DNA of 64,000 nucleotides from Solirubrobacterales bacterium. Lineage in GTDB: Bacteria; Actinomycetota; Thermoleophilia; Solirubrobacterales; 70-9. The first letter of the stretch is position 1. Every line of letters starts with the position of its first letter. Below, in pieces: positions 1-64,000 of the stretch. The stretch is from NCBI GenBank assembly GCA_020438355.1, contig JAGQUT010000003.1, positions 1 through 64,000 of the forward strand, written 5' to 3'. Below the pieces are notes generated by a model, which worked only from the letters and a program-made list of their open reading frames with translations, made no database searches and had not been told where the DNA came from. The translations under genes were made by a program, and so were the position numbers.

Positions 1-144
1 TCCCGGTCATCGGGGCAGATTACCCACGTGTTACTCACCCGTTCGCGGCTTTGCCCCAGGCCGAAGCCTGGTTCGTCGCACCACTTGCATGTGTTAAGCA
101 CACCGCCAGCGTTCGTCCTGAGCCAGGATCAAACTCTCCGTGAA
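1..144 (-). rRNA. rrs: 16S ribosomal RNA, 5' end (partial)
   Basis: Read on the minus strand, this is the start of the small-subunit rRNA. It has the universal GAGTTTGATCCTGGCTCAG block (minus strand, from about 136 down), then GACGAACGCTGGCGG and CTTAACACATGCAAG. By alignment with the E. coli numbering the mature 5' end falls near 144. The gene leaves the window at base 1, so the rest of the rRNA operon is not visible. Confidence 0.97.
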
Positions 145-232
145 AAATGTTGCGAGGTATCAAATGCCAGCCGAAGCCGGCAACCGGTCCGAAGACCGGG
201 TTCCTCAAACAATTTATCCAACGTAGAGCTGT

Positions 233-340
233 GTCATATCGGGATGTTGTCAGTACACAAATACGACAACGGATATGACGGGATAATAAAATGATCGTTC
301 AAAGCCGAAGCTTCGAACGAATCGGGCTCAAACATTATCC
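233..340 (-). other. rRNA leader hairpins (probable processing structures)
   Basis: Two nested stems lie between the rRNA promoter and the 16S 5' end. The first pairs GTCATATC (233-240) with GATATGAC (272-279) and has an inner GTTGTC/GACAAC stem. The second pairs GGATAAT (281-287) with ATTATCC (334-340) and encloses an 11-bp stem (295-305 with 310-320) capped, on the transcribed strand, by a TTCG tetraloop. Such leader stems usually take part in rRNA folding or RNase III processing. That role is inferred here. Confidence 0.6.
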
Positions 341-375
341 CCAGACGGTCAGACCGTCCGGAGTAATGCACGCTG

Positions 376-391
376 CTCAGTTTTCAAAGAC
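376..391 (-). promoter_or_regulatory. boxA-like rRNA antitermination element
   Basis: The minus strand reads GTCTTTGAAAACTGAG, close to the boxA consensus found in rRNA leaders, where Nus factors bind to make the transcript resistant to termination. It lies about 80 bases downstream of the proposed promoter and about 230 bases before 16S, the expected place. Confidence 0.75.
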
Positions 392-466
392 CGCATGCGC
401 CGGGCGACGGGATTCGCCGCACAGGGCACTTCAGCCGGGCAACCTGCTCGACTGAGCGGACGGAGA

Positions 467-495
467 ACTATACAGGATTTCCGGAGAAGTGTCGA
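467..495 (-). promoter_or_regulatory. rRNA operon promoter
   Basis: On the minus strand, TCGACA (-35, 490-495) and TATAGT (-10, 467-472) are separated by exactly 17 bases. Each matches the sigma-70 consensus at 5 of 6 positions. Transcription would begin near 460, giving a leader of about 310 bases that carries boxA and the hairpins. It is the best promoter match in the 145-567 interval, which holds no protein gene. Confidence 0.75.
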
Positions 496-528
496 GCGGT
501 CTGGCGGGAATCCCGGGAGAGAATTCCC

Positions 529-550
529 ATTTGGCTCTGGCAAGCCAAAT
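529..550 (-). terminator. hairpin after tyrS (weak terminator candidate)
   Basis: ATTTGGCT (529-536) and AGCCAAAT (543-550) form an 8-bp stem about 18 bases after the tyrS stop codon. No run of T follows, so it may stabilise the mRNA end or only weakly terminate before the rRNA promoter. Confidence 0.4.
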
Positions 551-567
551 CCCATGGCAGAGCGGGA

Positions 568-1767
568 TCAGGACCCATTCACGAGCCGCCGGAAGCGGCG
601 CTTTCCGAGCTGGAGGACCCTGCCATCGAGCTCGTTCGCCGTGTAGTCCAGAGGTTCCGGAGGCAGGGTCTCCCCGTCAAGCTTGACTCCACCCTGGGCG
701 ATTGATCGACGTGCCTCGCTGCGACTCACATTAAAGGCGGTGGCAACCAGGGCCGGCATGTGCGCAGGGTCCTCGCCGAATTCGAGGTCCTCGACGTCTT
801 CCGGGGCTTCATGGCGGACGAACAGCCTGTTGAAGTGCTCCTCGGCGGCAGCGGGTGCCTCTTCACCATGAAATCTGGCCACCAGACGCCGCGCCAGTTC
901 GCGCTTCGCCTCGTTCGGCCCTTCCTCCATTGGTGGGTCCTCGCTTAACAGCAGTTGCCAGTACTCCTCGAGGTTCGCGTCCGGAACCCTCATCACCTTG
1001 CCGAACATCTCCTCGGGAGGATCAGTAACCCCGATGTAGTTGCCGGTGGACTTGGACATCTTCTTCACGCCGTCGATCCCGGGCAGGATTGGCAGGGTCA
1101 TGATCGACTGCTGGGGCTTGCCGAAGGCAGCCTGCATGTCCCGACCGAAAAGCAGGTTGAACTTCTGGTCGGTGCCGCCGACTTCCACGTCGGCATCGAT
1201 TTCCACCGAGTCGTAGCCCTGAAGCAGCGGATACATCAGCTCCAGCATCGAAATCGGCTGGCTGGCTGCCATCCGCTTCTGGAAGTCATCCCGCTCCAGC
1301 AGCCGGGCTACTGTGGATCTCGCCATCAGGGCGAACAGCTGGTCAGACTGCATCTTCAGCCACTCGCTGTTGTAGCGGACCTCGGTCCGGTCGCGATCAA
1401 GAATCTTGAAGGCCTGCTCCATGAAGGTCTCGGCGTTGGCGTCGATCGCTTCCGGATCCAGCATCGGCCGCTGGTCGGACCTGCCGCTCGGATCACCCAC
1501 CCTTGCCGTGTAGTCACCAATGATCAGAACGACCTTGTGACCGTCCTCCTGAAACTCACGGAGCTTGTTGAGAACGACCGTATGCCCAAGGTGGATGTCA
1601 GGGGCGGTCGGATCGATACCCAGCTTGATGCGCAACGGGGCCCCAGCATCTATCTGCTGCGCCAGCCTTCCTTCCGGTAGCGCTTCGACCGCGGTGGCGG
1701 TCAGCGCAGCGGCCTGGCGGGCAGCTTCTTCCGAGGGTTGGCTGGCTTCTTGAGTGACGTTGGACAC
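568..1767 (-). CDS. tyrS: tyrosyl-tRNA synthetase
   Basis: Charges tRNA-Tyr with tyrosine in the cytoplasm. At 399 residues it has the normal length. Both class I signatures are present: HLGH at residues 59-62 and KMSKS at 236-240. The segment GGTDQKFNLLFGRD (about 197-210) lines the active site. A C-terminal S4-like RNA-binding domain contains SRSEARRSIAQGGVKLDG. The start is GTG. There is no clear Shine-Dalgarno, but a TAGCAT hexamer lies ten bases upstream, so the message may be nearly leaderless, which leaves no room for a T-box. The gene stands between the co-directional rRNA operon and the divergent PBP gene. Confidence 0.97.
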   Translation of the reverse strand: MSNVTQEASQPSEEAARQAAALTATAVEALPEGRLAQQIDAGAPLRIKLGIDPTAPDIHLGHTVVLNKLREFQEDGHKVVLIIGDYTARVGDPSGRSDQRPMLDPEAIDANAETFMEQAFKILDRDRTEVRYNSEWLKMQSDQLFALMARSTVARLLERDDFQKRMAASQPISMLELMYPLLQGYDSVEIDADVEVGGTDQKFNLLFGRDMQAAFGKPQQSIMTLPILPGIDGVKKMSKSTGNYIGVTDPPEEMFGKVMRVPDANLEEYWQLLLSEDPPMEEGPNEAKRELARRLVARFHGEEAPAAAEEHFNRLFVRHEAPEDVEDLEFGEDPAHMPALVATAFNVSRSEARRSIAQGGVKLDGETLPPEPLDYTANELDGRVLQLGKRRFRRLVNGS

Positions 1768-1886
1768 GGGAGAGCCAATGCTAGACTGAGCAGCGCTACT
1801 TGGTCGTGCCCGCGTTGTTCTTTCATCGTGTGCAGCGCAATGACACGGCCGTTCTGCCTAGGCGCTTACCCACTTTTCGCCATCTG

Positions 1887-4493
1887 ATGGCTTCCCGAAA
1901 GACAGACCAACCGTCGGGTCCGACCTCCCGGCAAAACGGGCGCGCCGATGGCGCGCCTTCAGGTTCCGGCCCCGCGAAGCCGGAGGGTAGCCCCCTGGCC
2001 GGAGAAAACAGCGTCCTCCGCCCCTACGGACAGTCGGAACAGTCAAACCGCCGCCAAACGGCCAGAACCAGGAAGCCGAAGGAATCCGGCCGGAGGTTCA
2101 GCCTGCCGAAGTTCGGCAGGAAGGGAAAGAAGAGCGGGGCAGCCGCCGGAGCACAGGCCGGTAACGGCAAGGGCCAGCCCCTTTCGATTCCGGCCGCGCC
2201 GGGCTCGGCCGGCGGAAACGGCAATGGGAACGGAAACGGAAACGGACTTCCACCCGGCGTCCTTTCGCTACCGGTGCCTCCTCCGAAGCCGCCGAAGCCG
2301 AAGATCAAGAAGCTTCGAATCCTCTTCATCCTGATGGGCCTCGGCCTCCTCGGCTTCTGCTCCGCTTTCTTCGGCATGGTGATGGCGGTCTCACAGGACC
2401 TGCCGTCGATCGAGAACTACGCGCAGTTCAGGACCGCGAAGAACTCGGTCGTGGTGGACAGCCAGGGCCAGTACATCGGAACCCTTTCCAACAACGAGAA
2501 CCAGATGCTGCTCGACGCCGAGCAGATCTCGCCCAACATGAAGAACGCGGTGGTCTCGATCGAGGATGCCCGCTTCTACGAGCATCGCGGCATCGACTGG
2601 CGGGGCCTGGGGCGCGCGCTGGTTCAGGACATCATCGCCCGGAGCGCGAAACAGGGCGCCTCGACGATCACCCAGCAGCTGGTCAAGCAGGCACTCGAGG
2701 CACAGAACGACCGCTCGCCCCTCCAGAAGGTCCGAGAGATGTCGATCGCCTACCACATCGAACAGCAGTGGACCAAGGACAAGATCCTCACCGAGTACCT
2801 GAACACCGTCTACTTCGGGTCGGGCGCCTACGGGATCGAAGCTGCCGCCCGCACCTACTTCGGCTACGCCCACCCTTCCTGCGGCACGGAAGAGGAACCG
2901 TGTGCTGCGCTGCTGACGCCTGCCGAGTCCGCGCTGCTGGCGGGGATCATCCAGAACCCCTGGGGCTACGACCCGAAGATCAACCCTGACGACGCCCTCT
3001 TCAGGCGGGACACCGTGCTCCAGAAGATGCTCGAGCAGGGCTACATCACCCAGGAGCAGTACGACGAGGCCAAAGCCGAAGCGCTGCCCTCAGAGAGTGA
3101 CATCGACCCGCCAAGCCTCGACTCGGAGGCGCCCTACTTCACCTCCTGGCTGCGCCAGCAGCTGGTTGACAGGTACGGCGCCGGCCGGGCCTTCTTCGGC
3201 GGGCTCAAGGTCAAGACCAGCCTGGACCTGGAAGTCCAGCAGGCAACCGAGGATGCGATCTACAGCACCATCGGCGGTATCGGCCCCAGCGCATCAGTAG
3301 TGATCATCAACAACAAGGACGCGACCGTGGACGCCATGGTCGGCGGCGAGGACTACGAGACGGCCCCCTTCAACCTCGCGACCCAGGGTTACCGTCAGCC
3401 AGGATCGACGATCAAGCCGTTCATCCTGACTACCGCGCTCGAGCAGGGGATTTCGCCGTATACGACCTTTGAATCCGCCCCCCAGGTCTTCTATCGGAAG
3501 GTCTACGACAAGAAGAAGAAAAAGTGGATCCCCGAGGGCTACGAGGTAAGCAACTACGGCGATTCATATGCCGGCGTAAGCGATCTCGTGAGCGCGACCA
3601 TCAACTCGGACAACTCCGTCTACGCGCAGCTCGGTATCGAAGCCATCGACGGCGGGCCCAAGGCGATCGCGAAGACGATCCACAAGATGGGCTACTCGGA
3701 CAAGATCGAAACCAACCCCGCCATGGTCCTCGGCACGTCCGAAGTCACACCGCTGGGCTGGACTTACGCATTCACCACGCTCGCAAATGACGGTCGCCGG
3801 GTCTCCGGCACCCTGGCCCCCGACCCCGGGGACTCGCCGGTCGCGTACACCAAGGTCACCGACGAAGACGGCAAGACCATCAAGGGTGGTGACAACGAAG
3901 TCCTCAGCACCGGAGTGATCAGTCCCGAGACCGCGACCACCGCCAAGAGCATCCTTCACGAGGTCGTGACCCAGGGAACCGGCAAGAACGCCTACATCGG
4001 TGATGATTCCCAATGGGGAAAGACCGGCACCACCGAGGACAACACGAACGCCTGGTACTGCGGCGCAACCGCCGAGATCACGGTCTGCGTCTGGGTCGGC
4101 TACCCGGAGGGCTACGTCCAGATGCTCACCGAATACTCGGGAGCACCGGTAGACGGCGGCACCTTCCCCGCCCTGATCTGGGCCCGGGTTGTCGAGGCAT
4201 GGCAGCAGATAGAGGCCAACCGGGCTGCGGAGAGGGCAGCTGAGGAAGCGGCCGGCGAGGACGGCACCGACAGCACTGACAGCACCGATTACGTCGCTCC
4301 GAGCACCGACTACAGCACGCCCGATTACACGGTCCCCGACACTTCCACGACAGTCCCCGAAGTGACGACTCCGGCGCCCGCGCCTGCCCCGGCACCGGCG
4401 CCCGCACCGGCACCTGCGCCAGTGCCGACAACCCCGGCACCCAGCACTGGTGGCGGAGTCACCCCGTCGACCGGTGGCGCCTCGCCCGGCTAG
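1887..4493 (+). CDS. class A penicillin-binding protein (PBP1a type)
   Basis: Bifunctional peptidoglycan synthase, anchored in the membrane with its enzymes outside. Counted from the ATG at 1887 (868 residues): a long basic, Gly/Asn-rich cytoplasmic tail (1-140, with a GNGNGN run), one membrane helix (about 143-167), a GT51 glycosyltransferase (SIEDARFYEHRGID with the catalytic Glu near 226, then QGASTITQQLVKQA), and a transpeptidase with STIK (about 507), SDN (about 575) and KTG (about 712). The C-terminus is a Ser/Thr/Pro tail ending in Ala-Pro repeats, likely wall-spanning. A TTG at 1800 would add 29 residues unlike the rest, so ATG is preferred although no strong ribosome site is seen. 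It ends in a CTAG shared with argH. Confidence 0.93.
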   Translation: MASRKTDQPSGPTSRQNGRADGAPSGSGPAKPEGSPLAGENSVLRPYGQSEQSNRRQTARTRKPKESGRRFSLPKFGRKGKKSGAAAGAQAGNGKGQPLSIPAAPGSAGGNGNGNGNGNGLPPGVLSLPVPPPKPPKPKIKKLRILFILMGLGLLGFCSAFFGMVMAVSQDLPSIENYAQFRTAKNSVVVDSQGQYIGTLSNNENQMLLDAEQISPNMKNAVVSIEDARFYEHRGIDWRGLGRALVQDIIARSAKQGASTITQQLVKQALEAQNDRSPLQKVREMSIAYHIEQQWTKDKILTEYLNTVYFGSGAYGIEAAARTYFGYAHPSCGTEEEPCAALLTPAESALLAGIIQNPWGYDPKINPDDALFRRDTVLQKMLEQGYITQEQYDEAKAEALPSESDIDPPSLDSEAPYFTSWLRQQLVDRYGAGRAFFGGLKVKTSLDLEVQQATEDAIYSTIGGIGPSASVVIINNKDATVDAMVGGEDYETAPFNLATQGYRQPGSTIKPFILTTALEQGISPYTTFESAPQVFYRKVYDKKKKKWIPEGYEVSNYGDSYAGVSDLVSATINSDNSVYAQLGIEAIDGGPKAIAKTIHKMGYSDKIETNPAMVLGTSEVTPLGWTYAFTTLANDGRRVSGTLAPDPGDSPVAYTKVTDEDGKTIKGGDNEVLSTGVISPETATTAKSILHEVVTQGTGKNAYIGDDSQWGKTGTTEDNTNAWYCGATAEITVCVWVGYPEGYVQMLTEYSGAPVDGGTFPALIWARVVEAWQQIEANRAAERAAEEAAGEDGTDSTDSTDYVAPSTDYSTPDYTVPDTSTTVPEVTTPAPAPAPAPAPAPAPAPVPTTPAPSTGGGVTPSTGGASPG

Positions 4494-5887
4494 GTTGAGC
4501 TGATCTGCTGCAGGCGTTCGCCGGCCAGCTTGATTTGCGCATCGAGGCTGGCGCTTGAGGTTCCGCCTTCGCTCCGCTTCGACTCAAGCCAGCTTCCCTG
4601 CTTCAGGACCTCGTAATACTCATCGTCCAGCTCGGACGAACGCGCGGAAAGTTCATCCGGGCGAAGGTCACTCAGGTCCCGGCCTTCCTCGACGCACTGC
4701 CTGACCAGGTCCCCGACGATTCCATGGGCCTCCCGGAAAGGAACTCCCCGCCTGACCAGCAGATCGGCGATCTCGGTCGCAGCCAGCATTTCGTCACTCG
4801 CAGCGTCGGCCAGCCGGTCGCGGTCGAACTCGATTCCCTCAAAGATCCCGGCGGTCATTTCGAGCGAGGCTTCTACCGTCTCGACAGCATCGAAGAACGG
4901 CTCCTTGTCCTCCTGCATGTCCTTGCCGTAGGTCAGAGGCAGGGCGTGAAGCACCCCGAGCAGAGTGGTGAAATCGCCGATCACCCTCGGGGCCTTGGCC
5001 CGGAGCAGCTCGGCCGAATCGGGGTTCTGCTTCTGGGGCATGATGCTTGAGCCGGAAGTGAACGGCTCGCTCAACTGGCAGAAGCCGAACTCGGTGCTCG
5101 ACCAGATGACCAGCTCGGAACCGACCCTCGAGAGATGCGTCAGGCAGATCGATCCGGCTGACAGGTAATCGAGGACCATGTCCCGGTTGGAGGTGGAATC
5201 GAGCGAGTTCACCGTCACCGATTCGAAACCGAGCTCCGAGGCGACCGCTCGACGATCTATCTCCCAGTTGACGCCGGCCAGGGCCCCGGCGCCCAGCGGC
5301 ATCACCGAAGCGGCCTTGCGGGCGGCAGCGAAACGATCGAAGTCACGAGAGAGCATCCAGAACCAGGAGAGGATGTGGTGGCCCAGGTAGACGGGCTGGG
5401 CACGCTGAAGATGGGTGTAGCCAGGCATCGTCCAATCGCGGTGTTCCTTCGCCAGGCGGAGCAGTTCTTCCATGACCCCGGCAATCCGCTCGCCTGCGGA
5501 TTCGGATGCGTCCATCACCGCCATGCAGATGTCGGTGGCGACCTGGTCGTTGCGCGAGCGTCCGGTATGAAGCTTTCCGGCGAGTTCGCCGATCAGTCCT
5601 CCGAGGCGGCGCTCGACCGCCATGTGGATGTCTTCGTCACCGGGTTCGAAGCCGAACTCGCCGGCCTCCAGTTCGGCAGCGACCGTGGCGAGCCCGTCGT
5701 CGATCACGGCGATTTCATCGTCGCCGATGACTCCGATCCGGTTCAGCGCCCGGGCGTGAGCACGTGACTGGGCGACATCGTAGGGAGCGAGGTGCCGGTC
5801 GAATTCGATCGACCGGTTGAGGCGCCAGAACCTCGGGTCCGGCGGTTCGCGGAAACGGGAAGTCGACTTGTCGGTGTGCCTTGCCAC
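4490..5887 (-). CDS. argH: argininosuccinate lyase
   Basis: Last step of arginine synthesis: splits argininosuccinate into arginine and fumarate. The 465 residues are full length for the fumarase/aspartase superfamily. The family signature GSSIMPQKQNPDSAELLRAK lies near residue 280 and carries the catalytic serine loop. HTGRSRNDQVATD is the other conserved active-site block. The start is GTG at 5887, seven bases after the stop of the aminotransferase gene, so it is probably the last gene of the leu/ilv operon. No other arg gene is in the window, which makes the placement unusual. It converges on the PBP gene with a four-base overlap. Confidence 0.96.
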   Translation of the reverse strand: MARHTDKSTSRFREPPDPRFWRLNRSIEFDRHLAPYDVAQSRAHARALNRIGVIGDDEIAVIDDGLATVAAELEAGEFGFEPGDEDIHMAVERRLGGLIGELAGKLHTGRSRNDQVATDICMAVMDASESAGERIAGVMEELLRLAKEHRDWTMPGYTHLQRAQPVYLGHHILSWFWMLSRDFDRFAAARKAASVMPLGAGALAGVNWEIDRRAVASELGFESVTVNSLDSTSNRDMVLDYLSAGSICLTHLSRVGSELVIWSSTEFGFCQLSEPFTSGSSIMPQKQNPDSAELLRAKAPRVIGDFTTLLGVLHALPLTYGKDMQEDKEPFFDAVETVEASLEMTAGIFEGIEFDRDRLADAASDEMLAATEIADLLVRRGVPFREAHGIVGDLVRQCVEEGRDLSDLRPDELSARSSELDDEYYEVLKQGSWLESKRSEGGTSSASLDAQIKLAGERLQQISST

Positions 5888-5894
5888 GGGCGGA

Positions 5895-7025
5895 TTATGC
5901 CCCGGCCGCCAGCGATTCGGCGAGCGCCGTGGCGACCCGGTCGATGTCGCCCTCGTCGAGGCCGGCGTGGAAAGGCAATGCGAGCGAACGGGCGGCGACT
6001 GACTCGGCTACAGGAAACTGGCCCTCGCGGTAACCGAGTTCGGCCAGGTGCGGAAAGAGGTGAATCGACGGCAGATAGGCCTTGGCCGGGATTCCCTGTT
6101 CGCCCAGTCGGCGGATCACGCCGTCACGATCGATTCCTTCGGGGAGCCGCACCGGGAAGACGAACCAGCTCCTTCTCGCCGGCGCCTGGTCGGGACCAGG
6201 AAGCTCCAGGCCAGGGATCCCGGCGAGTCGACCAAGGTACATGCAGGCAACTTCAGCCCTTCCGGCCAGAAGTTCGTCGAGCCTCGATACCTGGGCCACT
6301 CCGATCGCAGCCGTCACGTCCGACATCCGGTAGTTGAACCCGAGCCGGTCATGGTCGAGCCAGTCCATGTCGATCGCCCGACCCTGGTTTCGCTCGCTTC
6401 GCAGGACCTGGGCCATGTCCGGGCCAGTCGGGATGATCATCCCTCCCTCTCCCGTCGCCATCTGCTTGTTCGCGTAGAACGCGAAGGTGGCCGCGTTGCC
6501 GCGGGTCCCGACCTTGAGACCTTCGGAGTCAATCGCCCCGAGCGCCTGACAGGAATCCTCGAGTATCGAGAGTCCCCTGCTGGCGGCAATTTTTTCGAAA
6601 GTGGGCAGGTCTGCTGGTTGACCGAAGATGTCAACCGGAAGCAGCCCGACGGTGGAGTCGGTGATCGCCGCTTCCGCTGAGTCGGGGTCAAGGTTAAGGC
6701 TTTCAGGGTCGATATCCGCGAAGACCGGCCTGACACCTTCATAGAGCAGGCAGTTGGCGCTGGCGACGAAGGTGAAAGGACTCAGCACGACCTCGTCGCC
6801 GCATTTCCAGCCCAACGATCTCACTCCGAGATGCAGGGCGGCGGTCCCGCTGGAAACGGCTACCGCATCATCCACGCCGAGCCATGCTGCGAAATCACGC
6901 TCGAACTTCTCCAGGACGGGTCCCAGAGAGAGACGGCCCGAACGGAGAACTTCGACCACCAGCCGCTCTTCTTCAGGCCCGATCTCGGGCCTCGCGAGAT
7001 CCAGCGGCGGCAGCTGCTCAGCCAC
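5895..7025 (-). CDS. DegT/DnrJ/EryC1/StrS-family PLP aminotransferase
   Basis: PLP enzyme of the family that usually transaminates keto-sugar nucleotides. The GTG at 7025 is chosen because it follows an AGAGGGG ribosome site and overlaps the cimA stop by eight bases, giving 376 residues beginning AEQLPPLDLARPEIG after Met. Longer versions run far into cimA. Visible motifs: SGTAALHLGVRSLG (phosphate binding), SILEDSCQALGA (the Asp that contacts the PLP ring), and FYANKQMATGEGG with the likely PLP lysine. No sugar-nucleotide enzyme is next to it. The substrate is unknown, and the operon context (leu, ilv, arg) does not settle it. Confidence 0.85.
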   Translation of the reverse strand: MAEQLPPLDLARPEIGPEEERLVVEVLRSGRLSLGPVLEKFERDFAAWLGVDDAVAVSSGTAALHLGVRSLGWKCGDEVVLSPFTFVASANCLLYEGVRPVFADIDPESLNLDPDSAEAAITDSTVGLLPVDIFGQPADLPTFEKIAASRGLSILEDSCQALGAIDSEGLKVGTRGNAATFAFYANKQMATGEGGMIIPTGPDMAQVLRSERNQGRAIDMDWLDHDRLGFNYRMSDVTAAIGVAQVSRLDELLAGRAEVACMYLGRLAGIPGLELPGPDQAPARRSWFVFPVRLPEGIDRDGVIRRLGEQGIPAKAYLPSIHLFPHLAELGYREGQFPVAESVAARSLALPFHAGLDEGDIDRVATALAESLAAGA

Positions 7026-8598
7026 CTCCGGCCCCTCTGCCGTTCTGGAACGCGTACTCGAGAGAATCGACCAAAGCCTCCCAGGATGCCTCGATGATGT
7101 TCTCGGAAACTCCGATCGAGCCCCAGGAGTCGCCCTCGCCGGCACGCCTGGAATCGAGAAGCACCCGGGTTCCGGCCCCGGTTCCGTGCGCGGTGTCGAG
7201 GATCCGCACCCTGTATCCGGTCAGCTCGATGTCCTCGAGCTCCGGGTAGTGGCGGGTGATCGCGGCTCGCAGCGCCCGGTCGAGGGCATTGACCGGTCCG
7301 TTGCCTTCGGCCACGGTCACGTAGCGCTGATCACCGACCCGGATCTTCACGATCGCCTCTGTCTCCACTTCTTCCCCGGCCCGGAGTTCGGTCTGGACCT
7401 TGAATGACTCGAACGTGAAGAGAGGTTTGTACTCACCCGCTTCCTGACGGAGCAACAGGTCGAAGGAAGCAGCGGCTGCCTCGTAGTGGTAGCCCTCGTG
7501 CTCCTTCTGCTTGAGGGTTTCGACCGCGTCTCTGGTCGCCTCATCGTCGAGGTCGAGTCCGATCTCTTCCGCCCTGGCGAGGACCGTCGCCTTGCCCGAG
7601 AGCTCTGACGGCAGGACCGAGCGGCTGTTGCCAACCGCCTCTGGGTTCATGTGCTCGAAGGTGCGTGCGTCGGCCGCGATACCGGCTACATGCATTCCCC
7701 CCTTGTGGGCGAACGCATTTCGCCCGACATAGGCCTGGTCCGGGTCGACCGGAACGTTCAGCAGGTCCGCCACAAAATGGGAAACCTTCGAGAGCTCCTT
7801 CATGTTCTCGGGGGGCACGACGTCGTAGCCCATCTTCAGCTGCAGCGATGGCAGGATCGAGATCAGGTTCGAGTTTCCGCAGCGCTCGCCGTAGCCGTTC
7901 ACCGTGCCCTGAACCTGCCTTGCGCCTGCGTTGACTGCCGCCAGGGCGTTCGCGACACCGCATTCGGCGTCGTTGTGGCAATGGATTCCAAGTTCCGCCT
8001 GCGGGATCGCCTGATGAACTCCTGCGACCGCCGCTTCGACCTGATCAGGAAGGCTGGCCCCGTTCGTGTCGCACAAGACCAGCACCTCGGCTCCGGCTTC
8101 CTGCGCCGTTCTCAGGCATTCGAGCGAGTACTCCCGGTCATCCGCCCAGGCATCGAAGAAGTGCTCCGCGTCGTACATGACCCGCTTGCCTTCGCCCCTC
8201 AGGTACTGGATGGATTCGCCGATCATCGCCAGGTTCTCTTCGCGAGAGACCTTTGTGACCTTCTCCAGGTGGAGAGACCATGTCTTGCCGACCAGGGTCA
8301 CCACCGGAGCGAAGGTCGATGCGAGGAGCTGCAGCGCTTCGTCCCGGTCGGCCTCTACTCCACGACGACGGGTCATGCCGAAGGCGCAGATCGCTGCCTG
8401 CCTCAATTCCTCGGCCGCGAGCAGTTCGAAAAGCTCGGCCTCCTTCGGGTTGGATGCGGGGAAGCCGGCCTCGATGAACTGCACACCGAGTTGGTCAAGG
8501 GCGTGAACCACCCTCACCTTCTCGGCAGCGGAAAGGGACATGCCATGGCCCTGCATGCCATCGCGGAGGGTCGTGTCGTAGAGCTTCACTGCTGTCAT
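7018..8598 (-). CDS. cimA: (R)-citramalate synthase
   Basis: Condenses pyruvate with acetyl-CoA to citramalate, the first step of threonine-independent isoleucine synthesis. It belongs to the DRE-TIM metallolyase family. LYDTTLRDGMQGHGMSLS at residues 6-23 is the N-terminal signature, HCHNDAECGVANA carries metal-binding His and Asn, and a LeuA-type C-terminal regulatory domain fills the last 130 residues. The early GMQGHG in place of the LeuA-type GEQSPG, together with the sequence as a whole, fits the long citramalate synthase subfamily rather than 2-isopropylmalate synthase. At 526 residues it has that subfamily's length. LeuCD and LeuB, encoded in the same operon, can carry out the next steps. 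Its translation appears controlled by the upstream leader (see 8609-8746). Confidence 0.9.
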   Translation of the reverse strand: MTAVKLYDTTLRDGMQGHGMSLSAAEKVRVVHALDQLGVQFIEAGFPASNPKEAELFELLAAEELRQAAICAFGMTRRRGVEADRDEALQLLASTFAPVVTLVGKTWSLHLEKVTKVSREENLAMIGESIQYLRGEGKRVMYDAEHFFDAWADDREYSLECLRTAQEAGAEVLVLCDTNGASLPDQVEAAVAGVHQAIPQAELGIHCHNDAECGVANALAAVNAGARQVQGTVNGYGERCGNSNLISILPSLQLKMGYDVVPPENMKELSKVSHFVADLLNVPVDPDQAYVGRNAFAHKGGMHVAGIAADARTFEHMNPEAVGNSRSVLPSELSGKATVLARAEEIGLDLDDEATRDAVETLKQKEHEGYHYEAAAASFDLLLRQEAGEYKPLFTFESFKVQTELRAGEEVETEAIVKIRVGDQRYVTVAEGNGPVNALDRALRAAITRHYPELEDIELTGYRVRILDTAHGTGAGTRVLLDSRRAGEGDSWGSIGVSENIIEASWEALVDSLEYAFQNGRGAGGG

Positions 8599-8608
8599 CG
8601 GATACTGC

Positions 8609-8736
8609 CTTTCAGGAAATCAGGAGGCCCGGACCGGTCGGATCCGGGAGGACCGAACGCGGCACAGACCGCGCTGCCGCGTGGACTCAGCGTCCCGCAG
8701 CCCCCGTAATTCGGGCGATCCTGATTTCGTTGAAAG
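8609..8736 (-). promoter_or_regulatory. translational attenuator of cimA
   Basis: The leader ORF stretch CTTTCAACGAAATCAGGA (8736-8719, minus strand) is complementary to TCCTGATTTCCTGAAAG (8625-8609), which includes the cimA Shine-Dalgarno GAAAGG. The helix would be 10 bp plus 6 bp with a small internal loop. Between the arms, ACGCGGCA and TGCCGCGT form an 8-bp hairpin after the leader stop. A ribosome stalled at the Ile codons would cover the leader arm and free the start site. The pairing is seen in the sequence; the regulation is inferred. Confidence 0.6.
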
Positions 8737-8746
8737 CGTGAAGCAT
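8687..8746 (-). CDS. cimA leader peptide (isoleucine codons)
   Basis: A 19-codon ORF, MLHAFNEIRIARITGAAGR, starts five bases after the ilvE stop and ends 88 bases before cimA. Three of its 19 codons are for isoleucine, the end product of the CimA route, within seven codons (residues 8, 10 and 13). It has no good Shine-Dalgarno of its own and may be read by ribosomes re-initiating after ilvE. The nucleotides coding for residues 4 to 9 are those that pair with the cimA ribosome site, which argues that the ORF is regulatory rather than random. Confidence 0.55.
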   Translation of the reverse strand: MLHAFNEIRIARITGAAGR

Positions 8747-8751
8747 GGGTC

Positions 8752-9696
8752 TCAGACTGTACTGGGTTCGTTCCTGGCCGCTGGTTCGCCGACCAGATCA
8801 AGCCACTCCGTGTATTCCGGCGACCGGCCGTAGATGGCATCCTCGTAGCCCTGCTGGACCAGACGGCAGACCTCGCCCGGATCACCAAGGGGGTGGTCGT
8901 CAACTTCCCGGACCGGGACCACTTCGGCGGCCGTGCCACACATGAACACCTCGTCAGCGAGGTACAGCTCGGACCGGGCGATGTCACGCTCGATCACCGG
9001 GTAGCCCTTGTCTTCGAGGATCTGAATGACCGACTTGCGGGTGATCCCGTCGAGGATCGATGCGACCTGCGGCGGCGTGTAGACCTTGCCCTCCTTGACC
9101 ATGAAAATGTTCTCACCCGAGCCTTCGCAGACCATGCCGCGCTCGTCGAGAAGAATCGCCTCTTCGTAACCGGCCTTGGCCGATTCCGTCTTGGCCAGGA
9201 TCGAGTTCAGGTACTGGCCCGAAGCCTTGGCGTGAGGAATCAGGCTGGCCGAAGAGACCCGTCGCCAGGAAGAGACCTTCGCACGGATTCCGTGATTCTT
9301 GCCGTCCTCGCCGAGATATGCGCCCCAGGGCCAGACCGCGATGATGATCTCGACCGGAGCCGACTTCGCGTAAAGGCCCATCTCGCCGTACCCGCGAAAA
9401 GCCAGCGGTCGGATGTAACAGTCACGCAGCCCGTTCTTCCGGATCAGCTCCCGGGTTGCCTCGCCAATCTCCTCCTTCGAGAAGGGCAGATCGAGGAAGT
9501 ACATCCGGGCGGAATCCTCGAAGCGCTGGAGATGCTCGGCATGCCTGAAAATCGCCGGACCCTTTTCACCGTCGTAGCAGCGGATTCCCTCGAACACGCC
9601 GGTGCCGTAGTGAAGACCATGGCTCAGTACGTGCACCTGCGCCTCGTCCCACGGGACGAACTTGCCGCTGTGCCAGATGTACTCAGCCTTTTCCAA
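8752..9696 (-). CDS. ilvE: branched-chain amino acid aminotransferase
   Basis: Final transamination making leucine, isoleucine and valine from their 2-oxo acids. It is a class IV (fold type IV) PLP enzyme of 314 residues. HVLSHGLHYGTGVFEGIRCY is the N-terminal family block, and the PLP lysine is probably in HAKASGQYLNS near residue 156. EGSGENIFMVKEGKVYTPP and LDGITRKSVI are further class IV motifs. Translation starts at TTG 9696, eight bases after AAGGAG. It lies between leuB (67 bases upstream) and the cimA leader, consistent with one transcript for leucine and isoleucine synthesis. Confidence 0.95.
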   Translation of the reverse strand: MEKAEYIWHSGKFVPWDEAQVHVLSHGLHYGTGVFEGIRCYDGEKGPAIFRHAEHLQRFEDSARMYFLDLPFSKEEIGEATRELIRKNGLRDCYIRPLAFRGYGEMGLYAKSAPVEIIIAVWPWGAYLGEDGKNHGIRAKVSSWRRVSSASLIPHAKASGQYLNSILAKTESAKAGYEEAILLDERGMVCEGSGENIFMVKEGKVYTPPQVASILDGITRKSVIQILEDKGYPVIERDIARSELYLADEVFMCGTAAEVVPVREVDDHPLGDPGEVCRLVQQGYEDAIYGRSPEYTEWLDLVGEPAARNEPSTV

Positions 9697-9763
9697 CAGT
9701 CTTCTCCTTCGATTTGACGGTTCGATGATGGTACGCCAGATTGCTCCGGCGCACCCCTGCAGC

Positions 9764-10852
9764 TTATCCCTGAGCCAGCTCGGCCAGAACTGCCTCGGTC
9801 ACCTCGACGGTGCCGACCCTGGTTTCGCCGGCGCCGCCCTCGTAGATGTCAGGCGTCCTCAGGCCCTTCTCCAGGACCGCGTCCACCGCCGCCTCGACCC
9901 GGTCGGCTGCGTCACCGTCACCGAGCCCGTAGCGGAGCATCATCGCGCCCGAAAGCATGGTGGCGAGCGGATTTGCGACGCCCTGGCCAGCGATGTCCGG
10001 AGCGGAGCCGTGAACGGGCTCAAAGAGACCGGGTTCACCCTCGGCCCCCATCGAGGCCGAGGGAAGCATCCCCAGGGAGCCGGTCAGCATGGCGGCCTCA
10101 TCGCTGAGGATGTCGCCAAAAAGGTTCTCGGTGACGATCACGTCGATCTCCGCCGGCGCCGAAACCAGCTTCATGGCGGCGAAGTCGACGAGCAGGTGGT
10201 CAAGCTGGACATCCGGGTATTCCTCGGCGACCTGCTTGACGGTTTCCCGCCACAGCCTCGAGCTCTCGAGCACGTTCGCCTTGTCTACCGACAGGACCCT
10301 GGGGCTGTCCGAACGCTGCCTTGCGGCGTCGAATGCTGCTCTCGAAATCCGCTGGATCTCGGCGATCGAGTAGGCACATTCGTCGTAGGCGACATTGCCA
10401 TCATCCCGACGGCCGGAATCGCCGAAGTAGATGCCACCGGTCAGCTCACGGACGACAAGCAGGTCGGTTCCGTCGATCAGTTCTCGCTTGAGAGGGCTCG
10501 CGTCGATCAGGGCCGGAGAAGGCTTGACTGGCCGCAGGTTTGCGTAGAGGCCGAGTGCCTTGCGGATGCCGAGAAGGCCCTGTTCGGGCCTTGGTGCGGT
10601 CGGATCCTTGGCAACCGCTTCATCCCACCTGGGGCCACCCACGGCGCCAAGAAGCACGGCATCCGAGGCCCTGCAGGCCTCGACGACCTCGTCGGTGAGT
10701 GCGACACCATGCTCGTCGATCGAGGCACCGCCGATCAGGTGCTCCTCGTATTCGAAGTTCCCGACCGCATCGAGGACCTGCCGGGTTGCGTCGACAATCT
10801 CGGGACCGATTCCGTCACCGGCCAGCACGACGATCCGTCTTGTCTCACTCAT
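9764..10852 (-). CDS. leuB: 3-isopropylmalate dehydrogenase
   Basis: NAD-dependent oxidative decarboxylation of 3-isopropylmalate, and probably of the methylmalate intermediate made through CimA. The 362 residues match the family. Motifs: [10 protein letters not shown] at the N-terminus, [18 protein letters not shown] and [12 protein letters not shown] (substrate loop), [12 protein letters not shown], and the metal- and NAD-binding block [16 protein letters not shown]. The ATG at 10852 lies inside the end of the methyltransferase gene (eight-base overlap), so the two are probably translationally coupled. Confidence 0.96.
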
Positions 10853-11630
10853 TCTCGTTCTTCCTTTTCGCGGTCATGTTCAGGCGAACATAGTTGAAGC
10901 TGGTCGGTTGACCCATCTCGGCCAGCAGTCGGTCTGTGTACTCGGTAAAGAGGCCGGGTTCGAGCATCTCTCGAGCCGGAGCCAGGAAAGAAGCCTCGAA
11001 GAACCCTCTCGGGTCCTCCGGGTGGGCGATTCTCTCCTCCAGCCAGCAGTCGATTTCACCGTAACCGGCTTCGAACAGCCGGATCTCGGTTTCTTCGGGT
11101 CCGGCGAAATTCCATGGCTCCTCGAAATCTCCGAAGACTCCGGCAAAAGGCTCCTGGGCGCCTACGATCCGGAGGGCTTCGACGACTTCAGACACGTTTC
11201 CCTTCCCGCCGCATTGCGCGACCAGCGAGCCTCCGGGCCTGGTTGCTGCGGCTGTGGCAGAGAACAGTGCGGAGTGGTCGCGGATCCAGTGGAAGGTCGC
11301 ATTCGAGAACACGGCATCCACCGGCTCGCCAACCTCCAGCGAGGTCAGGTCCTGGCAGAGAAAGCTGACCCGGGGATCATCCCCGAGCCGCGCTTCCGCC
11401 TCGCTGATCATGCTGGGAGAGCCGTCGACGCCGATTACCCTGCCTTCCGGCAGCCTCCCGAGAAGGTCCTCTGTCACCTTTCCGGACCCGCAGCCCGCAT
11501 CAAGCACGGTCTCGTTTCCCGCCAGTTTCAGCCGATCGATCACGGCACCGGACCACTCTCGCTGTGGTGTGGCCACACGCGAGTACTTGGTGGCCTCCCA
11601 GTCGGCGGGCCGGGTTTCAGGAGACGACAT
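10845..11630 (-). CDS. trans-aconitate 2-methyltransferase-like SAM methyltransferase
   Basis: Class I SAM-dependent methyltransferase of 261 residues, starting at ATG 11630, ten bases after leu[21 protein letters not shown] (about 37-56) is the SAM-binding motif [21 protein letters not shown] the motif II region, and [15 protein letters not shown] the post-II motif typical of the Tam family. Tam proteins esterify trans-aconitate, an inhibitor of aconitases. The yeast relative Tmt1 also methylates 3-isopropylmalate. Here the gene lies exactly between leuD, which makes 3-isopropylmalate, and leuB, which consumes it, and overlaps leuB. Family assignment is good; the substrate is inferred. Confidence 0.8.
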
Positions 11631-11640
11631 CGCTCTGCTC

Positions 11641-12204
11641 CTACAGGGCTGTGGTGACCGGACCGTAGGTCCCGCCGGGACCGGCTTCGAAAGCCTCGAT
11701 CTCATCCTCGGACTGCAGGGTGAGAGCGATGTCATCCAGCCCGCCGAGAAGCCTCCGCTTGATCTCGCGGTCGATATCGAAGGATGCCTCTCCCCCGTCC
11801 CAGCTCACGGTCTGCGATTCCAGGTCGATCTTCGCCGCTCCAGCCGTCGCGATGGCCCTGCACTCCTCCTCCGGCAGCACGATCGGCAGGAAGCCGTTCT
11901 TGGTGCTGTTCGAATAGAAGATGTCCGAGAACGAGGGTGCGATCACGGCCTGGAAGCCGAACTGATGGAGAGCCCACACGGCATGCTCGCGTGAGGAACC
12001 GGAACCGAAGTTCCTGCCCGAAACGAGGATCGGATGCGGCTCGAGTTCGATCTCGCCATCCCGCATCCAGTCGTAGAAGAGGAACTCTCCGTAGCCGGTG
12101 CGTTCGACCCTCTTCAGGAACTGCTTCGGGATGATCTGGTCAGTGTCGACGTCGCTGCGGTCCAGGAAGGCGACTTCGCCTTCGATTGTGCTGATCGGTT
12201 CCAT
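11641..12204 (-). CDS. leuD: 3-isopropylmalate dehydratase, small subunit
   Basis: Small (swivel) subunit of isopropylmalate isomerase, partner of LeuC. The ATG at 12204, two bases after the leuC stop, gives 187 residues. An upstream start would only add translated leuC sequence. DVDTDQIIPKQFLKRVERTGYGEFLFYD and GRNFGSGSSREHAVWAL are family signatures; the GSGSSRE loop binds substrate. It also serves the citramalate route to isoleucine in organisms with CimA. Confidence 0.95.
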   Translation of the reverse strand: MEPISTIEGEVAFLDRSDVDTDQIIPKQFLKRVERTGYGEFLFYDWMRDGEIELEPHPILVSGRNFGSGSSREHAVWALHQFGFQAVIAPSFSDIFYSNSTKNGFLPIVLPEEECRAIATAGAAKIDLESQTVSWDGGEASFDIDREIKRRLLGGLDDIALTLQSEDEIEAFEAGPGGTYGPVTTAL

Positions 12205-12206
12205 TT

Positions 12207-13592
12207 CTAGCTCCAGTTCCTGATGTCGACGAAGTGTCCCTCGATGGCGGCGGCGGTGGCCATGGTCGGGCTGACGAGATGGGTCCGGCCGCCCTTGCCC
12301 TGGCGACCTTCGAAATTGCGGTTCGAGGTTGACGCGCAGCGTTCGCCCTCGATAAGGATGTCCGGGTTCATCCCGAGGCACATCGAGCAGCCGGCTCCGC
12401 GCCACTCGAATCCGGCCTCTTCGAAAATCCTGTCGAGGCCTTCTTCTTCCGCCTGGGCCTTGACCAGGGCGGAACCCGGCACGACCATGGCGCGAACGCT
12501 GTCGGCGACCTTGCGGCCCTTGATTGCTCCGGCGGCTTCACGCAGGTCCGATATCCGGGAGTTCGTGCAGGAACCGATGAACACCCGCTCGGGTCGGATC
12601 TCCTCCATCGGGGTTCCGGCCTCCAGCCCCATGTACTGGAGCGCACGTTCCGCAGCCTCACGGTCGGCCGGTGAATCCATCTTCTCCGGGTCCGGGACCG
12701 TGTCGGTGACCTGAATGACCATGCCGGGGGTCGTGCCCCAGGTGACCATCGGCGAGATCGCGGTTGCGTCGATCTCGACCTCCGTGTCGAAAGTGGCCCC
12801 CTCATCGGTCGGCAGGTCTCTCCAGCGCTCGACCGCCGCATCGAAGTCCGCTGGCACGCCGGGCTTGCCACGCATGTATTCGAAGGTGGTCTCGTCCGGA
12901 GCGATCATTCCGGCCTTGCCGCCGCCTTCGATGGTCATGTTGCAGATGGTCATCCGCTGCTCCATGGTCAGGGCCTCGATCGCCTCGCCCGCGTACTCGA
13001 CCACGTAGCCGGTCATTCCCGAAGTTCCGAGCTTGCCGATCGTGGCGAGGATCAGGTCCTTGGAGGTGACCCCTTCGCCGAGCGTTCCGGAATAGTTGAT
13101 CCGCATGGTCTTCGGCTTGTTCTGGACCAGCGTCTGTGTGGCCATCACATGTTCGACCTCGGAGGTACCGATTCCGAAAGCGAGGGCACCGAAGGCGCCG
13201 TGGGTTGAAGTGTGGGAGTCACCGCAGACGATGGTCATCCCCGGCTGGGTCAGCCCCAGCTCCGGGCCGATCACGTGGACGATCCCCTGGGTTTCCGACC
13301 CGAGGCTGTAGACCGGCACACCGAAGTCGGCGGCGTTCTTCTCCAGAGTCTCGACCTGCTTGCGCGACAGGGCATCCTTGATCAGGGCGGCGGTGGGCGT
13401 TCCGTCGGTCGGAACGTTGTGGTCAGCCGTAGCGACTGTCTTGTCCGGACGGCGCAGCTTGCGTCCGCTCATCCGCAGGCCCTCGAAGGCCTGTGGCGAG
13501 GTCACCTCGTGGACGAGATGGAGATCGATGTAGATCAGGTTCTCCTTGACCTCGTGGGCTTCCCAGATCTTTTCGAACATTGTCTTTGGCAT
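12207..13592 (-). CDS. leuC: 3-isopropylmalate dehydratase, large subunit
   Basis: Iron-sulfur subunit of isopropylmalate isomerase (aconitase superfamily), 461 residues. The cluster cysteines are in [19 protein letters not shown] and [29 protein letters not shown] and [20 protein letters not shown] are other superfamily motifs. It starts at ATG 13592 behind a strong GGAAGGAGAT site, 12 bases after the regulator gene. It would work with LeuD and be transcribed from the promoter at 14239-14266. Confidence 0.97.
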
Positions 13593-13604
13593 CTGATCTC
13601 CTTC

Positions 13605-14231
13605 CTATCCGCGGCGGAGTCCCGCCGCGATCACAGCGATGAACTCCACCGGTTCATCGCTTTGGTTCTCGAAATGGTGTGGCAGGTCAGCGTCAAAGGT
13701 GACGCTGTCTCCTGCGTTCAGCTGATGGCGTTCTCCCTCGAAGACGAGCGTCACGCTTCCGTCGAGCACAACGGTTGTCTCGCGGCTGCCTGGTTCGTGC
13801 ATCGGGGCGTCACCCTCTCCGCCGGTACTCGCGCCCGGATTCAGGCGGTGAGTAGAGACATCTGCCCTCTGCCCGGGAAGCGGAGGCGTGAGCTCCTCGA
13901 TTCGGTGGCCCCCGCTGCTTCGCACGAGGTGATCCTCCGAGCGGCTGATGACCAGGTGCCTGACCTCGTCGAGGCGAAGCAGCTGCGACAGGCTCAGGTC
14001 AAGCCCGGCAGCGATCTTCTCGGCGACCGCCAAAGTAGGGCTGGTGCTGCCCCGCTCGACCTGCGAGAGCATGGTCGGGCTGACGCCGCTGCGATCGGAA
14101 AGATCCCTCAGGGAGAAGTTCATCGCTTCCCTGAGGGCCTTCACCCGCATGCCGACTGCGTTCTCGGTGCCAGTTCCGGGCGAAACCGTACCGGCATCCG
14201 GAGATTCGACTGTGGGAGTGATCTGCGACAT
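13605..14231 (-). CDS. XRE-family regulator with C-terminal cupin domain
   Basis: DNA-binding regulator that probably senses a small ligand. Counted from ATG 14231 (208 residues): an N-terminal Ser/Thr/Pro segment, a helix-turn-helix (about 28-82, with LRDLSDRSGVSPTMLSQVER) and a cupin barrel (about 130-200, with PMHEPGSRETTVVLDGSVTL and PHHFENQSDEPVEFI). This XRE-cupin architecture is common in regulators of amino acid or sugar metabolism. The start is chosen because the promoter -10 sits seven bases before it. GTG codons at 14234 and 14252 are alternatives, but the latter would precede the expected transcript start. As first gene of the leu operon it is the likely local regulator. Confidence 0.85.
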   Translation of the reverse strand: MSQITPTVESPDAGTVSPGTGTENAVGMRVKALREAMNFSLRDLSDRSGVSPTMLSQVERGSTSPTLAVAEKIAAGLDLSLSQLLRLDEVRHLVISRSEDHLVRSSGGHRIEELTPPLPGQRADVSTHRLNPGASTGGEGDAPMHEPGSRETTVVLDGSVTLVFEGERHQLNAGDSVTFDADLPHHFENQSDEPVEFIAVIAAGLRRG

Positions 14232-14236
14232 CACTT

Positions 14237-14266
14237 GTACGTTATCACGCACAAACGTACTGTCAA
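14237..14266 (-). promoter_or_regulatory. promoter and operator of the leuCD-leuB operon
   Basis: The minus strand has a perfect TTGACA (14266-14261), a 16-base spacer and TAACGT (14244-14239), then seven bases to ATG 14231, so the message should be leaderless. Lying across the spacer and -10 is a perfect inverted repeat, GTACGTT-N10-AACGTAC (14237-14243 and 14254-14260). A protein bound there would block RNA polymerase. The adjacent XRE-cupin protein is the obvious candidate. Confidence 0.7.
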
Positions 14267-14294
14267 GTCCGGGATTTGCTCTCCCTGCAAAGAG

Positions 14295-14320
14295 AAAGCC
14301 CCGCCTTTCGGCGGGGCTTT
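14295..14320. terminator. intrinsic terminator between leuA region and leuCD operon
   Basis: AAAGCCCCGCC (14295-14305) and GGCGGGGCTTT (14310-14320) form a perfect 11-bp stem with a TTTC loop (GAAA on the minus strand). The flanking A and T runs allow function in either direction. It ends minus-strand transcripts from leuA or the small ORF before the XRE promoter. Confidence 0.85.
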
Positions 14321-14352
14321 CGAAGCGTCCGGGATCGTGGATCCCCTTGCGC

Positions 14353-14439
14353 CTACCGACCCTTACGTGGTTGCTTCGGCTTCCTGTGGTCGACCGGAGC
14401 GTTGGCGCTGAGCAGGCTGAAGATAGCTTTGCCCATCAT
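14353..14439 (-). CDS. possible small basic protein (28 aa)
   Basis: A 28-codon ORF begins with two ATG codons (MMGKAIFSLLSA), has a short apolar first half, and ends in a strongly basic tail (RKPKQPRKGR). About three quarters of its codons end in G or C, like real genes nearby. It lies in an otherwise gene-free stretch and is followed 32 bases later by the strong terminator at 14295-14320, so it could be a separate short transcription unit. There is no clear Shine-Dalgarno, but GATACT lies one base before the ATG. I do not recognise it. It is not rich in Leu, Ile or Val and does not look like a leader peptide. Confidence 0.4.
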   Translation of the reverse strand: MMGKAIFSLLSANAPVDHRKPKQPRKGR

Positions 14440-14590
14440 GAGTATCACGTCTCACTTATGTTGCGGTTCATGTGGCAGGAAAACCCTGCAAGAGCAAGAT
14501 AAAGGCCCCCAGAGGCCAGGTCTGTGACCGCCCTCACTCGTTAACAAACCTTTACCCGAGGCCATAGAACTCCCCGCTGACCTCGACGAC

Positions 14591-14667
14591 GGCGGTCTGG
14601 GGGTGCGGTCCCCGGACCTCTGGATGGGGAGCGAAGCGACGGTCCGGGTGCCGCACCCCAGACCGCC
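14591..14667. repeat. long inverted repeat after leuA
   Basis: The arms at 14591-14618 and 14641-14667 pair over about 25 bp with one bulged G: GGCGGTCTGGGG...TGCGG with CCGCACCCCAGACCGCC, then CCCGGACC with GGTCCGGG, around a 22-base loop. It begins 13 bases after the leuA stop. No T run follows, so it is more likely an mRNA 3'-end stabiliser or a REP-like element than a terminator. A weaker GGCC stem followed by TTTAT lies at about 14501-14516. Confidence 0.7.
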
Positions 14668-14680
14668 ACCCACCACAATC

Positions 14681-16267
14681 TCAGGGAGTGTGTTCCTTGA
14701 CCGCGTCGGCGGTCGCTTCCTCAGCCTCGGCTATCGCCGCACCGTCCAGCAGGTTGCTGAGCGCCCGCACATATGCCCGGCCGGAGGCTTCGATGATGTC
14801 CGTCGAGATCCCCTGACCGGATGCGGTACGGCCATCGGCGCGGAGCACGACGGTCACCTCTCCAAGGGCATCCTCTCCCCCGGTCACCGCGCCGACGTGG
14901 AACTCACGCAGCTCGGCTTCGGCTCCGGTGGCGTCGAGAATGGCGCTGAATATCGCCTCGACAGGGCCGTCTCCACGGCTCTCGCCTGCGGAAACGTCGC
15001 CCTCCGGAAGTTTCACCCTCACCTTGGCGACAGGCTCGCTGTCGCTGGAGGCGTGGACTTCGAACCACTCCAGTTCGTGGGACTGCGGGCGTTCGCGCAT
15101 CTCGTCCGAGACGATCGCCTCCAGATCCAGCGCCGTGACCTGCTTCTTCTTGTCGGCCACGTCCTTGAACCGCTTGAAGGCCTGGTTCAGGGCTTCACCG
15201 TCGACGACGAAGCCGAGCTGCTCAAGGGCATCCTTGAGCGCATGACGGCCGGAATGCTTGCCGAGCACCAGCTGGTTCGAGTCGAACCCGATCTCGGTCG
15301 CGTCCATGATCTCGAACGTTTCGCGTTCCTTCAGCACGCCGTCCTGGTGAATGCCGGACTCATGAGCGAACGCGTTCCTGCCCACCACTGCCTTGTTCGG
15401 CTGGACCACGTAGCCGGTGGCTCGGGACACGAGGCGGCTGGTCCGGGCCAGTTCCCGCGAGTTGATGCCGGTGTGCAGGCCGTGCACGTCTTCGCGAACC
15501 TTGATCAGCATCGCGATCTCTTCCAGTGAGCAGTTTCCGGCCCGTTCGCCGATGCCGTTGATCGCGCACTCAACCTGCCTTGCTCCTGCCAGTACCCCGG
15601 CGTACGAGTTGGCCACGGCCAGTCCCAGGTCGTCATGGCAATGAACCGAAAGCCGGATGTCCCTCAGCGAGGGTGCGTACCGGTAGAGATCCTCGAAAAA
15701 CTTCGTGTACTCGGCCGGCGTGGTGTAGCCGACCGTGTCGGGGATGTTGACGACGGTTGCACCTTCTTCGACCGCGATCGCGCAGACCTCGGCGGTGAAC
15801 TCGACCTCACTTCGGGTGGCGTCCATCGGCGAGAACTCGACGTCCTCGCAGTAGGACCTGGCCTGGGCCACGGCCGCCCGGGCGCCCTTCAGGACGTCCT
15901 CCCGGGTGTTCCTCATCTGATGCTCGATGTGAATGTCCGAGGTCGAGATGAAGGTGTGGATCCTGGGCCGTTCGGAATCCCTGATTGCGTTCCACGCCGA
16001 GTCGATGTCAGGGGCCTGTGCGCGGGCCAGCGCGCAGATCGTCGGCCCGTGTACTTCCCGGGCAATTCGCTGGACTGCCTCGAAGTCACCGGGCGAGGCG
16101 ATCGGGAAGCCGGCCTCGATCACGTCGACGCCGAGACGGGCGAGTTGCTGGGCAATCTCGATCTTCTCGGATGCGTTCAGCGAGATTCCCGGCGACTGCT
16201 CGCCGTCTCTCAGGGTGGTGTCAAAGATGTGGACGCGATTTGCGTCTGTTACGTCCTGGCTGGACAT
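14681..16267 (-). CDS. leuA: 2-isopropylmalate synthase
   Basis: First committed step to leucine: condenses 2-oxoisovalerate with acetyl-CoA. At 528 residues it is a type 1 LeuA. IFDTTLRDGEQSPGISLNAS at residues 14-33 is the DRE-TIM signature, SVHCHDDLGLAVANSYAG holds metal ligands, and NAFAHESGIHQDGVLK follows. The C-terminal 130 residues form the leucine-feedback domain. It starts at ATG 16267 after GAAGGAGAAG. It has its own promoter and leader, separate from leuCD and leuB downstream, and is paralogous to cimA. A leucine leader peptide appears to control its translation (16271-16393). Confidence 0.96.
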   Translation of the reverse strand: MSSQDVTDANRVHIFDTTLRDGEQSPGISLNASEKIEIAQQLARLGVDVIEAGFPIASPGDFEAVQRIAREVHGPTICALARAQAPDIDSAWNAIRDSERPRIHTFISTSDIHIEHQMRNTREDVLKGARAAVAQARSYCEDVEFSPMDATRSEVEFTAEVCAIAVEEGATVVNIPDTVGYTTPAEYTKFFEDLYRYAPSLRDIRLSVHCHDDLGLAVANSYAGVLAGARQVECAINGIGERAGNCSLEEIAMLIKVREDVHGLHTGINSRELARTSRLVSRATGYVVQPNKAVVGRNAFAHESGIHQDGVLKERETFEIMDATEIGFDSNQLVLGKHSGRHALKDALEQLGFVVDGEALNQAFKRFKDVADKKKQVTALDLEAIVSDEMRERPQSHELEWFEVHASSDSEPVAKVRVKLPEGDVSAGESRGDGPVEAIFSAILDATGAEAELREFHVGAVTGGEDALGEVTVVLRADGRTASGQGISTDIIEASGRAYVRALSNLLDGAAIAEAEEATADAVKEHTP

Positions 16268-16270
16268 TTG

Positions 16271-16363
16271 CTTCTCCTTCTAAGGTCGGTACTTGAATCT
16301 GGTTCAGCTCGCGGCTGTCGCGCCGCCCGGCGATATATCCCCCGAAAGGGGGAGAAGGAGAAG
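16271..16363 (-). promoter_or_regulatory. translational attenuator of leuA
   Basis: The leucine codons of the leader contain CTTCTCCTTCT (16363-16353, minus strand), a perfect 11-base complement of AGAAGGAGAAG (16281-16271), the leuA Shine-Dalgarno. Between them are a CCCCC-TTTC-GGGGG hairpin and a GCGGC/GCCGC stem. With leucine plentiful the ribosome clears the codons and they can pair with the Shine-Dalgarno. With leucine scarce the stalled ribosome would cover them and leave leuA open. The pairing is seen in the sequence; the mechanism is inferred. Confidence 0.7.
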
Positions 16364-16393
16364 TAGGCTCGGGCTGTGGAACCAGTGGTTCAT
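16304..16393 (-). CDS. leuA leader peptide (leucine codon run)
   Basis: A 29-codon ORF upstream of leuA encodes SPSLLLLLPLSG in its first half: six leucines within seven codons. The codons are CTA, CTT, CTC, CTT, CTC and, after one proline, CTT. They include CTA and CTT, which should be uncommon in so GC-rich a genome and so sensitive to tRNA-Leu supply. The ATG lies about five bases after the predicted transcript start. Leucine leader peptides before leuA are known in other Actinobacteria. The unusual point here is that the codon run itself mirrors the leuA ribosome site. Confidence 0.85.
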   Translation of the reverse strand: MNHWFHSPSLLLLLPLSGDISPGGATAAS

Positions 16394-16404
16394 ACCTGCG
16401 TTCA

Positions 16405-16432
16405 AGAGTAGCGCACCGGGGCTTCGGTTCAA
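16405..16432 (-). promoter_or_regulatory. leuA leader promoter
   Basis: On the minus strand, TTGAAC (16432-16427) and TACTCT (16410-16405) are 16 bases apart. Both match the sigma-70 consensus moderately. Transcription would start near 16398, only about five bases before the leader ATG. The -35 overlaps the stop region of the upstream oxidoreductase gene. Confidence 0.6.
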
Positions 16433-17457
16433 GGAACGAGAACCACTTTGCCAACGTTCTGCCTGGAGCGAATGAACTCGTGGGCGTCCGGGGCCTGATC
16501 AAAGGCGAAGCTCCGGTCCACGACCGGCTGGAATGTTCCGGCCTCGAGTTCGCGTTCCATCACCGCCCCGAGCCTGGTGAGCCCTTCGTTCTTCCACCAG
16601 TCGAGGAGATTCAGTCCGAAAACGCCCTTGTTCTCGCTGATCGCACCGAAGCTCTTCCACCATGGCATGGTCGCCATCGGCATTCGAACCAGGGCCGAGA
16701 TCGTCTTTCGGTCGAGCAACCCCCTCGCGCCGGAAACCTCTGAGGAGCCGAACATGACCAGCTTGCCGCCGGGCCTGAGCAGCCGGTAGTCCTTGCGGAA
16801 GCTCGTTGGTCCGGTCGCGTCGATGATCAGGTCCACTCCCTCCCCGCCGGTCAGTCCCAGTACCTCGGATTCGAAGTCCTTGCTCCGGTAATCGATCGGA
16901 TGGTTCACTCCCTGGGCCCGAATCGCGTCGTGCTTCGAGGCAGAAGCAGTCCCGAAGATCTCGGCCCCGTACTTCCTGGCGATCTGGGTGGCTGCGATAC
17001 CGACACCCCCGGCCGCCGCGTGAATCAGCACCCGTTGGCCTTCCATGAGTCCGCCCATCAGGACCAGCGCGGCGAGTGCGGTGCAGTAGTTGACCGGCAG
17101 CGCGGCAGCCTCCTCGAAGGACATCCCGTCTGGCACCCGGTAGACGTCGCCTTCGGGAACGGACACCATCTCCGAGTAACCGCCAAACATGGTCGGGGCG
17201 AAGACAAGGTCACCGGGCTCGAAACCGCTGACGTCCGAACCGGTTGACTCCACCTCGCCAGCGATCTCGTAACCGAGCACGCAGGGCGTCTTCGGTGCGT
17301 CCGGATAGAGCCCTTCGGTAGCCATCAGATCGGCGAAATTGATGCCGGCCGCAGCGACCTTGACCTTCACTTCTCCCGAACCCGCCTCGGGTTCGTCGAC
17401 CTGCCTTACTTCAAGATCGGATGACCCTCCGTGGCCCTTCAGGACTATGGCTCGCAT
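16429..17457 (-). CDS. zinc-independent quinone oxidoreductase (MDR family)
   Basis: NADPH-dependent oxidoreductase of the medium-chain family, closest in pattern to quinone reductase / VAT-1-like proteins, 342 residues. AAGINFADLMATEGLYP and GYEIAGEVESTGSDV form the catalytic GroES-like domain. VLIHAAAGGVGIAATQIARK (about 145-164) is the Rossmann NADPH site. The Cys/His zinc ligands of alcohol dehydrogenases are absent. WWKSFGAISENKGVFGLNLL fits the VAT-1 branch. It lies 32 bases after serA, so it may be cotranscribed, but no link to serine or leucine synthesis is evident. The substrate is unknown. Confidence 0.85.
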   Translation of the reverse strand: MRAIVLKGHGGSSDLEVRQVDEPEAGSGEVKVKVAAAGINFADLMATEGLYPDAPKTPCVLGYEIAGEVESTGSDVSGFEPGDLVFAPTMFGGYSEMVSVPEGDVYRVPDGMSFEEAAALPVNYCTALAALVLMGGLMEGQRVLIHAAAGGVGIAATQIARKYGAEIFGTASASKHDAIRAQGVNHPIDYRSKDFESEVLGLTGGEGVDLIIDATGPTSFRKDYRLLRPGGKLVMFGSSEVSGARGLLDRKTISALVRMPMATMPWWKSFGAISENKGVFGLNLLDWWKNEGLTRLGAVMERELEAGTFQPVVDRSFAFDQAPDAHEFIRSRQNVGKVVLVP

Positions 17458-17489
17458 GGGGGCAGCCTACAGCCGCCCCCGTCGGCAAA

Positions 17490-19082
17490 TCAGAGTTCGA
17501 TCGCGTACCCGGCCGAGAAGCCGTCCACAGACTTGATCGTGTCAATCGTGCTGGCCGACACCGGTGCGTCCGAGGTGACGACCATCACCGCATTGTCGCT
17601 GTCGGCCTCGGCACCGACTGCAGCCGAGCCGATGTTCACGCCTTCCTCGCCGAAGAGGGAGCCGACGCGGCCGATCATGCCGGGCTGGTCGGCGTAGCGG
17701 AAAACAGCCATGTGCTCCGCGAAAGGCAGATAGAAGCTCTGGCCCCAGATCGACACGAGGTAAGGGACGTTCTTCGGGCCGACTGTGGTGCCACCGACGG
17801 TGACGACGTCGGCTCCCGACTGGATGGTCACCCGGACCAGGTCGGTGAATTCGTCGGCGGTCGAATCCTTGATCTCGATGACCTCAATGCCGCGCTCTTC
17901 CGCCATCTGGGGAGCGTTGACCAGGTTGACGGCTTCCTCCGTGTGACCGGAAAGCAGACCCGCCTGGACAGCGATTCCGAGCAGCCTCGTGTCGTTGTCG
18001 GCAATTCCGCCGCGAAACTCGACCTCGACCCTGTCGATCGAACCGGGCGTGAGGCCCACAGCCAGCTGACCGAGTGTCTGACAGAGGGGAACGTATGGTG
18101 CGAGCGCCTCCATGACAGCCGGACTGACCGCAGGAATGTTGACCGCGTTGGTTACAACGCCGCCGGTGAGGGCCGCCGTGACCTGTTCGGCCGTGTCGGT
18201 GCCGGCCCTGTCCTGGGCTTCGGCGGTGGATGCACCCAGGTGCGGCGTCACGACGACATCCTCGCGCTGGAAGATCGGGTGCTCGGTGAAAGGCTCCTCC
18301 GGGAACACGTCGAGAGCCGCCCCGGCGAGCTGCCCGGACTCGAGGCCGTCGATAAGCGCGTCAAGGTTGACCAGTTCGCCGCGGGCACAGTTGACGATCC
18401 GCATGCCCGGCTTGAACTTGGCGATCGCTTCGGCGTCGATCCAGTCGACCGTTTCCGGGGTCTTGGGAAGGTGAATGGTGATCAGGTCGGCCCGGCGATA
18501 AATCTCGTCGGGGGAATCGACACCTTCCACCCCCAGGTCCCTGAAGCGCTCGTGTGAAACAAACTTGTCGAAGGCGAGCACTTCCATGTCGAAGCCCTGG
18601 GCGAACTTGGCGACCAGCTGGCCGATCCGGCCGAAGCCGATCACTCCGAGGGTCTTTCCGTAAAGCTCGGCGCCCTTGTACTTCGCCCGGTCCCAGCGAC
18701 CATCGACCAGGGCCGAATGGGCCTGAGGGACGTTGCGGAAAAGGGCGAGTGCCAGAGCCATCGTGTGCTCGGCTGCGGCGACCGAGTTCGACTCCGGGGC
18801 GTTGGCGACGATGATCCCGCGCTTGGTGGCGGCCGGAATGTCGACGTTGTCGACCCCTGTGCCGGCCCGGCCGATCACCTTCATGTTGTCGGCCTTCTCG
18901 ATCAGCTCGGGAGTGAGCTTGGTCGCGGACCTGATCAGGATCGCGTCGAATTCACCGATCCTCTCGGCCAGTTCCGCGTCATCCATGTCGACGCCGATCT
19001 CGACGTCGAAGTTTTCCCTGAGCTGGTCAACGCCGCTTTCGGCGATCTTCTCCTTGACCAGGACCTTTGCGCGTTCGGACAA
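17490..19082 (-). CDS. serA: D-3-phosphoglycerate dehydrogenase
   Basis: First step of serine synthesis, oxidising 3-phosphoglycerate with NAD. The 530 residues correspond to the long actinobacterial form. In order: substrate domain (IGRAGTGVDNVDIPAATKRG), NAD domain (TLGVIGFGRIGQLVAKFAQG near 146-165, catalytic His in VVTPHLGASTAEAQDRAG), an intervening domain (about 320-450) and a C-terminal ACT domain for serine feedback. The start is TTG 19082 behind a very strong AGGAGGAACTG site. It lies 50 bases after serC and is probably cotranscribed with it. Confidence 0.96.
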   Translation of the reverse strand: MSERAKVLVKEKIAESGVDQLRENFDVEIGVDMDDAELAERIGEFDAILIRSATKLTPELIEKADNMKVIGRAGTGVDNVDIPAATKRGIIVANAPESNSVAAAEHTMALALALFRNVPQAHSALVDGRWDRAKYKGAELYGKTLGVIGFGRIGQLVAKFAQGFDMEVLAFDKFVSHERFRDLGVEGVDSPDEIYRRADLITIHLPKTPETVDWIDAEAIAKFKPGMRIVNCARGELVNLDALIDGLESGQLAGAALDVFPEEPFTEHPIFQREDVVVTPHLGASTAEAQDRAGTDTAEQVTAALTGGVVTNAVNIPAVSPAVMEALAPYVPLCQTLGQLAVGLTPGSIDRVEVEFRGGIADNDTRLLGIAVQAGLLSGHTEEAVNLVNAPQMAEERGIEVIEIKDSTADEFTDLVRVTIQSGADVVTVGGTTVGPKNVPYLVSIWGQSFYLPFAEHMAVFRYADQPGMIGRVGSLFGEEGVNIGSAAVGAEADSDNAVMVVTSDAPVSASTIDTIKSVDGFSAGYAIEL

Positions 19083-19132
19083 CAGTTCCTCCTAGTTGGC
19101 CGGCCCGGTTGGGCCGGCTTCGATCAAAAGTT

Positions 19133-21075
<1,943 letters not shown>

Positions 21076-21093
21076 CGCTCATACGAAGCGAAT

Positions 21094-21132
21094 GCACAGA
21101 AAAGGCGGCCTCCCGGGCCGCCTTTTCTGTGC
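21094..21132. terminator. bidirectional terminator between the DUF4389-like genes
   Basis: A perfect 17-bp stem, 21094-21110 with 21116-21132 and a five-base loop, has a GC core (AAAAGGCGGCC / GGCCGCCTTTT) and A/T-rich flanks on both sides. It can end both convergent transcripts. Confidence 0.9.
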
Positions 21133-21148
21133 GTAGAAGCGATTCGTC

Positions 21149-21796
21149 TCAGTCCTCGTCCCACTCGAACGGCGGATACTTGGTGCTCATCCAGTAGCTG
21201 TAGAAGTTCGCACGCATGTACCAGGTGAAGCCGTTCCGGATCACGTTGAAAAGACCTTCCGGGATCCGCTTGGTGAAGAGGATCGTGAAGAAGGCGAAGA
21301 AGGAGCAGATCTGCGCCACCATGAAGATCAGCGAAGCGACGATCAGGTAAGGAATAACGATCAGCCAGGCGAAGAACGGACGCCAGCGGGATACCCGCTC
21401 CGGGTACTCGGCCTGCAACTGAATCGTGTCGTCAGGCGTCTCCTGGAGAGTGAACGGCGGGTACTTGTCGGTGATCAGCATCGTGTACGCCAGCACCCTC
21501 ATTGCCCAGCGCTGCACTCCGTACATGTAGTTCCACATGCCTTCCGGATACCTGGCCGTGAAGAGGGTCGCGAAGAACGCAATGAAGGCGACGAATGCGG
21601 CACCGATCCCGAGGAAGAACAGGACGACGTAATGCGGGATCACGATCAGCCACTTGATCAGCGGCATGAAGCGCGAATACTCGGGAAGGAGCTGCGCGTC
21701 GACGTCGACCGGGTATTCACCCGCGACTAGCTCGCCCGTTCCTCCGGTGGCGACGACCGCCTGCTCTTCAGGCGTGGGAGTGGGTGTATCTGACAT
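21149..21796 (-). CDS. DUF4389-like multi-pass membrane protein
   Basis: Second membrane protein of the same type, 215 residues from ATG 21796 behind CCAAGGAGTAGAG. After a 30-residue Thr/Pro/Glu-rich start it has two tandem units, each ending in a clear motif pair: YPEGMWNYM...DKYPPF and IPEGLFNVI...TKYPPF, with two long hydrophobic helices per unit. It is related to the gene at 20395-21075 but keeps the motifs better. The ilvC terminator upstream separates it from ilvC. I do not know its function. Confidence 0.75.
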   Translation of the reverse strand: MSDTPTPTPEEQAVVATGGTGELVAGEYPVDVDAQLLPEYSRFMPLIKWLIVIPHYVVLFFLGIGAAFVAFIAFFATLFTARYPEGMWNYMYGVQRWAMRVLAYTMLITDKYPPFTLQETPDDTIQLQAEYPERVSRWRPFFAWLIVIPYLIVASLIFMVAQICSFFAFFTILFTKRIPEGLFNVIRNGFTWYMRANFYSYWMSTKYPPFEWDED

Positions 21797-21892
21797 CTCT
21801 ACTCCTTGGACTGGGACACCCCCGGTAAACGGGGCCACGAAGAACCTACCCGCTTGAGAGGCGTTCTCCTGTAATTCTCTCGAAAATCCCAC

Positions 21893-21954
21893 AAAAAAGG
21901 GGCGGCCCGACCGGACCGCCCCCGGGCTTCGTCGCCCGGTGGGAACCGGGCGAC
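21893..21954 (-). terminator. ilvC terminator with an extra hairpin
   Basis: In the minus-strand transcript after ilvC come a perfect 10-bp hairpin (21945-21954 with 21931-21940, four-base loop) and then GGGGCGG/CCGCCCC (21916-21922 with 21899-21905) followed by six T residues (21898-21893). The second is a classic intrinsic terminator. Confidence 0.9.
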
Positions 21955-21966
21955 GGTAGGTCCCTC

Positions 21967-22971
21967 CTAGAACTCGGTGTCGATCCAGGGCATCATGTCG
22001 CGGAGCTCGGCTCCGACGATCTCGACCTCGTGATCCTTGCCTTCCTGGCGCATGCGGTCGAAGTTCTCGTTGCCGGCCTTGGTCTCGGCGATGAACTCTG
22101 TTGCGAACTCGCCGGACTGGATCTCGGAAAGGATCTGCTTCATCGCAGCCCTCGACTCGTCGCCAATCACGCGCTTGCCGCGGGTCAGGTCGCCGTATTC
22201 GGCGGTGTTGGAGATCGAGTAGCGCATGCCCTGGATGCCCTTCTCGTACATGAGGTCGACGATCAGCTTGAGCTCGTGGAGACACTCGAAGTAGGCGAGC
22301 CGCGGGTCGTACCCCGCCTCGACGAGCGTGTCGAATCCGGCCCGGACCAGCTCGGTTGCGCCACCGCAGAGCACGGCCTGCTCACCGAAGAGGTCGGTCT
22401 CGCATTCGTCCTTGAAGGTCGTCTCGATGATGCCGGCACGACCACCGCCGACCCCGATCGCATAGGCAAGGACGAGATCGTGAGCGTTGCCGGTCGCGTC
22501 CTGCTCTACAGCCATCAGGCAGGGAACCCCGGAGCCTTCCTCGAACTGCCGGCGAACCATGTGGCCGGGACCCTTCGGGGCGACCATGCCGACGTCGACA
22601 CCGGCCGGGGGAACGATCTGGTCGAACCGGATCGCGAAACCATGGGCAAACATGAGCAGGTTGCCTTCGGCGATGCCGTCCTTGATCTCGTTCTCCCATA
22701 TCTCCGCCTGCTTTTCGTCCGGCAGGAGGATCATCACGATGTCACCCTTGCTGGCTGCGTCAGCTACCGAGAGGACCTCGAGGCCGGCCGCTGATGCCTG
22801 TTCGCGGCTGGCCGAGCCCTCGCGCAGCCCGACTACCACATTCACACCCGAATCCTTGAGGTTCAGGGCATGCGCGTGGCCCTGCGAGCCGAAGCCGAGG
22901 ATGGCGACGGTCTTGCCCTCGAGCTTCGAGAGGTCTCCGTCCTTGTCATAGAAGATGTCTTGGGTGCTCAT
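21967..22971 (-). CDS. ilvC: ketol-acid reductoisomerase
   Basis: Second step of valine and isoleucine synthesis: isomerises and reduces acetolactate or acetohydroxybutyrate with NADPH. Counted from ATG 22971, 334 residues, a class I (short) enzyme. [21 protein letters not shown] is the Rossmann site, [20 protein letters not shown] follows, and the knotted C-terminal domain carries the Mg2+ acidic residues ([18 protein letters not shown]). It is transcribed alone here, well apart from ilvBN, with a strong terminator after it. An ORF start eight codons earlier is less likely. Confidence 0.97.
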
Positions 22972-23030
22972 AGGCCCCAATCGTATGCGTAGCAACGCCG
23001 GCGCGGGTTCTCACGACGACCGGGCGGGGT

Positions 23031-24395
23031 TCAGGTCTCCGGCGAAAGTCCTCTGGCGAATCTCTCGGGATCCCTCAGACCGGCACGGTGAAGCTTGCCG
23101 GAGGGCGTCCTTGGCAGTTCCTCCACCACCTCGAGCCGCTTTGGAACCTTGTACGGCGCGAGCTTTCCCTCGCAGTGCGAACGGACCTCGTCGAGGTCTA
23201 CCTCCTCTTCGTCCCGCACGACGATCACGGCGGTCACGGCCTGCTGCCACTCCGGATCGGGCAGCCCCACCACAGCGGCTTCGAGGATCCCTGGATGCTG
23301 AACCAGTACGTCCTCAACCTCCGCCGGAATGACGTTCTCTCCCCCGGTGATGATCATCTCGTCGGTTCGGCCCTGGACGTAAAGGAAGCCGTCCTCATCG
23401 ATCCAGCCCACGTCACCGGTGTGCAGCCAGCCATCGGAGTCCAGAGCCCCGGCGGAAACGGTCGGTCCCTGGACCAGGATCTCGCCGCCCCTGATTCTCA
23501 GATGCGAGGTCAGAAGTGGCCTGCCGACCGAACCGACCTTGCGCCGGGCCTCGGCCACCTCGAGAGTTGTCACCTGGGAGCAGGTCTCGGTCAGGCCGTA
23601 GGTCTGGATCACCTTCGCCCCCCGGTCGAGCGCTTCGGAGAGCGCGCTCTGGGGCACCGGTCCGCCGCCGACGAGGATCGCCCGGGGTGCGCTGAGGTCA
23701 ATCCCCTCTTCGAGCAGCCTGAGCAGCATCGTGGACACCAGCGAAATCACGGTTACACCGTCGTTCTCTATCGCGTCAGCCACTGCCTCGGGCTCGAAGC
23801 GGTCCTGGAGGACCATCGCCGTGCCGTAGATCACCGATCGCATCACGATGGAGAGACCGGAAATGTGGCTGGTGGGAAGAGAGCAGAGCCATCGGTCGGA
23901 GGGGTCGACCCCGATGTTGAACGCCGATCCCATCGCGCTGAAAAGGTGATTCCCGTACGAGAGGGTGACCGTGTGAGGCATACCGGTCGAACCGCTGGTC
24001 AGGATCCGGCAGTGGGGATCCGACATGTCGTGCTCGCCGAGCAACGGCATGTCCGCCTCGGTCTGGGTCAGTCGGCCCGGGTCGTCGAGGTCGACCGACA
24101 CCCCGCAGGACTTGATCGCCCTGGCCCGTTCCTCGAGTGACAGCTTCGGACTGATCGGCAGGAGGACCGCACCGGTCTTCATCAGGGCGTGGATCAGGAT
24201 TACCTTCTCCCGGCCCGGACCCATGTTCATCGCGACCGTAGCTCCGCGTCGAACGCCCCAGGCCGCCAGGCGGCGCGCCGCGTGGACGGCTTCCTCTTCC
24301 AGCTCGGCGTAGGTCATCGACTCGCCGTCCGAAATCAGGGCGATCCGGTCGGGACAGCTTTGCGCTCTCTGTGCCAGCCAGTTGTCGAGTTTCAA
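23031..24395 (-). CDS. menE: o-succinylbenzoate-CoA ligase
   Basis: Adenylate-forming enzyme that activates o-succinylbenzoate to its CoA ester for menaquinone synthesis. 454 residues from TTG 24395. ANL-family motifs appear in order: ILTSGSTGMPHTVTLSY (P-loop, about 131-147), VIQTYGLTETCSQ, GWLHTGDVGWIDEDGFLYVQ, GRTDEMIITGGENVIPAEVE, and the C-terminal catalytic Lys in LPRTPSGKLHRAG. Motifs alone could fit other acyl-CoA ligases. The assignment leans on the divergent menBACD cluster next door. Confidence 0.87.
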   Translation of the reverse strand: MKLDNWLAQRAQSCPDRIALISDGESMTYAELEEEAVHAARRLAAWGVRRGATVAMNMGPGREKVILIHALMKTGAVLLPISPKLSLEERARAIKSCGVSVDLDDPGRLTQTEADMPLLGEHDMSDPHCRILTSGSTGMPHTVTLSYGNHLFSAMGSAFNIGVDPSDRWLCSLPTSHISGLSIVMRSVIYGTAMVLQDRFEPEAVADAIENDGVTVISLVSTMLLRLLEEGIDLSAPRAILVGGGPVPQSALSEALDRGAKVIQTYGLTETCSQVTTLEVAEARRKVGSVGRPLLTSHLRIRGGEILVQGPTVSAGALDSDGWLHTGDVGWIDEDGFLYVQGRTDEMIITGGENVIPAEVEDVLVQHPGILEAAVVGLPDPEWQQAVTAVIVVRDEEEVDLDEVRSHCEGKLAPYKVPKRLEVVEELPRTPSGKLHRAGLRDPERFARGLSPET

Positions 24396-24425
24396 TTGAC
24401 CTCGTTTATCGTGGAGCCTTCAAAT
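24396..24425 (+). promoter_or_regulatory. promoter for menBACD
   Basis: TTGACC (24396-24401) and TCAAAT (24420-24425) with an 18-base spacer fit a sigma-70 promoter. The -35 directly abuts the menE start codon on the other strand. Transcription would begin near 24432, about 46 bases before the menB start. Confidence 0.5.
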
Positions 24426-24477
24426 CTTGAGATCCGTGAGCCGTCGCGGCCACACCCTTACGAACGGAGTACCGCTC

Positions 24478-25356
24478 TTGCCCGAAAGACACCGAAATGC
24501 GCCCCCTGAGGAGTCGCTGTACGAGCCGATCGAGTGGCAGTCAGCCGGAGATTACTCCGACATCCTCTACGAGAAGGCCGAGGGCATCGCCAAGATCACG
24601 ATCAACCGGCCGGAGGTCCGTAACGCCTTCCGCCCCCAGTGCCTGGCCGAGCTCCGGGACGCCTTCGAAAAAGCCCGGGACGACATCGAAGTGGGAACGA
24701 TCATCTTCACCGGCGCCGGCACCGAGGCGTTCTGCTCGGGTGGCGACCAGCGGATCCGGGGAGACGACGGCTACATCGGGGATGACAACGTCGCGAAGCA
24801 GGGGGTCGGCCGGCTCGACGTAGGGGATCTTCACGTTCAGATCAGGCGCACCCCGAAGCCGGTAATCGCGATGGTCGCCGGTTACGCGATAGGTGGCGGT
24901 CACATCCTTCATCTGGTCTGTGACATGACGATCGCAGCAGACAACGCCAGGTTCGGCCAGACCGGCCCGAGGGTCGGCAGCTTCGACGGCGGTTTCGGAG
25001 CCAGCCTTCTGGCAAGGAACATCGGCATCAAGAAGGCCAAGGAGTTCTGGTTCCTCTGCCGGCACTACACGGCCGAGGAGGCCCTCGACATGGGACTTGT
25101 CAACGCGGTCGTCCCGGTCGAGGACCTGGAAAGGGAGACCGTGGCCTGGTGCCGGGAGATGTCACACCTCTCCCCTCTCTCGTTGCGACTGCTCAAGTCG
25201 AGCTTCAACGCCGAGGAAGACGGACTTACCGGCCTGCAGCAGCTTTCACATGACGCGACGCTCCTCTTCTACATGTCCGAGGAAGGTCAGGAAGGCCGCA
25301 ACGCGTTTCAGGAAGGCCGCAAACCCGACTTCGACAAGTTCCCCCGTCGCCCGTGA
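24478..25356 (+). CDS. menB: 1,4-dihydroxy-2-naphthoyl-CoA synthase
   Basis: Crotonase-fold enzyme that closes the naphthoquinone ring in menaquinone synthesis. TTG 24478 with GGAG eight bases upstream gives 292 residues; a TTG at 24427 would add 17. [20 protein letters not shown] opens the fold. [20 protein letters not shown] and [17 protein letters not shown] are MenB-specific, as is the GGDQ segment of the first oxyanion region. It is first in a tight menB-menA-menC group; menA starts within its stop codon. Confidence 0.95.
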
Positions 25357-26234
25357 GGATCTGGCTGAACGCGGCTCGTCCGCGGACCCTGCCGGCAGCG
25401 ATTGCTCCGGTTCTGGTCGGTACGGCGGCCGCCGTCTATGCGGTGGACGACCTGCCTCGACTGGGCGGGTTCATCGCTGCACTTCTGGCCAGCATCCTGA
25501 TCCAGATCGGGACCAATCTGGCCAACGACTACTCGGATGCCAGGCGGGGAGCGGACTCGGCGGACCGACTCGGCCCGGTGCGAGTCACCTCGGCCGGTCT
25601 GATCACGCCACGACGGGTGCTCACCGCCACCTGGATTGCGTTCGGTCTTGCCGCGCTGCTCGGCCTTTACCTCGCCTGGCTGGCCGGTTGGATCATCCTT
25701 GTGGTTGGCGCTGTGTCGATCGCTGCCGGCTTTCTCTACACGGGCGGCCCGAAGCCGTACGGCTACGCAGGGCTCGGCGAAGTCTTCGTCTTCCTCTTCT
25801 TCGGACTCGTATCGGTCAACGGCTCGTACTACGTTCAGCTGGAGGAACTCGCCTGGCTGCCTTTCGGGCTTTCGGTTGCGATCGGCCTGCTCTCGACGGC
25901 GATTCTCGTGGTCAACAACGTCCGCGACATCGATTCCGACCGCCGGGCCGAGAAAAACACCCTGGCCGTGCGGATGGGACGCGAGAAGACCAGAAAGCTC
26001 TACGTGTTTGTGGTGCTCGCGGCCTTCTTCGTGCTTGCCCTGACAATCGTCCTCAATGATGGCCCCTGGCTCGCCCTGATCGGACTTATCGCGATCCCGA
26101 TGGCACGCGACCCGATCGCCGCTGTAACCGGGCGGACCGACGGTCCGTCGCTGAACAAGGCGCTCGCCGGAACCGGAGCGGTGTTGGGTGCCACGGCGCT
26201 CCTCACCTCGATCGGGTTGGTGCTGGGGGCCTGA
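25353..26234 (+). CDS. menA: 1,4-dihydroxy-2-naphthoate polyprenyltransferase
   Basis: UbiA-family membrane enzyme that attaches the prenyl tail to dihydroxynaphthoate. It has 293 residues and about eight to nine hydrophobic helices. The two Asp-rich motifs are [11 protein letters not shown] (about 65-75) and [15 protein letters not shown] (about 188-202). GTG 25353 overlaps the menB stop (GTGA), which points to translational coupling. [17 protein letters not shown] near the N-terminus is typical of MenA. Confidence 0.95.
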
Positions 26235-26236
26235 GA

Positions 26237-27271
26237 ATGGAAGTCGGACCGCTCAGCGTCGAGGTGGTCCCTTTCGCATTGACCTTCCGGCAGCCGTATG
26301 TGACGGCCACCGGGGTGCTTGACCGGCGGGAGTCGGTCCTGCTGCGGGTCAGGGACGAGAACGGGATCACCGGCCTGGGCGAGGGCGTCCCGATGACCCT
26401 GCGGGGCGGCGACGGACTCCGGACCGTGGTCTCCGAACTGGAAGCCTGGGCCGATGATCCGGGCCTCTTCCCCACTGCGCCACCCGCCCGTTGTGCCGTC
26501 CGGACGGCGGTCGCCGACCTGGTTTCCCGTCGCCTCGAGATCCCGCTCTGGAGGCACCTCGACCCCGGCGTCGAGCCGAGAACCCTTGAGTGCAACGCGA
26601 CCATCACGGCCGGAACTCCCGACGATGTAGTCAGCCAGTGTGAGTCGTGGGCCGGAGACGGATTCCGCGTTTTCAAGCTCAAAGCCGGTCCTGGCGAAGC
26701 GCTCGAACTTGCGGCATCGGTCCGACACGCGCTCGGTCCCGATGCGCAGATACGCCTTGATGCCAACGGCACCTGGGGAGATTCCTCCGCAGCCCTGCTC
26801 AGGCGGTTGGAGCCTTACGACATCGAACTGGTCGAAGAGCCATTGACGGGACTGGTCGAACTCGCCGCCCTGGCCGCAGGAACCACCACGCCCCTGGTCG
26901 CGGACGAATCCGTCAACGGAACAGAAGAAGCGAGCGAGGCGGCCCGGCTGGGCTCCTGCGCGGCAGCAACCGTGAAACTGAGCAAGATCGGTGGCCTTGA
27001 CGTGAGCCTGGGTGGCGCTCTGCCGACGTATCTCTCCAGCGCCCTGGACGGACCGGTCGGGATCGCCGCCGCAGCACATGCGGCCCAGGTTCTGGACCCA
27101 GCACTCCCCTGGCCCGGGATCGCTCACGGCCTCGCGACCGGCAGGCTCTTCGAGGAGGAACTTTCGGCGAACGGCCCGCTGACAGTCCTGAACCAGCTCG
27201 ATCCTCCGGCCAACGGCTTTGGCCTGGGGGTCGAACTGGACGAGAAAGTTCTCGCTTCCTGCCGGCTCTAG
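26237..27271 (+). CDS. menC: o-succinylbenzoate synthase
   Basis: Enolase-superfamily dehydratase forming the aromatic ring of o-succinylbenzoate. 344 residues; the ATG lies two bases after the menA stop. The catalytic pattern of the superfamily is visible: FKLKAG (Lys acid/base), RLDANGTW, ELVEEPL and VADESV (metal ligands), and TVKLSKIGG (second Lys). The enolase fold also houses dipeptide epimerases. Position between menA and menD supports MenC. Confidence 0.92.
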   Translation: MEVGPLSVEVVPFALTFRQPYVTATGVLDRRESVLLRVRDENGITGLGEGVPMTLRGGDGLRTVVSELEAWADDPGLFPTAPPARCAVRTAVADLVSRRLEIPLWRHLDPGVEPRTLECNATITAGTPDDVVSQCESWAGDGFRVFKLKAGPGEALELAASVRHALGPDAQIRLDANGTWGDSSAALLRRLEPYDIELVEEPLTGLVELAALAAGTTTPLVADESVNGTEEASEAARLGSCAAATVKLSKIGGLDVSLGGALPTYLSSALDGPVGIAAAAHAAQVLDPALPWPGIAHGLATGRLFEEELSANGPLTVLNQLDPPANGFGLGVELDEKVLASCRL

Positions 27272-27346
27272 ATCGGATGCAAGGGCATAAGCGCAATACC
27301 GGCTTGCTGACAATGTGCGGCCAGTGGCCGTAGGCTCCTCTTCCCC

Positions 27347-29050
27347 GTGGACGCGACCAACATAAACATGGCTCTTTGCAGCGCTTTCGCCGAGGAACTC
27401 GAGCGAAGCGGCACGGAGCTGGCGGTTATCTCGCCAGGGTCCAGGTCGACCCCGCTTGCTCTCGCGCTGTTTCGCCAGCCGGGCATCGACACCGTCGTCG
27501 CACTCGATGAAAGGTCTGCCTCCTTCTTTGCGCTCGGTGCCGCCCAGGCCTCCGGCAAGCCCGTGGCCGTGGTCTGTACCTCCGGCACGGCAGCCGCCAA
27601 CTTCCATCCTGCGGTCGCCGAAGCTGACCTTTCCGCAGCGCCCCTCCTGCTCCTGACTGCCGACCGCCCGCCCGAACTGCGCCAGATCGGCGCAGGACAG
27701 ACAATCGACCAGATCAAGCTCTTCGGCGACTCCGTCCGGTGGTTCAGTGAGGTCGGAAACCACGACGCTGATGACGCAGGCCTGCTCCATTTCAGGTCGA
27801 TCGCATGCCGAGCCTTCGCCACCGCCAAAGGTGACCCGCGGCCCGGCCCGGTGCACCTGAACTTTCCGCTGAGGGATCCACTCGCGCCGATCCCGGTGGA
27901 AGGGGCCGTCACCGCGACCAGCCCCCTGGCCCTCGAAGGACGAAGAGACGGCCCACTGTCCCGGGTCGAGGACACAGCATGTACCGCAGACCGGCAGACG
28001 GTCGGCCGGCTCGTCAGCATGATTCAGGCTGCGGAGAAGATCCTTATCGTGGCCGGACGTCAGCTCGACCCGAGCCTCCGACAGCCACTGGCCCGGCTGG
28101 CCAATACCTGTAACGCGCCCGTCCTGGCCGAGCCCACCTCGCAGTTCAGGGTCGGGCCGCATGATCGCGGCGCAGTCGTGACCTCCTACGAAGCGATCTC
28201 CCGTCGCCGGGACAAGAAGCTGGCGCCGGACCTGATCATTCGGGTTGGCGAGTTCCCCACTTCGAAGCAGCTCCGGCTCTGGATGACGGAAGTAGCTCCC
28301 GCCCAGGTGGTCATCGACCCCGGCTACGACTGGTACGAGCCGACCAGGACCGCGGACCTGATCGTCAGATGCGAAGCAGCCTCGCTCCTGCATCAGATCG
28401 AAAACACGGCCGAGCAGCGCATCGACGGACCGGCCGGGAACGGCTTCTGGAACCGCTGGATGGAAGCGGAACGGGAGGAACGCAGTTCACTCGAGAAGTC
28501 CTGGAACAGCGCCGGAAAGCTCCAGGCCGGTGAAGTGCATTACGCCCTGGCTGGGCTCCATGGCGACGGTGATCTCATCTACACAGCCTCGAGCCTCGCA
28601 ATTCGTGACCAGGAGCAATCGGTACCAGCCCTTGAAACCGACCTGACGTTCCTCGCGAACCGGGGCGCCAACGGAATCGACGGACTGCTCGCCTCGGGAC
28701 TGGGCGCCGCGCGACACACTGGCAGGCCGACCACAATCGTTACAGGTGACCTGGGCTTCTTCCACGATGCCGGCAGCCTTGCCCTCGCGGCGAGCGTCAG
28801 CTCGCCAGTCCGGATCATCGTTCTGAACAACGGCGGCGGAGCGATTTTCGATCGTCTGCCCCAGCGAGATTCGATGGAGGCAGAAGAGTTCGATGTGCTG
28901 ATGCGGACTCCTTCGGGGCTTTCGGTGGAAGCGGCTGCCCGGCTGTACCAGGTCGCGTACAGCAGGGCAGAGACTCTCGCATCGCTGGAGCAGGCATTTG
29001 CCAATGCCTCGGCCGGGGTCTCGGTTGTCGAAGTTCCCGTCGCCGGCTAG
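27347..29050 (+). CDS. menD: SEPHCHC synthase (MenD)
   Basis: Thiamine-diphosphate enzyme joining isochorismate with 2-oxoglutarate, the first committed menaquinone step. 567 residues from GTG 27347. AVISPGSRSTPLALALF and ALDERSASFFALGAAQASGK are MenD signatures. TGDLGFFHDAGSLA is the ThDP/Mg segment and NNGGGAIFDRLPQ follows. A TAGGCT hexamer ten bases before the GTG, with CTGACA 18 bases further up, suggests its own near-leaderless promoter in the 75-base gap after menC. It converges with menF, sharing a CTAG. Confidence 0.96.
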   Translation: MDATNINMALCSAFAEELERSGTELAVISPGSRSTPLALALFRQPGIDTVVALDERSASFFALGAAQASGKPVAVVCTSGTAAANFHPAVAEADLSAAPLLLLTADRPPELRQIGAGQTIDQIKLFGDSVRWFSEVGNHDADDAGLLHFRSIACRAFATAKGDPRPGPVHLNFPLRDPLAPIPVEGAVTATSPLALEGRRDGPLSRVEDTACTADRQTVGRLVSMIQAAEKILIVAGRQLDPSLRQPLARLANTCNAPVLAEPTSQFRVGPHDRGAVVTSYEAISRRRDKKLAPDLIIRVGEFPTSKQLRLWMTEVAPAQVVIDPGYDWYEPTRTADLIVRCEAASLLHQIENTAEQRIDGPAGNGFWNRWMEAEREERSSLEKSWNSAGKLQAGEVHYALAGLHGDGDLIYTASSLAIRDQEQSVPALETDLTFLANRGANGIDGLLASGLGAARHTGRPTTIVTGDLGFFHDAGSLALAASVSSPVRIIVLNNGGGAIFDRLPQRDSMEAEEFDVLMRTPSGLSVEAAARLYQVAYSRAETLASLEQAFANASAGVSVVEVPVAG

Positions 29051-30456
29051 CTCAGAAGAGGCAGCAAGGCGCCGAGCTTGATCTCGGTCTCTGCCAGTTC
29101 CGCGGCAGGGTCAGAGTCGGCCACCACTCCGACCCCGGCGAACAGATGCGCCTCACGGTCCCTGACCAACGCGCTGCGAAGGGCCACGCAGAACTCGCCA
29201 TCCCCGGAGCCGTCCATCCAGCCGACGGGGCCGGCATACCAGCCGCGATCCATGTTCTCCACCTCAGCCATCACCTGACGAGCCTTCTTCCAGGGCTCAC
29301 CACCAACGGCCGGGGTCGGGTGAAGCAGCCCGGCAAGCTCGATCGCGGTCCGCGGCTGGGCAAGCTGCGCGTAGACCGGAGTTCCGAGGTGCTGGATGTT
29401 CGCAACCTTGATGATCTCGGGTTCATCGGCCGCTTCCACCCAGACGCTGATCTTGCTCAGGCTCTTGACGATCCGGCGAACGACCACCTCCTGTTCTCCG
29501 CGGTCCTTGCTGCTCGAGAGGAGCTGCTGGGCGAGATGATCGTCGACTGCGGGGTCGCTGCTTCGACGAGTGGAACCGGCCAGGCCGACCGTGGAAACAC
29601 CACGACCCGAACAACGGACGAGCAGCTCGGGACTCGCCCCGATGAAGGCTGCCTCTCCGGTTCCGACGCAGAAGTTGAAGCAGGAGGGGAATCCGACTCG
29701 AAGGGCCCCGAATATCGCGGCAGGGTCATGCGCGGATGCAGCCCGGACAACCACTTCACGGGCCAGCACGACCTTTTCTATCTCGCCCGCACGGATCCGG
29801 GATACGGCCTCGGCGACCGAACGCTCGTAATCCTCGGGGCTTCGGGCGCTCTCGATTCTGGGCGCGACGGCCGGGTGAGGATCGATCATCGGCATCTCCC
29901 GGTGAACCAGGCCGGCGATACGCGTAAGTGCACCCTGCGCCAGTGCCTCCCGGTCTGCCGACGGTCCGCCGACCATGTTCACGGTCAGGAACGCGCCCTC
30001 GCTGGAAGACTGCAGCGAAATCCCGGGCAGGATCATGGAAGCCGGCCCGAACGAAGACCAGGCCTGTTCCGCAGAGTTGCCGACCGAGGGCCCATCATCG
30101 TGGAAGGCGAACCCCCCGGTCCAGACCGGACCGGTCGTGAAACCACCCTCGCCCCGGATCACGGCATCCCCTGACAGGTGAGCGCAATCCGCGGCCACGG
30201 TCACGAAACGGTCCGGACCCCCGGACGCGACTTCGGTGACCCTCCCGAGAGCAGCGATCCTCAGGTCACGGTCTGGCTGCTCCCAACAGAAGAAAGGTTC
30301 GCCAGCCAGCCGGGATGCGAACACCGTCGCAATCGGATCCTCGCACTCGAACGGGACCGTGACCGAGACAACCGTCTGTCTGCCCCTGCCCGCCGCCTCT
30401 CTCAGGGCTTCGTCGAGCAGAACTTCAAGATTCGCCCTGCCTGCGGGCGCTGGCAT
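29047..30456 (-). CDS. menF: isochorismate synthase
   Basis: Converts chorismate to isochorismate, the substrate of MenD. It is a chorismate-binding enzyme of 469 residues. The conserved C-terminal core includes AGEIEKVVLAREVVVRA, FIGASPELLVR, VGLAGSTRR, HLGTPVYAQL, LHPTPAVGGEPWKKA and the Mg-binding region near MDRGWYAGPVGWMDGSGDGEF. This pattern is isochorismate synthase rather than anthranilate or aminodeoxychorismate synthase. Its ATG overlaps the ilvN stop by one base (TGATG), so it is probably translated together with ilvBN although it serves menaquinone synthesis. Confidence 0.93.
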   Translation of the reverse strand: MPAPAGRANLEVLLDEALREAAGRGRQTVVSVTVPFECEDPIATVFASRLAGEPFFCWEQPDRDLRIAALGRVTEVASGGPDRFVTVAADCAHLSGDAVIRGEGGFTTGPVWTGGFAFHDDGPSVGNSAEQAWSSFGPASMILPGISLQSSSEGAFLTVNMVGGPSADREALAQGALTRIAGLVHREMPMIDPHPAVAPRIESARSPEDYERSVAEAVSRIRAGEIEKVVLAREVVVRAASAHDPAAIFGALRVGFPSCFNFCVGTGEAAFIGASPELLVRCSGRGVSTVGLAGSTRRSSDPAVDDHLAQQLLSSSKDRGEQEVVVRRIVKSLSKISVWVEAADEPEIIKVANIQHLGTPVYAQLAQPRTAIELAGLLHPTPAVGGEPWKKARQVMAEVENMDRGWYAGPVGWMDGSGDGEFCVALRSALVRDREAHLFAGVGVVADSDPAAELAETEIKLGALLPLLS

Positions 30457-30998
30457 CAGTCGCCGCCGCGGGCCAGAGCCACTTCGCCGGTCCGGACCAT
30501 TTCCAGCAACCCGTGCGGCCGCAGCATGCTCTCGAAAGCCTCGATCTTGTCGTGTGACCCTGTCACCTCGACGATCAGGGCACGCCTGGAGACGTCAACG
30601 ATCTTCGCGCGGAAGATCTCCGCGAACTGGACGATTTCAGCCCGGTTCTCTACTGCGGCCGAGACCTTGAAGAGGGCCATTTCGCGGGCGACGGTCTCCT
30701 CAGGCTCCATGTCCCTGATCTTCAGTACGTTGACAAGCTTGTGAAGCTGCTTGGTTACCTGGTCGATCGGGTGGACCGCGCCGTCGAGGGTCAGGGTGAT
30801 CCTCGAGATGTCGGGATCTTCGGTCGGACCGACCGCCAGGGTGTCGATGTTGAAACCGCGCCGGGAGAAAAGACCGGCAACCCTGGCAAGCACGCCGGGC
30901 TTGTTCTCGACCAGGATCGAGAGAACATGCTTGCGGCCGGAAAGCGGGGACCTTCCCGCGTGGAGATCCTCGAGCCTGACCATTTCAGTGGAAGCCAT
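30456..30998 (-). CDS. ilvN: acetolactate synthase, regulatory subunit
   Basis: Small subunit that confers valine feedback on IlvB. 180 residues from ATG 30998, which overlaps the ilvB stop by one base. The N-terminal ACT domain (HVLSILVENKPGVLARVAGL...FNIDTLAVG, about 23-58) binds the amino acid. The C-terminal ALS-associated domain includes RALIVEVTGSHDKIEAFE. The tight TGATG junctions with ilvB before it and menF after it imply coupled translation of all three. Confidence 0.95.
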   Translation of the reverse strand: MASTEMVRLEDLHAGRSPLSGRKHVLSILVENKPGVLARVAGLFSRRGFNIDTLAVGPTEDPDISRITLTLDGAVHPIDQVTKQLHKLVNVLKIRDMEPEETVAREMALFKVSAAVENRAEIVQFAEIFRAKIVDVSRRALIVEVTGSHDKIEAFESMLRPHGLLEMVRTGEVALARGGD

Positions 30999-32677
30999 CA
31001 ACCCACCATGTCCCTTGCCGCGTTCCCCGCGGGGATCATCGGGTAGCAGTTTTCCCTGGGGCTCACCCTGACATCAAGCAGAGCCGGACCGTCGTGTTCG
31101 AGGGTGGCGACCATCATCTCTTCAAGATCCGCGCTGTCCTCGCAGCGCAGACCGCCGGCACCGAATGCCTCGGCCAGCTTGACCCAGTCCGGACTCGGTC
31201 CGTTCTCGACGCCGCTGTAGCGCTCCGACCAGAAGAGCTCCTGCCACTGCCGGACCATTCCCATGAAGCCGTTGTTCATCAGGAAGACCTTCACCGGCAC
31301 ATCTTCGTTGACTGCCGTGGCCAGTTCCTGCACGTTCATGATCAGGCTGCCGTCGCCGGCGATGCAGACCACCTGCTCGTTCGGACAGGCGACCTTGGCG
31401 CCAATCGCGGCGGGAAGGCCGAAGCCCATCGTTCCCAGGCCGCCGGAGTTGATCCACTTGCGGGGCTGATTGAAGCCGTAGTACTGGGCCGCCCACATCT
31501 GGTGCTGGCCGACGTCAGACGTCACGATCGCGTCGCCACCGGTCACCTTGTGCATCATCTCGACCATGAACTGTGGCTTGATCTCGCCGTCCGAGCCAGG
31601 TTCGTATGTCAGCGGGTACTCCTCGCGCCAGGCCCTGATCCTGCTCCACCAGCCATCGAGACGGGATGAATCGGTCTGGAGTGCCTGGTACTCGCGGGTC
31701 AGCTTGGGCAGGACGAGCTTTACGTCGCCGACAATCGGAATGTGAGCCGGGACGTTCTTCGAGATCTCGGCCGGATCGATGTCGATGTGAATGAACTTCG
31801 CCGAAGGAGCGAACTCGGAAAGCTTGCCGGTGATCCGGTCATCAAAGCGGGCCCCGATCGCGATGATCAGGTCCGCTTCGTCCATCGCATAGTTCGCGGC
31901 CCTGGTTCCGTGCATTCCGAGCATGCCCAGCCAGTGGTCGTCATCGGCCGGGAAGCAGCCGAGGCCCATCAGGGTCGAGGTGACAGGGAAGTTGTCGGAG
32001 GCGCAGAGTTCTCTCAGTTCGGCCGAAGCATCTCCGTTGCGGACACCGCCACCGGTGTAGATCACGGGGCGTCGGGCATTCGCCATCGCCTTGGCGGCAA
32101 GCCTGATCTGTTTCAGGTTGCCTTCGACCGTTGGCTTGTATCCGGAAAGGTCAACCGGTTCGGTTCGCTGCTGATAATCGATCTCCGCCCTTGCCAGGTC
32201 CTGCGGGATGTCGACCAGGACAGGTCCCGGACGGCCCGTTGAGGCAATGTGGAAGGCCTCGTGGATGTACTCCGGGATCTGTTCGGGAGCGGTCACCAGC
32301 AGCGAATGCTTGACGATCGGCATCGTGATACCGACGATGTCTGCTTCCTGGAAGCCGTCGGTACCGATCAGGTCCGTCCTGACCTGGCCGGTGATGAATA
32401 CCGTCGGGACCGAGTCCATCATCGCGTCGGCGATCGCGGTAACCAGATTGGTCGCCCCCGGACCGGAGGTGCCGAAGGCAACCCCGACCTTGCCGGAAGC
32501 GTGGGCGTAACCCTCGGCGGCGTGACCGGCAGCCTGTTCGTGACGGGCCTGTACGTGCCGCAGATCGGCGTCAACCAGCGCGTCATAGGTGGGCAGGTTC
32601 GCTCCACCGGGGATGCCGAAGATGTGGTCGACACCTTCGAGCTCGAGGGATTTGAACAATGCGTCTGCGGCTCTCAT
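30998..32677 (-). CDS. ilvB: acetolactate synthase, catalytic subunit
   Basis: ThDP-dependent large subunit making acetolactate or acetohydroxybutyrate, first common step of valine, leucine and isoleucine synthesis. 559 residues. [17 protein letters not shown] and [20 protein letters not shown] (the Glu that activates ThDP, about residue 46) open the protein. [20 protein letters not shown] follows, and [20 protein letters not shown] is the ThDP/Mg motif. It starts 36 bases after the sulfoquinovose synthase gene, too close for a long leader, unlike the ilvB genes of some other Actinobacteria. Confidence 0.96.
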
Positions 32678-32713
32678 CAGACCAACGATCCTAACGAATC
32701 CGGAATCTGTGAC

Positions 32714-33907
32714 TCAGGTCTTCTGGGCGGCTGAAAGAGCGCCGCCTTCGAGCTCGCCGGGGTTCCACTTGGTGCGGGGTGTTATCGCCCTTGGAATGAC
32801 CCTGTCCTTGTATTGCTCGATGGTCGAGAGGACCGACCGGACCAGCTCGTCCCCCAGCGGGTGAGGCTCAAGACCGAGGTTCAGGAGCTTCTCGTGCTTC
32901 GGGTTGTAGTAGTGGCTCTCGAGTTCGACCCGCGGGTTAGGGAACGACTCGATCGGCACCTGGTAGCCGACTTCGGCCGCACAACGCTGCACGAGTTCAG
33001 CCAGCTCGGAAACAGTGAATTGCTCGGTGAACTGGTTGAAGACCCGGTATTCCCCCCGTTCAGCCGGGTTGAGCGTGGCGAGCTCGACGCAGCGGAGGGT
33101 GTCGCGGATGTTGAGATATCCTCGCGTCTGGCCGCCGGCACCGTAGACGGTCAGCGGATGACCGATAACCGCCTGAACACAGAACCGGTTCAGCACGGTA
33201 CCGAAGGTCTCGTCGTAATCGAAGCGGGTGGCCAGCGCCGGGTCCAGCGCGGTTTCGTCGGTTTCGATGCCGTAAACGACTCCCTGGTTCAGGTCAGTCG
33301 CACGGAGACCCCAGACCCTGGTTGCGAAGTGGATGTTGGTCGAATCGTGGACCTTCGAAGCGTGGTAGAGCGAGGCCGGAAGTTTGGGGAAAGGAAGCGT
33401 GTCCTTTCGGCCGTTGTGCTCGATCTCGATGAAGCCTTCCTCGATGTCGATGTTGGGGGTTCCGTACTCCCCCATCGTTCCCAGCTTGATCAGGTGTGCG
33501 TCAGGTACGTGATCACGCATCGAGAAAAGCAGGTTGAGCGTGCCGATCACATTTGTCTGCTGGGTTTCGACCGCGGTTTCCCTCGAGCGCATCGAGTACG
33601 GCGCCGACGGCTGCTCGCCGTAGTGGATCACCGCTTCCGGCAGGACGTCGGCGACGACGTGGTCGAGGAACTCGGCATCCTCGATACAGCCGACATGGGC
33701 TTCGATCCGGCGCCCGGATACCCGCTCCCAGGCGTCGAGCCGGTCCTGGAGGCTGAGGATTGGCGTCAGCGAATCCGTGGACTGGTCCAGGTGCCAGCGG
33801 CGCCGGGCAAAGTTGTCGACGATGGTCACGTCGTGGCCGCGATCGGAGAAACGCATCGCCGTCGGCCATCCGAGATAGCCGTCACCACCAAGAATCAGGA
33901 TTCGCAT
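32714..33907 (-). CDS. sqdB: UDP-sulfoquinovose synthase
   Basis: Extended short-chain dehydrogenase that converts UDP-glucose plus sulfite to UDP-sulfoquinovose, the head-group donor for sulfolipid or sulfonated glycans. 397 residues. ILILGGDGYLGWPTAMRFSD is the NAD site. GEQPSAPYSMRSR and GTMGEYGTPNIDIEEGFIEI are strongly diagnostic of the plant SQD1 / bacterial SqdB group. SLYHASKVHDS holds the catalytic Tyr and Lys. A TAATCT hexamer lies eight bases before ATG 33907. ilvB follows at 36 bases. No recognisable SqdX or SqdD sulfolipid glycosyltransferase is adjacent; instead three membrane glycosyltransferase genes diverge from it. Confidence 0.92.
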   Translation of the reverse strand: MRILILGGDGYLGWPTAMRFSDRGHDVTIVDNFARRRWHLDQSTDSLTPILSLQDRLDAWERVSGRRIEAHVGCIEDAEFLDHVVADVLPEAVIHYGEQPSAPYSMRSRETAVETQQTNVIGTLNLLFSMRDHVPDAHLIKLGTMGEYGTPNIDIEEGFIEIEHNGRKDTLPFPKLPASLYHASKVHDSTNIHFATRVWGLRATDLNQGVVYGIETDETALDPALATRFDYDETFGTVLNRFCVQAVIGHPLTVYGAGGQTRGYLNIRDTLRCVELATLNPAERGEYRVFNQFTEQFTVSELAELVQRCAAEVGYQVPIESFPNPRVELESHYYNPKHEKLLNLGLEPHPLGDELVRSVLSTIEQYKDRVIPRAITPRTKWNPGELEGGALSAAQKT

Positions 33908-33952
33908 GACGGCCGAGATTACCGGAACGAACAGGGGCTAGGATTTGCCTCT

Positions 33953-35320
33953 GTGCGCCTGCTAGCTCTCGTTCTTGTCGTCACTGCCGGTTTGGCATTG
34001 AGGATGGATGCGGCCTGGAACGGGGTGGCCGAGAACCTGCCTGACTCGGCAGCCTATGAACGGATCGCCCGTGGGCTCCATGAGGACGGCGAATTCGCCC
34101 AGAAGGGACCCGGCACACCGGCCCATCCGCAGCCGGCAAGCAACTACAGCCCGGGGCTCCCCCTGCTGGTTTCCGGGGTCTTCGATCTGGCCGGTGACGA
34201 CGATGTCCGTCTGGCCCGAATCATTCTCGCCCTGCTTGGAACTCTCGCGATCCCGCTGGCCTGGCTGCTTGCGCGCCGCCTGGCCCCACCGGAGGATCCC
34301 TGGGTAGCTGGAACCGTGGCCGCTTCGATCGTGGCTTTCTACCCCTGCCTGATCACGGACGCCGGGATGCTCCTGACCGAGGCCCTGACCGGGACCCTGA
34401 TCACCGCAGCTCTATGGACGATGCTCCGGGCCCGGGACCGAATGTCGACTCCGCACCGTCACCTGGCCCTGAGAATCGTTGACTGGCTGGTTCCCGGTGT
34501 TCTGCTGGGACTTACCGCGATGGTACGGCCCGAGTACCTGCCGATATCCCTGCTTCTGATCACAGTCCTCGTCCTCATTTACCGGCCACAGGGCCTCCGG
34601 CCGGCAATGCTCGCCGGCGCCGCAATGGTGGTGGCGATGCTCCTTGTCATCACACCCTGGGTCACCCGCAACCTGGATGAAACCGGTCGTCTGGTTCCGC
34701 TCTCCACCGGCGGCGGCCAGACTCTCTTCACGGGCAGCTACATCGCTTCGGCAGGAGACCCTCTGGAAGTGATGCCGCTTGTCCTGGAGGCCAACCCGGT
34801 CCTGGAGAACCGACTGCGGATCGAGAACGCCCGGAGCGGTGAAGGTGCCGATTCGATTACGCCAGAACGGGTCCTCGCGATGCTCGCCTCCTCGAGGATG
34901 CCCGGCGTTCCGACTGACCTGGCGCTGACCCGGATGGGTAGGGAGAACTACCTGAACGCAATGAGAAGCGACCCGGCCGGCCTCGCCGCCTTCCTGGCGA
35001 GCAAGTCGGCCCGGATCTGGTGGCGTGGAAGGACTGACCTGACCGGCAGCACAGCCGGAAGGGCGTTCCACATGACCCTCGTGGCAGGAGCTCTGATCGG
35101 CCTTCTTCTGCTCGGTTTCCGGCGCCAGCCCGAGTTCTGGCTGGTTCTTGCCCTGGCCGTGGGCGTGACCCTGATCGGTGCCCTGTTCGTCGCATCCCCA
35201 CGCCGGACCCTCGCTCTCTGGCCTGTGATCGCCTGCCTTTCCGGGCTCGGGTTCTCGTTGGCTCTTCGCCTTGCGATAGATGCCGTGGCGAGCCGGATGA
35301 AGCCGGTTCCCATAGCCTGA
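33953..35320 (+). CDS. GT-C fold membrane glycosyltransferase (GT39/ArnT-like)
   Basis: Polytopic membrane protein of 455 residues, likely transferring a sugar from a polyprenyl-phosphate carrier outside the membrane. An acidic motif after the first helix (ENLPDSAAYERIARGLHEDG) and the following SNYSPGLPLLVSG resemble the catalytic Asp and the PP-loop of the GT39/ArnT family. About nine to ten hydrophobic helices follow, with RPEYLPISLLLI in a loop region. GTG 33953 is used. TAGGAT lies eight bases upstream, so the transcript is probably leaderless. The in-frame extension upstream is antisense to sqdB and is not real. Substrate unknown. Confidence 0.78.
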   Translation: MRLLALVLVVTAGLALRMDAAWNGVAENLPDSAAYERIARGLHEDGEFAQKGPGTPAHPQPASNYSPGLPLLVSGVFDLAGDDDVRLARIILALLGTLAIPLAWLLARRLAPPEDPWVAGTVAASIVAFYPCLITDAGMLLTEALTGTLITAALWTMLRARDRMSTPHRHLALRIVDWLVPGVLLGLTAMVRPEYLPISLLLITVLVLIYRPQGLRPAMLAGAAMVVAMLLVITPWVTRNLDETGRLVPLSTGGGQTLFTGSYIASAGDPLEVMPLVLEANPVLENRLRIENARSGEGADSITPERVLAMLASSRMPGVPTDLALTRMGRENYLNAMRSDPAGLAAFLASKSARIWWRGRTDLTGSTAGRAFHMTLVAGALIGLLLLGFRRQPEFWLVLALAVGVTLIGALFVASPRRTLALWPVIACLSGLGFSLALRLAIDAVASRMKPVPIA

Positions 35321-35330
35321 CCGGCCCCGG

Positions 35331-36806
35331 ATGCCGCCGATCAAGGACTACCTCACCCGCTACGGACGGGGGGCACTGATTGCCCTCGCGGTGATCGTCT
35401 GTGCCGGATTCCTGATCCGGGCCTGGGCCGTGGTCAACCCGCTCGAGGACCCCGGTGACGACGCCCTGGCCTACCGTGCTCTCGCCGAGGCCCTCTACGT
35501 GGACGGAACGTTTGGCTACGACGAAGACTCGACCAGCGGACCCGAGTTCAAGACCCCGAGCGACTGGTCTCCCGGCGCGCCGCTCATCTACGCCGGCGCC
35601 TACTACCTCACTGGCGGTGTACGGGACGGGGTTGCACGTGGCGTCGAGGCGATCTTCGGAACGGCCGCCATTCTGCTCGCCTTCCTGCTGACCGCCAGGC
35701 TGCTCGGCCCGCCCCGACGACCGGAAACCGAGAAATTGAATCCATCGGCTGATAGTGCCGACAGATTCGATCTTTCGACCGGGAAAACCGACTGGCGAGC
35801 TGCCCTTGGTCCGCTGGCCGCGGCAACCCTGGTCGCCTTCTACCCGCCGTTCATCCACTCCACCGGTGCCCTGATGTCGGAGCCGCCGGCGATCTTCATG
35901 CTGCCTGCCTCGGTCCTCGCCTTTCTCTGGGCCGACCGCAGGTTGCGGACAACGGAAGCCTCCGGGTGGTCGAGGGTCTGGCCCTGGCTGCTCCCAGGCC
36001 TTGGCTTCGGGATGACCGCCTTGATCCGGCCCGAGTACCTGTCGGTCTGCGCGGCCTTCGTGCTCTTTCTGTTCGTCCGCGCATGGCTCAAGACCGGAGT
36101 CAGGTTCGCGCTCGGCTCCACCCTTGTTTTCATCGTGGCGATTCTTATTCCGATCGTGCCCTGGACCGTCCACAACTACAACCAGCTCGATCGGGTCGTC
36201 CCCGTCTCGACCGGCAGCGGCAAGGCGCTCTTCACGGGCACCTATTACCCCGGCGACGGCGAGTACCAGCAGGTCAAGGCAGAACTGCTTTTCGAGCAGA
36301 CCGGCAGACGGCTTGATCCAGACTCGGAGGAACTCGAGAAGGTCGATCCGGTGCCACTGTTCGACCGGGCGGCAAACGAGTACAAGCTTGAGAACGACCT
36401 TCCCGAACTGGACCGGGACGCCGCGCTCGGAAGGCTGGGCAGGGAGAACCTGGAGAAGTACTTCAGCGAGGATCCGGTCGGCTACGTGGGCATGACCTTT
36501 CGCAAGGTCGGCCGCATGTGGGGGTCGGGGATCGGAGAGGCGATGTCCTCCCCGGTTGGCCGCGCAATCCAGATCCTGCTGGTACTGGCAGGGCTTGCCG
36601 GACTCGCTCTGCTCGCCTGGCGTCGCAGGTGGGAGGCGATCGCGGTCGGACTGCCGATTGCCACCGTTACTGCAGTCGCAGCGATGACGCTTGCTCCGCC
36701 GCGGCGAAATGAGATCCTGATGACTCTCGTTCTTCCGCTCGCGGCGATCGCGCTCGACGCGCTGGTCAACCGCGGCCGGCAGCCGGACGAAACCCAGAAA
36801 CCATGA
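35331..36806 (+). CDS. GT-C fold membrane glycosyltransferase, paralogue of the preceding gene
   Basis: 491-residue polytopic membrane protein that starts ten bases after the preceding gene and resembles it along its length: DPGDDALAYRALAEALYVDG then DWSPGAPLIYAGAYY, RPEYLSVCAAF, and STGSGKALFTGTYYPGDGE matching STGGGQTLFTGSYIASAGD in the partner. It has a longer cytoplasmic insertion near 125-150 and an acidic extracytoplasmic segment near 310-380. The pair looks like a tandem duplication that has since diverged. Acceptor and donor are unknown. Confidence 0.78.
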   Translation: MPPIKDYLTRYGRGALIALAVIVCAGFLIRAWAVVNPLEDPGDDALAYRALAEALYVDGTFGYDEDSTSGPEFKTPSDWSPGAPLIYAGAYYLTGGVRDGVARGVEAIFGTAAILLAFLLTARLLGPPRRPETEKLNPSADSADRFDLSTGKTDWRAALGPLAAATLVAFYPPFIHSTGALMSEPPAIFMLPASVLAFLWADRRLRTTEASGWSRVWPWLLPGLGFGMTALIRPEYLSVCAAFVLFLFVRAWLKTGVRFALGSTLVFIVAILIPIVPWTVHNYNQLDRVVPVSTGSGKALFTGTYYPGDGEYQQVKAELLFEQTGRRLDPDSEELEKVDPVPLFDRAANEYKLENDLPELDRDAALGRLGRENLEKYFSEDPVGYVGMTFRKVGRMWGSGIGEAMSSPVGRAIQILLVLAGLAGLALLAWRRRWEAIAVGLPIATVTAVAAMTLAPPRRNEILMTLVLPLAAIALDALVNRGRQPDETQKP

Positions 36807-37867
36807 CCTTCGCCTCGATATTTCCCGCCCAGTTGACCGCCCTCAGGGCTACCGGCCTGGTCATCGCAGTGCTGATCATCGCCTTCGCGCTGATCCGGCG
36901 ACGGGACATGCGCAATGCGGACGTGATCCTGCTCCTTCTCGCCGGTCTGGGACTGGCCATCGTCTCGGGAACCGAGATCACCGACCGGCTCCTTTCGGCC
37001 CTTTCGTTCAATCGCGGTAACGGCGGCAGGATCCTCGGTCTCGCGGTCATCGCGATCTTCATCCTCTTCCTGATGGCGCTCAGGGCGTTGTCGGTCGGCG
37101 CCCGGAACGCCCGCCAGCTCTCGGCGGTCCTCGAAGGGATCTCCTCCGAGCAATTCCGGGCGAGCGACCATCGCAAGCAGTTCCGTGGCAAGGTGGCGGT
37201 CGTCATTCCGGCCTACAACGAGGCGGACAACATCGGCTATGTGCTGGACCAGATACCCGCCGAGGTCTGTGGCCTCCCTACCGCGACACTGGTGGTGGAC
37301 GACGGCTCCCGCGACGGGACCGAGGAAGTCGCCGAGGCCCACGGTGCGGTCGTCGCCAGGCATGTAGTCAACAGAGGCGGAGGCGCGGCCCTCCGGACCG
37401 GTTACAGGCTTATGGTCGATTCAGATGCCGCGATCGTCGTCACGCTCGATGCCGACGGACAACACCTTCCGGCCGAGATGCCAAACCTCGTTCAGCCCGT
37501 ACTTGATGGCAAGGCCGATGTTGCCCATGGCTCGAGAGTCCTGGGGCATGCGGAGGACAACCATTTCGCGAGGGAGATGGGGATCGTCTTCTTCAACCGG
37601 CTCGTCTCGTTCATCACCCGAACCCATGTAACCGACTGCTCGAACGGCTACCGGGCCGTCCGTACATCGGTCCTCCCCACCCTGGTTCTCAAACAGGAGC
37701 AGTTCCACACCTCCGAGTTCCTGATCGAGGCGATCAAGCGGGGGGTCCCCGCGGTCGAAGTCCCGGTCACGGTCGAGCAGCGCCTTCACGGCCACTCGAA
37801 GAAGCCGGCTGTCTTCCGCTACGGAATGGGCTTCGCCAACGCCATAGTCCGAACCTGGCTTAGGTAA
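36803..37867 (+). CDS. DUF2304-like domain fused to a DPM1-type GT2 glycosyltransferase
   Basis: 354 residues; the ATG overlaps the previous stop (ATGA). Residues 1-110 contain three hydrophobic helices like the small DUF2304 membrane proteins that often accompany polyprenyl-phosphate sugar synthases. Residues 125-354 are a cytosolic family 2 glycosyltransferase: VAVVIPAYNEADNIGYVLDQ, VVDDGSRDGT and TLDADGQHLPAEMPNL (DxD metal site). It would make polyprenyl-phosphate-linked sugar for the two upstream GT-C enzymes. Fusion of the two modules is the notable feature. Confidence 0.82.
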   Translation: MTFASIFPAQLTALRATGLVIAVLIIAFALIRRRDMRNADVILLLLAGLGLAIVSGTEITDRLLSALSFNRGNGGRILGLAVIAIFILFLMALRALSVGARNARQLSAVLEGISSEQFRASDHRKQFRGKVAVVIPAYNEADNIGYVLDQIPAEVCGLPTATLVVDDGSRDGTEEVAEAHGAVVARHVVNRGGGAALRTGYRLMVDSDAAIVVTLDADGQHLPAEMPNLVQPVLDGKADVAHGSRVLGHAEDNHFAREMGIVFFNRLVSFITRTHVTDCSNGYRAVRTSVLPTLVLKQEQFHTSEFLIEAIKRGVPAVEVPVTVEQRLHGHSKKPAVFRYGMGFANAIVRTWLR

Positions 37868-37870
37868 GTA

Positions 37871-37989
37871 GTCGGCGAGCCCCGGGTCGGGTGGCCCTCC
37901 CAAAGATGGCCCACCCGTCGCGTTTGTCCCCAGTCACTCGCCGACAGGAGCAGTAATCGGAAGCCACTTTGGGAGGGCCACCCGACCCG
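37871..37989. repeat. interlocked inverted repeats (possible pseudoknot or transposon-like remnant)
   Basis: A perfect 23-bp inverted repeat pairs 37883-37905 with 37967-37989 and extends three more base pairs inward past one bulged A. A second pair, GTCGGCGAG (37871-37879) with CTCGCCGAC (37937-37945), interlocks with it: the arm order is A, B, A', B'. The element fills most of the 168-base gap between two convergent genes. It has no poly-T tail and no ORF. Confidence 0.75.
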
Positions 37990-38035
37990 TTCTGTCCGAC
38001 CCGTCACCAGATTGAGCTGCCCCGCCGGCCCCTGA

Positions 38036-38320
38036 CTACCTTTGCGGGGGCATTCGGGTTTCTTCTGGTGGGGGCAGGTAGAGGTCGTAGCCGCAACGGG
38101 GGCAGACCTGGACGTAGAGCTTCAGGACCTTGCCGCAATTGTCACAGCGGCGTTCAGGTTCATTCACCTCATTGCGGATCAGGAACACGGCGATCAGGCC
38201 AAGTCCGGGCAGGACGGAGCCGATGATCAGCCACAGGAAGAAAGACCCCCCTTTGGCCCGGCCGATGATTCCGGTCGCGATTCCAAAGAGGAGGGCGATG
38301 AAGACGTATTCGAAACCCAC
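38036..38320 (-). CDS. small membrane protein with C-terminal zinc ribbon
   Basis: 94 residues from GTG 38320. Two hydrophobic helices (VFIALLFGIATGIIG and FLWLIIGSVLPGLGLIAVFL) are followed by a four-cysteine zinc ribbon: CDNC, 11 residues, CPRC. The N-terminal extension possible in this frame is Phe-rich antisense of the neighbouring gene and is rejected. The protein ends Pro-rich. Function unknown; such proteins are often uncharacterised membrane or regulatory factors. Confidence 0.7.
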   Translation of the reverse strand: MGFEYVFIALLFGIATGIIGRAKGGSFFLWLIIGSVLPGLGLIAVFLIRNEVNEPERRCDNCGKVLKLYVQVCPRCGYDLYLPPPEETRMPPQR

Positions 38321-38381
38321 AGCAACATTGTGGCGGTCGCAGGTTTCACTTGACGGCTGGTGAACAATGTGGGGACAGGGG

Positions 38382-39920
38382 ATGGCAGTCAAGGCCGGGA
38401 AAAAGAAGAAACAGGTCACCTACCGACGCCAGCGCTGGGTGGATACCGGTGAAGGCGTCGTTCGGCTGCGAACGAAGGTGATCCGACGACGACGCGGCGA
38501 GAAACCACCCCGGAAGGACCCCGGCCCCCGTCCGCTCCCACGCCCCCAGCAGCCGAAGCGGCCGGCCGGGCCCCAGCCTTTCGGAACGTACAAGGGCAAA
38601 TTCGGAAGGCTGGAAGCCACCAGGCTGCTCAATCGTGCCGGTTTCGGCCCCCTGCCGGGACAGGCCGAGAAGCTGGCGAAGATGGGAATGAAAAAGGCGG
38701 TCCTGTCGCTGACCCGACCTCGGGGCGAGGCCAGACTGACCGGTCCCGAACCGGTTGACGGTGACGGGATTCCGATCGCACCTTTCGACTCCTGGGGCCA
38801 TGACCACCTCTGGTGGCTTGATCGCATGGTCCGGAGCAACCAGCCCTTCAGGGAACGGATGGCGCTGGTCTTTCATGACTGGTTTGCGACTTCCAACACC
38901 GGCGTTTCGCAGCAGAGGCAAATGATTGACCAGTACTGGACCCTCAGGTCGGGGGTGAACGGCACCTTCGACGACCTGACCCTGAAGATCACCAGGGACC
39001 CGGCCATGCTCCAGTGGCTGAGTGGCGGCGACAACACGAAGTGGTCACCCAACGAGAACTATGCCCGCGAACTGATGGAGCTGTTCACGCTCGGGGCCGA
39101 TCGCGGTGCCTACACCGAGCAGGACATACGCGAGGCCGCCCGGGCACTCACCGGCTGGCGCTACGACTGGGACGACGATCTCGGTGCCCACAACTTCCGT
39201 TTCGACCCCGAGTACCACGACGATGACCCGAAGACGATCTTCGGGCAGAAGGGCAACTGGGGCTGGCGTGACGTCTGCCGCCTTTGCGTCACCCACCGGC
39301 TGCACGCCAGCTATTTCGTCGACAAGCTCTGGAGCTACTTCGTCCCGGCCGCCCCGTCGAAGGACACCCGGCAAGCACTGATCCGCCTCTACCTCGAGAA
39401 CGACCGGAAGATCCTGCCCGTCGTCGAGGCGATCCTGCAGCATCCGGACTTCTACCGCGGGCCGCCGATGATCAAGCCGCCAGTCGTCTTCAATGCCAGC
39501 CTGCTTCGCGCTCTGGGAGAACCGATCCGGTCCGATGCCTGGGTCTGGCTCGGGGACGGGGCCGGACAGCAGCTCTTCCTTCCCCCGAACGTTGCTGGCT
39601 GGGACGACGAACGCTGGCTTGACACCTCGACTGTGAGGGCCCGGTGGCTGATGGTCACCTACGCGCTGGAGACCCACCATCACGAAGCCTGGGACGACTC
39701 CTACAGGGAAAAGGAATCGACCCGTGAGGCAGTCAATCGCGCACTCGCCACGTACGGCTGGCCCGCTCTGCGGGCCGATCACCAGGGCGAACTGATCGCC
39801 ATGGCAGACCGGATCCCCGCGTACGTCCAGGATGAGTGGCAGGCTCGCCCTTACCTGGCAATGCGCCAGAACGCCCTGCTTCAGCTGATCGCCTCCTCCC
39901 CCGACTTGCAGCTCTCATGA
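38382..39920 (+). CDS. DUF1800 domain protein
   Basis: 512 residues from ATG 38382, which is preceded by GGGG at a suitable distance (ATG 38367 would add five). The first 75 residues are very basic and Pro-rich, with no Sec signal. The rest is DUF1800: FGRLEATRLLNRAGFGPLPG, FRERMALVFHDWFATS, NENYARELMELFTLGADRGA, YTEQDIREAARALTGW, and NVAGWDDERWLDTSTVRARW. DUF1800 proteins are nearly always paired with DUF1501 proteins, as here, where the next ATG overlaps this stop. Their biochemical role is not established. Confidence 0.85.
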   Translation: MAVKAGKKKKQVTYRRQRWVDTGEGVVRLRTKVIRRRRGEKPPRKDPGPRPLPRPQQPKRPAGPQPFGTYKGKFGRLEATRLLNRAGFGPLPGQAEKLAKMGMKKAVLSLTRPRGEARLTGPEPVDGDGIPIAPFDSWGHDHLWWLDRMVRSNQPFRERMALVFHDWFATSNTGVSQQRQMIDQYWTLRSGVNGTFDDLTLKITRDPAMLQWLSGGDNTKWSPNENYARELMELFTLGADRGAYTEQDIREAARALTGWRYDWDDDLGAHNFRFDPEYHDDDPKTIFGQKGNWGWRDVCRLCVTHRLHASYFVDKLWSYFVPAAPSKDTRQALIRLYLENDRKILPVVEAILQHPDFYRGPPMIKPPVVFNASLLRALGEPIRSDAWVWLGDGAGQQLFLPPNVAGWDDERWLDTSTVRARWLMVTYALETHHHEAWDDSYREKESTREAVNRALATYGWPALRADHQGELIAMADRIPAYVQDEWQARPYLAMRQNALLQLIASSPDLQLS

Positions 39921-41269
39921 CCGATCCTCGCTGCTGCCAGAACTACACCCGTTCGAACCTTCTGCGATCGGCGGCCGCCCAGGCGGGGCGCGGTCTGCCG
40001 CCGATCGAGAACGGCATGCCACTGCCGGCCGGTACCGGCCTGACCCGCCGTGGCTTCATCGCCGGAGCCGCCGGGCTCGCGCTCGCCGTCTACGGTGCCG
40101 GTCGTACCCCGCTGCCCCTCTTCGAGGACGGAATCGCCCAGGCGGCCCAGTCTGACCGGGTGCTCGTCTCGATATTCCTTGACGGCGGGGCTGATGCCCT
40201 CTCGCTTCTCGCTCCAGTCGACCATCCGCGTTACCACGAACTCAGACCTGTCCTGGCTCTGGATGCCGGCAGCGGAACGCCCTTCAGCGAGGATCCGAGC
40301 CTCCATTGGCACCCTGCCGCATCGGCGCTGGCCCAGCTTCATGCCGAGGGCAAGGTCACCGTCTTTCCCGCGGTCGGCTACGACGACGCCAACCAGTCTC
40401 ACTTCACCTCCAGGCACTTCTGGGAGGTCGGAGAACTCGAAACGGACACCCGGACAGGATGGATGGGCAGGTACCTCGACCTGGTCGGTACCGACAACAA
40501 TCCCCTCCAGGGACTGTCACTCAGCAACACCCTCGCACCCGCCCTGGCAACCCGCGAGAAGCCCGTCGCAGCAGTCGAGGGTGTCACCGACTATGACCTC
40601 TGGTCCCACGCATCCGAGCCGGTCAGCGACGAGATGTTCCGAAGCTTCAAACGGATGGGTCAGATGAAGTCCGAGTCGCCGGCGTTACGGGACAGCCGCC
40701 GGGCCATCCGGGCCACCAACATCATCCGCGAGACGCTCTCCTCGTTCGAGGAGTTCCAGAGCCCCGTCCAGTACCCCGAGGCGCGACTGGGCGAGCAGCT
40801 CTCCGGGCTTGCGGCCCTCCTCGGTGCGGGAATGCCGCTTCGTTGCGTCTCCGTCACCGCCGACGGAGCCTACGACACACATTCCGCCCAGGTCGAAGAG
40901 TTCGACGGCGCCGTCAAGGCGACCAGCGACTCGATCCTTGCCTTTCAGAGGGACCTGGAGGCTCGCGGCCTCCAGGACCGCGTCCTCGTTCAGGTGTGGT
41001 CCGAGTTCGGGCGCCGCCCGGAAGAGAACGGCTCCGCAGGCACCGATCACGGGGCCGCAGGTGTCGCTTTGCTGATCGGGAGCCGGGCAAGCGGGCAGAT
41101 GGTCGGGGAGTTTCCCGGCCTGACAAGTCTCGATCCCGACGACAACCTCCGTCACACCTCCGATTTCCGCGCCATGTACTGCTCGCTGATCGAGCAGTGG
41201 TTCGATCATGAAGCCGGACCGATCATTCCCGGAGCTTCCAGATTCGCCAGGCCGGTGTTGATCAAGTGA
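39917..41269 (+). CDS. DUF1501 domain protein (Tat-exported)
   Basis: 450 residues from ATG 39917, overlapping the DUF1800 stop (ATGA). A twin-arginine signal, LTRRGFIAGAAGLALAVYGAG, lies unusually deep (about 42-62), so a 41-residue N-region precedes it. The body has the DUF1501 core, distantly related to the alkaline phosphatase/sulfatase fold: VLVSIFLDGGADALSLLAPV, NQSHFTSRHFWEVGE, AYDTHSAQVEEFDGA, VLVQVWSEFGRRPEENGSAG and TDHGAAGVALLIG with Asp/His of the putative metal site. Probably a folded extracytoplasmic enzyme of unknown substrate. It overlaps the cupredoxin gene by four bases. Confidence 0.85.
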   Translation: MTDPRCCQNYTRSNLLRSAAAQAGRGLPPIENGMPLPAGTGLTRRGFIAGAAGLALAVYGAGRTPLPLFEDGIAQAAQSDRVLVSIFLDGGADALSLLAPVDHPRYHELRPVLALDAGSGTPFSEDPSLHWHPAASALAQLHAEGKVTVFPAVGYDDANQSHFTSRHFWEVGELETDTRTGWMGRYLDLVGTDNNPLQGLSLSNTLAPALATREKPVAAVEGVTDYDLWSHASEPVSDEMFRSFKRMGQMKSESPALRDSRRAIRATNIIRETLSSFEEFQSPVQYPEARLGEQLSGLAALLGAGMPLRCVSVTADGAYDTHSAQVEEFDGAVKATSDSILAFQRDLEARGLQDRVLVQVWSEFGRRPEENGSAGTDHGAAGVALLIGSRASGQMVGEFPGLTSLDPDDNLRHTSDFRAMYCSLIEQWFDHEAGPIIPGASRFARPVLIK

Positions 41270-41793
41270 GACGGGTCTCCCTCCTCTCAATGGTCGTACT
41301 CGCCGCTGCGCTGATCGGCCCCGCACATTCCTCGGCGGCGGGACCCGCCGACGGTCAGCCTTCCACGATCCGAGCGAAGAAATGCTCATGGGACTGGAAG
41401 CGAAAGAAAGTGGTCCGCTGGGTATGGCGGGATGGCGTCAGTAAACGAATCGTCCGCTACCGTCGTGTCAAGGTCCGGATCTGCCGGACGGTTCCGGATC
41501 CGGTCCCCGCACCGGCCCGCCTCGGCGTCAAGGCCTACGAGTTCGGCTTCACCCTGAGCGCAAAGAGCCTGGTTGCCGGTGACACCATCATCGAGCTGAA
41601 CAACCAGGGTGAAGATGCCCACGACCTGCATGTTCAAAGGAGCGGGAGCGACGAGGAGCTGTCAACTCCGGAAACGGAACCGGGAACCCAGAGCCGCATC
41701 AGGTTCACCACTACACCCGGCACCTACCGCCTGTGGTGCTCTTTGCCGAACCATGCGAGTTGGGGCATGGACACGACCTTCGAGGCTGGCTAG
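41266..41793 (+). CDS. secreted cupredoxin (type 1 copper protein)
   Basis: 175 residues from GTG 41266 inside the DUF1501 stop. A Sec signal peptide (about 1-25, ending HSSAAG) is followed by a very basic Trp-rich segment (KKCSWDWKRKKVVRWVWRDG, about 38-57) and a plastocyanin-like domain (about 85-175). Copper ligands can be read directly: His in GEDAHDLHV, then Cys, His and Met in LWCSLPNHASWGM. It could pass electrons to or from a partner outside the membrane. Overlapping stops and starts put it in one operon with DUF1800 and DUF1501. Confidence 0.85.
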   Translation: MRRVSLLSMVVLAAALIGPAHSSAAGPADGQPSTIRAKKCSWDWKRKKVVRWVWRDGVSKRIVRYRRVKVRICRTVPDPVPAPARLGVKAYEFGFTLSAKSLVAGDTIIELNNQGEDAHDLHVQRSGSDEELSTPETEPGTQSRIRFTTTPGTYRLWCSLPNHASWGMDTTFEAG

Positions 41794-43169
41794 TCGCCCC
41801 TTTGTTCAGCGGCAAGGTCCGCGTCGGCGCGGTCCTTGCCCGCGGCCGGCATGTCACTGTCAACCGGACGGTGTGAACCCCCATGAAGGTAGCGGTCGGG
41901 ACTGAGGACGCCCGGACGGCCGATCGAGCCGACCTCGGAGATATCCCGCGAGAAGGGCAGGCTGGCCGTCCAGTCGATCACCGCACGCACCTTTCTTGAT
42001 GCTCCCGGGATCTGGCTCATGTGGTAGGAGCGGGCCATCCACCAGGCCTTGAAGCCACGGAAAGTGCGGTCCGAAACCTTGCCGACAGCCTTGTAGCGAC
42101 CGAGGTTCACGAACGATGCGTAGCCCTGATAGTCGAAGGTCTCCGGTTTGCCGAGACCGATAGCGGCGGCGATATTGGCAGCGACCACGGGGGCCTGCCT
42201 CACCGCGTGCTGGGCCGTCGGCGGACAAACGCCACCCTTCGGGTTCGGCACTGCCGCCGCGTCACCGAGCGACCAGACCCCGCTCATCCCCTCCACCGAC
42301 ATGCTGCTGTCCACCTTGACCCGTCCCCTCTCGTCAAGGGGCACTCCGAAGTTCTGGAGGCTCGGGTTTGGCACGACCCCCGCAGTCCAGACCACGGTCC
42401 GGGTCGGGATCGTCTCGCCGGTAGAAATCCTGGCCGTCGTCTCGGTGACCTCTTCGAGAGTCGTCCCGAGCCGGATGTCGATCCCGCGGCCCCGCAGTTC
42501 GTCACAGGCGTAGTCAGCAAGCTCGCGGTCGATCTCGGGAAGGACACGATCAGCGGCCTCGACCAGGATCCAGCGCATCCCGTGAAGTCTTGCCTTCGGG
42601 TAGTCCCGCATCGCATCTGCAGCGAAGTCCTGAAGCTCGGCAAGGGCTTCCAGGCCCGCATAACCACCGCCAACGAATACGTATGTAAGAAGCTCTTCCC
42701 GGAGGGCTGGATCATCGGTGGCATTCGCCATCTCGAGGGTCTCGATCATGTGATTCCGGAGGAAGATCGCATCGGCGAGACTCTTGAATCCGACCGCGTG
42801 CTCATTCAGTCCGGGGACCGGAAGGAACCGGGATATCGAACCGGGAGCGAACACCAGATGGTCGTAGGGAATCTGCTCGGTCTGCCCCATGTGGCTGCGG
42901 AGGGTTACCTCCCTCGCGTCGGGGTCGTGGTCATCGACCACCCCGAGCCGCAGATTGGTCCGGTGGAGGATCTCGCGCAGGGGCGTGACCACGTGGCGCG
43001 GCTCCAGGGTGCCGGCGGCGGCCTCGGGCAGCAGCGGTGTGTACAGCAGGAAATTGACGTCGTTGACGAGCGTCAGACGCGCAGACTGCCGGGGCAGAAC
43101 CTTCTCGAGGTGTCGGGCTACGTTAGCTCCGGCGAATCCGCCGCCGACTATGACGATGTTCCAGGCCAT
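41790..43169 (-). CDS. ndh: type II NADH:quinone oxidoreductase
   Basis: Single-subunit, non-proton-pumping NADH dehydrogenase that reduces menaquinone at the membrane surface. 459 residues from ATG 43169. The FAD site is VIVGGGFAGANVARHLEKVL at the N-terminus and the NADH site YVFVGGGYAGLEALAEL (about 170-186). RTVVWTAGVVPNP and SLGDAAAVPNPKGG.CPPTAQHA are family motifs. A TATACT hexamer lies seven bases before the ATG, implying a leaderless transcript. It faces the cupredoxin gene and shares a CTAG stop with it. Confidence 0.93.
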   Translation of the reverse strand: MAWNIVIVGGGFAGANVARHLEKVLPRQSARLTLVNDVNFLLYTPLLPEAAAGTLEPRHVVTPLREILHRTNLRLGVVDDHDPDAREVTLRSHMGQTEQIPYDHLVFAPGSISRFLPVPGLNEHAVGFKSLADAIFLRNHMIETLEMANATDDPALREELLTYVFVGGGYAGLEALAELQDFAADAMRDYPKARLHGMRWILVEAADRVLPEIDRELADYACDELRGRGIDIRLGTTLEEVTETTARISTGETIPTRTVVWTAGVVPNPSLQNFGVPLDERGRVKVDSSMSVEGMSGVWSLGDAAAVPNPKGGVCPPTAQHAVRQAPVVAANIAAAIGLGKPETFDYQGYASFVNLGRYKAVGKVSDRTFRGFKAWWMARSYHMSQIPGASRKVRAVIDWTASLPFSRDISEVGSIGRPGVLSPDRYLHGGSHRPVDSDMPAAGKDRADADLAAEQRGD

Positions 43170-43242
43170 GCCGCCGAGTATATGCAGCCGGGGTATCAGG
43201 GATTTCGCAACCGGGGGCCGTTTGATCTGTTCTAATTGGCAT

Positions 43243-44526
43243 ATGGGTTCACCAGGCAGGGCCGGGGGACGCAGGATCGGGGCTCTCGCCCTGGCTCTTC
43301 TTCTCGCCGCCGCAGCATCAGCAGTCGTCTCTTCCTCAGCCAGCGCCGCCGGGATCAGCAATCTGGACGGCAAACCCCCGAAGGTCTCCAGAGTTTCCGG
43401 TTCCTCTGTGGTGGCCTCCCCCATCCAGGCTTCTCCGGCCGCCGTGGAGCGCTACTGGACCCCGGAACGGATGATGAACGCGAAGCCAGCCGACCAGCCG
43501 AGCCCCGAAGGAGCTCTGGACATTCCCGATCTGGGCGGCTACGACGCCAGCAGTTCCGCCGCAACCGGTGACTTCACCCCAGCCAACGTCACCGCTTACC
43601 CGCAGCGAATCCAGGGCAAGGTCTTCTTCCGGGTCGGGTCTGACAACTTCACCTGTTCCGGGACCGTCGTCGAGTCGGCTGGCCGCAACCTCGTCTTTAC
43701 CGCTGGACACTGCGTTTATGACCAGGTCTCCGGATTCGTCGACGAGATTGCCTTCGTTCCGGGATACGAGAACGGACCCACCCTGTACGACACCTACAGC
43801 GGACTCCAGTGGTTCACGACACCACGCTGGGCTTCATCCGGTAGCAACAGCTATGACATTGGCCTCATAGCTCTACAGCAGCCGATTGAAGACCTCGGCG
43901 CGCGGAAGATCGCCTTCGACCTGAACCCGGTCGTGAACAGGAAAAAGCGCGAGTACACGATTTACGGCTATCCCTCGAAGCCGAGCGACCGCTTCGACGG
44001 GGAGACACTCCAGGGCTGCCGGGCGGCTTTCGCTTTCTACGACAGCACTCCACCCAACATCGCTCCTCTGCCGATGGCGGCAAAGCCCTGCTTCATGCAG
44101 CAGGGCGCCAGCGGTGGCGGCTGGATCACCCTGGGCAATTATCTGGCTTCAGTGGTCAGCTACGGCTACTGCGACAACCTGCCGAGAGACTGCGGCAGGA
44201 TCTACGGTCCGGTCTTCTCGAACGCCGCGAAGGCCCTGTACGTCGGAGCCGGTGGTTCCGTCGCGCCGACGGTGAAGGTTCTGGCAGGGCCCCCTAAGGT
44301 GGTCCGCAAACGCAAGGTGAAGTTCCGTTTCGGAGGAACCGCCTCGACCCTGCTCGGGTACACCTGCCAGCTCGACCGGCAGAAGAAGGTCAGCTGTTCC
44401 TCGAAGATCTCGATCAGCAGGTTGACCGCCGGGCGGCACACCCTGAGAGTCAGGGCGATCGACCAGACCGGTCGGGTCAGCCGGCAGATCGTGCGCAACT
44501 TCCGGGTCGTCCTGCCCCGGCGCTGA
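43243..44526 (+). CDS. secreted trypsin-like serine protease with C-terminal Ig-like domain
   Basis: 427 residues from ATG 43243. The signal peptide covers about residues 1-37 (ALALALLLAAAASAVVSSS). The protease domain has the full triad: His in FTAGHCVYD, Asp in NSYDIGLIALQQP, and Ser in QQGASGGGWI, in the style of V8/glutamyl endopeptidases. A pro-region lies before it. The last 90 residues form an Ig-like beta domain (GYTCQLDRQKKVSCSSK, GRHTLRVRAIDQTGR), a type common in surface proteins of this bacterial class. TCTAAT lies six bases before the ATG, so the message is probably leaderless. Confidence 0.85.
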   Translation: MGSPGRAGGRRIGALALALLLAAAASAVVSSSASAAGISNLDGKPPKVSRVSGSSVVASPIQASPAAVERYWTPERMMNAKPADQPSPEGALDIPDLGGYDASSSAATGDFTPANVTAYPQRIQGKVFFRVGSDNFTCSGTVVESAGRNLVFTAGHCVYDQVSGFVDEIAFVPGYENGPTLYDTYSGLQWFTTPRWASSGSNSYDIGLIALQQPIEDLGARKIAFDLNPVVNRKKREYTIYGYPSKPSDRFDGETLQGCRAAFAFYDSTPPNIAPLPMAAKPCFMQQGASGGGWITLGNYLASVVSYGYCDNLPRDCGRIYGPVFSNAAKALYVGAGGSVAPTVKVLAGPPKVVRKRKVKFRFGGTASTLLGYTCQLDRQKKVSCSSKISISRLTAGRHTLRVRAIDQTGRVSRQIVRNFRVVLPRR

Positions 44527-44534
44527 ACGGCCGA

Positions 44535-45971
44535 TCAGAGACCGAGGTGCTGCCGAAGCAGCCGGTTCACCTCACCGCCGTCGGCCCGGCCCTGAGTGGC
44601 CTTCATGACCCCGCCGACCAGAGCACCGATCGCTTTCTCGTTGCCCGCCCTGACCTGTTCTGCCGGTTTCGGGTTCTCCTCGATCACCTGAAGCACGATC
44701 TTTTCGAGTTCACCCGAGTCCGAGATCTGTTCGAGGCCCTTGTCTGCGACCACGGTCTCCGGATCGGCACCGGTCGAGACCATTTCCTCGAGCACGGTCT
44801 TGCCGGCGCCATGGGAGATCTTCTTCCTGGCAACCAGGCCGATCAGGGCGGCCAGGGAGGCCGGCGGAACATTTGAATCGGCCAGCGGCCGGTCCTCCTG
44901 CCTTCTCAACTCGGCGCTGAGCTCACCTGTGACCCAATTCGCAACTACCCGTGGCTCAAGCGAGTCACCGGCATCGAGAACTTCCTCGAAATAGCCGGCC
45001 CATTCAGTCTCGAACGACAGCAACAGGGCGGCCTGCTCGCTGACCCCCAGATCCTCGTAACGTCGGGCACGGTCGGCCGGAAGCTCGGGCAGGGAGTTCC
45101 TGGCCTCGTCGAACATCTCCTGGGTCGGCACGACCGGAACCAGGTCCGGCTCCGGAAGGTACCGGTAGTCATGCGCCTCCTCCTTCGAACGAAGGGAATG
45201 AAGCTCACCCGTGGCCGGGTCAAAGTGAAGCGTCTCCTGGACCACCGGCTCACCGGCTTCGAGCAGAGCCTTCTGCCGGGCTACTTCGGCGTCAATCCCC
45301 CGCTCGATGAAGCGGAAAGAGTTCATGTTCTTCATCTCGGTCTTGACACCCAGCTCGGTCGATCCGACCGGACGGATCGACACGTTGGCGTCACAACGCA
45401 GCGAGCCCTCTTCCATGTTCACGTCCGAAACACCAAGCTGCTTGATCGTCGCCCTGAGCAACTGCCCCCACTCACGAACCTGCGCTCCGGAGTGGAGGTC
45501 GGGTTCGGTGACGATCTCGACAAGTGGGGTGCCACCCCGGTTGAAGTCAACCAGCGACGCGTCGGATCCTTTGATCCGGCCGCTGCCTCCGGTGTGAATG
45601 GTCTTCGCCGCGTCTTCCTCCAGATGGGCGTGATGGATCCGCACATCGCCCAGCTTGCCGTTTACCGCAAATGGTCTCGCTGCCTGGGTGATCTGGTAGG
45701 CCTTGGGATTGTCCGGATAGAAGTAGTTCTTTCGATCGAAGGTGGAGACCGTGGCGAGTTCGCAGTCGAGCGCCGCGCCTATCTTCAACGCGTACTCGAA
45801 TGCGGTCCGGTTCGGCACCGGCAGTACGCCGGGAAGGGCCAGGCAGACAGGACAGGTGTGAACGTTCGGGTCATCTCCGAAGGAGAGCTCGCAGCCGCAG
45901 AACATCTTGGTCCTGGTCGAGAGCTGAACGTGGATCTCGAGGCCGATCACGGCTTCGTACTCGGTGCTCAC
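44535..45971 (-). CDS. gatB: aspartyl/glutamyl-tRNA amidotransferase subunit B
   Basis: tRNA-binding kinase subunit of GatCAB, which converts Glu-tRNA-Gln (and Asp-tRNA-Asn) to the amide form. 478 residues. GLEIHVQLSTRTKMFCGCEL carries two zinc cysteines; the other two are in HTCPVCLALPG. NRGGTPLVEIVTEPDL is a family hallmark and the YqeY-like tRNA-binding domain is at the C-terminus. GTG 45971 overlaps the gatA stop (GTGA). The gene ends eight bases from the converging protease gene. Confidence 0.97.
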   Translation of the reverse strand: MSTEYEAVIGLEIHVQLSTRTKMFCGCELSFGDDPNVHTCPVCLALPGVLPVPNRTAFEYALKIGAALDCELATVSTFDRKNYFYPDNPKAYQITQAARPFAVNGKLGDVRIHHAHLEEDAAKTIHTGGSGRIKGSDASLVDFNRGGTPLVEIVTEPDLHSGAQVREWGQLLRATIKQLGVSDVNMEEGSLRCDANVSIRPVGSTELGVKTEMKNMNSFRFIERGIDAEVARQKALLEAGEPVVQETLHFDPATGELHSLRSKEEAHDYRYLPEPDLVPVVPTQEMFDEARNSLPELPADRARRYEDLGVSEQAALLLSFETEWAGYFEEVLDAGDSLEPRVVANWVTGELSAELRRQEDRPLADSNVPPASLAALIGLVARKKISHGAGKTVLEEMVSTGADPETVVADKGLEQISDSGELEKIVLQVIEENPKPAEQVRAGNEKAIGALVGGVMKATQGRADGGEVNRLLRQHLGL

Positions 45972-47428
45972 GCTGCTCCTCCCGCAAGTCCGGCCGATCC
46001 GTCGAACCGGATTGCCGTTTCAAGGGCGTAAGCGGCTTCGAGAAGTCCCTGCTCCGCGAACGCAGGCGCGGCAATCTGAAAGCCGACCGGAAGCTCCGGA
46101 CCCCCACCGTCGGGCTCGGCAAGCCCGGCGGGGATCGATATGGCGGGAATGCCCGCCAGCGAAATCGGCACCGTGAATACATCACTCAGGTACATCGTCC
46201 ACGGGTCGGCAGTCTTCTCTCCCAACTTGAAAGCGACCGTGGGCGAGGTTGGCGTCACCACGAAGTCGACCTCGGAGAAGGCCGTGTTGAAGTCCTCGAC
46301 GATGCGGGTCCGGACTCGTTGGGCCCGTCCGTAATAGGCGTCGTAGTAACCCGATGAGAGGGCGTAGGTGCCGAGCATGATCCGGCGCTTGACTTCCGGT
46401 CCGAAGCCGTCATCACGGGTCACCTCGTACATCGAGAGAAGATCCTCGTCGCTCGAACGGAGTCCGTAGCGCACGCCGTCATAGCGGGAGAGGTTCGTCG
46501 ACGCTTCGGCCGGCGCAAGCACGTAATAGGCGGAAATGGCATGACCAGCGTGAGGGAGTTCGATGTCGACGATCTCCCCTCCCAGGTCGGCGATCCTGAT
46601 CAGCGTGTCCTCGAAGCGGGCTAGCACTCCCGCCTCGATTCCCTCGCCGATCAGGGCGCGCGGAACCCCGAACCGGAGCCCGTCAAGCCGATCTGCGCTC
46701 GGCGCGGAAACGCCACCTTCGATTCCGACCGAGGTCGAGTCACAGGGGTCACGACCCTGAAGGACGTCAAGAAGGAGGGCCGCGTCGGTCACATTCCGCG
46801 TCAGTGGGCCGCACTGATCGAGAGAGGAGGCGAAGGCGATCATCCCGTAACGAGAGATCGAGCCGTAGGTTGGCTTCAGCCCGACGATGCCGCAGAACCC
46901 GGCCGGCTGGCGGATCGAGCCTCCTGTGTCGGTGCCAAGCGCCCAGGGGGCCAGGCCGCCGGCAACCACGGCCGCCGAACCGCCCGAAGAGCCTCCGGGC
47001 ACGCGCCCTGTGTCCCACGGGTTCAGGCTCGGCCCGAACGCGGAGTTCTCGTTCGAGGAACCCATCGCGAACTCGTCCATGTTGGTCTTGCCCAGCATCG
47101 GCATACCGGCCGCTGCCGTGTTCCGGACCGATGTAGCTGTGAAGGGCGGCCTGTAGCCGGCGAGGATCTTCGAGGCTGCTGTGGTCGGAACACCCTCGGT
47201 GCAGAAGATGTCCTTGATCGCCAGGGGCACGCCCGTCAGGGCGCCACCGTCGACATTGACTCCCGCCAGGGCAGCCTCGTTGTCGGCCTTCCACAGGTAA
47301 CCGTTCAGTTGGTCGCCGGAAACCCGCCCCAGCCAGAATTCGAGCACCTCTTCGGCCGATATTTCACCCGAAGAAATCATCGCGGCGGTCTCGGCGCCGC
47401 TGGCGGCCAGAAGTTCGATATCGGACAC
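45968..47428 (-). CDS. gatA: aspartyl/glutamyl-tRNA amidotransferase subunit A
   Basis: Amidase subunit of GatCAB that releases ammonia from glutamine. 486 residues. The Ser-cisSer-Lys triad is visible: Lys in LAIKDIFCTEG (about residue 73) and the serines in the signature GGSSGGSAAVVAGGLAPWAL (about 147-166). GTDTGGSIRQPAGFCGIVGL follows. GTG 47428 lies two bases after gatC. The three genes gatC, gatA and gatB form one operon. Confidence 0.97.
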   Translation of the reverse strand: MSDIELLAASGAETAAMISSGEISAEEVLEFWLGRVSGDQLNGYLWKADNEAALAGVNVDGGALTGVPLAIKDIFCTEGVPTTAASKILAGYRPPFTATSVRNTAAAGMPMLGKTNMDEFAMGSSNENSAFGPSLNPWDTGRVPGGSSGGSAAVVAGGLAPWALGTDTGGSIRQPAGFCGIVGLKPTYGSISRYGMIAFASSLDQCGPLTRNVTDAALLLDVLQGRDPCDSTSVGIEGGVSAPSADRLDGLRFGVPRALIGEGIEAGVLARFEDTLIRIADLGGEIVDIELPHAGHAISAYYVLAPAEASTNLSRYDGVRYGLRSSDEDLLSMYEVTRDDGFGPEVKRRIMLGTYALSSGYYDAYYGRAQRVRTRIVEDFNTAFSEVDFVVTPTSPTVAFKLGEKTADPWTMYLSDVFTVPISLAGIPAISIPAGLAEPDGGGPELPVGFQIAAPAFAEQGLLEAAYALETAIRFDGSAGLAGGAA

Positions 47429-47430
47429 TG

Positions 47431-47721
47431 CTATGCCTCGGCCTGTGGCGACGGCACGCGGAAGGCACCATCATGGGGGTCGGGAGCCTGCGAAAGGGCG
47501 ACATCGCGATCAAGACTGGGCACCGGAACGTCATCTCTCAGAACGTTCTCAAGGGGAACCACATGGGAAGTCGGCTCGACTCCTTCGATGTCCACCTCTG
47601 CCAGCTTGTCGACGTGATCGAGGACCGAGGAAAGCTCCCCGGTGAGCGTGTCGACCTCTTCTTCAGTCAGCCGCAGCCGCGAAAGCCTTGCGACGTGAAG
47701 CACCTGTTCGCGATCTATCAC
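47431..47721 (-). CDS. gatC: aspartyl/glutamyl-tRNA amidotransferase subunit C
   Basis: Small subunit that wraps around GatA and stabilises the GatCAB complex. 96 residues from GTG 47721. The opening VLHVARLSRLRLTEEEVDTL and ELSSVLDHVDKLAEVDIEGV are typical, as is the short PTSHVVPLENVLRDDVP. The promoter directly upstream suggests a leaderless message starting at the GTG. Confidence 0.95.
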   Translation of the reverse strand: MIDREQVLHVARLSRLRLTEEEVDTLTGELSSVLDHVDKLAEVDIEGVEPTSHVVPLENVLRDDVPVPSLDRDVALSQAPDPHDGAFRVPSPQAEA

Positions 47722-47728
47722 GGGGCTG

Positions 47729-47758
47729 AGTTTATGGACGCACCCGCCGGGGTGTCAG
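47729..47758 (-). promoter_or_regulatory. gatCAB promoter
   Basis: On the minus strand CTGACA (47758-47753), 18 bases and TAAACT (47734-47729) precede the gatC GTG by seven bases, which is the spacing expected for a leaderless transcript. The -35 lies just after the stop of the upstream gene. Confidence 0.65.
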
Positions 47759-47767
47759 GCCGCTCGA

Positions 47768-48169
47768 TCAGTTCTCGCGGGCGACGCTTCGCCAGATGGC
47801 CAGCGAGAGGATGATCGTGACTACCAGAGAAATCCAGAAGCCATTCTCGAAACCTCCGTCGGGAGGGAAAGCCACCTTGATGACCATGATCAGACCGAGC
47901 AGCAGGGAGAACACCCAGAGACCCGTCTCGTAGACGATCGGAACGTTGGTCCTGGCACTGGTCGAGACAACCAGCGGCAGCAGAACGGCCAGGAGTGCGG
48001 CGACGAGCAGAAGGACGTCCAGAACCCCGGGCTCAGCCAGTGCAGAGTTCCCGTCAGACCACGGGAGCAGCAGCCCGACGATCAGCCCGATGCCGCAGAG
48101 AGCGGTAAGCCACTCGCCGGGATGCACCCGGGCCAGGCTGAAAGCGCTGTTGCCATGATCCGAACGCAT
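47768..48169 (-). CDS. four-helix membrane protein of unknown function
   Basis: 133 residues from ATG 48169 (a TTG directly before it is an alternative). Four hydrophobic helices are clear: LTALCGIGLIVGLLLPW, VLDVLLLVAALLAVLLPLVV, TGLWVFSLLLGLIMVIKVAF and FWISLVVTIILSLAIW. No conserved motif that I recognise. It starts ten bases after the folD stop and is probably cotranscribed with folD. Confidence 0.7.
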   Translation of the reverse strand: MRSDHGNSAFSLARVHPGEWLTALCGIGLIVGLLLPWSDGNSALAEPGVLDVLLLVAALLAVLLPLVVSTSARTNVPIVYETGLWVFSLLLGLIMVIKVAFPPDGGFENGFWISLVVTIILSLAIWRSVAREN

Positions 48170-48178
48170 CAACCGATG

Positions 48179-49045
48179 CTATCCCCAGACCTTGGCCAGG
48201 CTTCTGGCTCTGGCTGCTTCAAGGGTGTTTGCCATCAGCATGGCGATCGTCATCGGCCCTACCCCGCCGGGGACCGGCGTTATCGCACCCGCAACCTCGA
48301 CCACCTGATCGAAGTCGACGTCACCCTTGAGGCCGTCATCGGTGCGATTGATTCCAACGTCGATCACGGTCGCACCCGGTTTGACGTGCTCGGCTCCGAG
48401 CAGCCCCGGGACCCCGACGGCGGCAACCAGGACATCCGCGCGCTGGCAGACAGCGGGCAGATCGCGGGTGCGTGAATGGGCCGCCGTCACGGTCGCGTTC
48501 CGTCCGAGGAGAAGGCTGATCAGAGGTCGCCCGACGAGATTGGAGCGCCCGACGATCACCGCCTCCGCACCTTCCAGTTCAGTCCCCGCGTGATCCAGCA
48601 GTTCGATCACTCCGGCCGGCGTGCATGGCACCAGACCCGGTCTGCCACCGGCCAGCAGGCCCGCGTTGGTGGCTGTCAGACCATCGACATCCTTCGCCGG
48701 GTTGATCGCCGCAATGACCGCGTCGGCGTCGATGTGATCAGGCGGCGGCAACTGAACGAGGATTCCGTCAATCCCGTCATCGTCGCCGAGGGCCCTGACC
48801 AGGGTGATCAGGTCGCGCTGATTCGTCTCGGCCGGCAACTCGTGGTGGACCGACCCGATTCCGGCGGCCTTGCACGCCTTGAGTTTGTTCGCCACGTAAA
48901 CGTGGGAGGCGGGATCATCGCCAACCAGCACCGTCGCCAGAACAGGCTGATGACCGCCCCCGGCGATGAATTCCGCGACTTCGTCCGCCACCCTCTCCCT
49001 GACCTCGGTGGAGACCTGCTTGCCATCGATTATCTGAGCGCTCAA
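48179..49045 (-). CDS. folD: bifunctional methylene-THF dehydrogenase / methenyl-THF cyclohydrolase
   Basis: Interconverts one-carbon tetrahydrofolate forms using NADP. 288 residues from TTG 49045, behind GGAAGG. The catalytic Lys is in [16 protein letters not shown], and [13 protein letters not shown] and [20 protein letters not shown] are the two FolD signatures. [10 protein letters not shown] and [15 protein letters not shown] are also conserved. It lies 32 bases after pcrA. Confidence 0.96.
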
Positions 49046-49077
49046 CCTGAACCTTCCGTCTCGTCTTTCAATCCGGG

Positions 49078-51390
49078 CTACCGTTTACGGATCGGTGCGT
49101 ACTCCGCCATCAGCTTCCGTTCGCTGCCATCGCTGGCGAACCGGACGAGGATGACCCCTCCGGGTTCGGTTCCGGTTACGACACCGTCCCCGAAGGAAGC
49201 GTGGGTGACATCATCACCGACCTCAAGCCGGACCGCCGTCCCGGGCTCGACCGGGCTTGTTGCCGGATTGCCCCCGGGCCTGGATCTTCCGGGAGCCTGG
49301 TAACTGCGGGCCCGACCGCCCAGGCTGCTGCCCGAATAGCCGCCCGTGAATCCCCCCTGGCCGACCGCCGAGCCCTGCTGGTGAACCAGGGTTGCCGGCA
49401 GTTCGTCGAGGAAACGGGAAGGCATGGTCGCCTCCGCCCGGCCGCCGAACATCCTTCTGGTCCGGGCGCTGGTCAGATAGAGGCGCTTCCTGGCGCGGGT
49501 GATGCCGACATAGCAGAGGCGCCTCTCCTCCTCCTCTTCGCCCTCATCCAGGGCCCTCTGGTGGGGGAAGACCCCGTCTTCGCAGCCGATTATGAAGACT
49601 GTGTCGTACTCCAGACCCTTCGCGTTATGGAGGGTCATGAGGGTCAGGAGTTCTTCCTTCTTCTGGAGTTTGTCCTGCTCGGAGTAAAGGGAAATCTGCT
49701 GAAGGAACTCGTCAAGCGGAGGCACGCCGGAATCTCCCTCGAGCGCCCGGTTTGTGTCGAACTCCCCGGCCACACCGATGAGTTCCCGAAGGTTCTCGAC
49801 CCGGCCCTCTGCTTCTACGGTTCGTTCTGACTCGAGCGCTTCGAAGTAGCCGGTTTCGGTCAGTACCTTTTCCAGCAGGTCGGCCAGGGGGCGCCCTTCA
49901 ACATCATCTTTCAGCCCGTTCATCGTGCGCTGGAACTCGGTGACGGCTCGCACTGCCGCAGTGCCCACCCCCGGCACATCGGCGACCTGCCCGGCCACGT
50001 CCCAGATGTCGTCGCCGGTCGTGTTCGCGTAGGCGAGAAGCCGGCCCTGGGTGGTGCTGCCGATTCCCCGCTTCGGAGAGTTCACGATCCGGGTGAAGGC
50101 AACCGAATCGGAGGGGTTGGCGATGTACTGCAGGTAGGCGATCGCATCCTTGATCTCGGCCCGGTCGTAGAACCTGGTTCCACCGATCACGCGGTAAGCG
50201 GTACCGAAGCGCACCAGCGTGTCTTCCAGTACCCGGCTCATCGCGTTCATCCGGTAGAAGACCGCCACGTCGAGCGGCGAAATTCCCTCCTCCTCGACCA
50301 GCCTTTCGATCTCTCCGGCCACCCACCTTGCCTCTTCATGCTCGTCACCGAGGCGGACCACCTCTATTTCGTCGCCCTGACCGAGATCTGTCCAGAGCTT
50401 CTTCGGCCTGCGATCCCGGTTGTTGTCGACGACTGCGTTGGCAGCGGAAAGTATCGTCTGGGTGGAGCGATAATTCTGTTCGAGCTTGACTACTTTCGCG
50501 TCCGGGAAATCCTGCTCGAAGTCGAGAATGTTCCGGATATCCGCATGGCGGAACCCGTAAATCGACTGATCCTCGTCACCAACGACGGTCAGGTTGCGAT
50601 GCTCGGCTGAAAGCAGCTGAAGGAGCCGGTACTGGGCATGGTTCGTGTCCTGGTACTCGTCAACCAGGACGTACCTGAAGGCGCGACGCCAGCGATCCCG
50701 GACTTCCGGAAAAAGCTCGAGGACGTTGACCATCCGGACCAGCAGGTCGTCGAAGTCCATCGCGTTGGACTCGAGCATCCGCTGCTCGTACAGCGCGTAC
50801 ACACCTGCGGCCGTGTCCTCGAAGTAGGAGCCCCCGAGCTTCTTGTACTCCTCCGGGTCTACCAGTTCGTTCTTCGCACCGGAGATCGCGTTCTTGATGG
50901 CGCGCGCGGGGAATCGTTTCGGGTCGACGTCGAGTTCTTCCATCACCCTCTTGATCATTCGAATCGAATCCGACTCGTCGTAGATCGTGAACGCGCGTGC
51001 GTACCCGAGCTTCTCGGCATCGCCCCTGAGCATTCGTCCACATGCCGAGTGAAAGGTCGTGACCCACATCGCCCGGGCACGGGCGCCGATCAGCTCTTCG
51101 ACCCGCTCCCTCATCTCTGTTGCGGCCCGGTTTGTGAAGGTGATCGCGAGGATCTCCCCGGGCCTGGCCCGGCGCGCTGCCAGCAGGTGGGCGATCCGGT
51201 GAGTCAGGACCCTGGTTTTTCCGGATCCGGCGCCGGCGATCACCAGCAGAGGCCCGTCTCCGTACTCAACCGCTTCACGCTGAGGCGGGTTCAGACCGTC
51301 CGCAAAGAGGTGGGCGGGCGCTCCCGGGCCGGCCTCATCCGGGCCGGGCGAATCTGGTACTCCGCCTTCGTAGTTGCTCAGAGCCTCCAC
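49078..51390 (-). CDS. pcrA: UvrD/PcrA-type ATP-dependent DNA helicase
   Basis: 3'-5' superfamily 1 helicase in repair and replication fork maintenance. 770 residues from GTG 51390. Motifs in order: [20 protein letters not shown] (Q-motif and lead-in), [20 protein letters not shown] (Walker A), [37 protein letters not shown] (motif II), [14 protein letters not shown] (III), and [19 protein letters not shown] (V). The C-terminal 60 residues after a Gly/Ser/Arg-rich linker fit the PcrA Tudor-like domain ([20 protein letters not shown]), which favours PcrA/UvrD1 over Rep. Confidence 0.96.
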
Positions 51391-51441
51391 CGCCTGAGGA
51401 TACCCATCGTCGCGGCGGGGCCGGCCCTGCCCCCGGGAAGC

Positions 51442-52179
51442 TCAGCCCCCGGCTGAAGAGCGGCCCTTCCTGGGCTTTCGTTCGGGCTCGTCGAGCTGCG
51501 GATCGGGGTCCCCGGAAAGCTCGGCGACCTGCCTTTCGAGCTCCTTGATCCTGGCGGAGAGTGACTTCACCGCGTCCTGAAGCGGGTCAGGGAGGTGAAT
51601 CCAGTCGGCGTCAGGTCCGTCATCGACCTTTCGGCCGTCGACCTTCACGGGATGACCCGGGTTGCCGACCACCGTTGACCGCGGTGGCACGTCTTCCACC
51701 ACAACCGAGTTGGCTCCGATCTTGGCGCCATGGCCGACCTGGATCGGACCGAGCAGTTTTGCCCCGGAACCGATCGTCACGTTGTCTTCGATCGTCGGGT
51801 GCCGCTTTCCCGACTGAAAACCGGTACCTCCGAGCGTGACTCCCTGGTACAGGGTCACGTTCTCGCCGATCTCGGTGGTCTGTCCGATCACCACGCCGGC
51901 CCCGTGGTCAATGAACAGCCCCGATCCGATCTTCGCGTCAGGGTGGATCTCGATCCCGGTCAACGCGCGACTCAGGTATGAGACAACGAACGGGGCCAGA
52001 GGCACTCCCGCCCTCCTGAGCCGGTTGGCCAGCCTGTATGCCAACAGGGCCTGGACGCCCGGCCAGGTGAGAAGGATCTCGATGCCGGAAGCGTCCGCCG
52101 TAGCCGGGTCACGCCCCCGCGCCGCAGCGATATGGGAGCGAACGCCCCCGATTGTCCTTGTGATCAGGTCACTGGCCAC
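51442..52179 (-). CDS. cysE: serine O-acetyltransferase
   Basis: Acetylates serine to O-acetylserine, the cysteine precursor. 245 residues from GTG 52179. An N-terminal helical part is followed by a left-handed beta-helix of hexapeptide repeats: EIHPDAKIGSGLFIDHGAGV, VIGQTTEIGENVTLYQGVTL, HPTIEDNVTIGSGAKLLGPI. The short N-terminus matches the EpsC/CysE type of Gram-positive bacteria. A charged tail of 60 residues with a short coiled coil (VKSLSARIKELERQVAEL) is extra. It follows cysK by 29 bases. Confidence 0.94.
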   Translation of the reverse strand: MASDLITRTIGGVRSHIAAARGRDPATADASGIEILLTWPGVQALLAYRLANRLRRAGVPLAPFVVSYLSRALTGIEIHPDAKIGSGLFIDHGAGVVIGQTTEIGENVTLYQGVTLGGTGFQSGKRHPTIEDNVTIGSGAKLLGPIQVGHGAKIGANSVVVEDVPPRSTVVGNPGHPVKVDGRKVDDGPDADWIHLPDPLQDAVKSLSARIKELERQVAELSGDPDPQLDEPERKPRKGRSSAGG

Positions 52180-52208
52180 CGGAAAAGCCTAGAGCGCCTG
52201 GCGATTTC

Positions 52209-53129
52209 TCAGGTTGCGAAGAAGGGAAGTGACATGTATCGGTCGCCACTGTCGCAGACGATCGTCACGATCCTGCCCCCGGCAAACTCGGCTCTGGCAG
52301 CCAGACCGAGCGCTGCGTGAACGTTCGCCCCTGCAGAGATGCCGCCCAGGATCCCCTCCCTCGCGGCGAGGTTGCGCGCCGTGCGCAAGGCATCGTCGTC
52401 ACTCACCTGAATCACTTCGTCGACCAGGTCCATCTCCAGTACTTCCGGGACGAATCCGGCCCCGATGCCCTGAATCCGGTGCGGCCCCAGCCTGCCGCCG
52501 GAGAGAACCGGAGATGACGCGGGCTCCACCGCGAAGATCCGCGCCGTCGAGCCCTGCTCTTTCAGGTATCTCGCCACCCCGGTTATCGTGCCGCCGGTTC
52601 CGACCCCGCAGACGAAGGCGTCGATGTCGCCACCGGTATCGGCCCAGATTTCGGGCCCTGTCGTGCGGAAGTGGGCTTCGGGATTGGCCGGGTTGGAGAA
52701 CTGGAGCGGCATGTACCCACCCCTTTCCTCGGCGACCCGCTGTGCGAGATCCACGGCTTCGTCCATGCCCCCCATCGAGGATGTCTCCAGGACCTCGGCG
52801 CCGTAAGCCCGCAGAAGCTTCACCCGTTCCCTGCTCATCCCTTCGGGCATGGTCAACACCAGTTCATAGCCGCGGGCGGCACAGATCATCGCCAGGGCAA
52901 TGCCCGTGTTGCCGCTGGTTGGCTCCACGACGACTGACTCTCCCCGGACCAGTTCGCCGCGGGCTTCTGCCGCACCGATCATCGCCGCGCCGATCCGGTC
53001 CTTGACCGAGCCGCCCGGATTGAAGTACTCGAGCTTGCCGCAGACCTGGGCATCCAGTTCCTCCCCGATGCGGGCAAGCCAGACCAGTGGCGTACCACCA
53101 ACAGTTGCTGATGCCTGGGGGGCGATCAA
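52209..53129 (-). CDS. cysK: cysteine synthase
   Basis: PLP enzyme that makes cysteine from O-acetylserine and sulfide. 306 residues from TTG 53129, which overlaps the regulator stop (TTGA). The PLP lysine is in KLEYFNPGGSVKDRIGAAMI (about 37-56), the substrate loop is PTSGNTGIALAMICAARGY, and the PLP phosphate is held by CGVGTGGTITGVARYLK. SAGANVHAAL follows. The partner cysE downstream and regulator upstream make a complete cysteine operon. Confidence 0.96.
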   Translation of the reverse strand: MIAPQASATVGGTPLVWLARIGEELDAQVCGKLEYFNPGGSVKDRIGAAMIGAAEARGELVRGESVVVEPTSGNTGIALAMICAARGYELVLTMPEGMSRERVKLLRAYGAEVLETSSMGGMDEAVDLAQRVAEERGGYMPLQFSNPANPEAHFRTTGPEIWADTGGDIDAFVCGVGTGGTITGVARYLKEQGSTARIFAVEPASSPVLSGGRLGPHRIQGIGAGFVPEVLEMDLVDEVIQVSDDDALRTARNLAAREGILGGISAGANVHAALGLAARAEFAGGRIVTIVCDSGDRYMSLPFFAT

Positions 53130-53524
53130 ATGAAGTACATCCTCGCTGCCGCATCCTCGGCTTCGCGCTCGTACAGGTCCTGGATGGTCGTCTCGCCGAA
53201 GACCCCGCGCAGGGCCCGCACTCCTTCCGCCCAGATCCCGCCGGCTTCGTCCGCCTCCTGGCCGACCTTGCCGTCAAGAGCCTGGACCACCTCGAGGACC
53301 GTGATCTCCCCGGCAGGCCTGGCGAGAATGTAGCCACCCTTGCTGCCCCGGCGACTCGTCAGAAGTCCGGCACGCCTGAGGGTCGAAAAAAGCTGCTCCA
53401 GAAACTGGTCGGGGATGTTTCGACGTTCGGCAAGTTCCTTCACCGGCATCGGACGGTCACCCGCGCCGGCCAGTTCGACCAATGCGACGACGGCGTAACG
53501 GGATTTCGAGGTGACCGAGATCAC
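53126..53524 (-). CDS. Rrf2-family transcriptional regulator (CymR-like)
   Basis: 132 residues from GTG 53524. The winged helix opens ISVTSKSRYAVVALVELAGA, and PDQFLEQLFSTLRRAGLLTS with RGSKGGYILARP forms the recognition helix and wing. There is no cysteine in the protein, so it cannot bind an Fe-S cluster like IscR. This points to the CymR type, which in Bacillus represses cysteine genes together with CysK as co-repressor. The gene overlaps cysK, matching that partnership. A palindrome upstream (53564-53585) is the likely operator. Confidence 0.88.
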   Translation of the reverse strand: MISVTSKSRYAVVALVELAGAGDRPMPVKELAERRNIPDQFLEQLFSTLRRAGLLTSRRGSKGGYILARPAGEITVLEVVQALDGKVGQEADEAGGIWAEGVRALRGVFGETTIQDLYEREAEDAAARMYFI

Positions 53525-53563
53525 GGCACCATTTCTATCGCATCATGGAAGTGAAAGCAGAGT

Positions 53564-53585
53564 ATCCCTGTCAAGAATCAGGGAT
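53564..53585 (-). promoter_or_regulatory. operator over the cysteine-operon promoter
   Basis: ATCCCTG (53564-53570) and CAGGGAT (53579-53585) are a perfect 7-bp inverted repeat with an eight-base centre. The right size for an Rrf2 dimer site, it overlaps a perfect TTGACA on the minus strand (53574-53569). A matching -10 is not obvious; GATACT at 53566-53561 is an alternative -10 that would also be covered. Confidence 0.6.
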
Positions 53586-53594
53586 TTCCGGAAT

Positions 53595-55034
53595 TCAGGC
53601 CTGTTCGGTCTCTTCTCCAGTGTCCGGGACCCGCAGTCGGGCCGACGCGATTCTCGCCAGAGACTCCTCCCTGCCCAGCGCAGCCACGGACTCGAATATC
53701 CCCGGTGAGATGGTCGTTCCCGTGATTGCAACCCGGATCGGCTGAAAAACCTTGCCGGCCCCCATCTCCAGTTTCTCCGGCAGAGGTTCGAGCACCGCCT
53801 GAACGTTCCCGATCGTGAATCCATCCCGGTTGGGTCCGCCATCACCGGACTCGATCCCGGAAAGAAGCGTTTCCACTTCGTCCAGAACCCTCCCGGCCTG
53901 GCCCTTCATCACCTTCCGCCATGCCTTTTCGTCCTCGACCGGAGGTTCGAAGAGAAAGCGGATCAAGGGCCATACCTCCTGGAGGGTCTGTGCTTTCTCC
54001 TGAACGATCTCGCAGCCGAAAGCGAAACGTTCCTCGTTCAGAGGCCTGCCTCCCGTCTCGGCATCCACGAACTCGCGGACTGCGGCCTGGTACTCGCCCA
54101 GCGGCATCTCGCGCATGTAGCGCCCGTTCATCCAGCGGAGCTTCTTCTCGTCGAAAACCGCCGAGGATCTACCGACATCCTCGGGGCGGAAGCGCGAAAC
54201 CAGTTCCTCCGTGGAGAGCAGCGTCTCGTCGTCGCCGGGCCCCCAGCCGAGCAGGGCGACGTAGTTTCGAATCGCAGCTGGCAGGTAACCGGCATCCCGG
54301 AGTTCCTGGACCGATGCGGCACCGTGCCGTTTGGAGAGTTTCTTTCCGTCGGGCCCGTGGAGCAGCGGTACATGGGCGTAGCGCGGAGGCTCGATACCCA
54401 GGGCCTCGAAGACGAGCAGTTGCTTCGGCGTGTTCGAAAGATGATCGTCACCCCGGATCACCTCGGTGATTCCCATGTCGGCGTCGTCCACCGCAACCGC
54501 AAAGTTGTAGAGAACGGAGCCGTCGCCCCTCGCGATCACGAAGTCGTCATAGCTGCGGTTCGGAAACCGCACCTCACCCCGGATCAGGTCGTCGACCACA
54601 GTGTCGCCCTCGTCAGGAACGCGAAGACGAATGGCGCCCGTACCGTCGGCCGAAGGCTCACCCCGGTAGCCCCTGTCTGCCCCGTGCTCGGCCTTCCACG
54701 CCTTCACGTCATCGGCGGTGGCCGAATCGCGGTAAGCCGCCCCCGACTCGATCAGCCTCCCGAGTGCCTCGCTGTGGGCATCTGCCCGGCCGACCTGCGA
54801 GATCGGCCCCTCGTCCCAATCAAGGCCGAGCCAACGCAGCGCATCGAGAATCTGGGCGACGTTCTCGGGGGTAGAGCGCTCGAGGTCCGTGTCCTCAATC
54901 CTGAGAACCAGCTCTCCCCCGCCGTGACGTGCTGCCAGCCAGTTGTACAGTGCGGTCCTCGCTCCCCCGATGTGAAGCGCGCCGGTGGGAGAAGGTGCGA
55001 ATCGGACCCGGAGGCCGTTTTTCTCGATGCTCAT
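53595..55034 (-). CDS. gltX: glutamyl-tRNA synthetase
   Basis: Class I synthetase that charges tRNA-Glu and, in organisms with GatCAB, usually tRNA-Gln. 479 residues from ATG 55034; a start six codons earlier is possible. RFAPSPTGALHIGGARTALY has the HIGH-type motif and DGKKLSKRHGAASVQELRDA the KMSKS-type motif. LRIEDTDLERS and VIRGDDHLSNTPKQLLVFEA are conserved. The C-terminal anticodon-binding region is normal in length. Its ATG lies inside the divergent nfo gene, which is unusual. Confidence 0.96.
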   Translation of the reverse strand: MSIEKNGLRVRFAPSPTGALHIGGARTALYNWLAARHGGGELVLRIEDTDLERSTPENVAQILDALRWLGLDWDEGPISQVGRADAHSEALGRLIESGAAYRDSATADDVKAWKAEHGADRGYRGEPSADGTGAIRLRVPDEGDTVVDDLIRGEVRFPNRSYDDFVIARGDGSVLYNFAVAVDDADMGITEVIRGDDHLSNTPKQLLVFEALGIEPPRYAHVPLLHGPDGKKLSKRHGAASVQELRDAGYLPAAIRNYVALLGWGPGDDETLLSTEELVSRFRPEDVGRSSAVFDEKKLRWMNGRYMREMPLGEYQAAVREFVDAETGGRPLNEERFAFGCEIVQEKAQTLQEVWPLIRFLFEPPVEDEKAWRKVMKGQAGRVLDEVETLLSGIESGDGGPNRDGFTIGNVQAVLEPLPEKLEMGAGKVFQPIRVAITGTTISPGIFESVAALGREESLARIASARLRVPDTGEETEQA

Positions 55035-55899
55035 TGGCGCCCATGTTTCCACAGCCGGGTCCCTGGCGAAGGCCGTGTCCCGTGGTGAAGCAATCGGCTG
55101 CCGTTCGATTCAGATCTTCAACCAGAGCCCTCGCGCCTGGCGACCAACCCGCTACACGGAGGAGGATTTCGCGGAGTTTCGGGACCGGATGGCCGAGAGC
55201 GGCATTGAAAGCGTGATCATTCACGCGATCTACCTGATCAACACGGCCACGCCCGACCGGGAGCTGAGGGAAAAGTCACGAACGGCCCTGATGCATGCAC
55301 TCAGGGTCGGCGACAGCATCGGAGCCGATGGTGTGGTCCTGCACCCCGGGTCCCGCAAACAGGAAGATCCGGTTCCCGCGATCGTGCGCTCCGGCGAGAT
55401 GATCGGCGAGGCGCTATCGGAGACTGAAAGATGTCCGATCCTGATCGAGCAGATGGCCGGGCACGCGAACATCCTCGCCCACACCTTCGAGGAGATTGCG
55501 GGGATCATCGAAGCCGCGGGCGGCGGTGAACGGCTCGGACTCTGCCTGGATTCATGCCATCTCTTCGCGGCCGGCTACGACATTGGCACCTACTCCGGCA
55601 TCGACAGGATGCTTGAGGAATGTGACCGCTTCCTCGACAGGCACCGGCTCAGGGCGCTTCACCTGAACGACTCGAAGGAGCCCCTGGGCAGCCGCCGGGA
55701 CAGGCATGAGGACATCGGCAAGGGCCGGATCGGCGAAACGGGCTTCGCCCGCTTCCTCTCGGAAGAGGCGTTCGACGGTCTGCCGGCCACCATGGAAACA
55801 CCCGGACCTGAACGGAAAGGAGCCGTGGCCTCCGACCTCGCTCTCGCCAACCGGCTGATGCGAAGAGGCCGAGCTGCCCGTCACCGAAGAAAGCAGTGA
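55027..55899 (+). CDS. nfo: endonuclease IV (AP endonuclease)
   Basis: Zinc-dependent AP endonuclease for base excision repair. 290 residues from ATG 55027; the first residues LIGAHVSTAGSLAKAVSRGE are the conserved N-terminus, so the start is well fixed. Family motifs: YLINTATPDRELREKS, VLHPGSRKQEDP (zinc His), CLDSCHLFAAGYDI, LHLNDSKEPLGSRRDRHEDI and HEDIGKGRIG. It overlaps gltX by eight bases, head to head, so each promoter must lie inside the other gene. Confidence 0.95.
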   Translation: MLIGAHVSTAGSLAKAVSRGEAIGCRSIQIFNQSPRAWRPTRYTEEDFAEFRDRMAESGIESVIIHAIYLINTATPDRELREKSRTALMHALRVGDSIGADGVVLHPGSRKQEDPVPAIVRSGEMIGEALSETERCPILIEQMAGHANILAHTFEEIAGIIEAAGGGERLGLCLDSCHLFAAGYDIGTYSGIDRMLEECDRFLDRHRLRALHLNDSKEPLGSRRDRHEDIGKGRIGETGFARFLSEEAFDGLPATMETPGPERKGAVASDLALANRLMRRGRAARHRRKQ

Positions 55900-56002
55900 C
55901 GGCGGGATCGATGTTCTACTCGCGGATCGATCATCCCATCCGTATGAACCGAACTCACGGGCAGCGGATAGTTTGTCCGCAATCGAGCCTCGAAGGAGAA
56001 AG

Positions 56003-57397
56003 ATGACCCCGTCGGAACCAACGCCCCAGCAGATGATGAATCCCGAGAAGGAGGAAATGCTGGTCGAGAGTTACTTCACCAAGCCGGCGCCTGATGACGC
56101 CATGCCGGAGGTGGGAGTCACTCCTCGAGCCGCATACAACGTGATCGCTTCCGAAATGGAGCTGGACGGGGATCCGAACAAGAACCTCGCCACCTTCGTG
56201 ACGACCTGGATGGAGCCCGAGGCCCGACTGCTGATCGCCGACACGCTTCACAAGAATTACATCGACCACGCCGAGTATCCGCGCACCGCCGAGATCTCGA
56301 AGCGTTGCGTCCGGATGATCCACAAGCTGTTCAACGGTCCCGAAGGCCAGGACAGCCCCGGCACGGCCTGCGCCGGATCATCCGAAGCGGTGATGCTCGG
56401 CGCCCTCTCGATGAAGTGGAACTGGAAGAAGCGCCAGGAGAAGGCCGGCAAGGACTACTCGCGCCCGAACCTGGTCTACGGCTCTGACGTCCATGTGGTC
56501 TGGGACAAGTTCTGCCGCTACTTCGACGTTGAACCGCGAAACATCCCCATCCCGAAGGGCAAGACGGTGATGGGCCCGGATGACTTCCGCGAGCACATCG
56601 ACGAGAACACGATTGGCGTAATCGGCGTCGTGGGCACCACCTTCACCGGGCAGTGCGATGACGTAGTAGGAATCGACCAGATGCTGACCGAGATGAAGGG
56701 CAAGGGACTCGAAGTTCCGATGCACATCGATGCCGCCTCGGGTGGCTTCGTGTTCCCCTTCTCCGACCCGGACTTCACCTGGGACTTCCGACTCGACTCG
56801 GTCGTATCGATCAACACCTCGGGCCACAAGTTCGGTCTGGTGTACCCGGGAATCGGATGGCTCGTTACCCGCACCGATGCGCAGGTCGCCGAAGACCTCA
56901 TCTTCTACGAGGACTACCTCGGAGAGAAGGACGCGACGTTCACTCTGAACTTCTCCGGAAGTTCGTCCTTCGTCCTCGCCCAGTACTACCAGTTCATCCG
57001 GCTCGGTCACTCGGGCTACAGCTCGGTCGTCCGTGCGATGCAGGACAACCGGGAAGCTCTGGCCAACCGGCTGCGGGATATGGACGCCCTCACGGTCTAC
57101 GACGACGACAACCCCACGCTCCCGCTGGTGATCGCCAGGACCAATGACAATGAGCCGTTTGACAGCAATGACCTCGTCGGCGAACTGGCGAGAAGGCGAG
57201 GCTGGCTGGTGCCCGCCTACCAGATGCCGCCCGATAACGAGAACGACCGGATCATGCGGATGCTCGTCAAGTTCAACCAGACGCGGGAGCTCGTCGACGC
57301 GCTCTGTGACGACTTCGAGGAATCGATCACTTACCTGCGCAAGCGGAGCGAAGGCAAGGTCTCAGGCCCGCCGGTACACACCGGCCACGGCTACTAG
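56003..57397 (+). CDS. gadB: glutamate decarboxylase
   Basis: PLP enzyme converting glutamate to GABA and CO2, often for acid resistance or GABA metabolism. 464 residues from ATG 56003 behind a strong GAAGGAGAAAG. The PLP lysine is in SINTSGHKFGLVYPGIGWLV (about 270-289). HIDAASGGFVFPF holds the Asp that contacts the PLP ring, and TACAGSSEAVMLGALSMKWN binds the phosphate. The C-terminus GPPVHTGHGY resembles the regulatory tail of GadB. No glutamate/GABA antiporter is nearby. Confidence 0.95.
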   Translation: MTPSEPTPQQMMNPEKEEMLVESYFTKPAPDDAMPEVGVTPRAAYNVIASEMELDGDPNKNLATFVTTWMEPEARLLIADTLHKNYIDHAEYPRTAEISKRCVRMIHKLFNGPEGQDSPGTACAGSSEAVMLGALSMKWNWKKRQEKAGKDYSRPNLVYGSDVHVVWDKFCRYFDVEPRNIPIPKGKTVMGPDDFREHIDENTIGVIGVVGTTFTGQCDDVVGIDQMLTEMKGKGLEVPMHIDAASGGFVFPFSDPDFTWDFRLDSVVSINTSGHKFGLVYPGIGWLVTRTDAQVAEDLIFYEDYLGEKDATFTLNFSGSSSFVLAQYYQFIRLGHSGYSSVVRAMQDNREALANRLRDMDALTVYDDDNPTLPLVIARTNDNEPFDSNDLVGELARRRGWLVPAYQMPPDNENDRIMRMLVKFNQTRELVDALCDDFEESITYLRKRSEGKVSGPPVHTGHGY

Positions 57398-57407
57398 GAA
57401 AGAGAAA

Positions 57408-57431
57408 GGGCGGCCCCGTTCGGGGCCGCCC
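57408..57431. terminator. bidirectional terminator between gadB and acyl-CoA dehydrogenase
   Basis: GGGCGGCCCC (57408-57417) and GGGGCCGCCC (57422-57431) form a perfect 10-bp stem with a GTTC loop, flanked by AGAGAAA on the left and TCTTTCTT on the right. It can end both convergent genes. Confidence 0.9.
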
Positions 57432-57437
57432 TCTTTC

Positions 57438-58700
57438 TTACTTGATCTTGATTCCCGAGATGCTGCGGGAGATAACGAGGCGCTGGATCTCGGAAGTGCC
57501 CTCGAAGATGTCGTAGATCTTCGCGTCGCGGTGCATCCGCTCGACCGGGAACTCACGGGTGTAGCCGTTGCCGCCGAGGATCTGGATCGCACGCTCCGTG
57601 ACCCAGGTCGCGACTTCGCCGCCCTTTAGCTTGGACATCGAGCCCTCTGCCTTGGTGAACGGAACCTGGTTGCGACCCATCCACGAAGCCCGCCAGACCA
57701 GCAGACGTGCGGCGTCGATCTCGAGGGCCATATTGGCGAGGGTGAAGGCGATCGCCTGGTTCTCGATGATCGCGCGACCGAACTGGACACGCTCCTTGGC
57801 GTACTCGAGCGCGTACTCGTAGGCCGCACGGGCGATACCGATCGCCTGGGCGCCGACGATCGGGCGTGAAGCCTCGAAGGTCGCCATGGCAGCCTGCTGC
57901 TTGCCCTTCTTGCCTTCGCGGACACGGGCGAGACGCTCGTCGAGCTTCTCCTTGCCGCCGAGCAGGCAGTTGCCGGGAACACGGCAGTCGTCGAGGTGGA
58001 CGTCAGCTGTGTGCGAGGCACGGATGCCGAGCTTCTTGACCTTGGCGCCCTGCGAGCAGCCCGGAGTGTTCGGAGGAATGATGAAGGCGGCGTGTCCGCG
58101 AGAACCGAGTTCTCGGTCGACCGAAGCGATCACGACGTGGACGTTGGCGATACCACCGTTGGTCGCCCATGCCTTCTGACCGTTGATCACCCATTCGTCA
58201 TTGGCCTCGTCGTACTTGGCCGTGGTGCGAACCCCGGATACGTCCGAACCTGCGTCGGGCTCGGAGGCGCAGAAGGCGGCAACCTTCACGTCATCCTCGG
58301 TGCCGTAGCACTGGGGAACCCACTCACCCATCTGCTCGGGGGTGCCCTGACCGAAGATCGAGGCCACCGCGAGGCCGGTGCCCTGAATGGCCATGCCGAG
58401 TCCGGCATCGCCCCAGAACAGCTCCTCGTTCACAAGGGGAAGGCTGAGTCCGGTCGGATCGGCGAAGAACTGGGCCGTACCCTCGAAACCGTAGAGACCG
58501 ATCTTGGCGGCCTCCTGAACGATCTCCCAGGGGAACTCCTCGCGCTCGTCCCATTCGTGGGCGGCGGGGCGCATAACGTTCTCTGCAAAGCCGTGGACCC
58601 ACTCCTGGATGTCCTTCTGATCCTGGTTCAGTTCGAGGCTGAACTTGGGCTCAGAAGCCTCATCCACAGTGGTTTCTTCTGAAGATTCTGTAGCAGTCAT
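57438..58700 (-). CDS. acyl-CoA dehydrogenase
   Basis: FAD enzyme introducing a trans-2 double bond into acyl-CoA, feeding electrons to ETF. 420 residues from ATG 58700. The N-terminal 20 residues are Glu/Thr-rich, then the helical domain, the FAD-binding segment AAFCASEPDAGSDVSGVRTT and WVINGQKAWATNGGIANVHV, and the C-terminal motif IQILGGNGYTREFPVERMHR with DIFEGTSEIQRLVISRSISG, where the Glu after DIF is probably the catalytic base. Substrate chain length cannot be told. TAACAT lies seven bases before the ATG inside a palindrome. Confidence 0.92.
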   Translation of the reverse strand: MTATESSEETTVDEASEPKFSLELNQDQKDIQEWVHGFAENVMRPAAHEWDEREEFPWEIVQEAAKIGLYGFEGTAQFFADPTGLSLPLVNEELFWGDAGLGMAIQGTGLAVASIFGQGTPEQMGEWVPQCYGTEDDVKVAAFCASEPDAGSDVSGVRTTAKYDEANDEWVINGQKAWATNGGIANVHVVIASVDRELGSRGHAAFIIPPNTPGCSQGAKVKKLGIRASHTADVHLDDCRVPGNCLLGGKEKLDERLARVREGKKGKQQAAMATFEASRPIVGAQAIGIARAAYEYALEYAKERVQFGRAIIENQAIAFTLANMALEIDAARLLVWRASWMGRNQVPFTKAEGSMSKLKGGEVATWVTERAIQILGGNGYTREFPVERMHRDAKIYDIFEGTSEIQRLVISRSISGIKIK

Positions 58701-58709
58701 GGACTGAAT

Positions 58710-58729
58710 GTTACACGGATCGATGTAAC
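58710..58729 (-). promoter_or_regulatory. palindromic operator before acyl-CoA dehydrogenase
   Basis: GTTACA (58710-58715) and TGTAAC (58724-58729) are a perfect inverted repeat with an eight-base centre. On the minus strand the second half contains a likely -10 (TAACAT) seven bases before the ATG. A TetR- or GntR-type fatty-acid regulator could bind there. No such regulator gene is in the window. Confidence 0.5.
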
Positions 58730-58740
58730 CATCTGCCTGT

Positions 58741-58821
58741 CGTCCCATCCTCGCGGGACGACCACAGAAACCTGCCCCTTCACTGATCGTAGGAGGATGG
58801 TGTGAAGGGGCTCCGCAGGTT
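58741..58821. repeat. hairpins between dnaE and acyl-CoA dehydrogenase
   Basis: Two stems: CGTCCC/GGGACG (58741-58746 with 58755-58760), and a longer one pairing AACCTG and CCCCTTCAC (58769-58783) with GTGAAGGGG and CAGGTT (58802-58821), with a five-base bulge on one side. The second lies just after the dnaE stop and may end its transcript, though no T run follows. Confidence 0.5.
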
Positions 58822-58826
58822 GAGCC

Positions 58827-61800
58827 TCAGGCGGCCCGGGCGGTGCTGCCCTGGCCCATGATCTGGTCGATCTCGGTGGTGAGTCCCGGGGAGTGTCTGA
58901 CCCGAAAGTCGGGACCCAGCTTCAGTTTGCGTTCGCGCTCACCGTCGACAACCATCACGACGTCGGAATCGCCCTGATGCTGGTCGAAGACCGACTTCAT
59001 CTCCTCCAGAGTGTCGAGTGACATCTGCTCGGCCGCCACCCGGACCACGAAGGGCTCGTTCTTCTTGCGGTAGGCCTCGCGGGCCTTCTCGATCTGGGCC
59101 TCGGAAGGGTTGTAGAGCTCCGCGTCGCGCACCATGATCTTGATGCCGTCCTCGGTGTGGTCGACGATCCCCTTGATCATGACGACCTCGTCCATCTGGA
59201 CCAGCTGCTGCTTCTCGGAGCGCTCGAGGTCGAAGAGCAGAAGCTCGACCTTTTCCTCGATGTCGCTGAGGGTGGCGAAGGCGATCGGCTTGCCCTTGCG
59301 GCTCCTGATCTTCTTGTACTCGGTGATCAGTCCGCCGATTTTCACCTTGGAGCCGTCTTTCTGGTTCTTCAGTTCGGCCAGACTGCAGTCGGCTTCGGCC
59401 AAGATCGCTTCCTTCAGCCCGTCGAGCGGATGCGAGGACAGGAATGTGCCCATCACCTCTTTTTCCAGGGCGAGCAGTTCCTTCTGGCTGAACTCCACTT
59501 CAGAGATCGGCTCATGACTCCCGCCGGCAGTCTGGTCTTCGTCCCCACCGAGGTCAAAGATCGATCCTTGTCCGAGCATCGCGTCGGACTGCGCCTTGGC
59601 ACCGGCTGCTGTCGCGTCGGGAAGCCTTTCCAGCATTCCCTGCCTGGACCCCGGCAACAGGTCGAAGGCGCCGCACTTGACCAGGGATTCAACGGCCCGC
59701 TTATTGACGGCGCGGTTGTCGACCCGCTCGCAGAAATCCCAGAGCGACTCGAAAGGCCGGTCCTCCCGGGCCCGGATGATCGCTTCGACTGCCGAGTAAC
59801 CGACATGCTTGACAGCGTCGAGGCCGAAACGGATGTCGGTGCCATCAACGACAAAACTGTGGTCGGAAATGTTCACGTCCGGCGGCAGGACCTGGATACC
59901 CATCGAGGAGCAGTGGCTGACGAAGAACGGCACCTTGTCCTTGGTGCTCATCACCGATGAAATGACCGCTGCCATGTACTCGGCCGGGTAGTTGGCCTTG
60001 AGGTAGGCGGTCCGGTAGGAAATCAGCGCGTAACAGGCCGCGTGGGACTTGTTGAAGGAGTAGTCAGCGGCCGCTTCATTGGTGCTCCAGAGGAACTCGG
60101 CCAGGGTTTGATCGGTTCCTGATGCCGTGAGCCCCTCCATGAACTTCGGCTTCATCTCGGCCATCAGGTCACGCTTCTTCTTGCCGATCGCCTTTCGGAG
60201 ATCGTCAGCCTGGGAAGGCGAGAACCCTGCCATTTCCTTGGCAACCGCCATCAGCTGCTCCTGGTAGAGGAAGCAGCCATATGTCGACTCGGTGATCTCG
60301 CGGAGTCTTTCGTCGCTGTACTCGACCGACTCCGGATCGTGCTTGCCCTTGGCGTACTTGGGAATCTCGCTCATTGCCCCTGGCCGGTAGAGGGAGACCA
60401 GCGCCGTGATGTCATCGAATTCGGTCGGCACGACCTTGCGCATCGCCTCGCGCATGCCGTCCGACTCGAGCTGGAAGACCCCGATCGAGTCCCCCCTTGC
60501 CAGCATCTCGTAGGTCACCGGATCATCAAGGGGGATCTGACCGATGTCTATCTCGATCCCGCGGGAACGTTTGATGATGTCCACCGCATCGTCGATCACG
60601 TCAAGGTTTCGAAGGCCGAGGAAGTCCATCTTCAGCAGCCCGATTTCCTCGATCGGCACCATCGAATACTGGGTCACGGTCTTGAACTGCTTGACCGGCT
60701 TCCCGTCCTCTCCGATCGCGGGTGGCGCCGACTTGTCCTCGACCAGCTGCAGGGGAACGATCTCCTTCAGCGGTCTCCCCGAGATGACCACCGCGGCGGC
60801 ATGGATCGATGTGTTTCGGATCTTTCCTTCGAGACCCCGGGCCGTGTCGATGATCTTCGCGGCGTCTGGATCCGAGTCGTAAGTCTTCCTGAGGTCCTGG
60901 CCCTCCTCCAGGCATTCCTTGAACGAGGGTGACCTGCCCATGATCGGTTCCGGGATCTCCTTGGCGAGCCGGTCACCGGTCGCATAGTCGAAGCCGTGGA
61001 CGCGGGCGGCGTCACGGACGGCAGCCCTGGGAGCCATCTTTCCGAAGGTGATGATCTGGGCGACCGAATCGGCCCCGTACTTCTCGGTCACGTAGGCGAT
61101 CATCCGGTCCCGGCCTCGGACCGAGAAGTCGATGTCAATATCCGGCATCGACTTTCGTCCCGGGTTCAGGAATCGCTCGAAGAGCAGGTCATGTTCGACC
61201 GGATCGAGGTCGGTGATCCCCAGCGCGTAGGAGACGATCGAACCTGCGGCCGAACCGCGGCCTGGGCCCACGGCGATGCCGTTCTCCTTGGCGTAGTGAA
61301 CGAAATCCCAGACGATCAGGAAGTAGGACGGAAAGCCCATCTCCTCGATCACCTTGAGCTCGAATTCCATGCGCTCCCGGGCTTCGGCCGGGACCGGGTC
61401 GCCGTAGCGCTCCTTCAGCCCTTGCTCGGCAAGCCGCCGCAGCATCCCGGACTCGGTCTCGTCACTGCCAGTCGGGAACGAGGGAAGGAGAATGCGGCCG
61501 AGGGGAATTTCGATCTCGGTCCGGTCGGCGATCTCCAGGGTCGAGGGAATGGCCTCGGGCCATTCGGCGAACTCCCGATGCATGCGCTCGGCATCCTTGA
61601 GGAAGAACTCGTTGGTGTCGAACTTCATCTTCGGGTCACTCAGCGTGGACTTGGTCTGGACGCAGAGCAGGGCGCTGTGATTCAGATGGTCTTCTTCACG
61701 CAGGTAATGGACATCCGCCGTGCCGACCAGCGGTCGGCCTACTTCGCGCGCGATACTGGCGATCTGTTCGTTGGCACGGTTCTGTTCGGCGATCCCGTTT

Positions 61801-62351
61801 TTCTGGACCTCCAGGTAGACCTGTTCGGGACCGAAGACCTCGATCAGCTGGTCCAGATGCTCCCTGGCCTCGTCCGGGCGGTCCTCCACCAGCCGGCGCA
61901 CGAACCTCGCCTGCAGGCAGCCGGTTAGGACGATCACCCCCTCCGAATGCCGGCTCAGAAGCTCCATGTCCACGTTCGCCTTGCCGCGGTGGTAGCCCTC
62001 GAGGAAGCCTTCCGAGGAGAGAGCCACGAGGTTTTCGAAGCCGGTGTTGTTTTCGGCCAGAAGGGTGAGGTGGTTTCGCTCGTAACGCCCGGCTGTCTTG
62101 ACCGCTTCACGGTCATCGACGAAGTAGGCCTCAATCCCGAGAATCGGCTTTATGTCATTGGCCCGGCATGCCTTGTACATGTCGAGCGCGCCGTTCATTA
62201 CGCCGTGGTCAGTCAGGGCCAGGGCCGGCATGTCAAGCTCAGCCGCGCGGGCCGCCATCTCCTTGATGTTGCATGCCCCATCCAGCACGGAATGCTCACT
62301 GTGAACGTGAAGGTGAACTACCTGACTGCGGCTGGATGGAACCGAACTCAT
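58827..62351 (-). CDS. dnaE: DNA polymerase III alpha subunit
   Basis: Replicative DNA polymerase. 1174 residues from ATG 62351 (an ORF extension to 62426 is unlike the family). The N-terminal PHP domain keeps its metal-site pattern: VHLHVHSEHSVLDGA, LALTDHGVMNGALDMYKACR, ILGIEAYFVDD and GTADVHYL, so it may proofread as in Mycobacterium DnaE1. The polymerase Asp motif PDIDIDFSVRGRDRMIAYV (about 388-406) and the third Asp region follow. An OB-fold (KVKIGGLITEYKKIRSRKGK) is near the C-terminus. Intact, no intein. Confidence 0.97.
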   Translation of the reverse strand: MSSVPSSRSQVVHLHVHSEHSVLDGACNIKEMAARAAELDMPALALTDHGVMNGALDMYKACRANDIKPILGIEAYFVDDREAVKTAGRYERNHLTLLAENNTGFENLVALSSEGFLEGYHRGKANVDMELLSRHSEGVIVLTGCLQARFVRRLVEDRPDEAREHLDQLIEVFGPEQVYLEVQKNGIAEQNRANEQIASIAREVGRPLVGTADVHYLREEDHLNHSALLCVQTKSTLSDPKMKFDTNEFFLKDAERMHREFAEWPEAIPSTLEIADRTEIEIPLGRILLPSFPTGSDETESGMLRRLAEQGLKERYGDPVPAEARERMEFELKVIEEMGFPSYFLIVWDFVHYAKENGIAVGPGRGSAAGSIVSYALGITDLDPVEHDLLFERFLNPGRKSMPDIDIDFSVRGRDRMIAYVTEKYGADSVAQIITFGKMAPRAAVRDAARVHGFDYATGDRLAKEIPEPIMGRSPSFKECLEEGQDLRKTYDSDPDAAKIIDTARGLEGKIRNTSIHAAAVVISGRPLKEIVPLQLVEDKSAPPAIGEDGKPVKQFKTVTQYSMVPIEEIGLLKMDFLGLRNLDVIDDAVDIIKRSRGIEIDIGQIPLDDPVTYEMLARGDSIGVFQLESDGMREAMRKVVPTEFDDITALVSLYRPGAMSEIPKYAKGKHDPESVEYSDERLREITESTYGCFLYQEQLMAVAKEMAGFSPSQADDLRKAIGKKKRDLMAEMKPKFMEGLTASGTDQTLAEFLWSTNEAAADYSFNKSHAACYALISYRTAYLKANYPAEYMAAVISSVMSTKDKVPFFVSHCSSMGIQVLPPDVNISDHSFVVDGTDIRFGLDAVKHVGYSAVEAIIRAREDRPFESLWDFCERVDNRAVNKRAVESLVKCGAFDLLPGSRQGMLERLPDATAAGAKAQSDAMLGQGSIFDLGGDEDQTAGGSHEPISEVEFSQKELLALEKEVMGTFLSSHPLDGLKEAILAEADCSLAELKNQKDGSKVKIGGLITEYKKIRSRKGKPIAFATLSDIEEKVELLLFDLERSEKQQLVQMDEVVMIKGIVDHTEDGIKIMVRDAELYNPSEAQIEKAREAYRKKNEPFVVRVAAEQMSLDTLEEMKSVFDQHQGDSDVVMVVDGERERKLKLGPDFRVRHSPGLTTEIDQIMGQGSTARAA

Positions 62352-62457
62352 CGCCCGACCATGATGGCAACTCTGCATGACGTCACGGCCGGCGTTTCGT
62401 GCTCGCCGCGGACGCTTTTCCCGCAAGGTGCGGGAAGCTCGGCATCAGCTCAAGGCC

Positions 62458-63255
62458 TCAGCCGCGCCCGGCCAGATAGCTGCCCATTCTGGCCAGTGAT
62501 TCGGGATCTTCAAGCGCTCCGATCAGAGCGCGGGCGTCTTCGATCGAGTTGGCCGTGGATCCGGACTCCTCGGCGACTTCGTTGACGTGTCGCTTGGTCA
62601 GCTCGAGTGAATAGGAGGGCTGGGCGGAGAGCCTGGCAGCCAGCTCATCCACTTCTTCGGCGAGTCGGTCCGGTTCGGTGACCCGGTTGAGGAAACCGAG
62701 CGCCTTCGCCTCCTCGGCCCCGAACTCCCGGCAGGTCAGAACGAGCTCCTTGGTCGCCGCCGGACCGATCTCGCGGACCAGGCGGGGTATGCCGCCCCAG
62801 GCGAGCGGGATGCCGAGATCCACCTCCGGAATCGAGAAGAGGGTGTCCGCCGCCGCGATCCGCAGGTCACAGGCCGCAGCGATGACCAGGCCACCCCCGA
62901 CACAATGGCCGTGAATGCGGGCGATGGTCACGGGCCGCATATCGGTCAGGGCGTCAGCCATCCTCCGGCCCAGGTCCGCGGCCTGAAGTCTGCCTTCCTC
63001 GCTGGTGTCGGCATCACTCTGGCCGAAAGTGGTCAGATCGGCCCCGGCAGAGAAAGCGCGGCCTTCGCCCCGCACAACCACGACCTTGACTTCCTCCTGC
63101 CCGCTGTACCAGTCCGCCGCCGAAATCAGCTCCTCGAGCATCTGGCCTGAAAGCGCGTTCAACTTCTCCGGTCTGTTCAGCAGGAGCTCGCCGGTCGCCC
63201 CATCGGCAGAGACCTTGATCGCTTCGAAAGGCGGCGGGGCAGTAGGCGCGGGCAC
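62458..63255 (-). CDS. enoyl-CoA hydratase/isomerase family protein
   Basis: Crotonase-fold enzyme acting on acyl-CoA thioesters, 265 residues from GTG 63255. ELLLNRPEKLNALSGQMLEE is the entry block. GRAFSAGADLTTF and HGHCVGGGLVIAAACDLRIA supply the two oxyanion-hole NH groups, and FSIPEVDLGIPLAWGGIPRL covers the catalytic region. The second catalytic Glu typical of hydratases is replaced by Asp or Leu in VDLGIPLAWGG, so an isomerase, hydrolase or other crotonase activity is possible. TAGGAT lies six bases before the GTG. It is divergent from sixA. Confidence 0.88.
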   Translation of the reverse strand: MPAPTAPPPFEAIKVSADGATGELLLNRPEKLNALSGQMLEELISAADWYSGQEEVKVVVVRGEGRAFSAGADLTTFGQSDADTSEEGRLQAADLGRRMADALTDMRPVTIARIHGHCVGGGLVIAAACDLRIAAADTLFSIPEVDLGIPLAWGGIPRLVREIGPAATKELVLTCREFGAEEAKALGFLNRVTEPDRLAEEVDELAARLSAQPSYSLELTKRHVNEVAEESGSTANSIEDARALIGALEDPESLARMGSYLAGRG

Positions 63256-63294
63256 AGGCTCATCCTACGAGACGGCGGCCGGTAGGCTCGGGCC

Positions 63295-63732
63295 ATGATC
63301 TACCTCCTGAGACACGGAGACGCCGAGCCTGACCAGGGTGCCGGTGATGCCGCCCGGAGACTCACCGAGAAGGGCGAGGCCCAGTCGATTGCGGCCGGAC
63401 TAGCGATGGCCAGGCTAGGGATCAACGTGGACACCTGCCTTGCCTCCCCCAGAGTTCGTGCCTTCGATACGGCAACCCTGGCCTGCCGTGCACTGGGCGT
63501 GCCGGTCGAGTCCGTTGATGCGATCGGCTATGACGACTACGACAGCCTCGAACTTGCGGCGGGTCGTGGCGACACACTGCTGGTCGGCCACGAACCCGAC
63601 ATGTCGATGGAAGTTGCCCGAATCACCGGAGCCAACATCAAGATGAAGAAGGGTGGCCTCGCCATCCTCGACCGCAACATCCTCAAGGCCCTCCTGCGCC
63701 CCCAGGATCTGGCTGCCATCGCCCGGAACTAG
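63295..63732 (+). CDS. sixA: SixA-type phosphohistidine phosphatase
   Basis: Histidine-phosphatase-superfamily protein of 145 residues. The catalytic N-terminus is IYLLRHGDAEPDQGAGDAAR with the RHG motif at 6-8. TCLASPRVRAFDTATLACRA and LLVGHEPDMSMEVARI supply the second Arg and His. In E. coli SixA removes phosphate from histidine-phosphorylated carrier proteins. The short length fits SixA rather than phosphoglycerate mutase. ATG 63295 has TAGGCT six bases upstream. Its stop is in a CTAG shared with the next gene. Confidence 0.88.
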   Translation: MIYLLRHGDAEPDQGAGDAARRLTEKGEAQSIAAGLAMARLGINVDTCLASPRVRAFDTATLACRALGVPVESVDAIGYDDYDSLELAAGRGDTLLVGHEPDMSMEVARITGANIKMKKGGLAILDRNILKALLRPQDLAAIARN

Positions 63733-64000
63733 GCGCAGGACCAGGCGCTGGCGCCGACGTCTGCCCAGATCAGGGCGGCGATCCTGTCCTGCTCGGCCTT
63801 CGAAGCCTCCTGGGGCAGCCCCTCCCCTCCGTACGCCTCCCAGGTCGAAGGAATGATCTGGTAGGCCCCTCCTGCCCCGCTGGACGGATTCAGGGCGGAG
63901 TAGTCGCCTCCGGACTCGCACATCACGATGTAGGTCGGGATCGAGTAGGGGCCACCGAGGTTCTGGGCTACTTCCTCCTCGGCCTGTTCCGCACTCACCT
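63729..64000 (-). CDS. Rpf-like transglycosylase domain protein (5' part outside window)
   Basis: The last 89 or so residues of a protein whose start lies beyond base 64000. YIVMCESGGDYSALNPSSGA and GAYQIIPSTWEAYGG are the core of the resuscitation-promoting-factor / lysozyme-like fold: the Glu in CESGG is the expected catalytic acid, and a Cys in that motif can pair with the Cys two residues from the end (WSCA). A GTG at 63998 is possible but the frame is still open there. Probably secreted and acting on peptidoglycan. Confidence 0.85.
   Translation of the reverse strand, partial: VSAEQAEEEVAQNLGGPYSIPTYIVMCESGGDYSALNPSSGAGGAYQIIPSTWEAYGGEGLPQEASKAEQDRIAALIWADVGASAWSCA

What the first reader, a model, noticed from the sequence alone, without database searches (positions are those of the whole stretch)
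8609..8746. Isoleucine leader before cimA that pairs with the cimA ribosome site
Between ilvE and cimA is a 19-codon ORF with three Ile codons within six positions. Its bases at 8719-8736 can form 10 + 6 bp with 8609-8625, covering the cimA GAAAGG site. Isoleucine is the end product of the CimA route, so the codon choice makes sense. Inside the loop, mutually exclusive stems exist: GGAC/GTCC with GCTGC/GCAGC against ACGCGGCA/TGCCGCGT. Because the gene is inside an operon, this would tune cimA alone while leuCD, leuB and ilvE stay on.
Basis: partly seen in the sequence, partly recalled or inferred. Interest (0 to 1): 0.85.

Follow-up and report, generated by a model that had tools for sequence, protein, structure and literature searches.

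The report
Isoleucine-sensing leader before citramalate synthase gene
Between two amino-acid genes of an uncultured actinobacterium lies a tiny coding sequence that is kept across its whole order, always with one rare arginine-isoleucine codon pair, and whose RNA folds back over the start site of the gene for the first isoleucine-specific enzyme, so it most likely lets a slowed ribosome turn that gene on when isoleucine runs short.

Summary
On the minus strand, 5 nt after ilvE, a 19-codon ORF (MLHAFNEIRIARITGAAGR) precedes cimA, and its coding bases pair with the cimA Shine-Dalgarno (SD) region. Comparison shows a real element, but not quite the one described. Of 109 order-level loci with a readable ilvE-cimA junction, all 87 with a leader-sized gap (or ilvE fused to the leader) carry a short ORF with the rare codons CGA-ATT (Arg-Ile), 1-9 codons before the stop. 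The 22 with almost no gap lack it, as do 20 loci outside the order. The ORF frame is conserved (71/71 against 0/71 in other frames); in two lineages the leader is fused in frame to ilvE. The SD-pairing arms co-evolve (native against swapped arms, z = -10.7), and the inner hairpins covary. The three-Ile cluster is not conserved: only the last Ile codon is. One proposed alternative stem is not supported. The order lacks IlvA-type threonine deaminase, so CimA is probably the only isoleucine route. Best reading: leader-peptide translational attenuation of cimA, a ribosome slowed at CGA-AUU keeping the SD open. It resembles the actinobacterial LEU element, and an apparent LEU element precedes leuA in the same cluster. 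The regulation itself is inferred, not shown.

The parts
8687..8746 (-). Leader ORF, 19 codons, MLHAFNEIRIARITGAAGR-stop
   Evidence: Sequence; homologous short ORFs in 87 order-level loci; frame test 71/71 against 0/71
8708..8713 (-). Conserved dicodon CGA-ATT (Arg-Ile), proposed ribosome slow/stall site
   Evidence: Present in 87 of 87 loci with a leader-sized ilvE-cimA gap or fusion; CGA 5-9% of Arg and ATT 3-9% of Ile codons elsewhere
8719..8736 (-). 5' arm of long-range stem P1 (inside the leader coding sequence)
   Evidence: Pairs with 8609-8625 in the MFE fold; co-varies with the 3' arm across relatives
8609..8625 (-). 3' arm of P1, overlaps the cimA ribosome site
8608..8613 (-). cimA Shine-Dalgarno GAAAGG
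   Evidence: Sequence, 9 nt before the cimA ATG; AAAGG conserved in the genus
8703..8715 (-). Small hairpin CCCG-AAUUA-CGGG containing the conserved dicodon (seen within the genus only)
8673..8701 (-). Hairpin H1 with the leader stop codon in its loop
   Evidence: 97.6% of cells paired in its main 7-bp helix, 3 pairs with changes on both sides in 12 genus members
8655..8674 (-). Hairpin H2 (GCGCGG.../...CCGCG); boundaries approximate
   Evidence: 94.8% of cells paired, 2 pairs with compensatory changes
8628..8648 (-). Hairpin H3 (CCCGGA.../...TCCGGG), variable sequence, conserved pairing in the genus
   Evidence: 6 of 7 pairs with changes on both sides
8752..9696 (-). ilvE, upstream gene; its stop lies 5 nt before the leader ATG
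   Evidence: NCBIfam NF005146/TIGR01122
7018..8598 (-). cimA, citramalate synthase, the regulated gene
   Evidence: TIGR00977 equivalog, 641 bits

Best explanation
A leader-peptide (uORF) attenuator that acts on translation of cimA. Ribosomes finishing ilvE start the short leader, often at an overlapping or adjacent stop/start. When Ile-tRNA is plentiful they run through CGA-AUU, terminate at the stop codon (here in the loop of hairpin H1) and leave; the leader RNA folds and its 5' arm pairs with the cimA SD region, holding cimA translation low. When isoleucine is short, the ribosome waits with CGA in the P site and AUU in the A site; it then sits on the 5' arm, P1 cannot form and the SD stays free. 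The rare CGA codon, read in this genome only by the tRNA-Arg with anticodon ACG, probably makes the single Ile codon a sensitive brake. Shown computationally: the translated frame, the conserved dicodon, the covarying P1, H1 and H2, and the absence of the usual alternative Ile entry enzyme. Inferred: the stall, its dependence on isoleucine, and the sign of regulation.
For: All 87 order loci with a leader-sized gap or fusion carry the leader with CGA-ATT, and none of the 22 without a gap do. The frame is open upstream (start, or fusion to ilvE) and closed within 9 codons in 71/71 loci, against 0/71 in the other two frames. In-frame fusions to ilvE occur in two lineages, L024/L029-L033/L049/L050 and L064/L217. 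Native arms pair better than swapped arms: -30.4 against -25.6 kcal/mol, z = -10.7 over 87 loci, and 0 of 20,000 permutations within the genus. H1, H2, H3 and P2 covary. Background use of CGA and ATT is low; tRNA-Arg anticodons found are ACG, CCG, CCT and TCT, with no TCG. The IlvA C-terminal domain PF00585 is absent from 99 of 101 order genomes, so CimA is probably the only Ile entry. No intrinsic terminator on the minus strand. A structure model finds one strong copy per genome, at cimA.
Against: No expression data. Only one Ile codon is conserved, unlike classical attenuators with codon runs. Masking the ribosome footprint on CGA-AUU raises predicted SD accessibility only modestly (mean 0.41 to 0.47 over 87; up in 51, down in 20; Wilcoxon p = 3e-4; window locus 0.40 to 0.55). 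The nearest analogue, the LEU element, is reported not to behave as a simple attenuator in mutational tests in Streptomyces (PMC1262725).
Confidence: 0.66

Rival explanations
1. Arrest-peptide or dicodon arrest: the nascent peptide ending in Arg-Ile, or the CGA-AUU pair itself, stalls the ribosome in response to a free small molecule (isoleucine or a pathway intermediate) rather than to uncharged tRNA-Ile.
For: The dicodon is constant at the codon level while flanking residues vary, and it sits near the C-terminus in every leader. A CGA codon read through inosine wobble slows yeast ribosomes, and CGA-NNN pairs are inhibitory there (PMC6301793; another kingdom, lead only).
Against: Distance to the stop (1-9 codons) and upstream residues are free, whereas known arrest peptides usually need more fixed residues (general knowledge).
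Confidence: 0.15
2. Plain translational coupling: the structure only keeps cimA closed unless ribosomes leave ilvE and cross the leader, setting a fixed ratio without sensing isoleucine.
For: The leader start commonly overlaps or abuts the ilvE stop, and P1 sequesters the SD.
Against: Does not explain the conserved rare Ile codon; species without the element simply overlap ilvE and cimA, which is the ordinary way to couple.
Confidence: 0.1
3. A riboswitch or protein-binding RNA whose conserved CGAAUU sits in the junction; the ORF is incidental.
For: Complex multi-branched fold with an SD-sequestering base stem, and a short invariant sequence near the junction.
Against: Frame conservation 71/71 against 0/71 and in-frame fusion to ilvE in two lineages; strict invariance ends at the codon boundaries; no Rfam match.
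Confidence: 0.07

Closest known systems
LEU element of actinobacterial leuA (Seliverstov et al. 2005, PMC1262725)
   Same: Short leader ORF in front of a gene for a closely related synthase; codons of the sensed amino acid lie in or next to a base stem that covers the SD; no terminator.
   Different: LEU has a run of Leu codons that itself pairs with the SD and a proposed pseudoknot. Here there is a single invariant Arg-Ile dicodon at the top of the stem, the gene is cimA inside an operon, and the leader start is tied to the ilvE end. A pseudoknot was not tested here.
ilvB-II uORF attenuator of Corynebacterium (Narunsky et al. 2023, PMC10272879)
   Same: Conserved uORF, structured RNA, branched-chain amino-acid gene downstream.
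   Different: Transcription attenuation with a terminator and U-run and a BCAA-rich peptide; ours has no terminator and covers the SD.
Translational attenuators of the ermC type (general knowledge)
   Same: A stalled leader ribosome frees a downstream SD.
   Different: The signal there is an antibiotic-bound ribosome.
Translational T-boxes of actinobacterial ileS (PMC1262725)
   Same: Isoleucine-related, SD sequestration.
   Different: A T-box senses tRNA directly without translation; no T-box match here.

Membership tests
Leader-peptide (uORF) attenuator | Short translated ORF upstream, conserved as coding sequence | tested here: met
   Frame test 71/71 against 0/71; in-frame fusions to ilvE
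Leader-peptide (uORF) attenuator | Codon(s) for the end-product amino acid at a conserved place | tested here: met
   ATT (Ile) in 87/87, a single codon rather than a run
Leader-peptide (uORF) attenuator | RNA structure controlling the downstream gene that a stalled ribosome would change | tested here: met
   P1 covers the SD and its 5' arm lies just upstream of CGA-AUU; arms covary. The accessibility change predicted by folding is modest
Leader-peptide (uORF) attenuator | Expression responds to charging of the cognate tRNA | not testable with these tools
   Needs experiment
Classical transcription attenuator | Intrinsic terminator before the gene | tested here: not met
   No terminator-like site on the minus strand
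LEU element (leuA) | Run of Leu codons pairing with the SD of leuA | tested here: not met
   cimA leader has no Leu run; an apparent LEU leader is upstream of leuA in the same window
LEU element (leuA) | Conserved pseudoknot | not tested
   Pseudoknot prediction was not done
T-box riboswitch | Match to the T-box covariance model | tested here: not met
   No T-box hit at E up to 10

The most novel reading that the evidence does not exclude
CGA-AUU is a dedicated stalling dicodon: a CGA read by inosine wobble in the P site primes the ribosome so that one following Ile codon is enough to sense isoleucine (or the Arg-Ile nascent end senses it directly), a one-codon sensor distinct from the codon runs of known attenuators.
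Probability: 0.35. Interest if true: 0.8.

Novelty: new variant of a known kind. Interest (0 to 1): 0.62.

Why it matters
It adds an isoleucine counterpart to the long-unexplained LEU element, in a poorly studied bacterial order that apparently makes isoleucine only through citramalate. Its single invariant Arg-Ile codon pair gives a clean, directly testable case of how little coding sequence a ribosome-based amino-acid sensor needs, and of whether P-site codon identity can tune an A-site sensor.

Tried and rejected
Rfam at gathering score and at E up to 10: nothing relevant. Second CGAATTAC in the window (20678 +): inside a coding gene, chance. Alternative stem ACGCGGCA/TGCCGCGT: 80% of cells paired against 95-98% for the hairpins it would replace; rejected as a conserved switch. 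Local hairpin around AAUUA: good within the genus, not traceable in other families by eye. Search for further copies with the structure model: one strong copy per genome, at cimA; remaining weak hits are at noise level, and the model loses sensitivity outside the genus. Apparent in-frame TGA in CimA of one genus: it is the ordinary C-terminal stop, counted because the match runs past it. Literature search for a cimA leader: no relevant hit.

Full report
Setting. The window is part of a metagenome-assembled genome related to 'Solirubrobacterales bacterium 67-14' (nearest named record of the cimA locus, 89% protein identity). On the minus strand lie leuA, a regulator gene, leuC, leuD, a methyltransferase gene, leuB, ilvE and cimA. 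CimA is a clear citramalate synthase (TIGR00977, 641 bits, cut-off 450).

Observation. The best fold of the gap contains the arm pairing over the cimA SD and is more stable than shuffles (z = -2.97).

Comparison. CimA was located in 100 relatives and in larger order and class samples, and the upstream DNA was read. Of 109 order-level loci in which both the ilvE end and the cimA start could be read, 85 have a gap of leader size or ilvE fused to the leader, and all 85 carry a short ORF with CGA-ATT. Two more carriers (L042, L065) were first counted as gapless because the ilvE frame was mis-assigned by my script, giving 87 of 87. The other 22 have ilvE and cimA overlapping or nearly so, and none carries the motif. 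Carriers occur in all four families sampled (f1-f4), and 20 loci from other orders of the class have none. The simplest history is an element ancestral to the order with repeated loss. L003 is cut by a contig end.

Coding evidence. Using CGA as the frame, 71 of 71 loci are open upstream (63 with a close ATG/GTG, 8 running into ilvE) and hit a stop within nine codons after the dicodon; in each of the other frames 0 of 71 do both. In genus g11 and, separately, in genus g22 the ilvE stop is missing and the ilvE protein ends in ...IGRITPAA or ...ARIP/ARIS in the leader frame. This is strong evidence that the dicodon is translated.

What is constant. Across 87 leaders the six bases CGAATT are invariant and the bases on either side vary; that set was picked by the motif, so the unbiased statement is the gap test. 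CGA is 5-9% of Arg codons and ATT 3-9% of Ile codons in the surroundings, so the conservation is of codons, not just residues. The 44 tRNA genes found in this genome include Arg anticodons ACG, CCG, CCT and TCT but not TCG, and tRNA-Ile GAT, so CGA must be read by the ACG (presumably inosine) tRNA. The genome is 97% complete, so a missed gene cannot be fully excluded.

Structure. In 12 genus members the hairpins H1 (leader stop codon in its loop), H2, H3 and the inner stem P2 have 14 pairs with changes on both sides, above all 500 shuffles. For the long-range stem the arms shift between species, so I tested pairing without an alignment: each 5' arm pairs better with its own 3' arm than with those of others (mean -30.4 against -25.6 kcal/mol, z = -10.7 over 87; within the genus 0 of 20,000 permutations). 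L009-L012 show both arms changing together.

Mechanism. The 5' arm lies directly upstream of CGA-AUU, so a ribosome with AUU in its A site covers it and leaves the SD free; once a ribosome has finished and left, P1 can form. No terminator is present on this strand, so control is most likely on translation. Folding with the ribosome footprint masked supports this only modestly (SD unpaired 0.41 to 0.47 on average; 0.40 to 0.55 here). IlvA-type threonine deaminase (PF00585) is absent from 99 of 101 order genomes while the same search finds it in E. coli and others, so isoleucine supply should hang on cimA. This is an inference from one domain; a deaminase without that domain could exist.

Known relatives. 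leuA in the window has a leader MNHWFHSPSLLLLLPLSGDISPGGATAAS whose Leu run is complementary to the leuA SD, and ten relatives checked have similar Leu-rich leaders. This fits the LEU element of Seliverstov et al. (PMC1262725). The cimA element shares the plan but not the codon run, so it is best called an isoleucine analogue, not a LEU element. The Corynebacterium ilvB-II uORF (PMC10272879) works by transcription termination and differs. I found no description of a cimA leader in the searched library.

Limits. All evidence is computational. Sequences within a clade are not independent. The cimA start codon was picked by rule in divergent loci. The sign of regulation and the role of CGA are inferred.

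Noticed in passing
window 16268-16428 (-): leuA is preceded by a Leu-rich leader ORF (MNHWFHSPSLLLLLPLSG...) whose Leu codons are complementary to the leuA SD, an apparent LEU element; ten relatives checked also have Leu-rich leaders.
   Followed up: partly
L024, L029-L033, L049, L050 (one genus) and L064, L217 (another): The leader is fused in frame to the C-terminus of ilvE, so the branched-chain aminotransferase ends in the leader's Arg-Ile motif.
   Followed up: partly
L079 (ilvE-cimA gap): The element carries an extra insertion of roughly 150-200 nt between its hairpins and cimA, possibly a small repeat; effect on regulation unknown.
   Followed up: no
order-level genomes: IlvA C-terminal domain (PF00585) is missing from 99 of 101 genomes, suggesting citramalate as the only isoleucine entry in this order.
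   Followed up: partly
window 10845-11735 (-): A methyltransferase gene (trans-aconitate methyltransferase-like or BioC-like, below curated cut-offs) sits inside the leu operon between leuD and leuB.
   Followed up: no
window 13605-14252 (-): A PuuR-like HTH-cupin regulator gene (below the curated cut-off) sits between leuA and leuC, directly before leuC.
   Followed up: no
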